A stretch of DNA of 64,000 nucleotides, taken from positions 17,057,261 through 17,121,260 of the forward strand of contig NC_003074.8 in NCBI RefSeq assembly GCF_000001735.4, read 5' to 3'. The notes beneath the pieces are model-generated. The model was not told the origin of the DNA and ran no database searches. It saw nothing but the letters and a program-made list of their open reading frames with translations. This DNA is from Arabidopsis thaliana. Its lineage: Eukaryota; Streptophyta; Magnoliopsida; Brassicales; Brassicaceae. Shown one piece after another: positions 1 through 64,000 of the stretch. Positions within the stretch are counted from its first letter, which is position 1. Each line of letters starts with the position of its first letter. Position numbers and translations under genes: made by a program.

Positions 1-331
1 GGAGGAGGGAATGATCTAAACGCTCAAATAGATCAAAATTTGGAGGGAGCAATGGATGACGTGAAGTGGATAGAAGACATGAGAGAAGAGCTGATGATGA
101 TAGAAAAGAACAAGTCGTGGCAAGCTGTGGAGAGACCAAGCAATTGGAGCAGATCAGTTGAGGACAAGAAAAGTACAAGTGGCTATGTCTTTACTCCTGG
201 ATTTGTTGGAATTCTAACAAGCAGAAGAACGTTGCTCAATCAACGAAAGAGGCGGAGCTCTTAAACACATCACGGTTCGAAGTTCTACGAGAAGAGCTAG
301 ATGTAATGATGAAGCCATGATCAAGGAGGAG
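1..331 (+). mobile_element. Ty1/Copia pol remnant, internally deleted
   Basis: This is the 3' end of a Copia retrotransposon that enters from outside the window. An open frame from 40 reads like the start of the reverse transcriptase (residues DDVKW, then EELMMIEKNKSW). It jumps directly to RNase H residues (EDKKSTSGYVF), so most of the RT/RNase H region is deleted. After a shift of frame near 215, Copia C-terminal residues follow (VAQSTKEAEL) to a stop at about 319. A purine-rich tract, AAGGAGGAG, lies directly before the LTR at 332. It is a dead element, identified by characteristic Copia motifs only. Confidence 0.8.
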
Positions 332-656
332 TGTTGGAAGTGATCAAGTCATCATCTTACTTTATTGTTTTAGAAGAGTCATATATTATATAGTTAAGTA
401 ACTGATTAATGTATATTCGTATCACACATCGAAGAGATACGAATATAATTGTTAACTACAAAACAGTTACATGTGTGTATGTGTCTCTACATTATGTTGT
501 CTTCTAGAGACGTGTCTCTTAGTGAAAGTGTGTCATGTAAACTATAAATATAGTTTGTATATCTAATAGAAGTGTGTGGTTTTCGTTTTACAAAAACAGA
601 GTGAAATATAGAGTAAGACAAAACAGAGTAAAATTTGTGTTGTCCGATCCTTAACA
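332..656 (+). mobile_element. Copia 3' LTR
   Basis: A 325 bp stretch starts TGTTGGAAGTGATC and ends CCTTAACA (TG...CA). It lies immediately after a polypurine tract that follows the pol remnant, which fixes it as a 3' LTR. A TATA-like stretch (ACTATAAATATAG) is near 541-553. The partner 5' LTR is outside the window, so age cannot be estimated here. Confidence 0.8.
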
Positions 657-980
657 ACTTTGAGAGTTCAAAGTTCTATATAAGATATGAGCCTCTCCAC
701 CTATTGTCAATTAGTTTTAGGTTGGAAGCTCACAGTCTAATATGGTATTAGATCCCAATCTGCACATACTCAACCCAATCCACATCGGTCCGACCCAATA
801 TTTGGCCCGTCGATCCATGCCCAAACATATAGAGATCAATAGCTGGAAGAGCCATCATCTCGAGTGAGTGTATTAGGGATATTATCTCACATTAAAAATT
901 GAGTAGGATCTTAAGTGATATATATAAGATATGAACCTCTCCACTCATTGTCAATTGGTTTTAGGTTAGAAGCCCAGACA
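657..980 (+). mobile_element. Degenerate Copia LTR remnants, two overlapping copies
   Basis: A motif of about 45 bp (beginning ATATAAGATATGA, continuing CCTCTCCACC, then TTAGGTTGGAAG) occurs at about 678-730 and again at about 921-972. After the first copy comes TATGGTATTAGA, a decayed form of the TGGTATCAGA primer-binding site used by Copia elements. This suggests a second, older Copia element whose LTR was partly duplicated. No coding sequence remains. Confidence 0.5.
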
Positions 981-1259
981 AAGTGTTACACAATCTGGTA
1001 GAATAACTAGAGAACATGAGGGAAATTTAAAATTTCGTTGCTCTCAGAAACCATCAAAATTTGATGTTTTAATTTAAAATTTTCAGAAATTTAGGGAACT
1101 GGCTCAAGAATATCTTGCACATATTAGATTAAAGTACATGATAAACAATTATAAAAAAAGTATTTCTTAATGATGTGGACGTCTTCGCGGGGGACAACAC
1201 CCTGTTTGCAAACGTAAGATACAAATTAATATTTATTTACGAACTCATAAATAATAAGA

Positions 1260-4060
1260 TTGTTGCTGTTTTGAGCGAATGAAGAAACAAAACAAGAGAT
1301 AAAAATTATCTCTTCTCTTTTGAATAAGACAAGAACGAAAATAACTTTTTATTGAATCTGAAACTTGTTAGTAATTACATGACTATACAATGAGTTTAAT
1401 AAGAAACAAACAGATACAACAACACAGTGAGTTGTGTCTCTGCATACTTGTGTTTCTTGACAAATACATAAAACCTTAATATAATTAGAAATTCAATTAT
1501 GAGAAATTTGCATAAATAACTAACAAAAACTTATTATTTAAGAAAGTAACATCAAACAAAAAAAAAGTTGATATGTTATGTATTTTCTGTATTAATGACA
1601 ATTTTGCCCTCTAAACTACATACACCTTTTATTTTCCTCTTCTCTATCTATTGCATATCACGTTGTCTCTTTCATTAGATTCTCCATTCTTCATGTGACA
1701 CAAAATGCTAGATTCTCTAACCTCACGAAAGGTCTCTCTTCCTGTTAAACTCTTTTCTTTGCAACCCGTTGAAAACACTAAATCTATTTATAACACAATA
1801 TTTGAGTTTGTAAATTATTAGTATTTTGCTCTCGTTATTTATTTGTTGATATGTGGGTTCTTTTTTCTCTCTCTCTCTACCTAGTAATCTCATTATATAT
1901 ATATAAATAAAATAAAAAACTAACTATAATTACATTACTAACAAGTAACAATTATTATTACACTACTATCTCCACCGCCATCGTCACCGTCTTCCCCACC
2001 AGTACCTTCACCACTACCGTCATTGCCGATACCATCGTCATCTCACTACTAACAATTAGTATTACCACATCAACGTCACCATTAGTGCCACAGCCACCAC
2101 TACCATCGTCATCGTTACCACCACTATTACTACTGTCAACGTCACCGCTACGGTTTACTTCAGTTATTTGGATTGCCAATGTTGTATCTATTAGGGTATA
2201 GTATTTTTTTGTCACAATGATTTAACTCGATCTTTTGGATTGTCTACGTATAGTTAATACTATGAGAATATGTACTAGATAACTATGAAATCGATAATAT
2301 TATACAAACTAATTATGAGCTACAGTAACATGTCGGAGAGATAGAGAAAATAACATATGTAACCTCCATTCAATTTTTCTCTCTTTTGTTTATCTTTCTC
2401 TCACCATCATTATTAAACCTCAAACTTGATCTTTCCACCATGGCACCATCATCATCAACACCACCCTCAACTCCACCGTCAGTACGATCTTTGTTTCCTC
2501 TGACATTGCAATAGAACTCTATAGAAAAAATTTACTAATCCTTTTAGTCATTTAGAATTCTCAATTTTCTTCCACCTCCATTGATTTCAAGAGCCACATG
2601 TCTTTTTCTACTCTTGCATATCTCTTTCACTTCCATATCCTCTTATTTCTCTCTGATTTCGATATTCTTTGTAACCCATCGTCATGTTCTACAATTACCA
2701 CACGAACCTGTGACTCATAAATTCGTTTCTTAGATCCAAAATCTGTATGAAAAATACAAGTAGTATTTTTGGAAATCATGCTAATAAAACAAATATCTAT
2801 ATATTTATCAATATTTCGTGAGATCTAACAAAATCTCATGTATTTTAAGTAATTTTCATGTTATTTAACAAAATACATATACTTTTCTTTTAGATACATG
2901 TTATTTTCACTTAAAACCGTGTTTCTTTAGAATTGTCATATTCTATATCAATTCTATTAACCAAAAATAGATTGAAAAATACAAGTAGTATTTTTGAAAA
3001 ACATGTTATTAAAACAAATATCTATATATTTATCAACATTTCACAAGATTCAACAGAGTTACATGTATTTTTACGTAATCACATGTAATTTTTAAAATTC
3101 TCATGTTTTTTTTGTTTTTTCTTGATCTCCACCACTAGAGATCTTTTATCTTTGGTTTGATCTTCTCCATCACCACTTCCTCTGCAACCATCATCATCAT
3201 ATAGAGTTATCAACATCAATCACCACCGCCTTTACCAAATTTGTTATAACATTCGGTTCTTCATTACGGCCACCTCCGTAACCTCATCGTCACTTTCATT
3301 CGAATCACTTCCACCATGGTATCTATTTTTGCTCCCCTAATCTTTCACCACCATTGCTTCCTCTGAAACCACCATCATTTCTATACCACATTCATCATGG
3401 TTCTAAGACCATTGTACCGCTTTCACCATCGGAGCTAATTTTTCTTCACCGAATCTTTACACCAACTTACAAAGCAAATATATCATTTTATAAAAACTAT
3501 AATTTCAGAAGGTTAATTGGTCTTTTACTCACCCCTACCCCACCATAAAAAGAGTCATTTACCCAACATTTCTGACATATAGTTATTTTCTTAATTATGA
3601 TGTCAAATTTGGCTATCTACTAATAACACCCTAATATTATTTAGTTTTATTCTATACTATTTTATTTGTATGTTTTAGATAAATATTATTCACTTTTTTA
3701 GATAATTTGTATTAGATTTTAAAATTTTAAATCATGTTATACTCAGAAAAAAATCTATGTTTTTATAAAACTATTGCAAGATTTAATCAGTTATTTTTTT
3801 AAGTTTAATTCAACAAGCAAAATCATTTGGGGTAATATTAGTTTGGCCATATCATCACTATTTTCTCTCTTCTTCTACACATGTCACTACGTACTCTTTC
3901 TTTTTCCACTGCACGTGTCTTTCACTGCTGTACAATTTTTTGTCTTTTCACTAATCCAATATATTACTTTCTTAATATTTTTGAATAAAATACTATATTC
4001 TTAATTATATATTGGATTTTGATTAGTTTTGCAATTCACCCTTCAATTATCTACCAACAA
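1260..4060. mobile_element. Unclassified ~2.8 kb insertion without recognisable genes
   Basis: The right copy of the duplication runs straight through here (near 20625), so about 2.8 kb was inserted, flanked by similar short sequences (AAGATTG on the left, AAAATTG on the right). The content is AT-rich. Stretches at about 1955-2160, 2430-2490 and 3150-3400 are rich in CAC/CAT/ACC triplets, and the short open frames there are low complexity. No terminal inverted repeats or LTR pair are visible. A Mutator-type element without inverted repeats is possible but unproven. Confidence 0.5.
2741..3100. repeat. Two ~140 bp direct repeats
   Basis: Sequence from about 2741 (containing AAAATACAAGTAGTATTTTT and AAATATCTATATATTTATCA) recurs from about 2960 with scattered differences. 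The copies are separated by about 75 bp and lie inside the unclassified insertion. Confidence 0.7.
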
Positions 4061-4126
4061 AAATTGCCTCCTAACTCTAAATGTAAAAAAAAAAAATTGG
4101 CTTCAAAAACGAATAATACATGATCA

Positions 4127-5968
4127 CTAGATTTTAACCCGCGGTATACCGCGGGACGATTTATTTTTTAAAAATAATATATATTAAAATTTGCAAATTT
4201 TATTTTTATAAAATATTTATATTTTACAGTTTATAATTGTTATTAAGTAAGGCTATACCACGAATCTATGAGACAATTGTTAAAAAACTGAAGTTGTAAC
4301 CCCTATTAAAACAACATATTAATAATATTTTAAAATTTTATAAATATTGATTCAAATACATCCACCATATAACCCAATTCCAAAATAAAACCCGTTCTAT
4401 AATTTCTTTACCCGTCCCGTGATTTTTTTTTTAAAGTACTAATTTTTAAAATTTAAGAATTATTTTTTATAGATAAAAGTTTTGCAAATTATATCATTCT
4501 CTAATACATTTATATTTTATATATGGTAACATTATACATACCACATAACATTTTTGGTTTTATATAATCTTTTCTAAATTAAGATGATTTGATATGTTTA
4601 ATATTAGTGGTCTTAAAAAATAATAAATTAAAGATTTAACCCGTATTGAAACGGTGTATTAATTATATTTTACTTTTTTATTAATGTTGATTCAAAAACC
4701 CGTCACTCCAAATCTATCTTGCCAAAAAGCCATTTATTTTATTAATATTAATTTTATTAATGATATGATTCTGAATTATAATCTAAATATTTTAGCTAAT
4801 AACATAGGAGTATACCATTTTTATTTAATAGGGGAATGTACCATATGAACCGAATGCACTTTTACCCAAATCCACCAAAAAAGTCTTGTAAAAATACTAT
4901 AGAGATAAGAAACGATAGTCGGTTTTGATAGGTATAAGATTAGCAAATATATTAGTTAGCTTAAATTAGTTAAAGAATACAAATTAAAAATATATATTAT
5001 ACTTTATTCGAATATAGTATCAAAACTTATATAACACAGAGATTTGATAAAATTTTAATTGTTGAATACTTTTTTTTGTGCTAATTTTTATGTGATTAAG
5101 ATTTAATTTAAGATTTAATTGATTTTGTATATAAAATATTAAAAGTAAACTGTGAGTTGTATATGTTTTGTTGATATTATCTATATTTTTTAGTGTTTAA
5201 GATTATACACTTGTAGTTTGATTGTTAATTTAAGAGTTTCACATGTAGTATACCATCTTGTATTAATATCGATCTAAACCCGTCAATTCTAGGATTTTTC
5301 AGCTTGCATTAAAAATTGAATCACATCATACACATAAAAAAATCTAATATATTATTAATTATTGTATTATATAAGATTATAAATTTTCAATATAATATGT
5401 ATGAAATTGAATATAAATATTTCAAATTATGACCCGTTACTCAGTAGAAAGTTTTCTTAAATCTATTTTTCACCCGTTATAATATTTTTTCATGTATTGA
5501 ACAGTTTATATTCGTTTTCAAAAATTCAAATTATGGCATATGCGAAAAAACTCTAATTATTTTTTTATAATGATGATATTATTTTTCGCAAAAATAGAAT
5601 CATATATAGATGAGAAGTGAACTATAATAATTAATAAAAAATTAATATGATAATTTAGATATCAAATCTAATTTGTTGATTTTAATAGGTTACTTTTTTG
5701 GAAATTAATAATGTATTTCGTTTTTCTAATTAAATTAAATTAATTAAAATTTAGATATCAAATCTTATATGTTGATTTTGATTGGTTATTATTTTTGAAA
5801 ATTAATAATGTATTTCGTTTTTTAATTAAATTAGTAATTGACTTTTTAATCTTTAAAGAGATAAATTAATTTACTCTTTAAAATTTTATTTCTAATGACA
5901 TACTTATGTAATTACTTACAAAAATTAAGGTTATATTTAAAATGTACTTCCCAAATAATATAGTAGGA
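4127..5968 (-). mobile_element. Non-autonomous Helitron, minus orientation
   Basis: On the minus strand the element begins TCCTACTATATTATTTGGGA and ends with the 18 bp perfect palindrome CCCGCGGTATACCGCGGG (4138-4155), ten bases, then CTAG. It lies between host A (4126) and T (5969), as expected for Helitron insertion between A and T. The right copy of the duplication lacks this 1.84 kb block, which supports both borders. No helicase or Rep coding sequence is visible, so it depends on a partner. Confidence 0.85.
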
Positions 5969-6164
5969 TGAATAATCCATTTTTTTCCATGTCAACATTT
6001 CTTCACCTCTCGTGTTAGTTAGTAGTTCCGTACTATTGTAGACCACTTGGATATCATACTTCACGTATAACTAACAATAAAAAAAAGGCTTATTGTCCAC
6101 TAAAAACGTACTTAATCCTTAAATTCTTTTTGCGTCTTAGTTACAGCGATGCTAGTAACGGTGA

Positions 6165-6927
6165 CTAGTCTACTTTATTTGCTATTGCGGTTTGGTGTGG
6201 ATGGAAGTGGCGGTGCAGCAATGTTTTCGGGGATAACAGGAAATGCAGTGATAGGGTGCTTTTTATCAAGGATGTAGCTGCGGAGGTTTCGTTAGCTACC
6301 ACGAGAGAAGGAACTAAGGCCGTCGACTACTCGAGTTAATATGCAGATCCGTTGGATGGCTCCTATAGAGGGTTGGTACAAAATGAACACAGATGGCGCC
6401 TCTCGCGGGAACCCAGGTGTAGCGTCTGCGGGTGGGGTGCTACGGAATAGCGCGGGAGAATGGTGTGGGGGATTTGCGGTTCATATTGGGAGGTGTTCGG
6501 CGCCATTAGCGGAGTTGTGGGGTGTGTACTATGGGTTGTATATGGCCTGGGCCAAACAACTTACGCACTTGGAGTTGGAAGTGGATTCGGAGGTGGTCGT
6601 AAGCTTCCTCAAGGCAGGGATAGGTGAGACTCATCCCTTGTCTTTCCTGGTACGTTTGTGCCAAGGCTTTTTATTAAAGGACTGGCAAGTCCGTATTTCT
6701 CACGTATATCGGGAAGCTAACAGTCTAGCTGACGGGTTAGCTAACCATGCGTTCTCTTTGTCGTTGGGTCTTCATGTTTTTGATGAGGTTCCGATTTCTG
6801 TAGTCACGCTGTTTAGCAAGGATAATAACGGGCCTGCGCGCCTAAGACAACTTCGTTTGTAATTTTTTCTATTTAGTTCTTAATAAAATCCGGGGATTTT
6901 CCCCGGTGATTCACCAAAAAAAAAAAA
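6165..6927 (+). mobile_element. 5'-truncated LINE (non-LTR retrotransposon)
   Basis: The insertion is flanked by an 11 bp target duplication, AGTAACGGTGA, at 6154-6164 and 6928-6938, and ends in a poly(A) run at 6915-6928. It holds only the 3' end of a plant L1-type element: a fragment with residues WCGWKWRCSNVFG upstream, then an RNase H domain. The upstream part and the RNase H part are in different frames. The right copy of the duplication has the empty site near 22513. Confidence 0.9.
6341..6862 (+). pseudogene. LINE-encoded RNase H domain, 173 aa fragment
   Basis: This frame encodes the C-terminal RNase H domain found at the end of many plant L1-type LINE polyproteins, which would digest RNA in the RNA-DNA hybrid. 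Motifs in order are NTDGASRGNP (first catalytic Asp), AELWGVYYGL (Glu), LEVDSEVVV (Asp), and HVYREANSLADGLAN, the last motif with its Asp. The real polyprotein started upstream, and the methionine at 6341 is only the first one in frame. A one-base shift near 6335 separates it from the upstream coding fragment, and the endonuclease and RT are missing, so it is a dead remnant. Its GC content is clearly higher than that of its surroundings. Confidence 0.85.
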
Positions 6928-7052
6928 AGTAACGGTGATGACAATTTTGATTTCAAAATATTTGGGTTTTTTTTTCTCTCCCATTTTACCACTTTTTCAT
7001 ATTCATATTACATTGTGTAGAAATTATTCATATGAGCGTTTGCTAATATTTT

Positions 7053-9622
7053 CAGGACTGGTCGAGCGATTCACTGCCAAAATTGTGAATTTTGTGCTTA
7101 CAAGATCTTCCCAACTCGGAAATGAATCTCATATTTCAACGATTGTTGCTGGTACTCCTAGATACCTTTTGATACCGAGTAAGAATTTTAAATTAACAAG
7201 TGGAATCTTTTAGTCGATGCTATACTATCCTAGATGTGAACTTCACCATGCCATGCCATGTTGAAATTTGTGTCCATATTCATATTAGTTGGTAAAATAA
7301 TGGGCACATGAATCATACTACATATTATTGTCTTGCCAGATATTACAGAACGGTTCGGTTGGCTGAGATGAGCAATGTCTACAGCTTCGGGATTGTGTTA
7401 TTGGAGATGATGACAAACCAACGTGTGATTGACCAAAACCGTGAAAAGCGACACATAACAGAATGGGTAGCTTTAGTGCTTAACAGAGGAGACATTACCA
7501 AGATCATGGATCCTAATCTTTACGGCGATTACAACTCAAATTCTGTTTGGAAAGCTCTTGAATTGGCTATGTCATGTGCAAACCCATCTTCCGAAAAACG
7601 ACCAAGCATGTCCCAAGTTATCAGCGTACTAACAGAGTGTCTTAGAGCATCTCCAATGGAGAGAACCCCTCCATGGGCTCTCTCCATTTTTATATGATTA
7701 AATTTTCTAAAAAATGTATAAGAGAGCTTTTGGTTTGTTTTTTTAGTTTTTCGTACTCTAATGATAAGCTCTCTGACTCGGGTTCTCTGAAAAATACAAA
7801 TTATTTTAAAATTATTTTATTTCATATAACTTTGTTATTATTGCAAATCAGAAAATATTAAACATACATTATTTTGAAACGTTTTAAAAAATTGTGCAAA
7901 TAAAAAAAAAGTGTTTTGTCTATGTAAAAACAAGAAATGTTGTTTGTGTTTTTGTAAAAAAGAAAGTGTTTTTCTTTTGTAAAATCAAGAATAAATGTTG
8001 TTTGGGTCTTTGTAAAAAAAAAGAAGAAGTGTTGTTTGTGTAGAAGTGTAAAACAAGAAGAAAAGGTTTTGTTTGAAATAATATGTACAATCATGCAATA
8101 CGGTTCCTTTTGGTACAAGACATTCAAAATGAGGTATCTTTCAATATAGTACAAGACATTATATTTCAAGAACTGCAATATCTCCTCACCGTGTCCTTTA
8201 TCACCTAAAGCGGCACCAAATTTCCTGAACTAAAATTGTCAATTAAATCACCCAATTTGATCTTTACAATAGGTTTCTGAAACAAAGTCACTATCATCCT
8301 TAGATTTTCAGCACCATAACTTTTCTTCTTCCTACTACCTTCTCTAATAAAGAACTACCAAAATATTACTAAACCAACATACAAAGATCCAACAGCTCCA
8401 ATATCAACAATTTTATTAAATACTACTGAAGGTCATGCCTCAAGAAAACTCCTCCATAACTCTTCTTTCAAGTCAATCAAAATACTATCAAGCAAGCAAG
8501 TAAACCTTGATCTTATCCCCTTTATGGGGCTTGTACTGTAAAATAAGAAAAAATCAAAGTAACTGCATCAACCAATAGAGTATGCAGGGAAAGCGTAACT
8601 TATTTCGTAAACTGAAGTTCCCATAACCATAACTACATCACAAAAAGGAAAGCATGAATAAGATAAACAGAGAAATCTTGAGAAGAAATCGATTAAATTT
8701 AGAATAGAGTTTCATATTAGAATTTAGAATCGTACTAGTAATGCCGACACTCCAATAAGTCCACCATGGTGCTCCACCGTTACCAGCATTTGACCAGAGC
8801 TTGATCACTGGCCATTATCATATTACAGACAAATACAACATTTTCAGCTCCATTAGTCTGTATTCGATGATAACAAAATAGAGATGGAAATGAACAAGTG
8901 CTCCTAAATTGATTCAATCACATAACATATGCAAACAAATCACGACTGATTTTTATGATTGAAAACAGAACAGATTAAATTCAAGCCAAATCCGAGAAAG
9001 TCAAAACGATTCAAACTAATATATCTATCAATATTGCCAAAACGTAATCATACAAACCTATAAACCTTAAACGTAATCATACAAAGCAAACTATAGCCGA
9101 TTTGCTATGCCGTCAACCATTACTCTACAAATCAGATTTGTTATTCTGCGATTTCACCCAACTTCTGCCGATGGTCATTAGCGTTGATGAATCCGGCGTT
9201 GGAAACCTCAGATAACACGCCAACAAACAATCACCATCGTCAATTCATCGGCTTATCAAGAGTTCACCGGTCGCGCGAGAGAGAAAGAAAATCGATTTCG
9301 GACAAAACAATGAAGACTACGCGTTTTAATTTTTTTCTTTTGTTAAAAGAAGACAACCAATAAATATAGGACACGTGTCCGCCTCTCTGCTTCCCTCATA
9401 AACTCTCTTCAGAGAAACGCCTCTCTCGTTTTCTTTTCGTTTTGATTTATTTTTAATCAAAAAAATCAAGAGAGCCTTTGAAAAATAGCTTTAAAGCCCA
9501 GCGTTAGAGATGCTCTTACTTCTAAAAACTTGATGAGAAATAAGAATCATGACATGGAATCTGATAGTTCCCTTGAACTAACCAAGAGCTTTGATACAGA
9601 AGTTGTCCCTCGTGCTAGGTAG
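7053..9622 (+). pseudogene. Receptor kinase pseudogene (truncated copy of the gene at 21128-23424)
   Basis: Only the last two exons of a receptor-like kinase survive. The first (about 7053-7180) has lost some 65 bp including the HRD catalytic loop, and its DFG codons are mutated. The last exon (from about 7340) reads [19 protein letters not shown] and is nearly identical to 23016-23424, but is split at 7645 by a Harbinger-type insertion. The rest (SSLELTKSF-like end and stop) continues at 9519-9622. The promoter-proximal half of the gene is deleted. No functional kinase can be made. It might be transcribed, but nothing here shows that. Confidence 0.9.
7645..9515. mobile_element. PIF/Harbinger-type non-autonomous element
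   Basis: The terminal inverted repeats GAGCATCTCCAA and GAGCATCTCTAA (the second from the right end) are bounded by a 3 bp duplication, TTA, at 7642-7644 and 9516-9518. That is the target preference of the PIF/Harbinger superfamily. The intact paralogous exon at 23314 shows the empty site exactly. No transposase is visible. On the minus strand a short open stretch after a good acceptor (8535 to 8488, residues YKPHKGDKIKVYLLA, then stop) could be a captured last exon, but this is weak. Confidence 0.85.
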
Positions 9623-10423
9623 CTTTTGCAAAGAAGCCTCGTATGTTTGAAGTGTTTCTTGGCTTGTGGTATGATTCTTTGGTCAAATAAGTCCTTAAAC
9701 TTTTTGTTTTGAGATATCATAACTAAAAAACAAGGGAGGAGCAGTCCTTTAATCTTGTTTTTCTCTCTTGTATGGGAAATTGTTGTTTGCAATTTCGTTC
9801 CAGATTCATTGGCTATTTATTTCTTTAAACAAAAACTTATAGCCAACAATCATATTGGCTGCAAAAAGAAGAAAATGATGCTACAAATGTCTCTTGAATT
9901 TTCTTTTATTTGATATGACTTTTCATCGTTATTAAAAGAGACAAAGCCTGAGTTACCCTCAACACCATGAAAAGACTAAGTGTTGTTCATGATACATCTG
10001 GTTTATTATGCTGCCTTCAATGTTTTCTTATTGGCCATCAAATGGCCGCTCCATGTGATAGCTCGATTGACCTCTTGGCATGAATTTATCTTTGCTGGTT
10101 TCCTTTTTTTTTTTACTCTTTTTATCCCATCTTAGTTCCCTCCATGGACAAGATCCAACAAATTTCAACACCTAAAAATGACTACAATATGAATATGCAA
10201 TGCATGTTTAATGACGATAAAAGACAAAATATAACTAAAATGCAATGAAACCAAGAAAATGGTGAAAATCTAAGAGTTAAACTAGGTAAAATACAAACAC
10301 ATCAATTTCCCATACTTGCCTTTTTATTTGTAATCAAACAAACAATGCAACAAATTTTTTTATGAAAAAGGTTTAAAAGTGGAGAGTTATAACCAAAATG
10401 CGTAGCTTACCATTTCTAAGCTC

Positions 10424-11475
10424 GAGATGAAAGATCTTGGAAAGACAAAATTTTGTCTAGGATTACAGATTGAGCACCTGAAGAATGGAATCCTTGTGTA
10501 TCAAATGACATACACAGAAAATGTGCTTAAGAGATTCTCTCTAGACAAAGCACATCCGTTGAGTAGCCCAATGATTGTAAGAACACTTGATGTGGATAAA
10601 GATCCATTCCGTCCTCGAGAAGAAAATGAAGAAATTCTTGGCCCTGAAGTACCATACTTAAGTGCAATAGGAGCATTAATGTACCTTGCTAGTCATACAA
10701 GACCTGATACATTTTCGGTGAATTTGTTAGCAAGATTTAGCTCATGCCCAACTCGAAGGCACGAGAATGGGATCAAACATCTCCTTAGATACTTGCATGG
10801 TACAAAAGATATGGGTATATTCTTCTGTAACTCGTCCAAAGAAGACTTGATTGGTTTTGCAGATGCAGGATATCTATCTGATCCTCAAAATGGTCGATCA
10901 CAAACAGGATATGTGTTCACCTACGGTGGTACTCCTATTTATTGGCGTTCTATGAAGCAAACCATTGCAGCCACTTCCTCTAACCATGTAGAGATTTTGG
11001 CTATCCATGAAGCTAGTCACGAATGTGTATGGTTAAGGTCAATTATCCATCATATACGAGGAGATTGTGGCATACTTACAGGAAAAGAAGTCCCTACGGT
11101 CATGCACGAGGATAATGCAGCATGTATCTCACAACTGAAGAAAGGATACATCAAAAGTGACAAAATCAAACATATTGTACCGAAATTTTTCTTCACCCCT
11201 GATCTACAGAAGGATGGCGAGGTACTTGTCACACAGATTCGTTCAAGCGAGAATTTGGCAGATTTATCTACCAAGGCGCTACCAACTGCTACTTTTAAGA
11301 AGTTATTCCAAAAGCTCGGATTGCGTCGTCTCAAAGATTTGTGATGTATTCATGAGGGGGAATAGATGCGCTACACTCTTTTTCTCTTAACCATAGTTTT
11401 TTCCAGTGGATTTTTTTGGTAAGGTTTTTTAATGAGGTAGCATTACATGCACATTTGCAATTCCTTTATATAATA
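10424..11475 (+). mobile_element. Copia fragment: end of pol plus start of 3' LTR
   Basis: The fragment starts abruptly inside reverse transcriptase, at the point where similarity to the right duplication copy stops. After the pol stop codon a tract with GAGGGGGAA (about 11354-11362) is followed by the LTR-like start TGCGCTACACTC. The LTR is cut off at about 11475 by the next Helitron. Both ends are therefore truncated. Confidence 0.8.
10427..11344 (+). pseudogene. Copia reverse transcriptase C-terminus and RNase H, 305 aa
   Basis: This is an open frame for the end of a Ty1/Copia polyprotein. It contains the last RT segment (MKDLGKTKFCLGLQIEH, then YLSAIGALMYLASHTRPD) followed by RNase H motifs: GFADAGYLSD (catalytic Asp), AATSSNHVEILAIHEA (Glu) and HEDNAACISQL (Asp), then a His-rich end (KSDKIKHI). 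Gag, protease, integrase and the catalytic RT motifs are absent, so it cannot act alone. That 305 codons remain open suggests recent truncation. The methionine at 10427 is an internal residue of the polyprotein, not a true start. Confidence 0.88.
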
Positions 11476-11476
11476 A

Positions 11477-13415
11477 CTAGATATTAACCCGCGGTATACC
11501 GCGGGCCTATATTTTCATTAAATAAAAAATAATTGATTTTTTTTAGGATGATTTATAAATTTATGCTATTGTTTGATTTAAATGTATGATACACCGCGAG
11601 AAAAAAAATTCTAACTCAAATTTTAAAGTTTTAAGTTGTATTTTTTTTATTTTGTTAAGTGTTTAATATTGTATATAAAAATTGTATTTTGATTATTGTT
11701 TCTCGGATTTCACCGTACTACACCATCCTATATTAATATCGACTCAAACCCGTCGATTCTAGGATTTCACCCGTGGTAGTATTTAATTGTATAATTATAT
11801 TTTGATTGTCATTCTAGGATTTCACTCCTAGTTCTATTGCAAATTATTATCAACCCAAACCAGTCAATTCTAAAATTTCACCCGTAGTATAAAGTTTAAA
11901 TATTTATTATATTTAAACTTCTTATAAAAGAATCGAAATGTGTTTTCAAAAAATTAAAGTTTTTTAAGTGTATTTTTTTCTAATATTGTTAATTTTGTTT
12001 AGTGTTTAATATTATATAATTATATTATGATTGTTAATTATAAGGTTTTTCCGTAACATACCATCCCATGTTATTATCCACTCAAATCCGTCCCACCATA
12101 TAACCCCGTCTCAAGAAATTAAACACAAATTTATCATTTTATTATAAATTTCAAATATTTATAAAATTAAAAACTTCAAAAAAAATTAATAGTGACCCAA
12201 ACTTCATCATTGAATTTTGATTGTTATATCTAAGATTTCTTTCAAAGTATATCTAGGATTTCTCTCGTAGTATATCGTCCCGTATTAATATCTTTTATAT
12301 TCTTTATAATGTTTAAATTTCTTGTAAAATTCAATTTATAGTTTTTTGAAACTTTTTAAAGTTTCAATTCTTTAAACTAAAGAACCCTAATAAACAAACC
12401 ATTTTAATTTTGGACACCTCGTAAATCAAGCTTCATGCTCATTCGTAATCGAAATCATTTTTTTTTTTTTTTTATGGTATGGCTCTGAACCATTGTCCAA
12501 ATTTTTTAAGCAATGTGAGATATTGTACAATCGTAATGTTATCCACCCAAACACGTCCTACCATATAACCCAGTCCCGTGAAATTAAACATAATTTTGTT
12601 ATTTTCTTATAAATTTCAATATTATAAAACTTGAAACTTACAAAAATACAATATCTGTTATATTTAAGATTTTTCATGTAATATATCGTCTCGTATTAAT
12701 ATATTTAATATCTATTTATAATGTTTAAATTTCTTGTAAAATTCAATCTAATTTTTAAAACTTCATAAATTTTAAAGTTATGAATATTTAAAACATTTTT
12801 AAAGATAAACTTTATAAAAAGTTTTTAAAATTATAATATTTAAGTTTTGATAAAGTTATAATATTTATAATTTTTTGAAACATTTTAATGTTTCAATTCT
12901 TTAAAATAAAAAACTTGAGTAAATCGGATAACTATTTTAATTTTGGACGCCTGATAAATCAACCTTTCTGCTCATTCGTAATCAGAATCATTTTGGTCCT
13001 TTTATAATATGGCTCTAAACCATTGTCCAATTTTTCTAAGCGATGTGGGACATTGTACACATATTATTTCTTCATCGGTTGAATAATATATGTTCGTTTA
13101 AAAAAATTTGAATTACATTATATGCAGAAAAAATATAATATTTTATTAACTATAAATTATAACATGTTATATATTTATAAAAAAAAATATTTATAAGTAT
13201 AACAAAATAAATAAAGTAGAAGATCAAATAAAAGTGAAAGAAGAATTATATATTTATGTTTAAATTAGGTAAAAATATTTTAGGAAATTAGTTAAGGTAA
13301 ATAACAAATATGCTTAGTTTAGAGATATTATTTATTTTAAATTTGGTAATTAAATCATTAATTTCGTTTTTGAATTATTAGTTCTTAGGTAACTTTTCCA
13401 AAAATTAATGTTATC
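11477..13415 (-). mobile_element. Second Helitron of the same family, 5' end eroded
   Basis: The minus-strand 3' end carries the identical 18 bp palindrome CCCGCGGTATACCGCGGG (11488-11505), ten bases, then CTAG (11477-11480), preceded by host A at 11476. Internal phrases such as AAACCCGTCGATTCTAGGAT recur here and in the element at 4127-5968. The 5' TC end expected on the right is not found. Sequence similarity fades near 13415, so the right border is approximate. Confidence 0.65.
12061..13062. repeat. ~0.5 kb tandem duplication inside the Helitron
   Basis: Two units (about 12061-12540 and 12541-13062) share ordered landmarks: ATCCACTCAAA/ATCCACCCAAA, ACCATATAACCC, GCTCATTCGTAATC, then GGCTCT(G/A)AACCATTGTCC and a run ending near ATTGTAC. 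They have diverged through small indels. Confidence 0.65.
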
Positions 13416-13470
13416 CAAGATCCGAACAGAATTAAACATGTTATCCAGGATCCGAACAGAGTTAAACCTG
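13409..13470. repeat. Two ~30 bp tandem units
   Basis: GTTATCCAAGATCCGAACAG and GTTATCCAGGATCCGAACAG are each followed by A(A/G)TTAAAC. They lie one after the other at the eroded edge of the Helitron. Confidence 0.7.
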
Positions 13471-13564
13471 GTAAAACCCACCCATTTGAATTAATTGTTG
13501 AATTATGGCTCAAATCTTCAACATTATCTTCAAAAAACTGCTACAAAAATGTATATATAGATAC

Positions 13565-14827
13565 GGAAAAACGGTCTATTTCTCCACGAGAACTATGACA
13601 TCATGCCAGATAGAGCCCGATCTATGACCACGATCCAGATGACCCCGAAAAGATAATTCTCGATCTATATCTCCATGAATCTATAGTTCAAAACCTATAT
13701 CAACCCCATAAGCATAATTTTCACCTATTTACCCACAACCATTGGTTTTGTTCGGTTTACTATTTCTATAACCAACTAATGAAAACACTAAACCAGAATA
13801 AACCTAATTTAACCGAGTATCACTAAATAAATAAACAAATTAATTAATTAATTGAATTATTATGAAACAGTAACAACACGATGACGTTCTTCTTCCTTTC
13901 AATGGTGATGGTGATGGTGATGTTGGCTCCAGTGATGGTGGCTATAGATATATTTTCCAGTTTTTCCCCTTTTCTTCTTATCCCTCATCTCCGCTCAGAT
14001 CTGCTGCTTAAGCAAAGCTTCATCGACTTTGATTAAACTCGAATTGAGACCTTCCCACATTATTCCACCCATTGAAATCACTTGCTTCATTTTGTAGAAG
14101 ATTAATAACGTTGAATCAGCCATTGTCGACTTGATGGTTTGTGTTGATTGTTTTCTGTTTTTTGTAATTACCAGATTGATTTTAAGATGAGCAATTGAAA
14201 GAACAGTAATAGAATTGGATAAAACTTATTTAATAATTGAGATGTTGATTTTGTTTAATTGGGTTGTTCTTTTGTGAATTGTAAAATTCATGCGGAAGCT
14301 CACCTCGATCTTCTCTTTCTTAGCCATATTCTTAGCAACGATTCCAGTTTTCAGGTCAATGTCGATGTTAACGTTATTAGCAATGAGAATGCGTTTAAAA
14401 TGCTTTGTTGAATATCTCTTCATTAGTTACGACAAATTTGTATGTGGATTCAAAATAAATCTAACACCCATCGTAACAATCAAAGAGAGATAAACTATTT
14501 TTTCAAATAAACATAATCTGGAATTTTATAGGGAAGAAGAGAGAAGACAAGACGACAGCAATTTTGTTATTTCTTTTTTTATTATTAATTTTTTTTTTTA
14601 AGAAGGTTTGACATATAAAGTGGTTTGGTATCGGTTTGAGTGGATTTTTATCGGGTTTGGTCAGCAAACCGATTAAACCCAAATATATGGGGAAATAGAT
14701 GAAAACTATCAATTTTGGGGAGATAAAAGATCGAGAAGTATCTGTTCGGGGACATCTGGATTGTGGTCATAGTTCGGGCTCTATCTAGCATGATGTCATA
14801 GTTATCGTGGGAAAATACCGTTTTTCC
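13565..14827. mobile_element. MULE-like element with ~200 bp inverted repeats
   Basis: The two ends form long inverted repeats. The left starts GGAAAAACGGTCTATTTC (13565) and the right, read inward on the minus strand, starts GGAAAAACGGTATTTTCC (14827). Similarity, including ACTATGACATCATGC and GATAGAGCCCGA, extends about 190-200 bp. The flanks share ATAGAT, giving an imperfect 8-9 bp duplication as expected for Mutator-type elements. No transposase is visible. The interior (13860-14560) looks like captured gene sequence. Confidence 0.7.
13995..14417 (-). pseudogene. Possible captured two-exon gene fragment inside the MULE
   Basis: On the minus strand an open stretch ends with residues KTGIVAKNMAKKEKIE at a good donor (GAG|GTGAGC near 14302). 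After an intron, the acceptor before TCGACAATG (about 14129) joins in frame to ESTMADSTLLIFYKMKQV, and the frame ends in LLKQQI and a stop at 13995-13997. Splice signals, matching phase and sensible codon use suggest the tail of a cellular gene picked up by the element (Pack-MULE). I do not recognise the protein. The left border of the upstream exon is uncertain, and chance open frames remain a possible explanation. Confidence 0.4.
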
Positions 14828-14835
14828 ATAGATTA

Positions 14836-15011
14836 TCAGGGGGAATGTTATGAATAATAGATATTATATGGATGTTCATTAAGAGCCCATTAGAATATTC
14901 TAGAAATCTTTACATTATTTGGTTACCCTAATATGTATCTCCTATATATATCCTCTTGTTACTCATGAATAATACACAACAACAATTCCTAAACCTAATT
15001 GTTCTATAACA
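14836..15011 (+). mobile_element. Copia-type LTR with polypurine tract
   Basis: The purine tract CAGGGGGAA runs directly into TGTTATGAATAATAGATAT (14846), and the sequence ends TTCTATAACA at 15011, so a 166 bp TG...CA unit lies just after a polypurine tract. That arrangement marks a 3' LTR. The internal part has been lost or replaced by the MULE to the left. Confidence 0.6.
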
Positions 15012-15284
15012 TTGAGTACTTTTAGTAAGAAAAAAAAGAAGAGATTATTTGTGTCAGATTGACTTATGCTAGATACTAATTAATTCACCTTACAACTTAA
15101 TTTTAACGTCAAAAAGTGTTATTCTTGCTAATTTCACTTAAGATTTTTAAGTTTATCATTGTTTGCAACATATTTTTTTTTGTTAAAGGGTTTTAATTGT
15201 CTGCAGCATATTGAAATTATAAGTTGCAAAATCGGAAAGTAGAAAGAATTCAAAGTGTATGTTAAGGAAAAAAAAGAAAAAACA

Positions 15285-15395
15285 TCGCAAGTGTTACACT
15301 AGATTAAATTCATCTCATTTGGAGAAAAGATCCTAACGAACGGCGAACCCAGTATCTCCACCTAAGATATTTATCACTAGACCAAAACCACGTTG
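15285..15395 (-). mobile_element. tRNA-derived SINE-like fragment
   Basis: On the minus strand there is a box-A-like TGGTCTAGTGATA (about 15386-15374). About 35 bases downstream is a box-B-like GGGTTCGCCGTTC (about 15342-15330), followed by a T-rich tail near 15285. The spacing and motifs fit a plant SINE promoter, but box B departs from the GGTTCGANTCC consensus and no target duplication was found. Confidence 0.35.
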
Positions 15396-15935
15396 GTTGA
15401 CTCGACAAACAATCAAACTTGTCTCAAATTGGATATTACATAGAAGGTCAGGAGGATTACCAATCTGAAGAAATGAAGGAGATGATTCGGTCACGAATGG
15501 GACAACAATTATTCATAAATATCCAGGTAAGAGTTTCATGCTTTGGTATACTAGTTTATACTAATGAACCAGTGGCTTTGAAACTCTGGTTTGATTGTAA
15601 ATTTGACTGGACTATAAGCATTTTTGTGTTGATAACTAGTACGAATAAACAAGGCAAGTTGAATAAAAAATACTGCCCACTAGCAATTAGGAAACATATT
15701 TATTCATCAGTCAATTGCATTTCCTTTGTAGAACAAATCCATTATTTGATAATCGCATAGGTGTGACCTGTTTTACATGATTTCAAGAGGCTTGACTTTA
15801 TTTTTTTAAAGAGAAAAGCTGAGGCATGACTTGGCAATTAGCTCTTTCACTTAAAATGTCCAAATGAGTTTTGTCTACACAATACTTATAAGCTTTTTGT
15901 TAGTGTTCAGATTTTTCTTGGGAATTTAAGAGTAA

Positions 15936-18900
15936 ATGGAGAGTTCCCATAGGTTTTTGTTGGTGGCGCTAACAGTAGCTTCCTCTATTATTCACCTTGT
16001 TCAAGCTCAAGCAGGTAACTACATTTTAATTCAAACGTTTAGGATTTTTATATACATTTTGAGAAAAGTGAAATGTATAATATTATTTGGATAAGCAGTG
16101 TATATCTTATTAAGTGGCTATGTTTGTAAAAACGCCTAAGCATAGAATCTACACCGTTGAGTTTGAACCATTATATTAACCTCTTCTATCTCTTTCAATA
16201 GGGTTCATCAGTTTGGATTGTGGATTATCCCCGAATGAGCAATCTCCGTATGTTGAGCTGGAAACTGGATTACAGTTCTTATCAGATTCAAGCTTCATCC
16301 AAAGTGGGAAAATTGGTAGAATTGATGCAAGTCTTGAGTCCAAGTACCCAAGATCACAGACTACGTTGAGATATTTTCCAGATGGAATACGAAACTGCTA
16401 CAACGTTAATGTTTATAAGGGAACAAATTATTTGATCAGGGCTACAATTAACTATGGAAATTACGATGGTCTTAACATTTCTCCTAGATTTGATTTGTAC
16501 ATTGGTCCTAATTTTTGGGTGACAATAGATTTGGAGAAGCATGTAGGTGGTGATACATGGGAGGAGATCATTCACATCCCAAAGTCTAACTCTTTGGATG
16601 TGTGTCTTATTAAGACTGGCACATCAACGCCGATCATATCAGTATTGGAACTAAGGTCTCTACCAAATAATACTTACATCACAGAATCAGGTTCTTTGAA
16701 GTCTATACTAAGATCATACCTAAGTGTATCAACAAAAGTTATAAGGTAAGTCAACTATTTGATATTAAAGTTTTTTCTTACCCATTTACTTTTTTTTTAG
16801 TCATTGCAAATTGTTTGTAGATAATGATGTACAAGATTGTGGTTACCGCAGGTACCCAGATGATTTTTATGATCGAAAATGGGTTCCATACTTTGAGTCA
16901 GAATGGAGGCAAATATCCACCATTCTCAAAGTGAACAACACCATTAATGGTTTTCTTGCGCCGCAAGAGGTGCTCATGACTGCCGCGGTACCTTCCAATG
17001 CTAGTGTGCCATTGAGTTTCACCAAGGATCTTGAATTCCCCAAAGATAAACTTTACTTCTACTTCCACTTCTCTGAGATCCAACCTTTACAAGCCAATCA
17101 GAGTAGAGAGTTTAGTATTTTGTGGAACGGAGAAATTATTATTCCCACTTTGAGTCCTAAATATCTAAAGGCTAGTACTCTTTATAGTGTGTCACCATTT
17201 GTTTGTGAAGTAGGGAAATGCTTATTAGAGCTGAAAAGAACTCAAAACTCAACTCTCCCGCCTCTACTTACCGCCATTGAAGTTTTTACAGTTATCGACT
17301 TTCCACAGTCTAAAACAAACGAAGATGATGGTAAGTTTTTTTATGGATAGTTAAATAATTTATGTGGAGTACATATGCTCTTTTGATGAAATAATCAAAA
17401 CATCTTTATATGCTAAATCTAGCGTAAACTTATGACAGTGAGTGCTATAAAAAACATAAAAGACACCCATGGATTGAGTAGAGTCTCATGGCAAGGAGAT
17501 CCATGCGTCCCACGACAGTTTTTGTGGGAAGGTCTAAGTTGCAACGACAAGAATGTGTCTGCATCACCAAGAATAACTTCCTTGTGAGATATCTACTACT
17601 CAACCCTCGTTAGACATTTTAGAAAACATTTTCTAACTAGTAACTACACGAGACGTTAATTATTATTTTTGTTTGGATCTAAACAGAAATTTATCTTCAA
17701 GTGGGCTAGTGGGAACCATACCTTCTGGAATTCAAAATTTTACTCTTCTCGAAAAGTTGTAAGTATGGTTAAGTGAATGAAAATAGTTTGTTAATGCAAG
17801 TGAATTTTTTTCTAATTGATTTCTTACAAATTAACTTTAGGGACTTGTCAAATAACAATTTGACAGGACTGGTGCCCGAATTTCTAGCTAAAATGGAAAC
17901 ATTGTTGTTCATGTAAGTTTTTTCCGACATGTTTATACTTTCTCATGGATAATTTCACCTGAACTTAAGGACAATTTTTTTTTTGGTTTAAACAGAGACT
18001 TGAGGAAGAACAAACTGAATGGTTCAATTCCAAATACTCTTCGTGATAGAGAAAAGAAAGGACTACAAATATTGTAAGAAGGAAATCCATTCGCACACAT
18101 TTTTTTTGTTCAAGATCTCCCTTGTGGCACAAGGCTTTTGCATTCAAAATACTAAAAGGTAGATGAATTATTTTGTTTTGTAGTGTTGATGGTGATAATA
18201 CGTGTTTATCATGTGTCCCAAAAAATAAATTTCCAATGATGATTGCTGCGTTAGCTGCTTCTGCGATAGTTGTCGCCATATTGGTACTGATTCTCATTTT
18301 CGTTTTCACAAAGAAAAAGTGGTCAACTCATATGGAAGGTATTATTAATTACCTAATTATTAACGCAACAATTTATATATTATAAGGTGTCATGGATATT
18401 GTTGTCTCACTAGATTGTTATTTGCATATATCTATCCCCATCAGTAATTTTGCCAACAATGGATATTATGTCCAAGACTATATCCGAACAATTAATCAAG
18501 ACAAAAAGGAGAAGATTTGCTTATTCAGAAGTTGTAGAAATGACAAAAAAATTCGAAAAAGCTCTAGGTGAAGGAGGGTTTGGCATAGTCTACCATGGTT
18601 ATCTGAAAAATGTAGAGCAAGTAGCGGTTAAAGTACTATCACAATCATCATCGCAAGGCTATAAACACTTCAAGGCAGAGGTATGATATGCCATAGATCT
18701 TCCTACAATATGAAAAGAAAAAAAATCACACAAATGTATTTTTGTTTTATATATTTCACATCATGTCAAACAAATGTGTTTTGTTATTGTTGGTTTGTAG
18801 GTCGAACTTCTTCTAAGAGTTCACCACATAAATTTGGTAAGTCTTGTCGGATATTGCGATGAAAAAGATCATTTGGCCCTCATCTACGAATACATGCCCA

Positions 18901-20068
18901 ATGGAGATTTAAAAGATCACTTGTCAGGTGAAAGATGAATATATATCATTATTAGAAATATTTAATTCATAGGACGACTAATTTTGACAATTTGATACAG
19001 GGAAACAAGGTGACTCTGTTTTGGAATGGACTACCAGACTACAAATAGCTGTCGATGTTGCCCTAGGTTCGTACTAACTCAATATAATTTCAGTCACTTG
19101 TTCATATTTAAAGATGTCATCATGACTCAGAAGTAGATATATATGATTCAACTATATGGACATAAAAGTATATGTAAATACATCTTAATATAAGTAAAGC
19201 ACCAAATCCATATAAACACTTTCCAGTAAAATAATTGTATCCACAATTTGACACATCTGTTATAAACATATTAAAATGATAAGACTATTATTTTACATGA
19301 AGCTTTCACTCACCGGAATTTTTAGCATCAATTAACAAGAGTGAGTCTATTTCATAGGATTGGAATACTTGCATTATGGATGCCGGCCATCGATGGTGCA
19401 TAGAGATGTCAAAAGTACAAATATATTGTTGGATGATCAGTTCATGGCCAAAATTGCGGATTTTGGGCTTTCAAGGTCGTTTAAAGTTGGAGACGAATCT
19501 GAGATTTCGACGGTTGTTGCTGGTACTCCTGGTTATCTTGATCCCGAGTAAGTACTATTAGTTCACTCCCTTGATATATACAACATATAAATTATGCATG
19601 CATTCATCTTCTTTGCCAAAATGTATACATATAAATTCTCCATCTCCTTTATTGTCCAGATATTATAGAACAAGTCGGTTGGCTGAGATGAGTGATGTAT
19701 ACAGTTTTGGGATTGTATTACTAGAGATTATCACAAACCAACGTGTGTTTGACCAAGCTCGCGGAAAAATTCACATCACAGAATGGGTGGCATTTATGCT
19801 TAACAGAGGAGATATTACTAGGATTGTTGATCCTAACCTTCACGGTGAATACAACTCTCGTTCAGTATGGAGAGCTGTTGAATTGGCTATGTCATGTGCA
19901 AACCCTTCTTCAGAATACCGGCCAAACATGTCCCAGGTTGTTATCGAACTAAAAGAGTGTTTAACTACTGAAAACTCTATGAAAGTAAAGAAAAATGACA
20001 CAGACGCTGGTAGTTCTCTCGAACTGAGCTTGAGCTTCGATACTGAGGTGGTCCCTACTGCAAGATAG
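15936..20068 (+). CDS. Malectin-like LRR receptor kinase, full length (883 aa)
   Basis: This is a plasma-membrane receptor kinase of the malectin-like/LRR-I family. Thirteen exons read in frame: 15936-16014, 16202-16745, 16852-17330, 17439-17583, 17687-17758, 17841-17912, 17996-18073, 18184-18338, 18445-18680, 18801-18927, 19001-19066, 19358-19547 and 19660-20068. In order the protein has a signal peptide (about 1-26, ending VQAQA), a malectin-like ectodomain (about 27-370, with FISLDCG and NCYNVNV), about three LRRs in small separate exons ([13 protein letters not shown]), a membrane helix (about 503-526) and a Ser/Thr kinase. The kinase has LGEGGFG, Lys604, HRD Asp701 and DFG Asp719, so it looks catalytically competent. 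The start is supported by the paralogue at 24848. It is first in a tandem array. Ligand and pathway are unknown; A. thaliana relatives at this locus are mostly uncharacterised. Confidence 0.93.
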
Positions 20069-20349
20069 TTATGTGCATAGACGCGTACCTTGTGTCGACG
20101 TATCCTACTTGTGCGTATTGTTCTTGGCAAAAGAATGTTTAAATTCTATTTCTAGACGTCACAAGCTTATAACTACATAAGAGACATAAATGTACAAGTC
20201 TTTTGATCGTGTATATGAATTTGTTGTCTGGAATTTGAGTACCTACCTTCCACATTCATTAACTATTTCATTATGAAATTAGATCACACTAATTATTAAG
20301 GTTAGGAAAGAAAATTATGGATAGTTTTGTGCATGATGAAGCAGGGGGA

Positions 20350-23300
20350 TAAAGCCAAGTGTTACAAAATCTAGTAGAGAAACAAGAGAACATAAGGTGA
20401 CAACTCGGTGAGCTCAGAAACCATCAAATATTTTCAAGTATTAGTTAAAATATATTTCAGAAATTTAAGGAATTGGCTCAAGAATATCTGTACATATTAA
20501 ATGAACTTACATGATACAACAGTAGTAAAGAAACAAAAATCTTCAATGATATGGACGCATGTGCCGGTGATAGCACCCAGTTTACAAACGTTATAAAAAA
20601 AAAAATACAAACTCAAAAATAATAAAATTGCCTTAAAACTCTTAATGCAAAAAAAAAAAAAAAAAAAAAAAAAAACTGGCTTCAAAAACGAATATTACAT
20701 GGACAATCAGAATGTTGCACAAGACTCACTAGCCATATACGACAACCAAGTTGCATAAAGCAAAATAATAAATCATGTCAACTCTTTCTATGTCAACATT
20801 TCTTCACCTCTCATGTTAGTTAGTGGTTCCATACTATTGTAGCCTATATTTGTTTAGTTATTAGTAGTTTCTTTGTGATAAAACTAGACCACTTGGATAT
20901 TATATCACATAGACTAACAAAAAACGGCTTATTGTTCACTACAAACGTATTTTAAATTCTTCTTTGCATCTTAGTCATGTTCTCACGTTTTTTTGGCAAC
21001 TTGGGAAAGTCTTTTCTTGAAATGTCGAAAAATAATTGTGTTCTCCACTGCTTATCATCATAGATATATTGTTCAGAACTTAGGGAGTTAGGGCAGTGCA
21101 AGTCTTTTGCCTCGGCACTAAGAGAATATGGAGAATCCCCATGTACTTTTGTTGCTACCACTTATATCATCTTTATCTATTAATATTCCCCTTGTTCAAG
21201 CTCAAGCTCAAGTTAACGATGGTACCTATTTCGGTTTTATAAATTTCAGTTTGAAATTATTTGATTTTTCCTTCGTTTTTATGCCTGAAAATAGTTATAA
21301 AATCGTACCTACCGATGTCGAAGTCATATAATTGATTTAGTCACTAGCTCAATGGGTTGGACCAACTGGACCGTGCCTGGATCGCTTGTTAATCATCAAT
21401 CTTCCTAATTCAGTTCTTGATATCGTAAAAACAAAAAATCGTTGTTAACACATTGTTTGCTAATTTGTATCATTTTCCAAAACTATAGTCTATTCAAACA
21501 CCATTGACATCTTAAAATCAACAGGGTTAATAAGTCTCCAAATTCCAGTTCTCGAAATTCCAATAAAATTTGTTGTTCTTGCTGCTGCCATTGTGATCAT
21601 TCTCGTGGTACTGGTTCTCATTTGTGTGTGCAGAAAGAAAAAAGCACCAAGTCATGTCGAAGGTAGTTGAAGAGACACTCATCAACAAAATTATACGTTA
21701 CATGTTTTATTTTTATACTAAATATTTCTTTCTACAGATATACCCCCTTCACCAGTTTCATTAACTACTAGTAAATCTGAAGACTCGATCAAGACAAAAA
21801 GGAAAAAGTTTACTTATTCGGAGGTTACAGAAATGACAAGTAACTTTCAAAGAGCTCTTGGTGAAGGAGGCTTTGGCATTGTCTATCATGGTTATTTGAA
21901 TGGTTCAGAGGAAGTAGCCGTTAAAGTACTCTCTCAAACATCATCACAAGGCTATAAACATTTCAAGGCAGAGGCATGTAATCCCTTAAATCTTCCAACA
22001 AAGTTGTAACTAAAAATCTACGTGACACTTCTATATATATTATTTATGCATCATGCTAAGTTAATGTTTTTATATGTTTGTTCATTGTTTGTATGCAGGT
22101 TGAACTTCTACTGAGAGTTCACCACACGAACTTGGTAAGCCTTGTCGGGTATTGCGATGAACGAGGTCACTTGGCTCTCATCTACGAATATATGTCCAAC
22201 GTAGACTTAAAACATCACTTGTCAGGTGAAAGATTATTATTTCTTCCTTTTAAAAAATTCACATGATAACTAATTTTGATGATTTAATGCAGGAAAGCAT
22301 GATGTCTCTATTTTGAAGTGGAGTACTCGATTAAGAATAGCCATTGATGCCGCACTAGGTTTCTACTAACTCAAAATAGTTCTTAGTCACTTTGTTTGTT
22401 TAGCCAAAACGTTTTTGAGATCACTGAATATTGAACAAATATATCTTATCCTAACTTAAACTAACCTATTTTGAGTCACCTGTTAGCCAAATTTTGAAGA
22501 ATTTGTTATAGTGATGCTAATACCGGTGGTGAAATTTTTGAATTCAAAATATTGTCTTTTTTCCCCACTTTACCTTTTTTCATATTCAGATTACATTGTA
22601 TAGACATTATACATATATATGAGTGTTCGCTAATATTTTTAGGATTGGAATACTTACATATTGGTTGTCGACCATCAATGGTACATAGAGATGTCAAAAG
22701 TACAAATATATTGTTGGACGATCAATTTACTGCCAAAATTGCGGATTTTGGGCTTTCAAGATCTTTCCAACTCGGAGATGAATCTCATATTTCAACAGTT
22801 GTTGCTGGTACTCCTGGATACCTTGATCCTGAGTAAGAATTTTAAAATAACTTTCGAGCTTTTTTAATAAGTGGAATCTTCTAGTCGATGCTATACTATC
22901 CTAGATGTGAACTTCACCATGCCATGCCATGTTTACATTTTGTGTCCATATTCATATTAGTTGGTACAATAATGGACACATGAATCATACTACGTATTAA
23001 TTATTGCCTTGCCAGATATTACAGAACGGGTCGGTTGGCTGAGATGAGCGATGTCTACAGCTTCGGGATTGTGTTATTGGAGATGATGACAAACCAACGT
23101 GTGATTGACCAAAACCGTGAAAAGCGACACATAACAGAATGGGTAGCTTTAGTGCTTAACAGAGGAGACATTACCAAGATCATGGATCCTAATCTTTACG
23201 GCGATTACAACTCAAATTCTGTTTGGAAAGCTCTTGAATTGGCTATGTCATGTGCAAACCCATCTTCCGAAAAACGACCAAGCATGTCCCAAGTTATCAG

Positions 23301-24235
23301 CGTACTAAAAGAGTGTCTTACTTCTGAAAACTTGATGAGAAATAAGAATCATGACATGGAATCCGATAGTTCCCTTGAACTGACCAAGAGCTTTGATACA
23401 GAAGTTGTCCCTCGTGCTAGGTAGCTTTTGCAAAGAAGCCTCATATGTTTGAAGTGTTTCTTGGCTTGTGGTATGATTCTTTGGTCAAATAAGTCCTTAA
23501 ACTTTTTGTTTTGAGATATCATAACTAAAAAACAAGGGAGGAGCAGTCCTTTAATCTTGTTTTTCTCTCTTGTATGGGAAATTGTTGTTTGCAATTTCGT
23601 TCCAGATTCATTGGCTATTTCTTTCTTTAAACAAAAACTTATAGCCAACAATCATATTGGCTGCAAAAAGAAGAAAATGATGCAACAAATGTCTCTTGAA
23701 TTTTCTTTTATTTGATATGATTTTTCATCGTTATTAAAAGAGACAAAGCCTGAGTTACCCTCAACACCATGAAAAGACTAAGTGTTGTTCATGATACATC
23801 TGGTTTATTATGCTGCCTTCAATGTTTTCTTATTGGCCATCAAATGGCCGCTCCATGTGATAGCTCGATTGACCTCTTGGCATGAACTCATCTTTGCTGG
23901 TTTCCTTTTTTTTGACTCTTTTTATCCCATCTTAGTTCCCTCTATGGACAAGATCCAAAAAGATTCAACACCTAAAAATGACTCCAGAATGATAAATATA
24001 TGCATATGCAATGCATGTTTAATGACGATAAAAATACAAAATATAACTTAAATGCAATGAAACCAAGAAAATGGTGAAAATCTAAGAGTTAACCATGTAA
24101 AATACAAACACATCAATTTCCCACACTTGCCTTTTAATTTGTCATCAAGAAAACAATGCAACAAAAAACTTTATGAAAAGGGTTTAAAAGTGGAGAGTTA
24201 TAACCAAAATGCGTAGCTTACCATTGCTAAGCTCC
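20350..24235 (+). repeat. Right copy of the segmental duplication
   Basis: This is the uninterrupted partner of 975-10420. It contains the upstream region, the middle receptor kinase gene and about 0.8 kb beyond its stop. The upstream part (20350-21127) otherwise holds no gene, only AT-rich sequence with an A-run of about 28 at 20648-20675. Confidence 0.85.
21128..23424 (+). CDS. Ectodomain-less receptor kinase: signal peptide, membrane helix, kinase (419 aa)
   Basis: Seven exons read in frame: 21128-21221, 21525-21662, 21738-21973, 22099-22225, 22293-22358, 22643-22832 and 23016-23424. Exon 1 encodes a signal peptide (ends LVQAQAQ). Exon 2 starts like the ectodomain exon of its neighbours (GLISLQ, compare GFISLDCG), then jumps within about ten codons to the membrane exon (helix about 47-67, [20 protein letters not shown]). 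The malectin-like and LRR regions, about 450 residues in the neighbours, are gone with no frame loss. The kinase is complete: LGEGGFG, Lys140, HRD Asp237, DFG Asp255. Exon 3 ends at a GC donor (GAG|GCATGT) where both neighbours have GT. It may be a signalling partner lacking ligand-binding domains or a dying gene; intact frame and motifs favour the former. Confidence 0.85.
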
Positions 24236-24847
24236 ATAGATAAAAGTAAAATATTTCATCAACCAAGTTTTACTCTAACGAATCTTTTATTCAGAGGTCA
24301 TACTAAGACTTTTGGTAAACCAAGGGTGCAGATTTATACGTGTTTTAATTTGAGAAATTGTAATTTGATTGGGTTTTTAACAAATATTTCTATTAATTTT
24401 TACTAGATAATGCCCTAACTAGCTTACTCGTTACTGATGCTTCCTTTGTAATTAACATATACTTGACGAAAAAAAAAAAGGAAATTAACATCTAAAAATA
24501 AAATCAAATGTAAATAGTACTTAAACATGGGAACGACTAGACGTTGATGACAAGACATGCTCCTGTCGTTATAAGAAAAAAGACAAGATCACAAGCTCCT
24601 ATTATTCATAGGTTCATTAAGACAAGACAAACTAGAAATTTAAAGATTATGTGTAAAACTTATGCTATAGAGAAAATATTTTATTCATTCATCAGTTGAA
24701 TTCTTTATGTAGTCTTGTAGAAGTAAGACATGTTCTCACGTTTCCTGACGACTTAGTAAGATTTTTTGGTTGAAATTGTTTCAAGGAATATTTCTCAGAT
24801 GGCTTATCAACAATGTCTGTCTTAATTTTCTTTGAACAAAAGTGAAT

Positions 24848-27800
24848 ATGGAGAGTCTCAAGAAGCTTTTGTTGGTTGCATTAATAGCAACTTCTGCCAT
24901 TCACCTTGTTCAAGCTCAAAATCAAGACGGTACCAACATTTCAATGTTTCAATAGAATTTGTTTCCTTTTACAAATTTTTATCACCTTTAGCACTAGGGG
25001 TAATATATTATGGAACGGATATTCAATTTTGGTTTTTGTAATTCGTTCGGTTATGCCACAATCGGTCCTCTGATCGGTATTCTGCTATGCAACTAAGCAT
25101 ACAACTGTTAAAGTATTTCCCACCCGTTCGTACAAAACGTTATAAATAATTTCAAACACTAGAAAAAGTTACAAAAATTCAACCAAAAATTGCAATACAC
25201 TTATCATTTTTTCTTAAATTTTAAAACTCTTTGATGAATACAACTAAGATAACTATACAATTATGTTTTTTTCAATACCTTTTTGTGTGCATGCTAGATT
25301 ACTAATATAAGTTAAAAAAGGTCTTAGTTCACAAACTAATCCTTTATTTATATAATGGGATAGTTTGATGAGGAATTTTTATCTAGTTTTGGTAATACGA
25401 TTTTAATATCTTAACAGGATTTATCAGTGTAGACTGCGGATTATCTCCTAATGAGGTCTCTCCTTATATTGAGCCGTTTACTGGACTACAGTTCACAACG
25501 GATTCAAATTTCATTGAAACCGGAAAACTTGGTAGAATTCAGGCAAGCCTAGAGCCGAAGTACCGAAAGTCGCAAACGACGTTGAGATATTTTCCTGATG
25601 GAATACGCAACTGTTACAATCTTACAGTGACACAAGGAACCAACTATTTAATCAGAGCTAGAGCAATATATGGGAATTATGATGGTCTTAACATTTATCC
25701 TAAATTTGACTTGTACATAGGCCCTAATTTTTGGGTAACAATAGACTTAGGAAAGTATGTAAATGGTACATGGGAGGAGATCATCTACATACCAAAATCT
25801 AATATGTTGGACGTGTGTCTTGTCAAGACAGGGCCGTCCACACCATTGATATCATCCTTGGTGTTAAGGCCTCTTGCAAATGCTACTTACATCACTCAAT
25901 CTGGTTGGTTGAAGACTTATGTTCGGGTTTATCTAAGCGACTCAAATGACGTCATACGGTAAGTCATCTTAAAGAAACGCGGTTTTCGGACTAGGACATT
26001 GCTCTTAGCATATATATTTTGTAAATGTTTTAACTATTGAAAAGAGCGGTTACAAGCTCTAAGAATATTTTATGGCTACTAATTCAAAATTGTACAAAAT
26101 GTAGATATCCGGATGATGTCTATGATCGTATATGGGGTTCATACTTTGAGCCGGAGTGGAAGAAGATTTCCACTACACTTGGAGTGAACAGTTCTAGTGG
26201 ATTTCTGCCTCCACTAAAGGCACTCATGACTGCCGCCTCTCCTGCCAATGCTAGTGCACCATTGGCTATTCCCGGAGTACTAGATTTCCCAAGTGATAAA
26301 CTATACTTGTTCCTCCACTTCTCTGAGATTCAAGTCTTAAAGGCCAACGAAACTAGAGAGTTCGAAATTTTTTGGAATAAAAAGCTTGTTTACAATGCTT
26401 ATAGTCCTGTATATCTACAGACCAAGACTATACGCAACCCATCTCCAGTTACTTGTGAAAGAGGAGAATGCATACTAGAGATGATCAAAACTGAGAGGTC
26501 AACTCTCCCGCCTTTGCTTAACGCCGTTGAAGTTTTCACAGTGGTTGAATTTCCTCAGCCGGAAACAGATGCTAGTGATGGTACGTTAGCAATAATCTTA
26601 CAACGTTTGAAAATATGTTTTACCATAACTAATCTTAAATGCTAAATCTAACATATTTTCAAACATTGTCGAATTTTATGATAGTGGTGGCTATAAAAAA
26701 CATCAAGGCCATCTATGGATTGACTCGAGTCACATGGCAAGGAGATCCATGTGTTCCTCAACAATTTTTGTGGAACGGTTTAAATTGCAACAGCATGGAG
26801 ACGTCTACACCTCCAAGAATCACTTCCTTGTGAGAAAACCTTTTCATATAATAAGAAACGTTTAAGAAAACCTTTTCATATAATAAGAAACGTTTTCTAA
26901 CTGCATTATTACTTTTTTTGTGCTATGATGTTTATATAGGGACTTGTCTTCAAGCGGGTTAACCGGAAGCATATCAGTTGTTATTCAAAATCTTACCCAT
27001 CTAGAAAAGTTGTAAGTATGGTGTTTATTAGTCTTAGGGGAAAAAAAAAGTGATATATATACTTCATGAAGGTAACTAATTATTTCAGTGACTTTGTTTT
27101 CTTCCAAACTATATAGGGATTTGTCAAATAACAACTTGACTGGGGAAGTTCCCGATTTTCTAGCAAACATGAAATTTCTTGTGTTCATGTAAGTTCCTTT
27201 ACATATAAATATATTTTGTTTAGTGATATTCTTCTTGATCATGGTCACCTATGTATGAATATTCCTCTGGTTTAACAGAAACTTAAGCAAGAACAATCTG
27301 AATGGTTCGATTCCTAAAGCTCTTCGCGATAGAGAAAATAAAGGACTTAAGTTAATGTAAGATGTAACTTATGCTGAAAATATTTCATTAAACATTCATG
27401 GCCGTCTACATATCCATAATATCTATTTGCTTTTGTAGTGTCGACAAAAATGTGGACAACTGCTCATCTGGTTCATGCACCCAAAAAAAGAAATTCCCAT
27501 TGCTTATTGTTGCATTAACTGTTTCGTTGATCCTAGTCAGTACAGTGGTATTGGTTCTCATTTGTATGTTGAAGAAAAAAAACACATCAAATGTGAAAGG
27601 TATTGTCCAAGTCATCATGTGAAAGTACACAAAATTCATTCATGTACTAACTGCGCTCTCTACAGATTTACCCTCACAATCAATTCCGCCAGAAGCAAAT
27701 CATACATTGGATGGTGTATCGGAAACAATGATCGAAACGAAAAGGAAAAGATTTAGTTATTCGGAGGTTATAGACATGACAAATAACTTCCAAAGAGCTC

Positions 27801-29274
27801 TAGGAGAAGGAGGGTTTGGTGTCGTTTATCATGGTTATTTGAATGGTTCAGAGCAAGTAGCTGTCAAATTACTTTCGCAATCATCAGTACAAGGCTATAA
27901 AGAATTCAAGGCAGAGGTATGAATATTTTCTTAGAAAATCTCAAGCATTATGTTAGACCAATGTGCTTCATTCATTGTTTTTTTCATTTTGATAGTTAAA
28001 CACTTGGCTCTAAAAAAGATAATTAAACACTTCATTCATTGTTGTTTTGTAGGTTGAACTTCTTCTAAGGGTTCACCATATAAATTTGGTAAGCCTTGTT
28101 GGGTATTGCGATGATCGCAATCACTTGGCTCTCGTCTACGAATACATGTCCAATGGAGACTTAAAACATCATTTGTCAGGTAAAAACATATGTACATTAA
28201 CATTTTAATTTACTTTTAAAAGACATTTTAATTATTACAAACAATTCTTTTGACGATTGATTTTGAGGATAAATTACAGGAAGAAACAATGGTTTTGTTT
28301 TGAGTTGGAGTACTCGACTACAAATAGCTGTCGATGCTGCACTAGGTTTGTGTTAACTCATAATGATTTTATTAATTTATTTTTCACATTCTAAACATTT
28401 CCTAGGATCACTAGACATACGTACATAAAAGGACATTTGCAAAATATTAATAGGATTGGAATACTTACATATTGGATGCCGACCATCGATGGTGCATAGA
28501 GATGTCAAAAGTACGAATATACTGTTGGGTGAGCAGTTCACAGCCAAGATGGCTGATTTTGGGCTTTCAAGGTCTTTCCAAATTGGTGATGAAAATCATA
28601 TTTCTACGGTTGTTGCTGGTACTCCTGGATATCTTGATCCCGAGTAAGTATCCTCAGTCTACTAATAGATGTGATCAACATGTTTGTTCCATAACTAAAA
28701 TTTTCACATAGAAGTCTAGATTTACTAATCCTGTTAGTGAACTATATAACACGAAACAAAGAGATGATTTTTTTTTTCAAAAATGCTGAGGTTTGTGTGG
28801 ACGGATATTTTTCGCGTTTAAGAATGCATATGAGTGAATCTTTTACTATTTTCTTACCTTAACAGATACTACAGAACAAGTCGGTTGGCTGAGAAGAGCG
28901 ATATCTACAGTTTTGGGATTGTGTTATTGGAAATGATCACAAGCCAACATGCGATTGATCGAACCCGCGTGAAACATCACATAACAGACTGGGTGGTGTC
29001 TTTGATTAGCAGAGGAGATATCACACGGATCATTGATCCCAATCTTCAGGGCAATTATAATTCTCGCTCTGTCTGGAGAGCTCTTGAATTGGCTATGTCA
29101 TGTGCAAACCCTACATCAGAAAAACGACCAAACATGTCACAAGTTGTTATCGATCTGAAAGAATGTCTTGCTACTGAAAATTCAACGAGAAGTGAGAAAG
29201 ACATGAGTTCTCATAGTTCTGATCTTGATCGTAGCATGAACTTTTACACCGACATGGTTCCTAGAGCTAGGTAG
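24848..29274 (+). CDS. Malectin-like LRR receptor kinase, full length (889 aa)
   Basis: Thirteen exons: 24848-24929, 25418-25958, 26105-26580, 26685-26829, 26940-27011, 27117-27188, 27279-27356, 27439-27599, 27666-27916, 28053-28179, 28280-28345, 28454-28643 and 28866-29274. The layout is the same as in the gene at 15936: signal peptide (ends HLVQAQ), malectin-like ectodomain (FISVDCG, NCYNLTV), about three LRRs ([13 protein letters not shown]), a membrane helix encoded by exon 8 ([19 protein letters not shown]), and a kinase with LGEGGFG, Lys610, HRD Asp707 and DFG Asp725. The activation segment ends [10 protein letters not shown], as in the two sister genes. All intron phases match the first gene, supporting tandem duplication. 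It probably acts as a cell-surface signalling receptor; the ligand is unknown. Confidence 0.94.
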
Positions 29275-29753
29275 CATGTGCAAAGAAGACTCAGTCACTT
29301 TGATGTATCTATGCTTGTTTTTATTGTTTTTGCCAATATTTCAAAGCCATAGGCTTTATACTCTGTAACAGCCAAAAAGTTTCATTATTTTCTAATGATA
29401 ATAACAGTTTAGCAAAGAAAAAAATGTATCTATGTTTGTGTGCATGGACTTGGTCTTGTTTTAGTTTCGATTTTTTTATTTCTAGGAACTTTGCACGTTG
29501 TGGTAATCTCGCGTACAACTATTGAGTATCAAAACATATTTTCAGAGTTCTATTCTACCGATACAAAAGATTTTGTTTGAGCAAAAAATAACACTTAACC
29601 TCGGGTTCAAGCTTGTTAATGTTTTAATTCATGTCACCGAGTTTTGCTTTGTTCATTTTGCGACTACGACCAATAGTCAATGGATCCAACGACTAATCGA
29701 GCAAAACTTTCATTCATTAAATTTTTTCAGCGATTAATCATTTTTTTTACTAT
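29275..29753. other. Intergenic, downstream of the receptor kinase array
   Basis: AT-rich sequence after the last receptor kinase. It should hold that gene's 3' UTR; no gene or clear repeat is visible up to the MITE at 29754. Confidence 0.6.
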
Positions 29754-30154
29754 GGGGTCCGATTGGTGATCACTTTTTAAAAAAGGAATGGACAAGAACA
29801 ACATGTTTCTTATTGTTCCTCTTTTTTTTCACCATTCAGCGGTAATTTTTTTTCCAAATTGTAACATGTGGACCCCACATTATTCCTATTCATTTCTTAT
29901 TTTTTGAGGAATCGTAGAAGAAAATTGTTCCTTCCCAAATTTGATGAGAAACAAACAGGAAAACAAATTAAATATTTATAAATTAAAAATTAAATTTATG
30001 AAAAACTAAAAGAAAGAAAAAACGTTTCTTCTATTTTTCCTCTACACTCATTCCTCTTCATTCCTATTTTATCATTTTTTTTTTCTTTTTTGTTCTTTTT
30101 TAGTCATGTTCCTCTTCATTCCTTGTATTTCTTTATAGGTCACCAATCGGATCC
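29754..30154. mobile_element. 401 bp MITE with GGTCCGATTGGTGA-type inverted repeats
   Basis: The ends read GGGGTCCGATTGGTGA (left) and, on the minus strand from the right, GGATCCGATTGGTGA. Both are followed by A/G-rich sequence with GGAATG and GAACA. TAT flanks both sides (29751-29753 and 30155-30157). The short, AT-rich, gene-free interior and 3 bp duplication suggest a Tourist/Harbinger-like MITE. It lies about 270 bp upstream of the ATP synthase subunit start. Confidence 0.65.
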
Positions 30155-30245
30155 TATATTTTTAGGGATAGTGAAAAAGAGTGGTAAACGTAAAACTTTG
30201 AGCTTTTTGATTGATCAAGTTTATATATATACTATCGTCTTAAAA

Positions 30246-30285
30246 AGCCCATTATGGGCTAAATTTAGGCCGGGCTACAAGCCCA
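30246..30285. promoter_or_regulatory. Cluster of site II (TGGGCY) promoter motifs
   Basis: Three TGGGCT-type elements occur within 40 bp: AGCCCA at 30246-30251, TGGGCT at 30255-30260 and AGCCCA at 30280-30285. Such site II elements are typical of promoters of nuclear genes for mitochondrial and ribosomal proteins. They lie about 140-180 bp before the start codon of the ATP synthase subunit, which fits its role. Confidence 0.6.
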
Positions 30286-30426
30286 GAAAAGAAACGAGTC
30301 TTTCATACAAAACTGGTTCAGATTTGGTCACTCTCTGACGCGAGAACTAGTCTCACCAGACAACAACAACAACAAAACTTAAGGGAAAGATAATCGTTTG
30401 TCTGTGCAGAGAGAGAGAGAGAGAAA

Positions 30427-31237
30427 ATGAGGTTGTTCGATCCATGGCCAGTGTTCTTCAAGAGAGAATGGAAACGTTGCTGGCCATTCCTCACCGGTTT
30501 CGCCGTCACCGGCGTTCTCATCACCAAGCTAACCGCCGGACTCACTGGTAAACTCTTCGTCGGATCTCACCGATTTTAAACATCTAACTTCTCCCATTTC
30601 AGCTGTATTTATTTGATTCAGATCGGATGTTTATTTCTGTAATCATTTCTCAATTTTGATTTTGATTTTGGAAAACCCTAATTTCCGTAAAATGGTGATT
30701 GATTTGCAGAGGAAGATGCTAAGAACTCCAAGTTCGTCCAGCAACACAGAAGGTATCACCAATCTTGAAAATTCTCACGTTGAAATTGAAATTTCTTGGT
30801 TTTGGCATATGATTTAGATTTTAGAGCATTTTGGAATCAATGGATGATTTTAAATTGAAATTCTTGGTTTGGTATATGATTTGATCATAGAGCATTTTGT
30901 AGAATCGATGTAGTTAAATAGCTCTTGAGGTTTTAGGGTTGTTACCAATGGATGATTATTCGTGTCTTAAGGTGGTATTATGTCATAAATCCCAAATCAA
31001 ATTCGAAATTATTCGTGAGTCCTCACTTTTTGATTGATTCATAGTGAGAAATTCAAGTCTTACCGCTAAAATAGGTTCATTGCCAAGTAGATGAATCTCC
31101 ATTAGATGTTCTTTTGTTGTTCTTGCGCTGTTGTGTGATATCAAGGAATAATAGTGTTGATTGCTACATTGGTATTGACTATGTTTAAACTCTTAGCCAA
31201 ACTCTAAAGGTTTCAACTTGTTTGTTATTTCAGGTGA
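30427..31237 (+). CDS. AtMtATP6: Mitochondrial ATP synthase 6 kDa subunit (55 aa)
   Basis: This small subunit of the mitochondrial F1Fo-ATP synthase acts in the inner membrane. Three exons are 30427-30547, 30720-30752 and a last one starting at 31234 that adds only one base of the Arg codon and the TGA (31235-31237). The protein starts MRLFDPWPVFFKREW, has one membrane-type helix (WPFLTGFAVTGVLITKL) and ends FVQQHRR. It matches the A. thaliana AT3G46430 product as I recall it. No cleavable presequence is evident. A GA repeat (about 30410-30424) sits in the 5' leader, and site II motifs lie upstream. It faces the UDP-xylose synthase gene tail to tail. Confidence 0.92.
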
Positions 31238-32007
31238 TTCACTGAAGCAAAATGTAGAAGCTGACAAGGCATATAGATTTGGGACTATAGTGAATGCTTC
31301 AGCTTTGAAACATGTTCAATAACAAAGAAGATCATTCTATATACTCTTTTATTTTCTCTGAGTTTCGAAATCAGCTTTTCCTTTTCTGAAACTTAGCAAT
31401 GGAATGGTTTTTGTTCACAGTATCTTATTCCCATTTGTTTGGAAATGGATTTTATGGCCTTTTTGAATCATGCGAACGCACATTTCAATAAGGATTTGGT
31501 TCCCCAATGAATATTAACGTTTGTTCTAATAATCCTTTGGTTCTTAATCTCAACTAACCATTGTCTTTCGAAATGCTAATCTCTTTGTGCTATAGAGTTT
31601 GTCTTTTGTATTTAGTTTCTTTGGTTGTACATAGTTTCTTGTCAACGACTTTGTATCCGCTATTCATTCTATAAAAACAAGCCACAAGATTAGAGAATAG
31701 ACATGTTTGGATTTTGAGCTATTAGTGTTTAACGTCTATAGTTGAATGACTTCGCCATTGTTTACCTCACTCAAGATTTGAAAAAATGGAGTCACCGTAG
31801 CTGCGTAAGCTATGGCAAGAAAGTAAATTTTATCTTCCTTAAATATAAAAAGCATTCGTTCATAATCTTTATTTTTCTCTAGGAATAATTTCGACTGTGG
31901 AAAGTAGAAACATATTATATGAAACCAACCGCTTGCACCATGGAATATGAAAAGTAGAACTTGGTTATGTAGTGCATTCACGTTTGCGTGTGATCGGTGA
32001 TGGAGTT
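31238..32007. other. Intergenic between convergent genes
   Basis: This should hold the 3' UTRs of the ATP synthase subunit (+) and UDP-xylose synthase (-). No other gene is visible; open frames here are short and show no recognisable motifs. Confidence 0.7.
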
Positions 32008-34351
32008 TTAGTTCTTGTGGACTCCGAGCCTTAGCCTGAAGTCTTCTTCCATAAGTGGAAGGCCTTCACGAAGCTTCACCTTTGGTTCCCATCCCAACAC
32101 TTCTTTAGCCTTTGTGATGTCTGGCTTCCTCTGTCTTGGATCATCCGGTGTGTTCTCAACCATCTTTATCTCTATGCTCGGGTTAATCAGCTGCAAGTAA
32201 ACCAACATTTCATTAGCGGACCCAAGAATTTCTAAGTACTTACTCATATCATATCGAGAAACCAGACTCTCACCTCTTTCACTGTCTCAGCCAACTCCAC
32301 CATTGTAAACTCACCTGAGAAACCAAAGAGTCGGACACAAAGCATAAGTTCAAGAGATTGGTTGGGTTGTGTTTTGTCTAATGGAGGAATATTACGGACT
32401 TTACCTGGGTTACCGATGTTGATGGGACCAGTGTCATCTCCTTCCATGAGGCGCATAAGTCCATCAACCATGTCAGATACATAACAGAAACTGCGAGTCT
32501 GTGTCCCTGGTTTCTGAACAGTCAATGCCTCACCCCTAAGTATTCATGACAAGAACAATAACAAGAGATGAGTAATTTATAGCTCGGAAAATAAAATTTG
32601 TTCGTTGGATTGAGCAAAGAGGCTCACCGGAGTGCTTGTGCAATGAAGTTGCTTACAACACGGCCATCATCGATGTTCATGCGTGGACCATAAGTGTTGA
32701 AGATTCTAGCAATGCGGATTTCTACAAAGAAGAAACAAAAACAATTTAAGGAATAAAGGACAATGAGAATATGTTGATGCAAATTACAGGGAGAAAGTTG
32801 AAGCGAGAGCCTGAGAAAATGCAACTTACCAATTCCATGTTGCCTGTGGTAGTCAAACATCAAGGTCTCAGCAACACGCTTGCCTTCATCATAACAGCTC
32901 CTAACACCTATCATAATAGAAACCAAGTTATAAGAATGTGAATTGACACGCAGATAAGTTGAGAATTAAAAGCTGATAAGTGTTTACTCCTACCAATTGG
33001 GTTGACATTTCCCCAATAGCTCTCAGGCTGGGGATGAATGAGAGGATCTCCATATACCTCCGAGGTTGAGGTAAGCAAAATCCTGTCCGGTAGAAGAGTA
33101 AGTTAGTCACAAAGGCGAAGATCAACAGAAGTAAGTAATAAAAAGAGGGTATCATTTTGCAAACCTTGCTCCAACACGCTTGGCGAGACCTAGCATGTTC
33201 AGTGTGCCAATCACATTGGTCTTGATTGTCTTCACAGGGTTGTACTTGTAGAAGATAGGAGAAGCAGGACATGCAAGATGGTAAATCTGATCAACCTCGA
33301 TCAAAAGTGGCTCCGTGACATCTGTTAAACCCAAAACCAAAATATAAATGGATAGAACAAAAGACAGGAATATTCCATTCTCAATAGCAGCAACAAGCCA
33401 GAGAATTTCAAAACCATACCGTGACGGATAAGCTCAAATCTTGGATGACCAATCCACTTCTTAAGGTTGTCCTTTGAACCAGTGAAATAGTTATCAGCAA
33501 CAATCACCTGGTAAAAAAAAATATAAACATCAGTACTTAATCAAATCGCGCATAAACTACTATTGTATCGGATAGGAATTTCAATGCAAACCTCATTCTT
33601 TTCGTTTTCCATCAGCTTATCAACAAGGTGAGAACCAATGAATCCAGCTCCTCCTGAGATCAAAATCCTCATATTTGACTGCAAAATGAAAAAAAAAAAA
33701 GCACTCACTTTAAACATCTTATTAAGAACATAGTACAACTTTACTATACAAACTAAATCATAGACAACCAGATGCAGAACATACTAGATCAGAACATACT
33801 ACAACCACATTCACAGTGCACAATGTAGCAAACGAATAAGCCTAGACTACTAACAGACTCTACAGTTTTCGCACAATAATACGACAGCTCAAATCTAAGT
33901 AGAATGAATGTCCATGATTCAATCTCAATGATCATTGAGACCAATGAAAAGATCCATATACCTAGAATATGTTTTGATTCTATATCAACAAGATCAGGTA
34001 AATGCAGAATTCCAAATACAAAGATCAAATGATCAATTCAAAAAACTAAATAGTATCACACCACACCACCATGATCCGACCTAAAAACAAGGATCAGAAC
34101 ACGAGATTCACACTCCAACCATATAAAGTATTAACCTACGCATGATCTCGTGAGAGAACTAAAGTGATTCTCTCTGTAACGGCAGACTCCAAATGAGCAA
34201 AACGAGATTCAACGCATGAAATCAACAGAAACTAATGGGTATCGCCAAAATCGAATAAAAATCATAACTTTACCTGACAAAACTTGGAATTACGGAGAGG
34301 AGACGGTGAAGGAGGAGGCTTTGGGCTTGTTTGTTTATCACTAGACGCCAT
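32008..34351 (-). CDS. UXS5: UDP-glucuronate decarboxylase / UDP-xylose synthase (341 aa)
   Basis: This enzyme converts UDP-glucuronate to UDP-xylose with bound NAD, supplying xylose for xylan and xyloglucan. Ten minus-strand exons (34274-34351, 33592-33678, 33420-33507, 33165-33321, 32994-33082, 32830-32907, 32628-32721, 32405-32535, 32274-32314, 32008-32190) give exactly 342 codons with stop. The NAD-binding glycine motif is [11 protein letters not shown] (Gly35, 38, 41). The SDR catalytic pair is Tyr172/Lys176 in SCYDEGK, with [10 protein letters not shown] before it. There is no membrane segment at the N-terminus (starts [10 protein letters not shown]), so it belongs to the soluble cytosolic UXS3/5/6 type rather than the Golgi type. 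UXS5 is chosen from gene order and could be another soluble paralogue. A 5' UTR intron (about 34376-34464) is likely. Confidence 0.93.
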
Positions 34352-34534
34352 TGATGAAGAAGAAGATCACAAACCCTGAATTTTTTTGAGAAAAAAAAAA
34401 TCGAATCAAACAACAGAGAAAAAGAAGATTCCGATTAAAGAAAGGGTTCGAGAGGAGTATTTACGAGATCGATGAGAGAACCCTAAAAACGAAAACTTTG
34501 TGATCTGAAGAGAGCGAGAGGAGGAGATCGTATA

Positions 34535-34542
34535 CTTTTATA
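34535..34542 (-). promoter_or_regulatory. TATA box of the UDP-xylose synthase gene
   Basis: TATAAAAG on the minus strand, about 185 bases before the start codon. The distance includes a probable 5' UTR intron. Confidence 0.5.
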
Positions 34543-34544
34543 GT

Positions 34545-36036
34545 CTCTCACAAGTGTCGGGAACTTCTTCTTCCTCTCTGTAAAATTTTGAATATATTAT
34601 CTGGAAAAGTTAGATATTTTTATTTTTTTGTTGAGAAATTCTTTTTTTAGACTTTTTTTTGTGTGTTTGTTTAATTTGTTTTGGGTGAGATAAGATTAGT
34701 GACTTAAAAAACACGAAAAGTGGAAAAATCAATATCAAATGTTAATTTGTGGTTACTCGATTACAACGACAACGTTTGACCAAACGTATTATCTGATGTG
34801 GCATTTTCTTTACTCGTCAAGAAACTAAAATTCCACAATTTTAGGGAATTTTAGTTGTTTATTATTAGGCGAATTTCTAGCTAATTTTTTTTTTTCTTTT
34901 TGTTAAAGATTTCTAGCTAAAATTTTCAATATACTCCCATGTTTTATGAAAATTAATTTGTTTGAATTCTCATATACATTTTCCTATTTGGGATGAAAAA
35001 TCCGATTATTATTATTGAGCATAGTTTAATTATTGTTAGTTATTGTAGTTTAAGTTCAGATTTTTTAAAAATGTTTGTTTATACAATGATACATCAAATA
35101 GTTTTGTTATTATTGGTTTGTTTGTTTGCTTGCTAGATCGTAGAACTAATAAAAAGCTTGTTCTCTGGTTGACTTCAGTTTTGTACATTACGAGTATAAT
35201 AATATATTTTTTTATTATATCATCAGAAGAAATTAAAAATTAGTAAACGTCCTATACATGTTTGACAACTATAAACTATTTCTTTGATCAGTGATGATTT
35301 TGTATCAGTTCTTCGATTAATTTTCTTAAAATAGAAAACGTAAACCTTTTAAATCAGGGTGAAGAATGAATAATCATTTCTTTTCTTTTGAGAAAAGACA
35401 AAAACTTGTACAAAAAATCATCGATTAAACTAAGTTTATGACACTCACCTATGATTATAACTTGCAGCAACGAAAAGTAGGGGTGCGGACATTTCGGTTT
35501 AGGTTCGGGTTATTTCGATTTTAATAAATCTATAAAACTTAGTTTGGTTCTGTTTGGTTTAGTTTGGTTTGGACTGAAAAAGAATCATGAAATGATCCAT
35601 GACTTTGGTCTTTGTGTTCTCAGCTTTTTAACAAAATATGATTAGCATGATCCATCAAGGATTTTAGCTACACATTTCTCAATTTCTAATCACATTAAAT
35701 AAATCTGATTTTTACAAAACATTACCAACAATGGCAACAATTGTACACAGAGTTTTACTGCAGAGGGTGACCAAAGTCTCATCACGATTTAACTGGACCA
35801 TAATTACTTTCTCCCAACGTACAAATGTACTCAACCGCAACAACCATTAACCCTAAACCAAGACCCAAAACTACGTTGAGTCCGCGTTTGCAATGACCAC
35901 GCTGGATGAGAGATGGGGTTTATTCACTAATGACTATGTATATATCAACGCCTATCACACTTACTATTACTATGTATACAGAAGACATACGCATGTGCCT
36001 GAAATTAATTATGGATGGTTCTTACCTTATGGAAGC
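34545..36036. other. Intergenic, AT-rich
   Basis: This covers the promoter side of UDP-xylose synthase and the 3' side of the SEC14 gene. GGTTCGGTT-like degenerate repeats near 35490-35575 resemble an old transposon end. No gene is visible; an open frame at 35893-36075 has no recognisable features. Confidence 0.6.
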
Positions 36037-38059
36037 TTAAAAGGGTCTGCTCTCAGGATCAGCAAATCCAGCTAGTAGTGCACCGAAGAGCCATATCATG
36101 AGTAAGAACACGACTGCTGTTCGCAGAACTTGGCTGCATATGTTCAGGCTCGGCTCGTCTTCATAGGATAAATCAGGTGTCTGGGCATTGTAACTCCAGT
36201 GGCTGTCGTCTAGCTTCTCTGTTTCACTCGAGCTTCTTCTCTTTCTTCTTGGGTGTGTTTGTGGCTGTGGTGGATCTTGTTCGTTGAGATTTGAGCATCT
36301 TTTGCAGTTGCAGTTGCTACCAAGGTATGAAGGAAGTGTCTGGAGGTATTCAGAGAGGACTCGATGGAAAGTTTCCCCTTCAATTCTCAGCTTCTTGCGT
36401 GTGGTTGGTCTAAGAATCTATGAGAGAAGAACATAAGTTTAGGCAAGGGATATGCAACGATCATAGATCCGAGAACAAAGACTAAGAAAACCGAAAAATT
36501 GAAGTTAGCTTAGGTAGATTTTTTACTTGGATGAAAGTCTGGGAAATGACACGGACAACAGGAGGGAGGCGAATGATGAATAGGCAGCCAAGACGGTTAG
36601 GGAAGTGATCTTGAAGAATGGAAGAACAAGATCTCATCATCTGCATGGGAATCCTCAGAGGAGATAATCCTTCACAATCGACTAACACTGTAAGTTCTGA
36701 ATTCTCAGGGGTCAGAAGATGCAAAACGCCGTGCTCTACCTGAGATACTGAAACAATAACAATAGTGGAAAATTAAAATGATACCGTAGCAAATAAAATA
36801 CTGGAAAATGTAGTAAAGCCACTAAGGAGTAAGGACGTACTGATTGCCTGAGCGAAACGAGGTCTCTCATGAGATGGCAACTTTAGAAAAGCTAGCCCCA
36901 AACGAACAATGAGGCAAGGTCGTTGGTTCTTATCATATCCATGCCAAAAGAGTAAACTTGACCATGTCTCAAGTTCTTCTTCAGAAAGAATTCTGTAAGT
37001 CTCCCTCCAATGAATTGTCTTTTTTATCGAAGATAGTAAGGATGTGAAGTCTCCATTTGACACCCTGTAGAATCTATGAAGCTCGTCTTCATTGAGTCTA
37101 CATTAAAATGAGACTAAACGATTATGATCTAACGCAGAATTTAACACTGAAACTCAAAAAAGGGAGAACTTATTCATAAATCACAATCTGAAAGTACCTC
37201 TCTGGTAAGCTAAGTCTCTGCTTTTCCAGTTCTTCATAGAGTTTTCTAAGCCAGTCTTGTGAAATTACAGGAAGTGGAGCCTCATCTTCAATTCTACATT
37301 TACAAAAACATAAAGATATTTAGATACTACTCAAAAAACAAAATGGAGCATTAATAGTTTCAAGGGATTTGCAAAACTTCAAGTGCTTCAGATTAAAGCT
37401 GTACAGTCTCAGACTATTATAATACAACATAACAGGTAAGACTTATACATCACATAACACCTTATATCTGATGGAGACTGTAAAGTCTGCGAGTCAGATT
37501 GTGATTCTGATTCTGAAGATGCATGAGAATTGGTACCACCTGAGGCTTCTTGCTTTAACTCTGACTGGTCTGTCAGAGCCTCAGCTATCGTGATGACCAA
37601 CAATGGCCGAGACAACATCTGCATAACGATCACACACAATAACTGAGACTCGCCAAAGATCAATATACTGTATCATTCTTTCATCAATGCCATAGGGAGA
37701 AAGTATCAAACCTGCATTGCATTGATCAACTCCTTGAAAGGAGCCCATCTTTGAATCCACTTAAGAGGAGGATAACAAAGACATTGCAACGCCTGAAGAC
37801 TATTCCACAAATGAGGACATTTAGCCTTTGAAACCCTTCGAACAACTTCTAAAACAGCGATTTTAAGCAGAAACACAGCTGCATTACGAGCGGTTCCACT
37901 TCCAAATCTACCATTACTCCCAAAAGAAACATGCTTAGAGATTGTCTGCTGAACAGCTCTTGGAATAGCAGCTACTAAGCTTCTTTTAGGTAACAACTCT
38001 TTCCCAGAAGAAACAGTTGCCATCATAGAGTTTCTACTTCTACCAGAATTATCCCCCAT
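36037..38059 (-). CDS. SEC14-like CRAL-TRIO lipid-transfer family protein (486 aa)
   Basis: This is a likely phosphatidylinositol/phospholipid-transfer protein of the SEC14 superfamily. Six minus-strand exons (37712-38059, 37461-37618, 37198-37293, 36841-37097, 36527-36747, 36037-36417) give 487 codons in frame. The N-terminal ~190 residues are Ser- and Gln-rich in part (SHASSESESQSDSQ). Residues about 200-370 carry the CRAL-TRIO-like core (RPCLIVRLGLAF, LTVLVDCEGL, SILQDHFPNRLGCLFII). The C-terminus ends in a membrane helix (about 460-478, AVVFLLMIWLFGALLAGF) followed by eight residues, so it is probably tail-anchored. Gene order fits A. thaliana AT3G46450. The ATG at 38059 is preferred because the residues before it (MAYLLILSVWNRFL) fall in leader sequence. 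Confidence 0.9.
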
Positions 38060-38859
38060 TAAAAATCGATTCCACACACTTAAAATAAGCAAATACGCCA
38101 CGAAACTCGAAACGAGATCACACCAATTTCATGTCGAAACAATATCAAAATCTGCAAACAAAATTTGCATATATAAGAGAACGGATAAACGGAATCAGAG
38201 AATTCTTATAAAGCTATGAACAAAACGAACCAGGATCGAAATCAACGGAGGACAGATCGGAATCGTTGTAGTGATCGGAGAATCAAATTTCACGGCGGCG
38301 AAAGCGAGCGAGATTTCGTCTTCTCTCCGAAGTTCATAAAGCGAAACAGAAAAAAAGGAAACAAGAACAACACGGTGTTGGACACGTGTACTCTCCCAAC
38401 TGTTTTGATAGCGATTGATAGGTAAATCAACGGTCCAGGAGCGACAACGTCACGGGCCTTTTAAATACGTGGACCCAAGAAACAAACATCATGCTGTTTG
38501 TTTAAATATTTTTACTAGAAGCCGAAAACTGTACGAAGTTTCTGAGGAGAACGTAGGAACGGCGTGGAGTTTTAGCGTCCAAATCAAGGAAGTAAACACA
38601 CTGAAAAACAAAGCTTCGACAGACAAAAACAAAGCTTCTATGAAGAATAGTATAACTTTTAATGTCAGTTTTTTTCAAGAACAACATTTTTTTCGACCAA
38701 ACACTTCATTTCACGTTGAGGAACGCGATTAAAAGATGCAAGACGGGTTTATTACAAGTAGTGTTTGGACAGTTTTTCAAAGGGAATTTTTTTCGATAAG
38801 ATAAATGAGCTTTTGAACTCCATAGAAGATGGTGTTGGAGTGTGAAAGTGTTTCTTTGA
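38060..38859. other. Intergenic between two minus-strand genes
   Basis: This holds the upstream region of the SEC14 gene and the 3' side of the E2 gene. No further gene is visible. Plus-strand open frames at 38216-38732 are Lys/Arg/Asn-rich and show no family features. Confidence 0.6.
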
Positions 38860-40055
38860 TCAAAACATTTCTTGAGACTTTCTGACACAACGGCTCACTT
38901 TCTTCTTGAACTCATCTCTCTTCTCTCTCCATTCTTTCTGCAAGAGGAAACCCCACAAGGAGAATGGTTAACGAGCAAGCTCTGGTACATAAACTATATG
39001 TAAATCCAATGAGACAGTGTTAATCTGATGAGTTCATAGCTAATCAATAGAAAACACTCACAGCAGCCTCAACGTTTGCTGGAGATTCGTCGTTGGGACC
39101 AGAGAGCATTGATATAATACTCAACATGATACTCTCAACCTGAAATCAGCAATGTTATTTCCACTCATCAAATCTAATTGACATCATTCTTGGTTATAAG
39201 AAGAAGCTTCTCAGATATCATACAAGGAGAATGTTGGATCATTGTAAAACGTACTGTGTGAACAGGCGTCCAACGCTCACTTGCAAGCTCATATCCACTT
39301 GGATCATCACCAGGAGGATGTAGAATAGATATACAAACGCGGCCATCGGGATAAACTGCAGACCACAAGACGAACATTTTCACAAAACCTTAGCTACTCA
39401 AACAAGATCAATGAGCTAATGAGCGCATAACCGAGAGAAAGAACTAACCGTTAGGATGCCAAATATCTGAAGTAAACCGCACCGTAGGTGGGCTATTAGG
39501 ATAGTTTTGTGGGAATGACATAATGGCATAGAAAAATCCTCCTTCACTGCATTTACAAAGTTCCATAACTTATGCTTAATCCTTTTGTTAATGTGACAAG
39601 ACTAAGTAAATCTCCATATAAACAAAGCAATTCATTTCAATTCCACAAGAACACTACTCCAATCTAATCCAGCATTAACCAATTCGCTTCAAAACCGACA
39701 AATCGATCCATTCTAAGCTCAAATCCACATGAATCATCAAATCCGGAACATAGATTATAGCGAAATCTCAATGGAAGCTGATGAAATCTCATGGATCAAA
39801 AGGAACGTACTAGAGAGTATCAGGAGGTCCAATAATAGTTACGCTCCATTCGAATATATTCTTCTCATCAACTAAACCAGCAGAGAATCCATCTACAGGA
39901 TGCTTACAAAGATCTGAAACCAAAAAATCAAATCGGATTCAATAAGAGAGAATTCAACACCAAATTCGTAGAAGAAACAGATTCGTTGAGATTCGCGAGT
40001 GTTTGTGTGTACCTTTAAGCTGTTTCTGAAGAAGAAGACAAGCTTGTGAGTTCAT
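38860..40055 (-). CDS. UBC13: Ubiquitin-conjugating enzyme E2, UBC7/13/14 type (166 aa)
   Basis: This E2 accepts ubiquitin from E1 on a cysteine and passes it to substrates with an E3. Six minus-strand exons (40013-40055, 39811-39913, 39449-39546, 39255-39355, 39062-39139, 38860-38937) give exactly 167 codons with stop. The HPN motif is at 79-81 and the active-site cysteine is Cys89 (DGRVCISIL). The loop after it ([17 protein letters not shown]) is the ~13-residue insertion typical of UBC7/UBE2G-like enzymes, usually linked to ER-associated degradation or Lys48 chains. UBC13 is assigned from gene order (AT3G46460). Despite the symbol, it is not the Lys63-specific yeast Ubc13 type. Confidence 0.94.
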
Positions 40056-40150
40056 GGCGGATTGTGAGAAATCGAGCTAGAGCTTCCAGTGATCTGAGAG
40101 AAGAGGAAGATGAAGAGGAAGAAGATAGAGATGGGAATTGAATAGAGAGC

Positions 40151-40156
40151 TTTATA
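40151..40156 (-). promoter_or_regulatory. TATA box of the E2 gene
   Basis: TATAAA on the minus strand, 96 bases before the start codon at 40055. Confidence 0.5.
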
Positions 40157-40779
40157 TCGAGAAGGTTCAAAAAAGATGGAAACTGGGGATTTTTTTTTTT
40201 TTTTTGGTAAGCATCGATGTTTCATTGTTCATCAAGGGAACACATGGGAGTGGAGGGATCTGCTACGGACGTGTCTTCTTTACTTTTTTCGCTTCCAGCC
40301 AATAGAATTGCGAAATATTATTTTTGTTCAAAGTGGCCGACTAATATTAAAGATAGAACACATCATTAACAAAAAGAGTTAATTTTGCATTCACACAAAA
40401 TATGGATCGTTTTAGTGAGTGTAGTAGTGTCGGTTTAATGCGATGGAATTTAATCCGACCTCCAAATTTTTGAGTTCTTTAATTTGTTTTTTTTTTTGTT
40501 TTCAATCTTTAATTTAGTTTAGTGTTGGTTTAGATTGTTTGTTACCGGGTTAGATGGTTAACGAATAAAAATACTGATTTCGTGATTCGGTGTGTTTTGA
40601 TATTTCGAAGTTTCGCGTGTTAAATAGAGTTGAAATTTTGTTTTTGTGGAGAAACAAATCGAGCTACAACTCAACTTTGTGTACAAGTGATGATATGTGA
40701 CAGTTTTTATAGGGAAAATAAATATTGAGTCCGTTAAATATTTAGAATAAAAATAAATATTTTATTAAAATTTGCTCAA
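40157..40779. other. Intergenic
   Basis: Sequence upstream of the E2 gene, with T-runs near 40190-40205 and 40490. No gene is visible before the Helitron at 40780. Confidence 0.5.
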
Positions 40780-42096
40780 TTTATACTATATAAAAGTTGA
40801 AACTATTTGTTTTTAAAGCCATCCACATAGGATTTAGAACACCAATCGGGAGCTGCAACATCAATAATTAACATATTTAGCATCTAATTAATTATCATTT
40901 TTTAAGACAACCAATCGGAAGCTGCCACGTCAATAATTAACATATTTAGCATCTAATTAATTAATATTTTTAAAAATAGTAATTACTTTCTGTTTTAAAA
41001 TTTAAAACAAAAAAAGAAAGCAACAAATATTAAATTTAAACTTATAAAAAGAAGTTATATAATTATAATTATGTAATATTAAACCCAAACCTTATAGGAT
41101 TTTATACAACTAAATCCAATTTTTTAAAATATAACTTAAAGAAACTTAACAAGGACGTGGTTTGATGGTGGTATTTTTAATCGTATCAATTTGAATCAAG
41201 TTCTCGAAGATATAAATTGAGGTCTTTCAGTCTCGAAAGCGTGAAGGTGAAGAAGATCTAAACTGCATCAAAAGAGAGAAGTGATAGAGTTAAGTACCAA
41301 TTTAGTAGCTAAAATATTTTTTTAGAATAACAGAAAACAAAACAGAGTACATCTTGACGAGATTGAAAAATGTTTATACTAACAAGAAAAGAAAGAGATT
41401 TTCGAAGAAGAAATATGGAGCATGTGAAAAGTTTAGAAGGTATGGCACATATTGTTTAGACAAAATCATAAGAGGATGGAAAGAGACACTGTAAGAAAAA
41501 ATAAAACAAATAAAATAAGTTCTTGCAAAAAGATAGGGAGAGTGATAGCTCTCTGTAAAAAAAATTATGAAGACAGAAATTCATATACATATTGAAAAGA
41601 ATGTGAGAAAAATATGAAATGTTAAAAGAAAATGTAGATAAGCTTATGAATATACGATCTACATAATATCTTATTTTTAGAAGAGCTATACTAACTAATG
41701 CAGCGAAGATAAACGAAAAACAATAATAAATTTGCGGGTACCAAAATGAGAATCATCGAATCTATTTCCCGTACAACAATTTATTTCATATGTACGTAAA
41801 AAAGACGTTGTTATCCTAAATATCTAAAGCTAAGGAGAGAGTCATGAACCAAAAAAATCTTCTTTTGCTAAATGTTGTAAAATCTAAGAGTTGTATAAAA
41901 GTTATTTTTAATTATGTATTTAAATTGTAAATATTTGTCACGGTAATTTTAAAATTCAAAGAGTTTATAATATTAAAAGCGAGTTGACATATAAAATCAT
42001 ATCTTTCAAAATTTTTAATAAAAAAAATTTAGTCACACAAAAAATTATTAAACGTTTTACAAAAAGATCCACGCGTAGTGTGGGTTCATAATCTAG
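40780..42096 (+). mobile_element. Helitron, first of a head-to-tail pair
   Basis: It starts TTTATACTATATAAAAGTTG, with the expected 5' TC mutated to TT and an A before it. It ends with a hairpin-forming CCACGCGTAGTGTGG, about ten bases, then CTAG (42093-42096). No Rep/helicase is visible. Near the 5' end a ~60 bp piece (containing CAATAATTAACATATTTAGC) is duplicated in tandem at about 40858-40970. Confidence 0.7.
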
Positions 42097-42960
42097 TCTA
42101 TACTATATAAAAGTTGAGGATATTTGCTTCTAAAAGCGTCCACGTAAGATTTAAAACGACTAATCGGGAGTTGCCACATCAATAAGTAACATATTTAGCA
42201 TCTAATTAATTAACATTTTTGAAAATAATAATTACTTTTTTTTTAAAATAACAAATATTAAATTTGAACTTATAAAAAAAGAAACTAAGTTATTATAATT
42301 TTTAATATTACCTTTATAGGATTTTACAATAACATTAAAGGAGAGAAGTGATAGAGTTAAGAACTAATTTAGAAGCTAAAACTTTTTATTAAAATAATAG
42401 AAAACAAAACAGAGCAAAACAAAGATTTTATTCTTAAAAGTTCAAACAAAGAGTTTATTGAATTAACTAAGCTATCTTTGGACGAGCTTGAAAAAAAGCT
42501 TTCACTAACATGGAAAGTAAGAGATTTTCAAAAAAAATATAGAGCATGTGAAAAGTATGGAAGATAGTACATGCATTGCTTAGATAAAATTATAAGAGGA
42601 TGGAAAGAGGCACCATAGGAAAGATTTTTTCACATGAAGGTGAAGTGATGAGTGATTAAGATGTGTTTGGTCTATGAAGCGCAAAACTTTCAGAGATATG
42701 AGAGAGTAAGACACTGTATGAAAACGCTGCGAAGAGAAACACATGATACAAGAAAACATTCGACAAAGATCAGCAAAAAAAAAATCTTAAATCATAAATA
42801 GATTTAGATTAATAAGAAATTCTCAACCGCAGTGATGTTAAATGATTTCTTGTTATGAAAGTCCCATTTCCATATCAATTAAAACCATTATCAGATTACA
42901 ATAAAATAAACTATACTTAGTTTTCATTACGATTAATACTATATTTTTCTCTCTTAGAAG
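42097..42960 (+). mobile_element. Helitron, second of a head-to-tail pair, 3' end not found
   Basis: It starts TCTATACTATATAAAAGTTG directly after the CTAG of the previous element and repeats its internal order (AATCGGGAG, CATATTTAGCATCTAATTAA, GAGAGAAGTGATAGAGTTAAG). It is therefore a diverged copy of the same family. The 3' hairpin and CTAG are not found, so the right border may lie beyond the RRM fragment that follows. Confidence 0.55.
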
Positions 42961-42961
42961 A

Positions 42962-43740
42962 CTAACCAACTGTCTTCCAGTTAGATGATAGGCTTTTATT
43001 GACTTTCCCCTTCATTCGACATTCTTTGACTTGAAGGTATTTTCTCTTCTGCAACACAGTTTTTTCCACATCAACCTGATCCCCCAAATACATGTAAAGA
43101 TACCCAAAATCGTTTTCTTGTAGAGGGAAAAAGAAGTGGAGAATCCTTCCATTATTTACCAAAAATTTCATTCACTACTTGGCGTTTGACAGTTGGCAGT
43201 AATGTGTTCTTGAAACCTTTGATGCAGAAAATTTTATACCTACCAACCAAAAAAGGTAATTTGCACAAATCAATTAATTTGTTTCTAAATCAAATACTAA
43301 ATAACCAAAGAAATGCTAAACAACTTACATCGGATATGTAGACCTGGTAAGACTAATAGTTCGTCCCACCAATTTCACTTCATTAAAGTTTTGCAACGCT
43401 GCCATTGCTTCTTCGTGAGATGGAAACTCAACTCTAAATTCTCGTTTCTTGTTTAAAACCACTTGGCAGTTGCAACCTTGAAAGAACTCTAGACTGTTAC
43501 AATTCCAATATTAAATCATAAGAGAACCGTCAAAAAATCTAAACAAAAGATTAATATAGAGACAAAGAAATCAACTTACATCTCTAGTTCGGAGATTTTC
43601 CTATGGACATTAGAGAGCATGAGAATATTACTTTCTAAGAATTCTTCAAACTCTTCATCCGAACTGGAGGCGTATTTGGCATCCCAAGTAACAGGAAATA
43701 ATCCGCTGGGCATTCTTTGTTTCTCTATCCAAGCAATATC
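42962..43740 (-). pseudogene. RRM RNA-binding protein gene fragment, frameshifted
   Basis: Three minus-strand exons keep consistent splice phases: 43580-43740, 43329-43493 and 42962-43239. The first two give SSSDEEFEEFLESN and then FRVEFPSHEEAMAALQNF with VKLVGRTISLTRS, which is the second half of an RRM fold. The third begins like a second RRM (IFCIKGFKNTLLPTVKRQ, compare the RNP2 strand). It hits a stop after VVNEIFGK, while NNGRILHFFFPLQENDFGYL continues in another frame to a stop at 42962. The 5' exons are missing. It looks like the tail of a nucleolin-like gene left by duplication or carried by a Helitron. Parent gene not identified. Confidence 0.65.
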
Positions 43741-43864
43741 CTACAAGTGAATACTAATTATTAAGTTGTTGGAAACAAGTTAGTTTAAGAAGCATAATAT
43801 ATAAATGACGTCATTACAAGAAATATCTACATTATTACCAAGAGAGAAGAGCTATTATATGTTC

Positions 43865-44496
43865 TTAGGTGATCACCCGCGCTACGCCGCAGTTTTTTCA
43901 GATTTTTTTTATATTGTTTAATTTAAATATTTTTTATATATCTAATTATTCACTCATGCAATAAGAAAATATTTTTAGTATTAAAATATTTTTTTCTAAC
44001 AACATTCTCAATATTTCATCATATACATAATTCATAAACAACGTTCATCTTAAACCAATTTAACCGAGGGTAGTGTTCAATTCTAGAATCCTAAGAATTT
44101 GATGATGGAGCTCCGTACGTATTTTGCACCTTCGGTGATTTATTATATAAATATTAATTTAAGAGAATAACTTACTTAAATCATTAACTAATCCACGATT
44201 ATTATATACTCATACTTTGAGTTTGGATTACCAAAAAAATCTTTGATAATAAAAAAACTATTAAAATAGTTTTATTGAAAAATCATGTAATATTAAAATA
44301 AATTTAGTATTAGTATATTAAATATTTAAAATAAAATAATATATAAAATAAAATAATATATAAAATTAAATAATAAATGTTCACTAATCTATAATTATTA
44401 GTACATTACATTAATTATTTAATAGACACATGACAAATACTAAAGTGATGATGTAGCAATCATATGGTTAGAGTTGACCAACTTTCATATATATGA
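43865..44496 (-). mobile_element. Degenerate Helitron, minus orientation
   Basis: On the minus strand it starts TCATATATATGAAAGTTGG (44496 inward, followed on the plus strand by host T). It ends with hairpin-like GCGGCGTAGCGCGGGTGATC and CTAA (43865-43868). The host A expected on the left is absent, so that border is approximate. The same 5' end (TCATATATATGAAAG) is found on the Helitron at 59454-60360. Confidence 0.5.
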
Positions 44497-45912
44497 TTAA
44501 TAAAGCTGTATTATGCCCCTGTTAAGACCAATCAAATTGTCATACAACGAAAATTCAAAAAGTAGACTCTAGCTATATTTTGAACTTAGTGAGTAGAAAC
44601 CAAAACGTTTTCATCATATTGTATGATGAGCTAATTACCATCATAACTTCCTAATAAATACAATTCCGTTTCATTTCCATTTAATCAGATTTCTACCAAC
44701 TAAATTTTGTAATCGTTTTTGTAATCGTTTTATTTCAAACACCCTTAACAATTCCCTTAATGTTTCCAATTAATTTTTGCCGTTACACACCCTTCCTTCA
44801 TATCAAATTCAAACAATCATCTTCTTCCCATTTCTTTAAAAAACCTTAAGATCTTCTTCCAATTGAATTATTTGGTCTCCATTTTTATTATAAAACCTAT
44901 AAAGATGTTTCCAACCTCACTCGTCTATTTGTTTATTAAAGTTTAAATTACCATCCAATAGCCCCAGTTTCTCCAATAACAAATGACGATCACCACTCAT
45001 ATCCATCCTCGAAGCATTAAATTTCAAAATCAACACTCAAACCATTGTTGTTCGTCCAATCCAAACGTTGGAAGTTTGTGATTTCAAACGTTATAATATT
45101 TTGCTTAGCATCGACAGTCTTCTTATGGATGAAAAGATATAGTAAACTAATTCCTAACACAATTCATATTCCCTTCCGTTCCACACTTTAATTTACTATT
45201 TTCATAATATTCATGTATGTAGCCATGTAGGATAATGCATTTGTAAACAAAAAAAAATTATGTACTACAACAGTGAAGTTAAAAAAAAAACAATTAAAGA
45301 AATAAAATCAATATCATGCAAAAATTTCTAAAATATACCAAAACAAACTTGCCCAACAGGCAGGCTTTTTTTCTAGTCTACAATAAACGAGAGTTGCGAT
45401 ACAATAATAGTTGTCGATTAAAAGAAACAAAGATATCGGAATCAAAGTCAACTAAATTAATCAGAGTAATAGAAAAAACTTTTTTTTTTGTTGCAAGACA
45501 TCAATCAAAGTATTATAAAAAGACTCCATCGACGAAAGATCTATCTAATAGAAAACAACTCAACAACTTGTTCAAGCCTAAAACAATTATAAAAAAAAAG
45601 TTATATAAAAAAAAAAACACTCAAGATTTAGAATCTAAGCATATTTATTAATGAACGTAGACGTCCAAAAAAATGAACTGTACTGGATTACAATGATCAG
45701 TATTTCTCTGTAGTTCTAACAATCCCAATTTTTTTAAAAAAAAAAAAGAAAAAAAAATCCTCAACTATTTATTTGATATATTTTTCCAAAAATGTGGTTA
45801 TTATGGAAAGTGAAATTTTAAATGTGGAGGGTGACAAGCATCTTTGCTTAGTATATAAAAAAAGCCTTTCTCCTTTCTTATCCTCCAAGATTTAACAAAG
45901 AGAACGAGAGAT
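44497..45912. other. Intergenic and promoter of 2OG oxygenase copy 1
   Basis: AT-rich. The segment about 45490-45670 matches about 62830-62960 upstream of copy 3, so the promoters were duplicated with the genes. A 111-codon Lys/Asn-rich open frame at 45316-45651 lies largely in this duplicated non-coding stretch and is not conserved as a frame. A TATA box is at 45852-45860. Confidence 0.6.
45852..45860 (+). promoter_or_regulatory. TATA box of 2OG oxygenase copy 1
   Basis: TATATAAAA, about 55 bases before the start codon at 45913. Confidence 0.55.
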
Positions 45913-48334
45913 ATGGAGAACAAAACTCAAGAGGAAGCTTCGACCATCAAAGTTTCATCCCTTACTTGCATAGATCTTGCCAACCCGAACTTTCAACAAT
46001 CAGCGGTTTCTCTTAAACAGGTATGTTTTTATTTTTTCTTTATTATAGCTAAGTATGTCAAAAACATTTTATTTTCAGATATGTATGGAAAAAAAAGTTG
46101 ACTCGTTGTGTGTGGGTTATTCTTGTTCCAGGCATGTCTAGATTGTGGATTTTTCTATGTCACAAATCATGGTATAAGTGAGGAGTTGAAGGACGAGGCT
46201 TTTGAGCAGAGCAAGAAGTTCTTTGCTCTTCCTTTGGAGGAGAAAATGAAAGTCTTGAGAAATGAAAAGCATCGAGGCTATTCACCCGTCCTTGATCAAA
46301 TTTTAGATCCTGAGAATCAAGTCGACGGTTTGTTTGACCATCTTTTCGCTTGCTTGATCAAAACTTTGTTGTTGATGATCTCAATCTTGTTGTAACCTCA
46401 TGGGTTTCAGGTGATTACAAAGAAAGTTTTTTCATTGGAATCGAAGGTGTCAAATACACCATTCTATAGCCCCAACCTATGGCCTGACCATGGTTAGTTT
46501 TTTTTCTTCCATAGTTAGCTCTTTTATTTGTCAACCTCATGTTTTCTACCTTATATAAACTTTGATGTTTCTGGCAGTTGTTTTGCCGGGATGGCGGGCG
46601 ACCATGGAGAAATATCATCAAGAAGCATTGTAAGTATTTGTTTATTATCATGAAGTAGCTAGTTTATTTCTTCAGACTTTGAGGCAAGATTAAATTCTTC
46701 AGTTTACTAAGGCCATACTAAAACCATTTAATAATTAATGGATTAGTATGTGGATTCAGTTATGGATTTGCTATTTTTTAATGGCATTTATGGATTTTTC
46801 AAATTTTTTGAATAGTTTGTGGATTTTGTCACTTTTTAGGCTATAGAAATATAATTTAACATGCGTTTTATTCATTATATTTGGGTTTAGTCGGTTGTAC
46901 TTGTTTTGAAGATTTAAAGTTTTTGATATAAAGTACGTATTTTTGCCAAAAAATCTTAAATCCGTAATTTTTAATAAAAGTGATAATTTCAAAAGATTTT
47001 GATGAAAAGGGCAAAATCAACAATAATCCTTGTGTTTTTTTGACAATATAAGACCTTACATTTTTTCTTTTGATGTGGATAGGCCCCTAACAGGGAAGTT
47101 TTCTAAACGTTATACTAATGATGAGCTTTTCACATGGTCAGGAGGGTTTGCAAGGCTATTGCTAGATTATTAGCATTGGCGCTCGACTTGGACACAAATT
47201 ACTTTGATAAACCGGAAATGCTGGGAAATCCTATCGCAGTTATGCGTTTGCTTCGTTACGAAGGTGATATATTTTCTTAAGCTTCGTAGCCCTACTTATC
47301 CTAAACAATTTTCTTTCTTCCTTTTGTTACCTTTTAGGGATGTCTGATCCCTTGAAAGGAATATTTGGATGTGGAGCTCATTCTGATTACGGAATGCTGA
47401 CTCTCTTAGCAACCGATAGTGTAACCGGGCTCCAGGTTTTCACATTTTTGCTAGTCATATAACTTTAGATGTGACCAGGTTTGGTTATGAGAAATTGCTA
47501 TACGATGGCAGATATGCAAGGATAAGGACGTGAAGCCTAGGAAGTGGGAATATGTACCATCTATTAAAGGGTATAACGAGAATTTAAGGTCTTAGGATCC
47601 ATGATCCAATTTTAAACACTACACTAACTCCCATGATAAAAAATTTGTTTATAAATTTCCTCTTTAAGAGCATATATCGTCAATCTTGGAGACTTGTTGG
47701 AGCGTTGGAGCAACGGCATTTTTAAGTAATTTCGATTTCTGTGAGCTTACTCTCCCTAATGTCTCTTTTCACCCTCTACATTGTCATTTTCCCAAATAAA
47801 GTTTTCTAGCTGACATTTTTCTCACATATACACATAGATCCACATTGCATCGGGTACTTGGGAATGGTCAAGACCGATATTCCGTAAGTCTCTTAATAAT
47901 ACACATCCGAGTCTATCCTTACAATTTCTTACAAGACGATGTGCTCTATATAGTTGTTATAATTTGTCAACAATCTAGCTTATTGTTGATCATGTCTACA
48001 AATCACAAATGAGTTATAATTTCTCAACAATCTAGGTTATAACACTCAAAATGTTTTTTTTATTTGTTCTTGTCACAGATTCCATTCTTCATAGAACCGA
48101 GTCACGACTGTCTAGTAGAATGTCTACCTACCTGCCAGTCCGAAAACAACCTTCCCAAGTAAGGCTTTAATTCTTTACCTTGTTACATTGAGACCTTGGA
48201 CATGTAACAATGTCTCCTAAAGACATTAACGATTGTGTTTAATGAATAGATATCCAGCTATCAAATGTTCAACGTTCCTCACCCAACGTTACCAGCAATC
48301 ACATGTGAATTTGAGCATCTACAAACAGCCCTAA
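45913..48334 (+). pseudogene. 2OG-Fe(II) oxygenase copy 1, disrupted by a frameshift in exon 3
   Basis: Eleven exons align with the intact copy at 58369: 45913-46020, 46132-46327, 46411-46492, 46578-46629, 47142-47263, 47338-47435, 47512-47570, 47669-47725, 47838-47882, 48079-48158 and 48250-48334. Exon 3 is 82 bases against 84 in copy 3 and 99 in copy 2. The 2-base loss brings a TAG at 46467-46469, after about 120 codons. All later exons remain open in the original frame and keep the iron ligands (GAHSDYG, STLHRVL), so the break is recent or the gene makes a truncated product. An assembly error cannot be excluded. The last ~10 residues (NLSIYKQP) differ from copy 2. Confidence 0.82.
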
Positions 48335-48909
48335 GTGAAGTTCATGGAAAAACTTAACCCAAGTGAAAGTCTTTGGTTTTGTAGTTTTGTTTTTAATATA
48401 CTTTGGCTTTTTAGTTGGGTTCGTAGTCAAAAACTCTTGTGTTAAAGGCTTGTTCACCAAGGTTTGATATACAAGAGGACCTATTGGATTAATAAAGAGA
48501 ATGTAAGAAGAGATTCGAAATTTTGAACAAAGAGCCAAAATTAGTTTCAGGCCAAACACTTGGTTCATATCCTGAAGCGAGCCGTTTCAGCACCAAAGCG
48601 CCTGCTGATTTTGTTGACCAAAGAAAATGCTAGGAACCTTTGGCTCCACGAGCTGAATTTTGTGCCCCACTCCACAGGAAGGCAGTGCACAACTTTTCAA
48701 GTGCTTCCAAACACCCCTTTGGGAGAGGAAAAGTTGTTGTGCAGAAGTTAATAATATGCTAAAGAGGACAGATTGTATCAATTGAAACCTTCCATTTTTT
48801 TTTTCAACTGTTAAGATAAATTGTTTATTTCATGCAACTTATGCTCATAGCAAACTTTATAACTTTATATCATATCGAAGGACTACTTTCATATATGTAT
48901 TTAGATTAG
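48335..48909. other. Intergenic before the CACTA element
   Basis: No gene is visible. Around 48690-48745 the sequence GCACAACTTTTC recurs as an inverted repeat (GAAAAGTTGTTGTGC) about 30 bases away. It could form a hairpin or be a transposon remnant. Confidence 0.5.
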
Positions 48910-48989
48910 ACTCACTACAAGAAAACAGTTAAATACCCACTACACCCGGCAACTACATACATAATCGCTATATTTGGTGACTATTTGGC

Positions 48990-49310
48990 TACAATTATAC
49001 GAGTAGAGGCGAGACGCCTTGGTAGTCGCTAAAGGGCGACTATTATATGACACTTCTTAATGAGTCGCCAAATGTAGTCGTAAATTAGTCGCTATTTTGC
49101 GATTAATATACGACACGTTGTAATAGTCGTTAAATAGCGACTATTATATGACAACTGCGGCGTGTCATTAAATATAGTCGCAAAATAGACGTAATTTGCC
49201 GACTAATATACGACAGCTCGTAATAGTCGTCTAAATAGCGACTATTGGATGACTACAGCGGCGTGTCATTAAATATAGTCGCAAAATAGACGTAATTTTC
49301 GATTAAAAAA
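48990..49310. repeat. Left subterminal repeat array of the CACTA element
   Basis: TAGTCGC/GCGACTA motifs occur many times in both orientations. Two ~100 bp tandem units start at 49111 and 49211 (CGACACGTTGTAATAGTCG and CGACAGCTCGTAATAGTCG) and both include CGGCGTGTCATTAAATATAG. In En/Spm, arrays of this kind bind the TnpA-type protein during transposition; here that is inferred. Confidence 0.85.
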
Positions 49311-49529
49311 ACATGTAATTCGTTTTGTAAGTTGTTGTACCTACTTTAAACGACTACACTATTTAGTCGTGTTTTAGTCACTCAAAAATTGCCTATATAA
49401 TGAAAATTTCTCGTACACAATATTCATTCACAACACAAACACAATACTAATATTACCTTTAAAAAAAATAAACATTTTTGAAGAAAAAAAACGTTTAAAA
49501 ATATATTTAGTTTTATTATTAGTCTTATA

Positions 49530-52500
49530 ATGGCGGGAAACTATAATTATCCGAGTAGCGGTGGTTTTAATCGAGATTGGATGTACAAGAGGTTCGATGA
49601 AATGACGGGAATTTGTCAGCAGAATACGTCGCAGGAGTGGAGGAGTTCTTGACATTTGCTAATAGCCAGCCTATAGTACAAAGTTGTCGAGGTAAATTCC
49701 ATTGTCCTTGTGCTGTGTGCAAGAATAAAAAACATATCGTCTAGGGTAGAAAAGTTAGTAATCATTTGTTTAGTCAAGGATTTATGCCAGATTATTATGT
49801 TTGGTATATGCATGGGGAAGATTTCAACATGAATGTAGGAACGAGTAATTATGTAATTGATAGTACGTATCTAAGAGAGAATTATGAAAGTGCGGGTAAT
49901 GTTGTAGAAGATCCATATGTGGATGTGGGTAATGTTGTAGAAGATCCATATGTGGATATGGTGAACGATGCATTTCGTTATAACGTGGGGTTTGATGATA
50001 ACTATCATCAAGACGGTACTAATCAGAATGTGGAGGAACCAGTACGTAACCATTCTAAAAAATTCTACGACTTGTTAGAAGGTGCTCAAAATCCATTGTA
50101 CGATGGTTGTCGACAAGGCCAGTCTCAATTATCGTTAGCAGCTCGAGTCATGCAGAACAAGGCGGATCATAATATGAGTGAAAGATGTGTGGATTCGGTA
50201 TGTCAAATGTTGACAGATTTTTTACCAGAAGGAAACCAAGCTACTGATTCGCATTACAAGCCAGAAAAATTGATGCGCAATTTAGGCCTTCCTTATTATA
50301 CAATTGATGTTTGTATTAACAATTGTATGATTTTCTGGAAAGAAGACGAAAAGGAAGATAAATGTTGGTTTTGTAGTGCTCAAAGATGGAAGCCTATGGA
50401 TGACTACCGTCGAAGAACCAAAGTGCCATATAATCGTATGTGGTATCTACCTATTGGTGACCGATTGAAGAGAATGTATCAGAGCCACAAGACGGCAGCT
50501 GCAATGCGTTGGCATGCAGAGCACCAATCAAAAGAAGAAGAAATGAATCATCCTTCAGATGTGGCGGAGTGGAGATATTTTCAAGAGCTACATCCCACGT
50601 TTGCCGAAGAACCCCGTAACGTTTATCTCGGATTATGTACCGATGGATTCAATCCATTTGGCATGTCGCGAAATCATTCTTTGTGGCCTGTGATCCTGAC
50701 TCCATACAATTTACCACCGGGTATGTGCATGAATACAGAGTACTTGTTTCTTACAATTTTGAATTCTGGGCCAAATCACCCGCGAGGTAGTCTCGATGTC
50801 TTCCTCCAACCTCTTATTGAGGAGCTAAAAGAGTTATGGTCTACTGGAATCGATGCATATGTTGTGTCTTTGAATCAAAATTTTAATCTAAAAGCAGTGT
50901 TGCTGTGGACGATAAGCGACTTTCCGGCGTACAGCATGTTATCAGGATGGACAACCCACGGTAAACTGCCTTGTCCAATTTGCATGGAAAGTACTAACTC
51001 TTTTTATCTACCTAATGGAAGGAAGACGTGCTGGTTTGATTGTCACCGAAGATTTCTTTCTCATGGTCATCCATTACGGAAGAACAAAAAAGACTTCCGA
51101 AAAGGAAAAGACGCTTCTACCGAGTATCCACCTGAGTCTTTAACCGGTGAGCAAATTTATTACGAGCGGTTGTCTAGTGTAAATCCACCAAGAACCAAGG
51201 ATGTTGGTGGCAACGGTCACGAAAAGAAGATGCCAGGCTATGGGAAGGAACATAACTGGCACAAGGAAAGCATATTATGAGAGCTTTCATATTGGAAGAA
51301 TCTGAATCTCCGACATTGTATCGATGTGATGCATACAGAGAAGAATTTTTTGGATAACATAATGAATACTCTTATGAGCGTGAAGGGTAAATCAAAGGAC
51401 AACATAATGGCAAGAATGGATATAGAACGATTTTGTTCTCGGCCTGACTTACATATTGATAGTAAGGGAAAAGCTCCATTTCCAGCTTATACATTGACAA
51501 ATGAAGCCAAAATGAGTTTATTGCAATGTGTTAAACATGCAATCAAATTCCCTGATGGTTATTCGTCTGATTTGAGTAGTTGTGTTGATATGGAGAATGG
51601 GAAGTTATCAGGTATGAAGAGTCATGATTGCCATGTTTTCATGGAGCGGTTACTTCCATTTATCTTTGCAGAACTCCTCGACCGGAACGTTCACCTTGCA
51701 TTATCAGGTAAAATAAGAATATAATTTACTCTTTATATCATATATGCACTTGAGATGATGATTTTTTTTTCCAGGGGTTGGCGCATTTTTTAGAGACTTA
51801 TGTTCGAGAACTTTGCAGAAAAGTCGCGTTCAAATTCTTAAGCAGAACATTGTTTTGATCATATGCAACTTAGAGAAGATCTTCCCACCATCATTTTTTG
51901 ATGTTATAGAGCACCTGCCTATACATCTCCCCTACGAAGCAGAATTGGGCGGTCCTGTCCAATATAAGTGGATGTATCCTTTTGAGAGGTTTTTTAAAAA
52001 GTTGAAAGGAAAAGCAAAAAATAAAAGATATGCGACCGGATCAATTGTTCAGTCATATATCAATGACGAGATTTCTTATTTCTCAGAGCACTACTTTGCC
52101 GATAATATACAAACAAAATCAAGGTAACCATGAATTATCGATGTGATGCAAGTTTTCAATGCGCAAAAATAACCATGAATTACCTCTTTTGGATCAGGTT
52201 AACAAGATTCAATGAGGGTGAAGTTCCTGTATATCATGTTCCTGGAGTACCTACTATATTTAGTTCTGTTGGTCGTCCAAGTGGAGAAATACGTGAAGTA
52301 TGGCTATAAGAGGAAGACTATCAATGCGCACATGGATATGTTATACGGAATTGTGATTATTTTCAAGTAATTGAGAGGTATATAACAAAGTCATACTCCC
52401 ATTTTAAGTTAATTATATAAATGTTTGTTTACTAACCCTTATATGTTGTTTTTGTCTTTATATAGTATGTTCGAAGATTTTCTTTCTATTAAATATCCAG

Positions 52501-53454
52501 GATTGAACGAAAAAGAACTTTTCGTGAAAAGAAACGAGGAATATCATGTGTGGGTGAAAGATTATGTATGTCTAAATAGTTTATAATATATATGATTTGC
52601 ATTTATTTATTGTTATTCTTATCTCTATAATGATGTTTATTTCTAAATTTGCATACAGGTTACATATTGGAACTCTAGTAATCCTTTTCCAACTTGGGTT
52701 CAAGAGATAGTCAATGGACCTTTGCACAAAGTCAAAACATGGCCAGTGTATTTTACAAGAGGCTATTTGTTTCATACGCAGAGTCATGGAGCAGGACGTA
52801 AGACTTGTAACTATGGTGTATGTGTGAAAGGTGAAAATTATACGGATGCATCTGACGCAGCAGATTTTTACGGCAACTTAACTGATATCATAGAACTTGA
52901 GTATGAGGGGGTGGTCAGTTTGAAAATCACACTTTTTAAATGTTCGTGGTATGACCCTAAGCTCGGAAGAGGTACTCGGAGGAGCAATAGTGGTGTTGTC
53001 GACGTTCTTTCATCGAGGAAATATAACAAATACGAACCCTTTATTTTAGGTACGTATGGTATATATATATGGTCATTTAGTTTTTCTAGTTCATATACAA
53101 ATATCTAATTCTCCAAATATGGTGCATTTACAAACAACATCTCAAGCGGAACTAGTGTGCTTTATTCCTTATCCATACACGAAAAAACCAAAGCGGGAGT
53201 TGCTCAATGTTTTAAAAGTAAATCCAAGGGGAAACATATTAGGAGAATATGAAAATAAAGACCCGAGTTTATTGCAAACAGAAAATGATGATGCTGTTTT
53301 AATAACAACAATAGAAGATCTTGTACTCGACAATTTGACAATCAATCGCAACCCCATAAACCTCGATTTAGATGCCGGAGATGCTGATCCAGAAGATGAA
53401 TTTCGATGTAATTTATCGTCTTCTGATGATGAAGAACAACAAGACGAAGAATAA
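49530..53454 (+). pseudogene. CACTA transposase (TNP2 type), nearly intact
   Basis: This catalyses excision and insertion of CACTA elements in the nucleus. From 49530 (MAGNYNYPSSGG) it has a transposase-associated N-terminal domain (VEEFLTFANSQ, FHCPCAVCKNK). This is broken by a one-base shift near 49620 and a TAG at 49743-49745. A long open frame, 49766-51277, holds the TNP2 core (NHSLWPVILTPYNLPPGMCM, LSGWTTHGKLPCPICME). A single TGA in place of TGG at 51278-51280 interrupts it, and the same frame continues (HCIDVMHTEKNFLDNI) to 51711. After an intron (acceptor near 51774) comes a DUF4218-like part (HLPYEAELGGPVQYKWMYPF). Further exons follow with a DUF4216-like part (HKVKTWPVYFTRGYLF, TLFKCSWYDP) and an acidic C-terminus (SSSDDEEQQDEE). 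Confidence 0.88.
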
Positions 53455-53604
53455 TATTAGTTTTGTGTTTATGATATGTACATAAGTTATTTTGAAATAC
53501 TATGCAAACATTTTTAAATTATTTTGAAAAACTATATTTATTAAGTATGTTATGTTTATTTATATTTCTATAGATAATTACTATTTTTGAATATCTATGG
53601 CCCA

Positions 53605-53860
53605 AAAAAACACAAGGCCCAAACCCAATTATTAAAAATTAAACAAAGCGACTAATTTGTGACAATTTAGCGACTATAACCATTCTATTGGGCCAAAATA
53701 ACTCGAGGCCCAAATAGGGTGACTAATTTGTGACAATTTAGCGACTACCGAAAAATTATTGGGCCAAAAATTTCGAGGCCCAAAATTGGTGACTAATATG
53801 TGACAATATAGCGACTAATGTTTAAATTTTGAGAACTTTTTAGGCCCAAACCCATTAGAC
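53605..53860. repeat. Internal spacer repeats resembling the CACTA subterminal motifs
   Basis: Three ~70 bp tandem units each contain GACTAAT(T/A)TGTGACAAT followed by TAGCGACTA (starting at about 53649, 53719 and 53789), separated by GGCCCAAA/TTGGGCCAAA phrases. The GCGACTA core is the same as in the terminal arrays. The block sits between the transposase stop and the second gene, where its promoter should be. Confidence 0.8.
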
Positions 53861-54180
53861 CCAATCCCTTTCAATGTCAAAACCCTAAGTTCCATCTCTT
53901 TCTCTTCGAAACATCCGCAGCCTTCTTCTTCGATTTCTCTCTTCCTCTTCGATTTCCTCTGCGAAACCCTAGCAAATTTCTCTCTTCCTCTTCGATTTTC
54001 CTCTTAATCTCTCTACCAAACATCTGCAGTCTTCTTCTTCTTCAATCTCTCTCTTCGATTTCCTCTTTGAAACCCTACCAAATCAATCTTTCCTCTTCGT
54101 TTTTCTCTTAAATCTCTTCTTCTTCTTCTTCGATTTCGTCGATTTGAACCTCTGTCTCATCTAGATCTCTCCTTAATATC

Positions 54181-57056
54181 ATGTTTGGGCGAGGAAAAAA
54201 GAAGCGAACCAGTCCTAACCTTGCTCAGAGAGCCTCCACATCCACGGCTGGTCGACGACCTCGTTCTCTCCCGTCCCAGTACAATTTCACGCCGACAGCA
54301 GAACGGTCGCCTCAGCTACAGACGCCTGCATCAGAAGACGCGGTCCTCCTTTAAAGGCAACGGCAGCTCATGTTCGGAGCTATCCGCCGCCTCTGCAGTT
54401 GTTCCAGCACTCTGGCAGTTGACAACCTGAAGTGCAAAGGTCTGCCTCCGTGGAAGTGCAGAACAATCCTGCGAATCAAGGCGCGACTACTCAGCAGGTT
54501 CCTCCGGCTCCTCAACAAGACCCTCCGCCTTCTCAGCAAGACCCTCTGCCTTCTGCAGTTCAAGAGTCTTGGGCTCACAGTCACCCATCCTCTCAAGGCA
54601 ACAACTTCGAAGAATATCCACCTTTCTCGCCGGATCTCCAGGAGGACACACTTCAATCCCTAAACGATCTTCTTATGTTGCCGGAGAGGGATAAGTTCGT
54701 CACCGTCCTCTCTCCCGTTCCTCGACCGAATACCACCTGGTATGATCTTCTTCTTCTCTTGTTTGTGATCCCATGTTGTGTTCAATTAGGGTTTAGTTGA
54801 GAAATGAGCTTTGTGAGATTGATTAGATTAAGAAAATGTCTGAATTGATTCTTTGTTGTGTCTCGTGTTGTGTTGGTCTGAAAGTTTTGTTCTTAGGATT
54901 TAAGTTATGTGTTTTGTTCTTAGGGTTTAGTTGGGTAATGATCTTTGTGACGTGTTGTGTTGGTCTGAAAGTCCTTGATATTATAGATGTTACTTTGCAG
55001 CCACAATCTATTCTCATGTTTGAAGAGTCTTGTTGTGTTGGTCTTATTTTGTTGTTTGCGAGAACAGGTAGTTTAAGTTGTGTTTTGATCTTAGGGTTTA
55101 GTTGAGTAATGAGCTTTGTGAGATTGATTAGATTGAGAAAATGTCTGAAATGATTCTCTGTTGTGTCTCGTGTTGTGTTGGTCTGAAAGTCTGAAAGTTT
55201 TGTTCTTAGGATTTAAGTTATGTGTTTTGTTATTAGGGTTTAGTTGGGTAATGATCTTTGTGACGTGTTGTGTTGGTCTGAAAGTCTTTGATATTATAGA
55301 TGTTACTTTGCAGCCACAATCTATTCTGTTGTTTGAAGAGTCTTGTTGTGTTGGTCTTATTTTGTTGTTTGCGAGAACATGTTTTGTTAAGTTGTGTTTT
55401 GATCTTAGGGTTTAGTTGAGTAATGAGCTTTGTGAGATTGATTAGATTGAGAAAATGTCTGAATTGATTCTTTGTTTTAGTCTCGTGTTGTGTTGGTCTT
55501 TGGTCTTTGATATTTTGATGTTCTTTGCAGCCACAATCTATTGCAATGTGTTTGAAGAGCCTTGTCGTCTAGGTCTCTACTCTACTTGTTGTTTGCGAGA
55601 ACAACTGCTTGTGGCTGCAAAGTATCGTGTCTGTCATTGTGTAAGTTTAGTTCTAGATCTTTGCAGCCACAATCTATGTTCTGCTCTATATGATCTGTTT
55701 GTACTTTGCAGCCACAATTTATGTTTTGCTAGTCTTTGGTCTGATATTTAGATATTTTCTGCCATATAATAACTGCTTGTTTTTCTTGTGTTTGGAGGTT
55801 TACTCGGGACACAAACTCACGACTTGTTAGGAATATCACTAGAGTGTTTACAAACAAGTTTGATGGTCCCTACTACAGCTGGACATGTGTGCCTCAAGAG
55901 AGACAAGAGAAATACTTCCTCGAGTTTGCTGTTAACTGTTCTTTCAGCCCTTCTTTTATATAGTTGATTACACTTCTTTTTTTTACTGACATTACCTTTT
56001 CTATTTGTAGAAAACACACCATTGGGATCCTTTGATCACAGGGACTGTTCAGTTTTACTTCAACGAGATCTGTTTAAGGCGAATGAAAGGCATGGTTAGC
56101 ACTGTAAGAACTAGTCGAAAGAAACCTAAATGGATTGGGAAAACTCTATGGAAGGAAATGACTGCGTACTGGGACACTGAAGAAGCTCAGGAAAGAAGTC
56201 AAATCTATTCAAATGCCCGTATGTCTGACCGTAATGGTCTAGGTCCTCACATACACTTCTTAGGGTCTAAGTCATATCATCAAATCCGGGACGAATTGGC
56301 AAGTCTTCTCTCTGTTTACTCCTTTGCAACTTTAACTCGATGTTTCAATGTACTTTTCTATGACTTGTTTTTTTTTTCATTACAGGAAGACCAATTGGGC
56401 AAAACTGTCAGTATTGGTGACGTTTTCATCAAAACACATACAAAACCTGATGGGACGTATGTTGATCGAAAGGCAGAGAAGATTTCAGAGTTATATCAGA
56501 AGAATTTGCAGCTGAGGCAGTCTGAGCTCGAGGCTGAAGCTTCTGCTGTTTCAGATGGCACTTCGCGGGTACGGGAGCTCACAGCTGAGGAATGTACAAC
56601 CATATTTCTTCAGGTAACGTTTTATGTTTCCCAATTTAGTGTTTTTGAGTTGTCTTTTTCAGTCTCTAATCTCAGCTTTTATCATACTATGCAGTCCACT
56701 GAGAGGGATTCGAGAGGCGTTCCTTATGGAGTAGGAAGCCTCAAAGAGTCTCTTGTCAATGGCAAGCGGAAGCAAGCAGGTGACTCAACTTCTTTTGTGG
56801 CTTTGCAAGAACAATTACTTGAAGCTCAACGCAAGATAGAAGAGCAGGTCTCTTGCATTCAGAGGCGTGAAGCTGAGAATTCCCAAGCTGCAGATGAGCA
56901 GAAGAAGAAGCTTGAGCACTTGTCCTTAGAGGAGAAGTTTTTGCGCGAAAATGATCCTCGGTTCCTCAATTTCCTCGAATCTCATTCAGCTAAGGAGACA
57001 ACCACAGATCCTATCTCACCCTCTCCAGCTGCCTCTCCCTCTTCATCTGCTTCATA
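54181..57056 (+). pseudogene. Second CACTA gene, plant Ptta/En/Spm-type protein
   Basis: This is likely the DNA-binding/regulatory partner of the transposase. Exon 1 starts at 54181 (MFGRGKKKRTSPNLAQRAS). A frameshift near 54340 and a TGA at about 54419 break it, then the frame is open again (QNNPANQGATTQQVPPAPQQ) to the donor at 54739. After a repeat-filled intron an exon from about 55798 gives FTRDTNSRLVRNITRVF and then YYSWTCVPQERQEKYFLEF. The next exon (from about 56011) gives HWDPLITGTVQFYFNEIC and KKPKWIGKTLWKEM, the conserved Ptta/En/Spm region. The C-terminus is a coiled coil (about 56800-56960, EEQVSCIQRREAENSQA) with a Ser/Pro-rich tail. Gln-rich N-terminus and coiled coil would suit dimerisation on repeat arrays. 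Confidence 0.8.
54806..55560. repeat. ~310 bp tandem repeat in the first intron of the second CACTA gene
   Basis: Units begin with GAGCTTTGTGAGATTGATTA at 54806, 55111 and 55425, giving periods of 305 and 314 bases. The first two are nearly identical and the third is partial. Each unit repeats GTGTTGGTCTGAAAGT and TTTGCAGCCACAATCTATT. Short open frames here are by-products of the repeat. Confidence 0.85.
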
Positions 57057-57329
57057 GGTCTGAATCTTAACTCCTTCCTCAAGACTCAATATCAAGGCTC
57101 AAAGTTTTTATATGTGTACTTGTGTTGCTTGTGCTTATGCTGAACAAAATTCTAAGTTGTAGTGAATCGAACATGTTTCTGTAATTTGGGTTTTGTACTT
57201 TTCTGAAATGACAATAAATTTGTTTTCATGCTTCTTGTATGTGTTTATGCTTATTGTAAAGTTTTGTTTTCTCAGGAAGGTTTCAATCTTTATAACAATC
57301 ATATAGATGTTCTAATAACAACAATAGTC

Positions 57330-57838
57330 GCAAATTTAGTCATCAAAAATGTAACCAAGCAGTCGTTTATTTATAACAATTCAGTCACAAAAATTTCCGA
57401 CTAAGTGCTATTTTAGTCGCAAATCAGTCTTAAAAATAGTGACAACGTAGTCGTAAATTTTAACGACTAATTACCAACAACGACTAAATAACCCTCAAGT
57501 TAATCGTTAATTTGTCGTCTAATAGTCGCTAAATTTAGTGACAACGTAGTCGTAAATTTTAACGACTAATTGCCTACAACGACTAAATAACCCTCAAGTT
57601 ATTCGTTAATTTGTCGTCTAATAGTCGCGAAATTTAACGACTAAAATGTCTCTAAAAAAGCGATTACCCAAACTTAGTCGTAACTTTGTCGCTCTTTTGC
57701 GACTAAAATACGATTACGTTATTTAGCGACTCTCGATTAGCGACTAATTTTAATAGTCGTTTATTTGTCGTAAATAGGAGTTTAACGACTACAGAGTAAC
57801 TAATACTGTAGTCGGTAAATGACAATTTTCTTGTAGTG
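57330..57838. repeat. Right subterminal repeat array of the CACTA element
   Basis: It is dense in TAGTCG, CGACTA and TAGTCGCTAAAT motifs. Two ~99 bp tandem units start GTGACAACGTAGTCGTAAAT at 57439 and 57538 and differ at only a few bases. Confidence 0.85.
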
Positions 57839-57841
57839 ACT

Positions 57842-58368
57842 GGATTATCAGCCACTGTAAATGCGGGTTACTATTAGTTTATAAGAATTATGTTTTGGGT
57901 TTTTATGTGTGTTTAAACTATATTTGAGCTAGTTAGACTTACTTAACTCTTTAGCATTTTCGCTATCCTTAAAGTGTGTCAATAAGAAAAGAAAACTTAT
58001 TAAAGCAATATTTTTACAAGTTATACCTATCAAATTTTGGAGTGCATGCAAATGAGATTTCGAAGATAGGATTCGATCGGTCAGTTGCATATGTGATCGT
58101 AATATAATGATGGCCATTGGCCAACGGACCCGACAACGTGACCTGTTTTTACATTATTGATCCTTTCTCTCTAGTTTTCGAATAAAAAAAAGACTAGTAT
58201 TAATTTGATATTTTCCAATTGAACATTAAGAACGTGGAGCCAAGTGGCTGTGGTTAATACATATATGTATGATTATATGGTAGTGGCATCGCTTACTATA
58301 AGATAAGCTAAACAAAGAAAAAACTTTTATATTTCCTATCCAAAGAAAGACTAGAGAGTGGTAGAGAA
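57842..58368. other. Intergenic and promoter of 2OG oxygenase copy 2
   Basis: No gene is visible. This is the 5' region of copy 2, with AT-rich stretches and no repeat of note. Confidence 0.5.
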
Positions 58369-61300
58369 ATGGAGAATAAAACTGAGGAAGAGGTATCAAT
58401 CATCAAAGTTTCTTCCCTTACTTGCATCGATCTCGACAACTCTGATCTTCATCAATCAGCTGTTTTACTCAAGCAGGTCTACGTCCATTTATTTTTCTTA
58501 AAACTGATTACAGTATGAACATTATACCTTCCGCGAAAAAACATTATTAATTCGGTCATTATGTGTTATATATATATTCTTGTTCCAGGCATGTCTCGAT
58601 AGTGGATTTTTCTATGTCATAAATCATGGTATAAGTGAGGAACTCAAGGATGAGGCTTTCGAGCACAGCAAGAAGTTCTTCGCTCTTCCTTTGGAAGAGA
58701 AGATGAAAGTCTTGAGAAACGAAAAGTATCGAGGCTATGCACCATTCCATGATTCTCTCTTAGACCCTGAAAACCAAGTCCGAGGTCTGTCAGATCAGCT
58801 TTCGCTTGCTTAGGCTAAAAGTTTTGTTGTTCATGTATATCTCACTCTTGTTGTAATGTGATGGGGTTTAGGGGACTACAAAGAGGGTTTTACCATTGGG
58901 TTCGAAGGTAGCAAAGATGGTCCCCATTGGGATAAACCATTCCATAGCCCCAATATTTGGCCTAACCCTGGTTAGTTTTTACCGTCTCATTGTTTGTTAA
59001 TTTATGCTTTGATCTTTAAATAAACTCTAATGTTTTTTGTAGACGTTTTGCCCGGATGGCGGGAGACCATGGAGAAATATTATCAAGAAGCATTGTAAGT
59101 GTCATGTTTGTTTAGAAAATATTTAAATAGGGAAATCAAGTGGGAAAATTTGCTAATGACTTAAAGGATAAAAATTTAGTTGGAAATTAGGTGGAAAGTT
59201 TGATTTAAAACAACTTGACTCTTTTTCTCCCAATGAATGTGACATCTCTCTCTCCACATTAGTTATAAACAAAAATATTCCACATATAGAATTCCCTCAG
59301 AGCATCCACATTGGACATACCTTTGTAGGTGTTTCAAAAGTAAATTAAGATTAAATTTAAAGACATCTTCTATTTTGGGGGTCTGAAATGTCTTTCTAAA
59401 TACTCTATTACACATTTAAAGACACACCTTCTTGTTTCTTCTATTATTTTTAACTAGATGAATTCTCACGGTACGCGTGGGTTTGTTTTAAAAATTGTTA
59501 ATAAAAATATGTTAATTGTTTTAATCGCTAATTTATGTTTATTTTTTTGTTTATTATTGTATAACTAATAGAATTAGACTCATAATAGTATTTACGTTTC
59601 GACAGTTGTTCCAAATACCACCACCTCAGTGATAATTTAAGTGAGTGTATATTTAATGTTATGTATATCGATATTGTGAACTTGAGTTGTATCTAATGTT
59701 TTCATTTTTTAATTTCCGTATAGGTTATACATGATGATGGTTTTGTATCCTATTTATGGTACTTGTCCCTTGGTAAACATTTACTGATGTTGTTTGAAAC
59801 ACATATAAAAATAAATTGGTTATGATGTTGTCCCGTGGTAAACAATGTCTGTTTGAATATTTATAGAGCTTATAGTAGTGAAAGCTTGTAATCCCATAAG
59901 CTGGGAGTGTGAATATGTTTTAGTGAAATAAATTGTGCATCTATTTAAAAGACAGTTACAGCTGCTTGTTCCTTGATTCAGTTCTGTGTAGCTTCTACTG
60001 TGGCATCCATTCTGGCAGTTACAAGGTATAAAACGTTTTTTCTAAATAAATATGATGTACAGAAAGGGAGACTACATTGTTGGATTTAGAAGCATTAAGC
60101 CATCATTGAAATGGGGCCGACCTATTAGTATTGCACTCTAATAGATTCTAAAACACATATGGCCCATCTGGCATGAGCTATTTTGTTTACTCTATTTGAC
60201 ACTTATAATTAGAAGCTGATGTGTAAAAAATAAAAGCTGAATCATATTAATGAAATGTTTTTATTGGAAGATTAGAAAGCTGATGTGTCATCTCCAGAAA
60301 AGCTTAAAATGCTGACGTGGCAAAATGATGGAGAGAGTTGAGCTTCTTTCATATATATGATTTAAAGACATCTTCATACAATCTCCATTGCACATAAAAA
60401 TGAGGGTATTTAATTTGAAATAAGATTATAAAAAGAAAACAATAGACATTTTTAGTTAGAGAGAGTCTAGATAGAGACATTTGAATACTCTCTCTCTTGT
60501 ATGGTTCTTCCCGTGTCAACTTTTTATTTGTTTTTAAATTTTAAATAATTAAACTAAATAAAAAGTATTATTATTAAATTTTAAAGATACACTTATCATT
60601 AGTTAACCAATGCAGATGCTCTCAAAGTATCACCAATGAAGATGGTCTAAACGACTTCAGTTACTTTTGGTCTAAATTTTTTGTTATATTGCTTTTTTGG
60701 TCACAAATATCAGACCATTAATTAAGGGGATGGTAAAAAAAAATATCATAGCATTGAGTAACAATGATATATCACTAATTTTCCTTTATTCGTCATTGTA
60801 TTTATAGTTAAAACTTAAATACGAAAAAAAGAAAAACGTTAGGCAAATATTTAGAATTCTGAACTCTAGTATCATGTCAAAACTTATGGATATGCATCTT
60901 AAAATTAATTGACAATACTATACTAGGTGCCATACATATATTTTCTGTGGAACTCTTAAGGAACAAAGTTTTTCAAACTGTATACTTATGATGAGCCCTT
61001 CTACATGATCAGGAGGGTTTGTAAGTCTATTGCGAAAATAATGGCTTTGGCGCTCGACTTGGATGTGGATTACTTTAATACACCAGAGATGCTGGGAAAT
61101 CCAATTGCAGATATGGTCTTGTTTCACTATGAAGGTATTTTCTTAATTGCATTAGCTTTGTATGTCAATGTCATACTTATTCTCATTATTCTTCATTTTT
61201 TGTTATATTTTAGGGAAGTCTGATCCCTCGAAAGGAATATATGCATGTGGAGCACATTCTGATTTCGGAATGATGTCTCTCTTAGCAACTGATGGTGTCA

Positions 61301-62191
61301 TGGGACTTCAGGTTTGGCACAACTTTTACCACTCTCATATAATTAACTTCATATGTGATCAAGTTACTAATATAATATCTAATTGCAGATATGCAAGGAT
61401 AAAGACGTGAAGCCTCAAAAGTGGGAATATACTCCATCGATTAAAGGGTATAACAACAATGAGATATTTTAGGTTTTTGGGTTGTTGATACATTTAAATT
61501 GCTACACTAACTCCCATAACATATTTTTGTTTATTACGTTATAATGTTCTGCTTTGGTAAATTTGTTTCCGTCTACAGAGCCTATATTGTGAATCTTGGT
61601 GATCTGCTTGAGCGTTGGAGTAATGGCTATTTCAAGTAAAGTTTTTGTTTGTTTGTGCTTCGCTCAATACATCATGTAACATGATTTTCAAGTACAGTTT
61701 CTTTTGTAATGACATTTTTTTCCACATGTTTTTATACCTTACAGATCTACATTGCATCGGGTACTCGGGAATGGGCAGGACCGATATTCTGTAAGTTTCT
61801 TACTATACAGTCGAAGAATCTTCAGCCACAAGCCAAATCTCATTGATATCATTTCTCAAAAATCTAGTTTTTATCAAACATGTTCGTAAGGGAATTCGAA
61901 AAATTACGTACATTTCTATTTAATTATAAGTTTTCTTCTCACACAGATTCCATTCTTCCTGAAACCGAGTCATGACTGTATAATAGAGTGTCTTCCTACC
62001 TGCCAGTCTGAAAACAACCTTCCCAAGTAAGCATTTAACACTTCACCTTGTTACATTAAGACCTTCAACTAGTAACATTGCCTTATAGATGTTTATGGTT
62101 GTGTTAAATGAATAGATATCCAGCGATCAAATGTTCAACGTACATCTCCCAACGTTACAAAGCAGTACATGCACACCTAAAACAGACCTAG
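58369..62191 (+). CDS. 2-oxoglutarate/Fe(II)-dependent oxygenase, intact copy 2 (330 aa)
   Basis: This soluble dioxygenase oxidises a small molecule while decarboxylating 2-oxoglutarate. The substrate is unknown. Eleven exons (58369-58476, 58589-58784, 58872-58970, 59043-59094, 61013-61134, 61214-61311, 61389-61447, 61579-61635, 61745-61790, 61947-62026, 62116-62191) give 331 codons with stop. The N-terminal DIOX_N region has IKVSSLTCIDL and ACLDSGFFYVINHGI. Iron ligands are His207 and Asp209 (GAHSDFG) and His268 (STLHRVL); 2OG contacts are Arg277 and Ser279 (RYS). Intron 4 is 1.9 kb because a Harbinger-type element with a nested Helitron sits in it. Gene order fits A. thaliana AT3G46480-46500, a family annotated as isopenicillin N synthase-like. 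Confidence 0.92.
59300..60621. mobile_element. Harbinger-type element in intron 4 of oxygenase copy 2
   Basis: Inverted ends GAGCATCCACATTGG (59300) and, from the right, GAGCATCTGCATTGG (60621) are flanked by the 3 bp duplication TCA (59297-59299 and 60622-60624). Without the Helitron nested inside it is about 415 bp, typical for a MITE. TTTAAAGACA phrases occur on both sides of the nested insertion. Confidence 0.75.
59454..60360 (-). mobile_element. Helitron nested in the Harbinger-type element
   Basis: On the minus strand it runs from TCATATATATGAAAGAAGC (60360) to a weak hairpin (CCACGCGTACCGTGAG) and CTAG (59454-59457). Host A lies at 59453 and T at 60361, the expected A|T target. It carries no Rep/helicase. 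Its 5' end matches that of the degenerate Helitron at 43865-44496. Confidence 0.75.
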
Positions 62192-63217
62192 GTAGGTGAA
62201 GTATGGTCCATGCGTACCACGCTCTAAAGTCCCACGATATGAATGCTTCGTTTTCCAATTGGTTTGTTGTTAAAATTCTATATCTATCTGATGGAGATCT
62301 ATTCAATTAATAAAGATCATCATTTAAGTGATTACAGATGAATTTCTCGAATCGGAATTTTGGGTTATTTATTTCAGTTTACAAAATCATGGAAGACGCT
62401 ACGTCCTCTATTTACGACGGTTATTTGGTATTTTAATATAAATTTTGGGGGAAAAAATCTGTTTGAGATGTTTTGGAATGATTATGTGAATTATGTCCAA
62501 GTTTTGTAATCACAAGCAATAATTTGATTTGTTTTTACGTAAAGCATAAGCCAAGGACCTTCCATATGTTGTGACTACTACTGACATTAAAAATTTGATG
62601 GACAAGACAAATTAAGAGTGTAGCCAAACATACAAGCTGTGGCCAAATTAACCCCAACACCTTGCGCATTCCGTGCTATAGTGAAATTGGCTACGCCTTA
62701 ATATGCTTTTGGGTTCTCCTAGCGACATAAAGTTATAGAAATCCAAGACAACCAAATCTATACGCATTTTACGGGAAAAAAATTATTGTATACTTACCAA
62801 TAAATATAAAAAGTTAGATGCAAGGCATCAATTAGATAGAGTGTATTAGAAAAAGACTCGATCGACTCAAGGGACTAATAGAAAAAGACTCAACACTTGT
62901 TCACACATAAAGCAATTAAAAAACCACTCAAGATATAGAATCACAGCATGTTATAATTGATGAACATTCAATATATATGTGTCCTCTAGTTCTTGAATAA
63001 AACCAAATTTAATATGATATAAAGAACAAACTATTAATTTTGATATTTTTCTCGAAAGATGTGGTTATTTTGGCTGTTAACATATCACAAGACTTTAATA
63101 ACAGTCCGATTGAAATTTTAAATGTGGAGCTTACATAATATATGAATTTATAGCAGTGGAATCTTGGAACAAGCCATTGTCCTTATCTTGAAAGAGTCAA
63201 CACAGAGAATTAGAGAG
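62192..63217. other. Intergenic and promoter of 2OG oxygenase copy 3
   Basis: No gene is visible. About 62830-62960 is collinear with about 45490-45670 upstream of copy 1. Confidence 0.6.
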
Positions 63218-64000
63218 ATGGAGAACAAAACTCAAGAGGAAGCTTCGACCATTAATGTTTCATCCCTTGCTTGTATAGATCTCGCCAACTCCAATCTTCA
63301 TCGATCAGCTGCTTCGCTTAAGCAGGCTTGGCTCTTCTTCTTTCTTTTTCTCAACGTCAATGATTACGGTTTGGCCTTTATTAGTTATGTGACTAGTTGT
63401 TGGTTATTCTTGTTCTAGGCATGTCTAGATTGTGGATTTTTCTATGTCACAAATCATGGTATAAGTGAGGAGTTAAAGGACGAGGCTTTCGAGCAAAGCA
63501 AGAAGTTCTTTGCTCTTCCTTTGGACGAGAAGATGAAAGTCTTGAAAAACGAAAAACATCAAGGCTATTCACCCGTCCTTAGTCAAATCTCTGATAACCA
63601 AATCCATGGTTCGTGTAACCAAGTTTCACTTGCTTGATCAAAAAAATTTGTTGTTAAGTGTTCCCAATCTTGTTGTAACCTCTCATGGATTTTAGGGGAT
63701 TACAAAGAAAGTTTTTTCATTGGAATCGAAGGCTCCAACGATACACCATTCTGTCGCGCTAACATTTGGCCTAACCCTGGTTAGTAAACACTTTTTGTAA
63801 ATTTAATGAATTTTCTTTGAATAAATTTGATATTTTTAGCAGATGTTTTGTCGGGATGGCAGGCGACCATGGAGAAATATCATCAAGAAGCATTGTAAGT
63901 CGTTGTTTTCGTCTTCTAAAGTAGATGTTTCTTTTCTTTAGATTTGAATATAAGGGTATGAAACCTGTTTCCCACAATGAGTATATACGCGTCTCATGTG
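63218..64000 (+). CDS. 2-oxoglutarate/Fe(II)-dependent oxygenase copy 3, cut by window end
   Basis: Four exons are visible: 63218-63325, 63419-63608, 63696-63779 and 63843-63894. They encode the N-terminal DIOX_N part (INVSSLACIDL, ACLDCGFFYVTNHGI, KKFFALPLDEKMKVL). The catalytic half lies beyond the window. The start at 63218 is chosen by match with copies 1 and 2; an in-frame ATG at 63164 lies in leader sequence. Exon 1 ends at CAG|GCTTGG, a GC donor where both paralogues have GT. If it is not used, the frame reads into the intron and stops at about 63416. Exon 2 is 6 bases shorter than in copies 1 and 2, in frame. Functional status is open. Confidence 0.75.

Follow-up and report, generated by a model that had tools for sequence, protein, structure and literature searches.

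A receptor kinase gene that lacks its ectodomain and still holds an open frame raises the question of whether it encodes a working signalling protein or is on its way to being lost. We addressed this question for a 419-codon gene at 21128-23424 (+) of the window, the 64,000-nucleotide stretch of Arabidopsis thaliana chromosome 3 that was analysed (C3:17057261-17121260; genome 119.7 Mb). The gene, which we take to be At3g46410, lies in the best-studied plant, with full-length siblings adjacent for comparison. If its product is made, the locus would provide a natural test of the cytoplasmic half of its subfamily without any ligand; if it is not made, the locus clearly illustrates a truncated paralogue that is functionless in spite of its intact frame, and cautions against taking an open frame as a sign of function. 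The locus name At3g46410 was absent from the main texts of the literature searched; the string '3g46410' found there belonged to rice and rapeseed gene names and was rejected as not the Arabidopsis locus.

Gene model, splice sites and encoded protein

Rebuilding the gene from the DNA gave seven exons on the + strand with an open frame of 419 codons and a stop codon. Exon 1 (21128-21221), located by the rebuilt model, blastn and a spliced aligner, carries the start codon and the signal peptide and ends at the donor ATG|GTACCT. In exon 2 (21525-21662), the codons that begin the malectin domain (GLISL) are fused with the membrane-helix exon, as seen in the model, a multiple alignment and a hydropathy profile. 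Exon 3 (21738-21973) encodes the juxtamembrane region, Met110 (ATG at 21833), the glycine loop and Lys140. The remaining exons, supported by the model and the aligner, encode the rest of the kinase: exon 4 (22099-22225), exon 5 (22293-22358), exon 6 (22643-22832), in which a motif check placed HRD Asp237 and DFG Asp255, and exon 7 (23016-23424), which contributes the C-lobe, the tail and the stop codon. The spliced protein-to-genome aligner was written for the purpose; queried with the rebuilt 419-aa protein, it returned the identical seven exons, a result that checks splice sites and frame and is not independent of the model.

Relatives were collected genome-wide, where 40 of 47 candidate loci were scored, so that the list is a lower bound. 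Gene models were built for 35 of them, 29 outside the chromosome-3 cluster and six within it. Five of the six donors of the 419-codon gene are GT, and the donor of intron 3 (21974-22098, +) is GC (GAG|GCATGT), whereas the homologous donor is GT in all 29 relatives outside the cluster and in all six chromosome-3 paralogues. The original prediction had described a frame intact through seven exons; the frame held when rebuilt, but the GC donor that it needs had been overlooked. When the second intron base was ignored, this donor outscored 79% of the family's GT donors and ranked at the top of the gene's six. Use of the GT that lies four bases downstream would lead, after a frame shift, to a stop codon, and an in-frame GT 48 bases upstream scored low. 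GC-AG introns account for 1,742 of 161,774 annotated introns in A. thaliana (1.08%), and SymRK, a malectin-LRR receptor kinase, has a GC donor in most of the dicots examined (PMC10668435). Given these precedents and the good donor score, the GC donor is a caveat and not a fatal defect; joining of exon 1 to exon 2 and use of this donor are predictions of the model. Among 365 introns of LRR-RLK-I models outside the cluster, the aligner placed 11 GC donors; two of these read AAG|GCAAGT and look like genuine GC-AG introns, and the others may be artefacts of the aligner. Scans of the window with Rfam (gathering threshold) and for tRNA genes gave no matches.

The encoded protein has a hydrophobic stretch at residues 7-18, in the signal peptide region, and a helix at residues 48-66 with a mean Kyte-Doolittle value of 3.7; the residues between them, 25-46, contain no glycosylation sequon. 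Pfam detected the kinase (PF07714, E 5e-46; PF00069, E 4e-45) and a sub-threshold ABC1 match in the 419-aa protein, and neither the malectin-like domain (PF12819) nor an LRR. The glycine loop (residue 119), the VAVK Lys140, the HRD Asp237 and the DFG Asp255 were all present, the last three just where the original prediction had put them. The full motif set of an active kinase is thus encoded, and the product is predicted to be an active protein kinase. Its nearest solved structures, among the best 60 of 2573 matched sequences, were SymRK kinases (6m0u, 259 bits).

Internal loss of the ectodomain

The gene is flanked by two full-length neighbours. The first, at 15936-20068 (+) and presumably At3g46400, encodes 883 aa in 13 exons by the spliced aligner and gave malectin-like, LRR and kinase matches in Pfam. 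The second, at 24848-29274 (+), which we take to be At3g46420, encodes 878 aa by the spliced aligner. Relative to the 883-aa neighbour, the 419-aa gene is without 464 aa and six introns. This bears out the loss of about 450 residues and six introns that had been proposed; the other neighbour, given as 889 aa, came out at 878 aa with this aligner, which leaves the finding unaffected.

In blastn comparisons, exon 1 matched each neighbour within 21119-21212 (DNA identity 70% and 74%), and the membrane exon of the neighbours was matched from about 21605. Between 21212 and 21605 there was no blastn match to either neighbour, so that intron 1 showed no detectable malectin or LRR remnant. An alignment over the initial 80 bases of exon 2 was obtained only with the multiple alignment. 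In it, the first 13-14 bases corresponded to the malectin exon start of the six chromosome-3 paralogues, and from about AAATTCC onwards the sequence corresponded to their membrane exon. The predicted make-up of exon 2, malectin start codons joined to the membrane exon, was therefore recovered, apart from a short stretch between the two matches that contains a second AAATTCCA. We suggest that this stretch could be filler DNA from end joining. The best explanation of these alignments is that one of the tandemly clustered malectin-LRR receptor kinase genes (LRR-RLK-I) underwent an internal deletion, in frame, that would have joined the start of its malectin exon to its membrane-helix exon, while its 5' end, with the start codon and signal peptide of exon 1, survived. 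Consistent with the original claim, the rebuilt model, the alignments and Pfam agree that signal peptide, membrane helix and kinase were kept as open sequence.

This architecture was not found in the other family members examined. At least one ectodomain motif was present in every one of the 35 relatives (GDPC in 34, the malectin-start pattern in 32 and the RxFPxG pattern in 33), and an in-frame stop occurred in 2 of the 29 models outside the cluster. Three further loci without an ectodomain were fragments, namely a duplicate within the window, C3:17032972 and C3:16882143. Among the genes examined, the 419-codon gene alone combines an intact frame with the absence of an ectodomain. The fragment at C3:16882143-16882801, about 140 kb from the cluster, is a kinase-only piece from the same subfamily with an in-frame stop near the exon 5-6 boundary.

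A kinase tree was built from 27 sequences, leaving out seven models in which the start-motif pattern was missed and two with an in-frame stop. The gene fell within the chromosome-3 cluster group, its exact sister being uncertain (support 52). By kinase grouping it belongs with LRR-RLK subfamily I, and the malectin-like ectodomain and the LRRs before the helix that mark this subfamily are absent. It resembles its chromosome-3 paralogues in kinase sequence, exon 1, the positions and phases of the kinase exons and tandem location, and differs from them in the missing malectin-like domain and LRRs, six fewer introns and one GC donor.

Selection on the kinase and decay of a nearby duplicate

A dN/dS branch model was fitted to 10 of the 27 kinase sequences. 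The terminal branch of the gene gave a dN/dS of 0.22 against a background of 0.25 (dN 0.057, dS 0.26), an average over a branch that started before the deletion. A value of 1 was rejected (2x log-likelihood difference 33.3, p 8e-9), and the profile limits were roughly 0.13-0.37, with 0.15 and 0.35 allowed and values of 0.12 or less and 0.4 or more excluded. The tree of the main fit was not the best of three; the alternative topologies gave 0.20 and 0.21, the value of 0.20 coming from a topology that was better by 4.7 log units. By part, dN/dS was 0.18 for the exons up to exon 6 and 0.28 for exon 7, and single paralogues ranged from 0.11 to 0.45. The value for the gene is like those of its paralogues. 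These data support purifying selection on the kinase and suggest that the gene is probably constrained.

The 5' part of the frame behaved differently. With five sequences, dN/dS was 1.29 for the signal peptide (background 0.80) and 0.42 for the helix region (background 0.50); taken together they gave 0.73, which was not distinguishable from 1 or from the background. Since these segments yield no usable estimate, constraint is established for the kinase alone. Because constraint on the signal peptide and helix could not be demonstrated, the gene might instead produce a soluble kinase of 310 residues from Met110, through a downstream transcription start or skipping of exon 1, that would resemble receptor-like cytoplasmic kinases and lack both signal peptide and helix. 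In keeping with this alternative, selection is demonstrable in the kinase part alone, the first in-frame ATG downstream of exon 1 is that of Met110, and this ATG has a usable context. The TAIR model of At3g46410 begins at exactly this ATG (21833). However, exon 1 and its start codon have stayed open at the site usual for the family, a splice donor follows, and the encoded helix is strongly hydrophobic. A Met110-initiated product is the less likely reading, and a precursor that starts in exon 1 is favoured.

The intact frame can also be read as a recent deletion allele that is becoming a pseudogene, its kinase conservation predating the deletion and its truncated product being functionless. The silent divergence of the branch (0.26) must include time before the deletion, and with an upper dN/dS of about 0.37 against a background of 0.25, approximately 15% of the branch could be neutral. 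For indel rates taken to be 0.08 and 0.15 per substitution, neutral evolution over 0.01 silent substitutions per site would leave the frame intact with a probability of 0.11-0.22, so that a deletion younger than about 0.01 substitutions per site is possible; at 0.02 per site, this probability falls to 0.05 or less, and the frame is intact. Decay would also fit the single GC donor in place of GT, the dead state of the nearby duplicate and the two other genomic fragments, and the mostly transient nature of kinase-only truncations, which make up 2 of 8 conserved domain losses (PMC7318236).

The duplicate in the window (5984-9998, +) served as an internal control. By blastn, the sequence common to it and the 419-codon gene consists of a fragment lying upstream, a portion of intron 5 and exon 6, exon 7 and the 3' flank; two insertions have interrupted the duplicate. 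In its exon 6, the HRD region has been removed by a 69-base deletion, and 2 bases have been inserted. Divergence between the two copies was highest in intron 5 (16%) and exon 6 (13%), lower in intron 6 (4%) and lowest in exon 7 and the 3' flank (1.0-1.2%). This drop to about 1% suggests recent gene conversion in the 3' part of the pair. Over 527 bp polarised by the six paralogues, the changes in the gene were 4 silent and no replacement, against 1 silent and 16 replacement in the duplicate (Fisher p 0.0008); in this count position 22722 is a tie at the amino-acid level (3 D, 3 E), the polarity of 22797 is weak, and the change at 22830 in the gene was scored silent (CCT vs CCC). Harsher scorings kept the contrast (p 0.004-0.012). 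Constraint on the kinase is thus seen both along the branch and for the period after the gene and its dead copy separated. In exon 7 alone, where the copies differ by about 1%, the duplicate had 1 silent and 4 replacement changes and the gene 1 silent and no replacement change, a pattern that speaks against decay of the gene. A pseudogene in the making is the less likely reading, although one to be taken seriously; on the favoured reading, constraint would have continued after the deletion. Use of the duplicate as a clock for the deletion was ruled out, since its counterpart of 20976-22520 has been lost.

Several mobile elements lie in or near this duplicate. The insertion in its exon 7 (7645-9515; 1871 bases) has matching inverted ends (GAGCATCTC) with TTA on both sides, and resembles a DNA transposon that duplicated a 3-base target. 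Also inside the duplicate, the stretch 6296-6928, in which a reverse-transcriptase-like RNase H frame (PF13456) precedes a run of A, looks like the 3' end of a LINE. A 312-codon frame at 10406-11344 resembles the end of a copia-type polymerase, its Pfam RVT_2 match falling below the curated cut-off. Elsewhere in the window, the 504-codon frame at 49766-51280 reads like a CACTA-type transposase.

Predicted action and relation to known truncated kinases

If translated from exon 1, the precursor would enter the membrane with a complete kinase on the inner side, a single helix and approximately 20 residues exposed. Such an anchored kinase, blind to ligand, would influence the partners through which its full-length neighbours signal, whether by basal, ligand-independent signalling or by competition for cytoplasmic partners. 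A membrane-bound form of SymRK produced by cleavage is unstable and has stronger binding to its partner NFR5 (PMC12582464), and full-length SymRK, when overexpressed, signals in the absence of ligand (PMC4243133); by analogy with these two findings, ligand-independent signalling or competition by the headless protein is plausible. OAK, a member of the same subfamily, needs its kinase activity, and its phenotype was suppressed when the extracellular domain was expressed by itself, from which the authors deduce dimerisation through that domain (PMC3136440). If OAK dimerises in this way, the headless protein should not be recruited from outside, and with the ectodomain absent whatever it does should depend on the kinase or the helix. 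We hold this reading, a membrane-anchored kinase without ligand perception that modulates the pathways of the full-length neighbours, tentatively, at a little under an even chance.

The original prediction had offered constitutive, decoy and co-receptor roles, and by the same analogy the co-receptor role appears to be the weakest of these, because the dimerisation domain described for OAK (PMC3136440) is lost in the 419-aa protein. Receptor kinases with short ectodomains are often co-receptors, but such ectodomains are about 250 residues long (QSK1 252, QSK2 245; PMC6683012). The stub retained here, of about 20 residues with neither an LRR nor a glycosylation sequon, is not a short folded LRR ectodomain of the SERK/QSK type and offers little to bind. 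Action as a co-receptor or decoy through this stub is highly improbable, and an effect of the anchored kinase from the cytoplasmic side is preferred.

On its sequence features, the gene is a member of the published class of kinase-only (RLK-only) LRR-RLK truncations: it is of LRR-RLK origin, has kept the kinase and lost the LRRs, and has no cryptic LRR adjacent (blastn, 21212-21605). The available text of PMC7318236 counts 252 such truncations among 2536 genes in trees, two conserved kinase-only clades, and 14 kinase-only genes in A. thaliana, seven of them clade I genes that code for a malectin-like ectodomain, and seven in other clades; judged by these text counts, the 419-codon gene seems not to be among the 14. 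According to the same source, very little is known about these genes, and they are argued to be short-lived since loss of the ectodomain region parts the kinase from its promoter (PMC7318236). Like them, the 419-codon gene has kept its kinase, lost its LRR ectodomain and has close full-length paralogues in tandem; unlike them, its loss is internal, and the 5' end with the signal peptide stays (PMC7318236). Deleting an internal segment in frame, and so sparing the 5' end, is a simple way to avoid promoter loss. The fuller proposal, that a single internal deletion created a selected, working headless receptor which kept its ancestor's start codon and signal peptide, escaped the usual 5' loss and persists as a ligand-independent regulator of its own cluster, may be correct but is doubtful. 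Across 146 accessions, presence/absence variation is almost universally high in LRR-RLK-I genes (PMC12382012), so that polymorphism at the 419-codon locus would be unsurprising and the locus may be dispensable.

Two other systems resemble the predicted protein. The processed form of SymRK, whose kinase was also the closest among the structure matches above, belongs to the malectin-LRR receptor kinase family and is likewise a membrane form without the malectin part; SymRK's form is made by proteolysis and retains its LRRs, whereas the form described here would arise by deletion (PMC12582464). PSTOL1-type kinases (LrK10-related) similarly have no extracellular domain and a predicted membrane segment and kinase (PMC13207577), but they derive from the LRK10-like receptor family in different plants.
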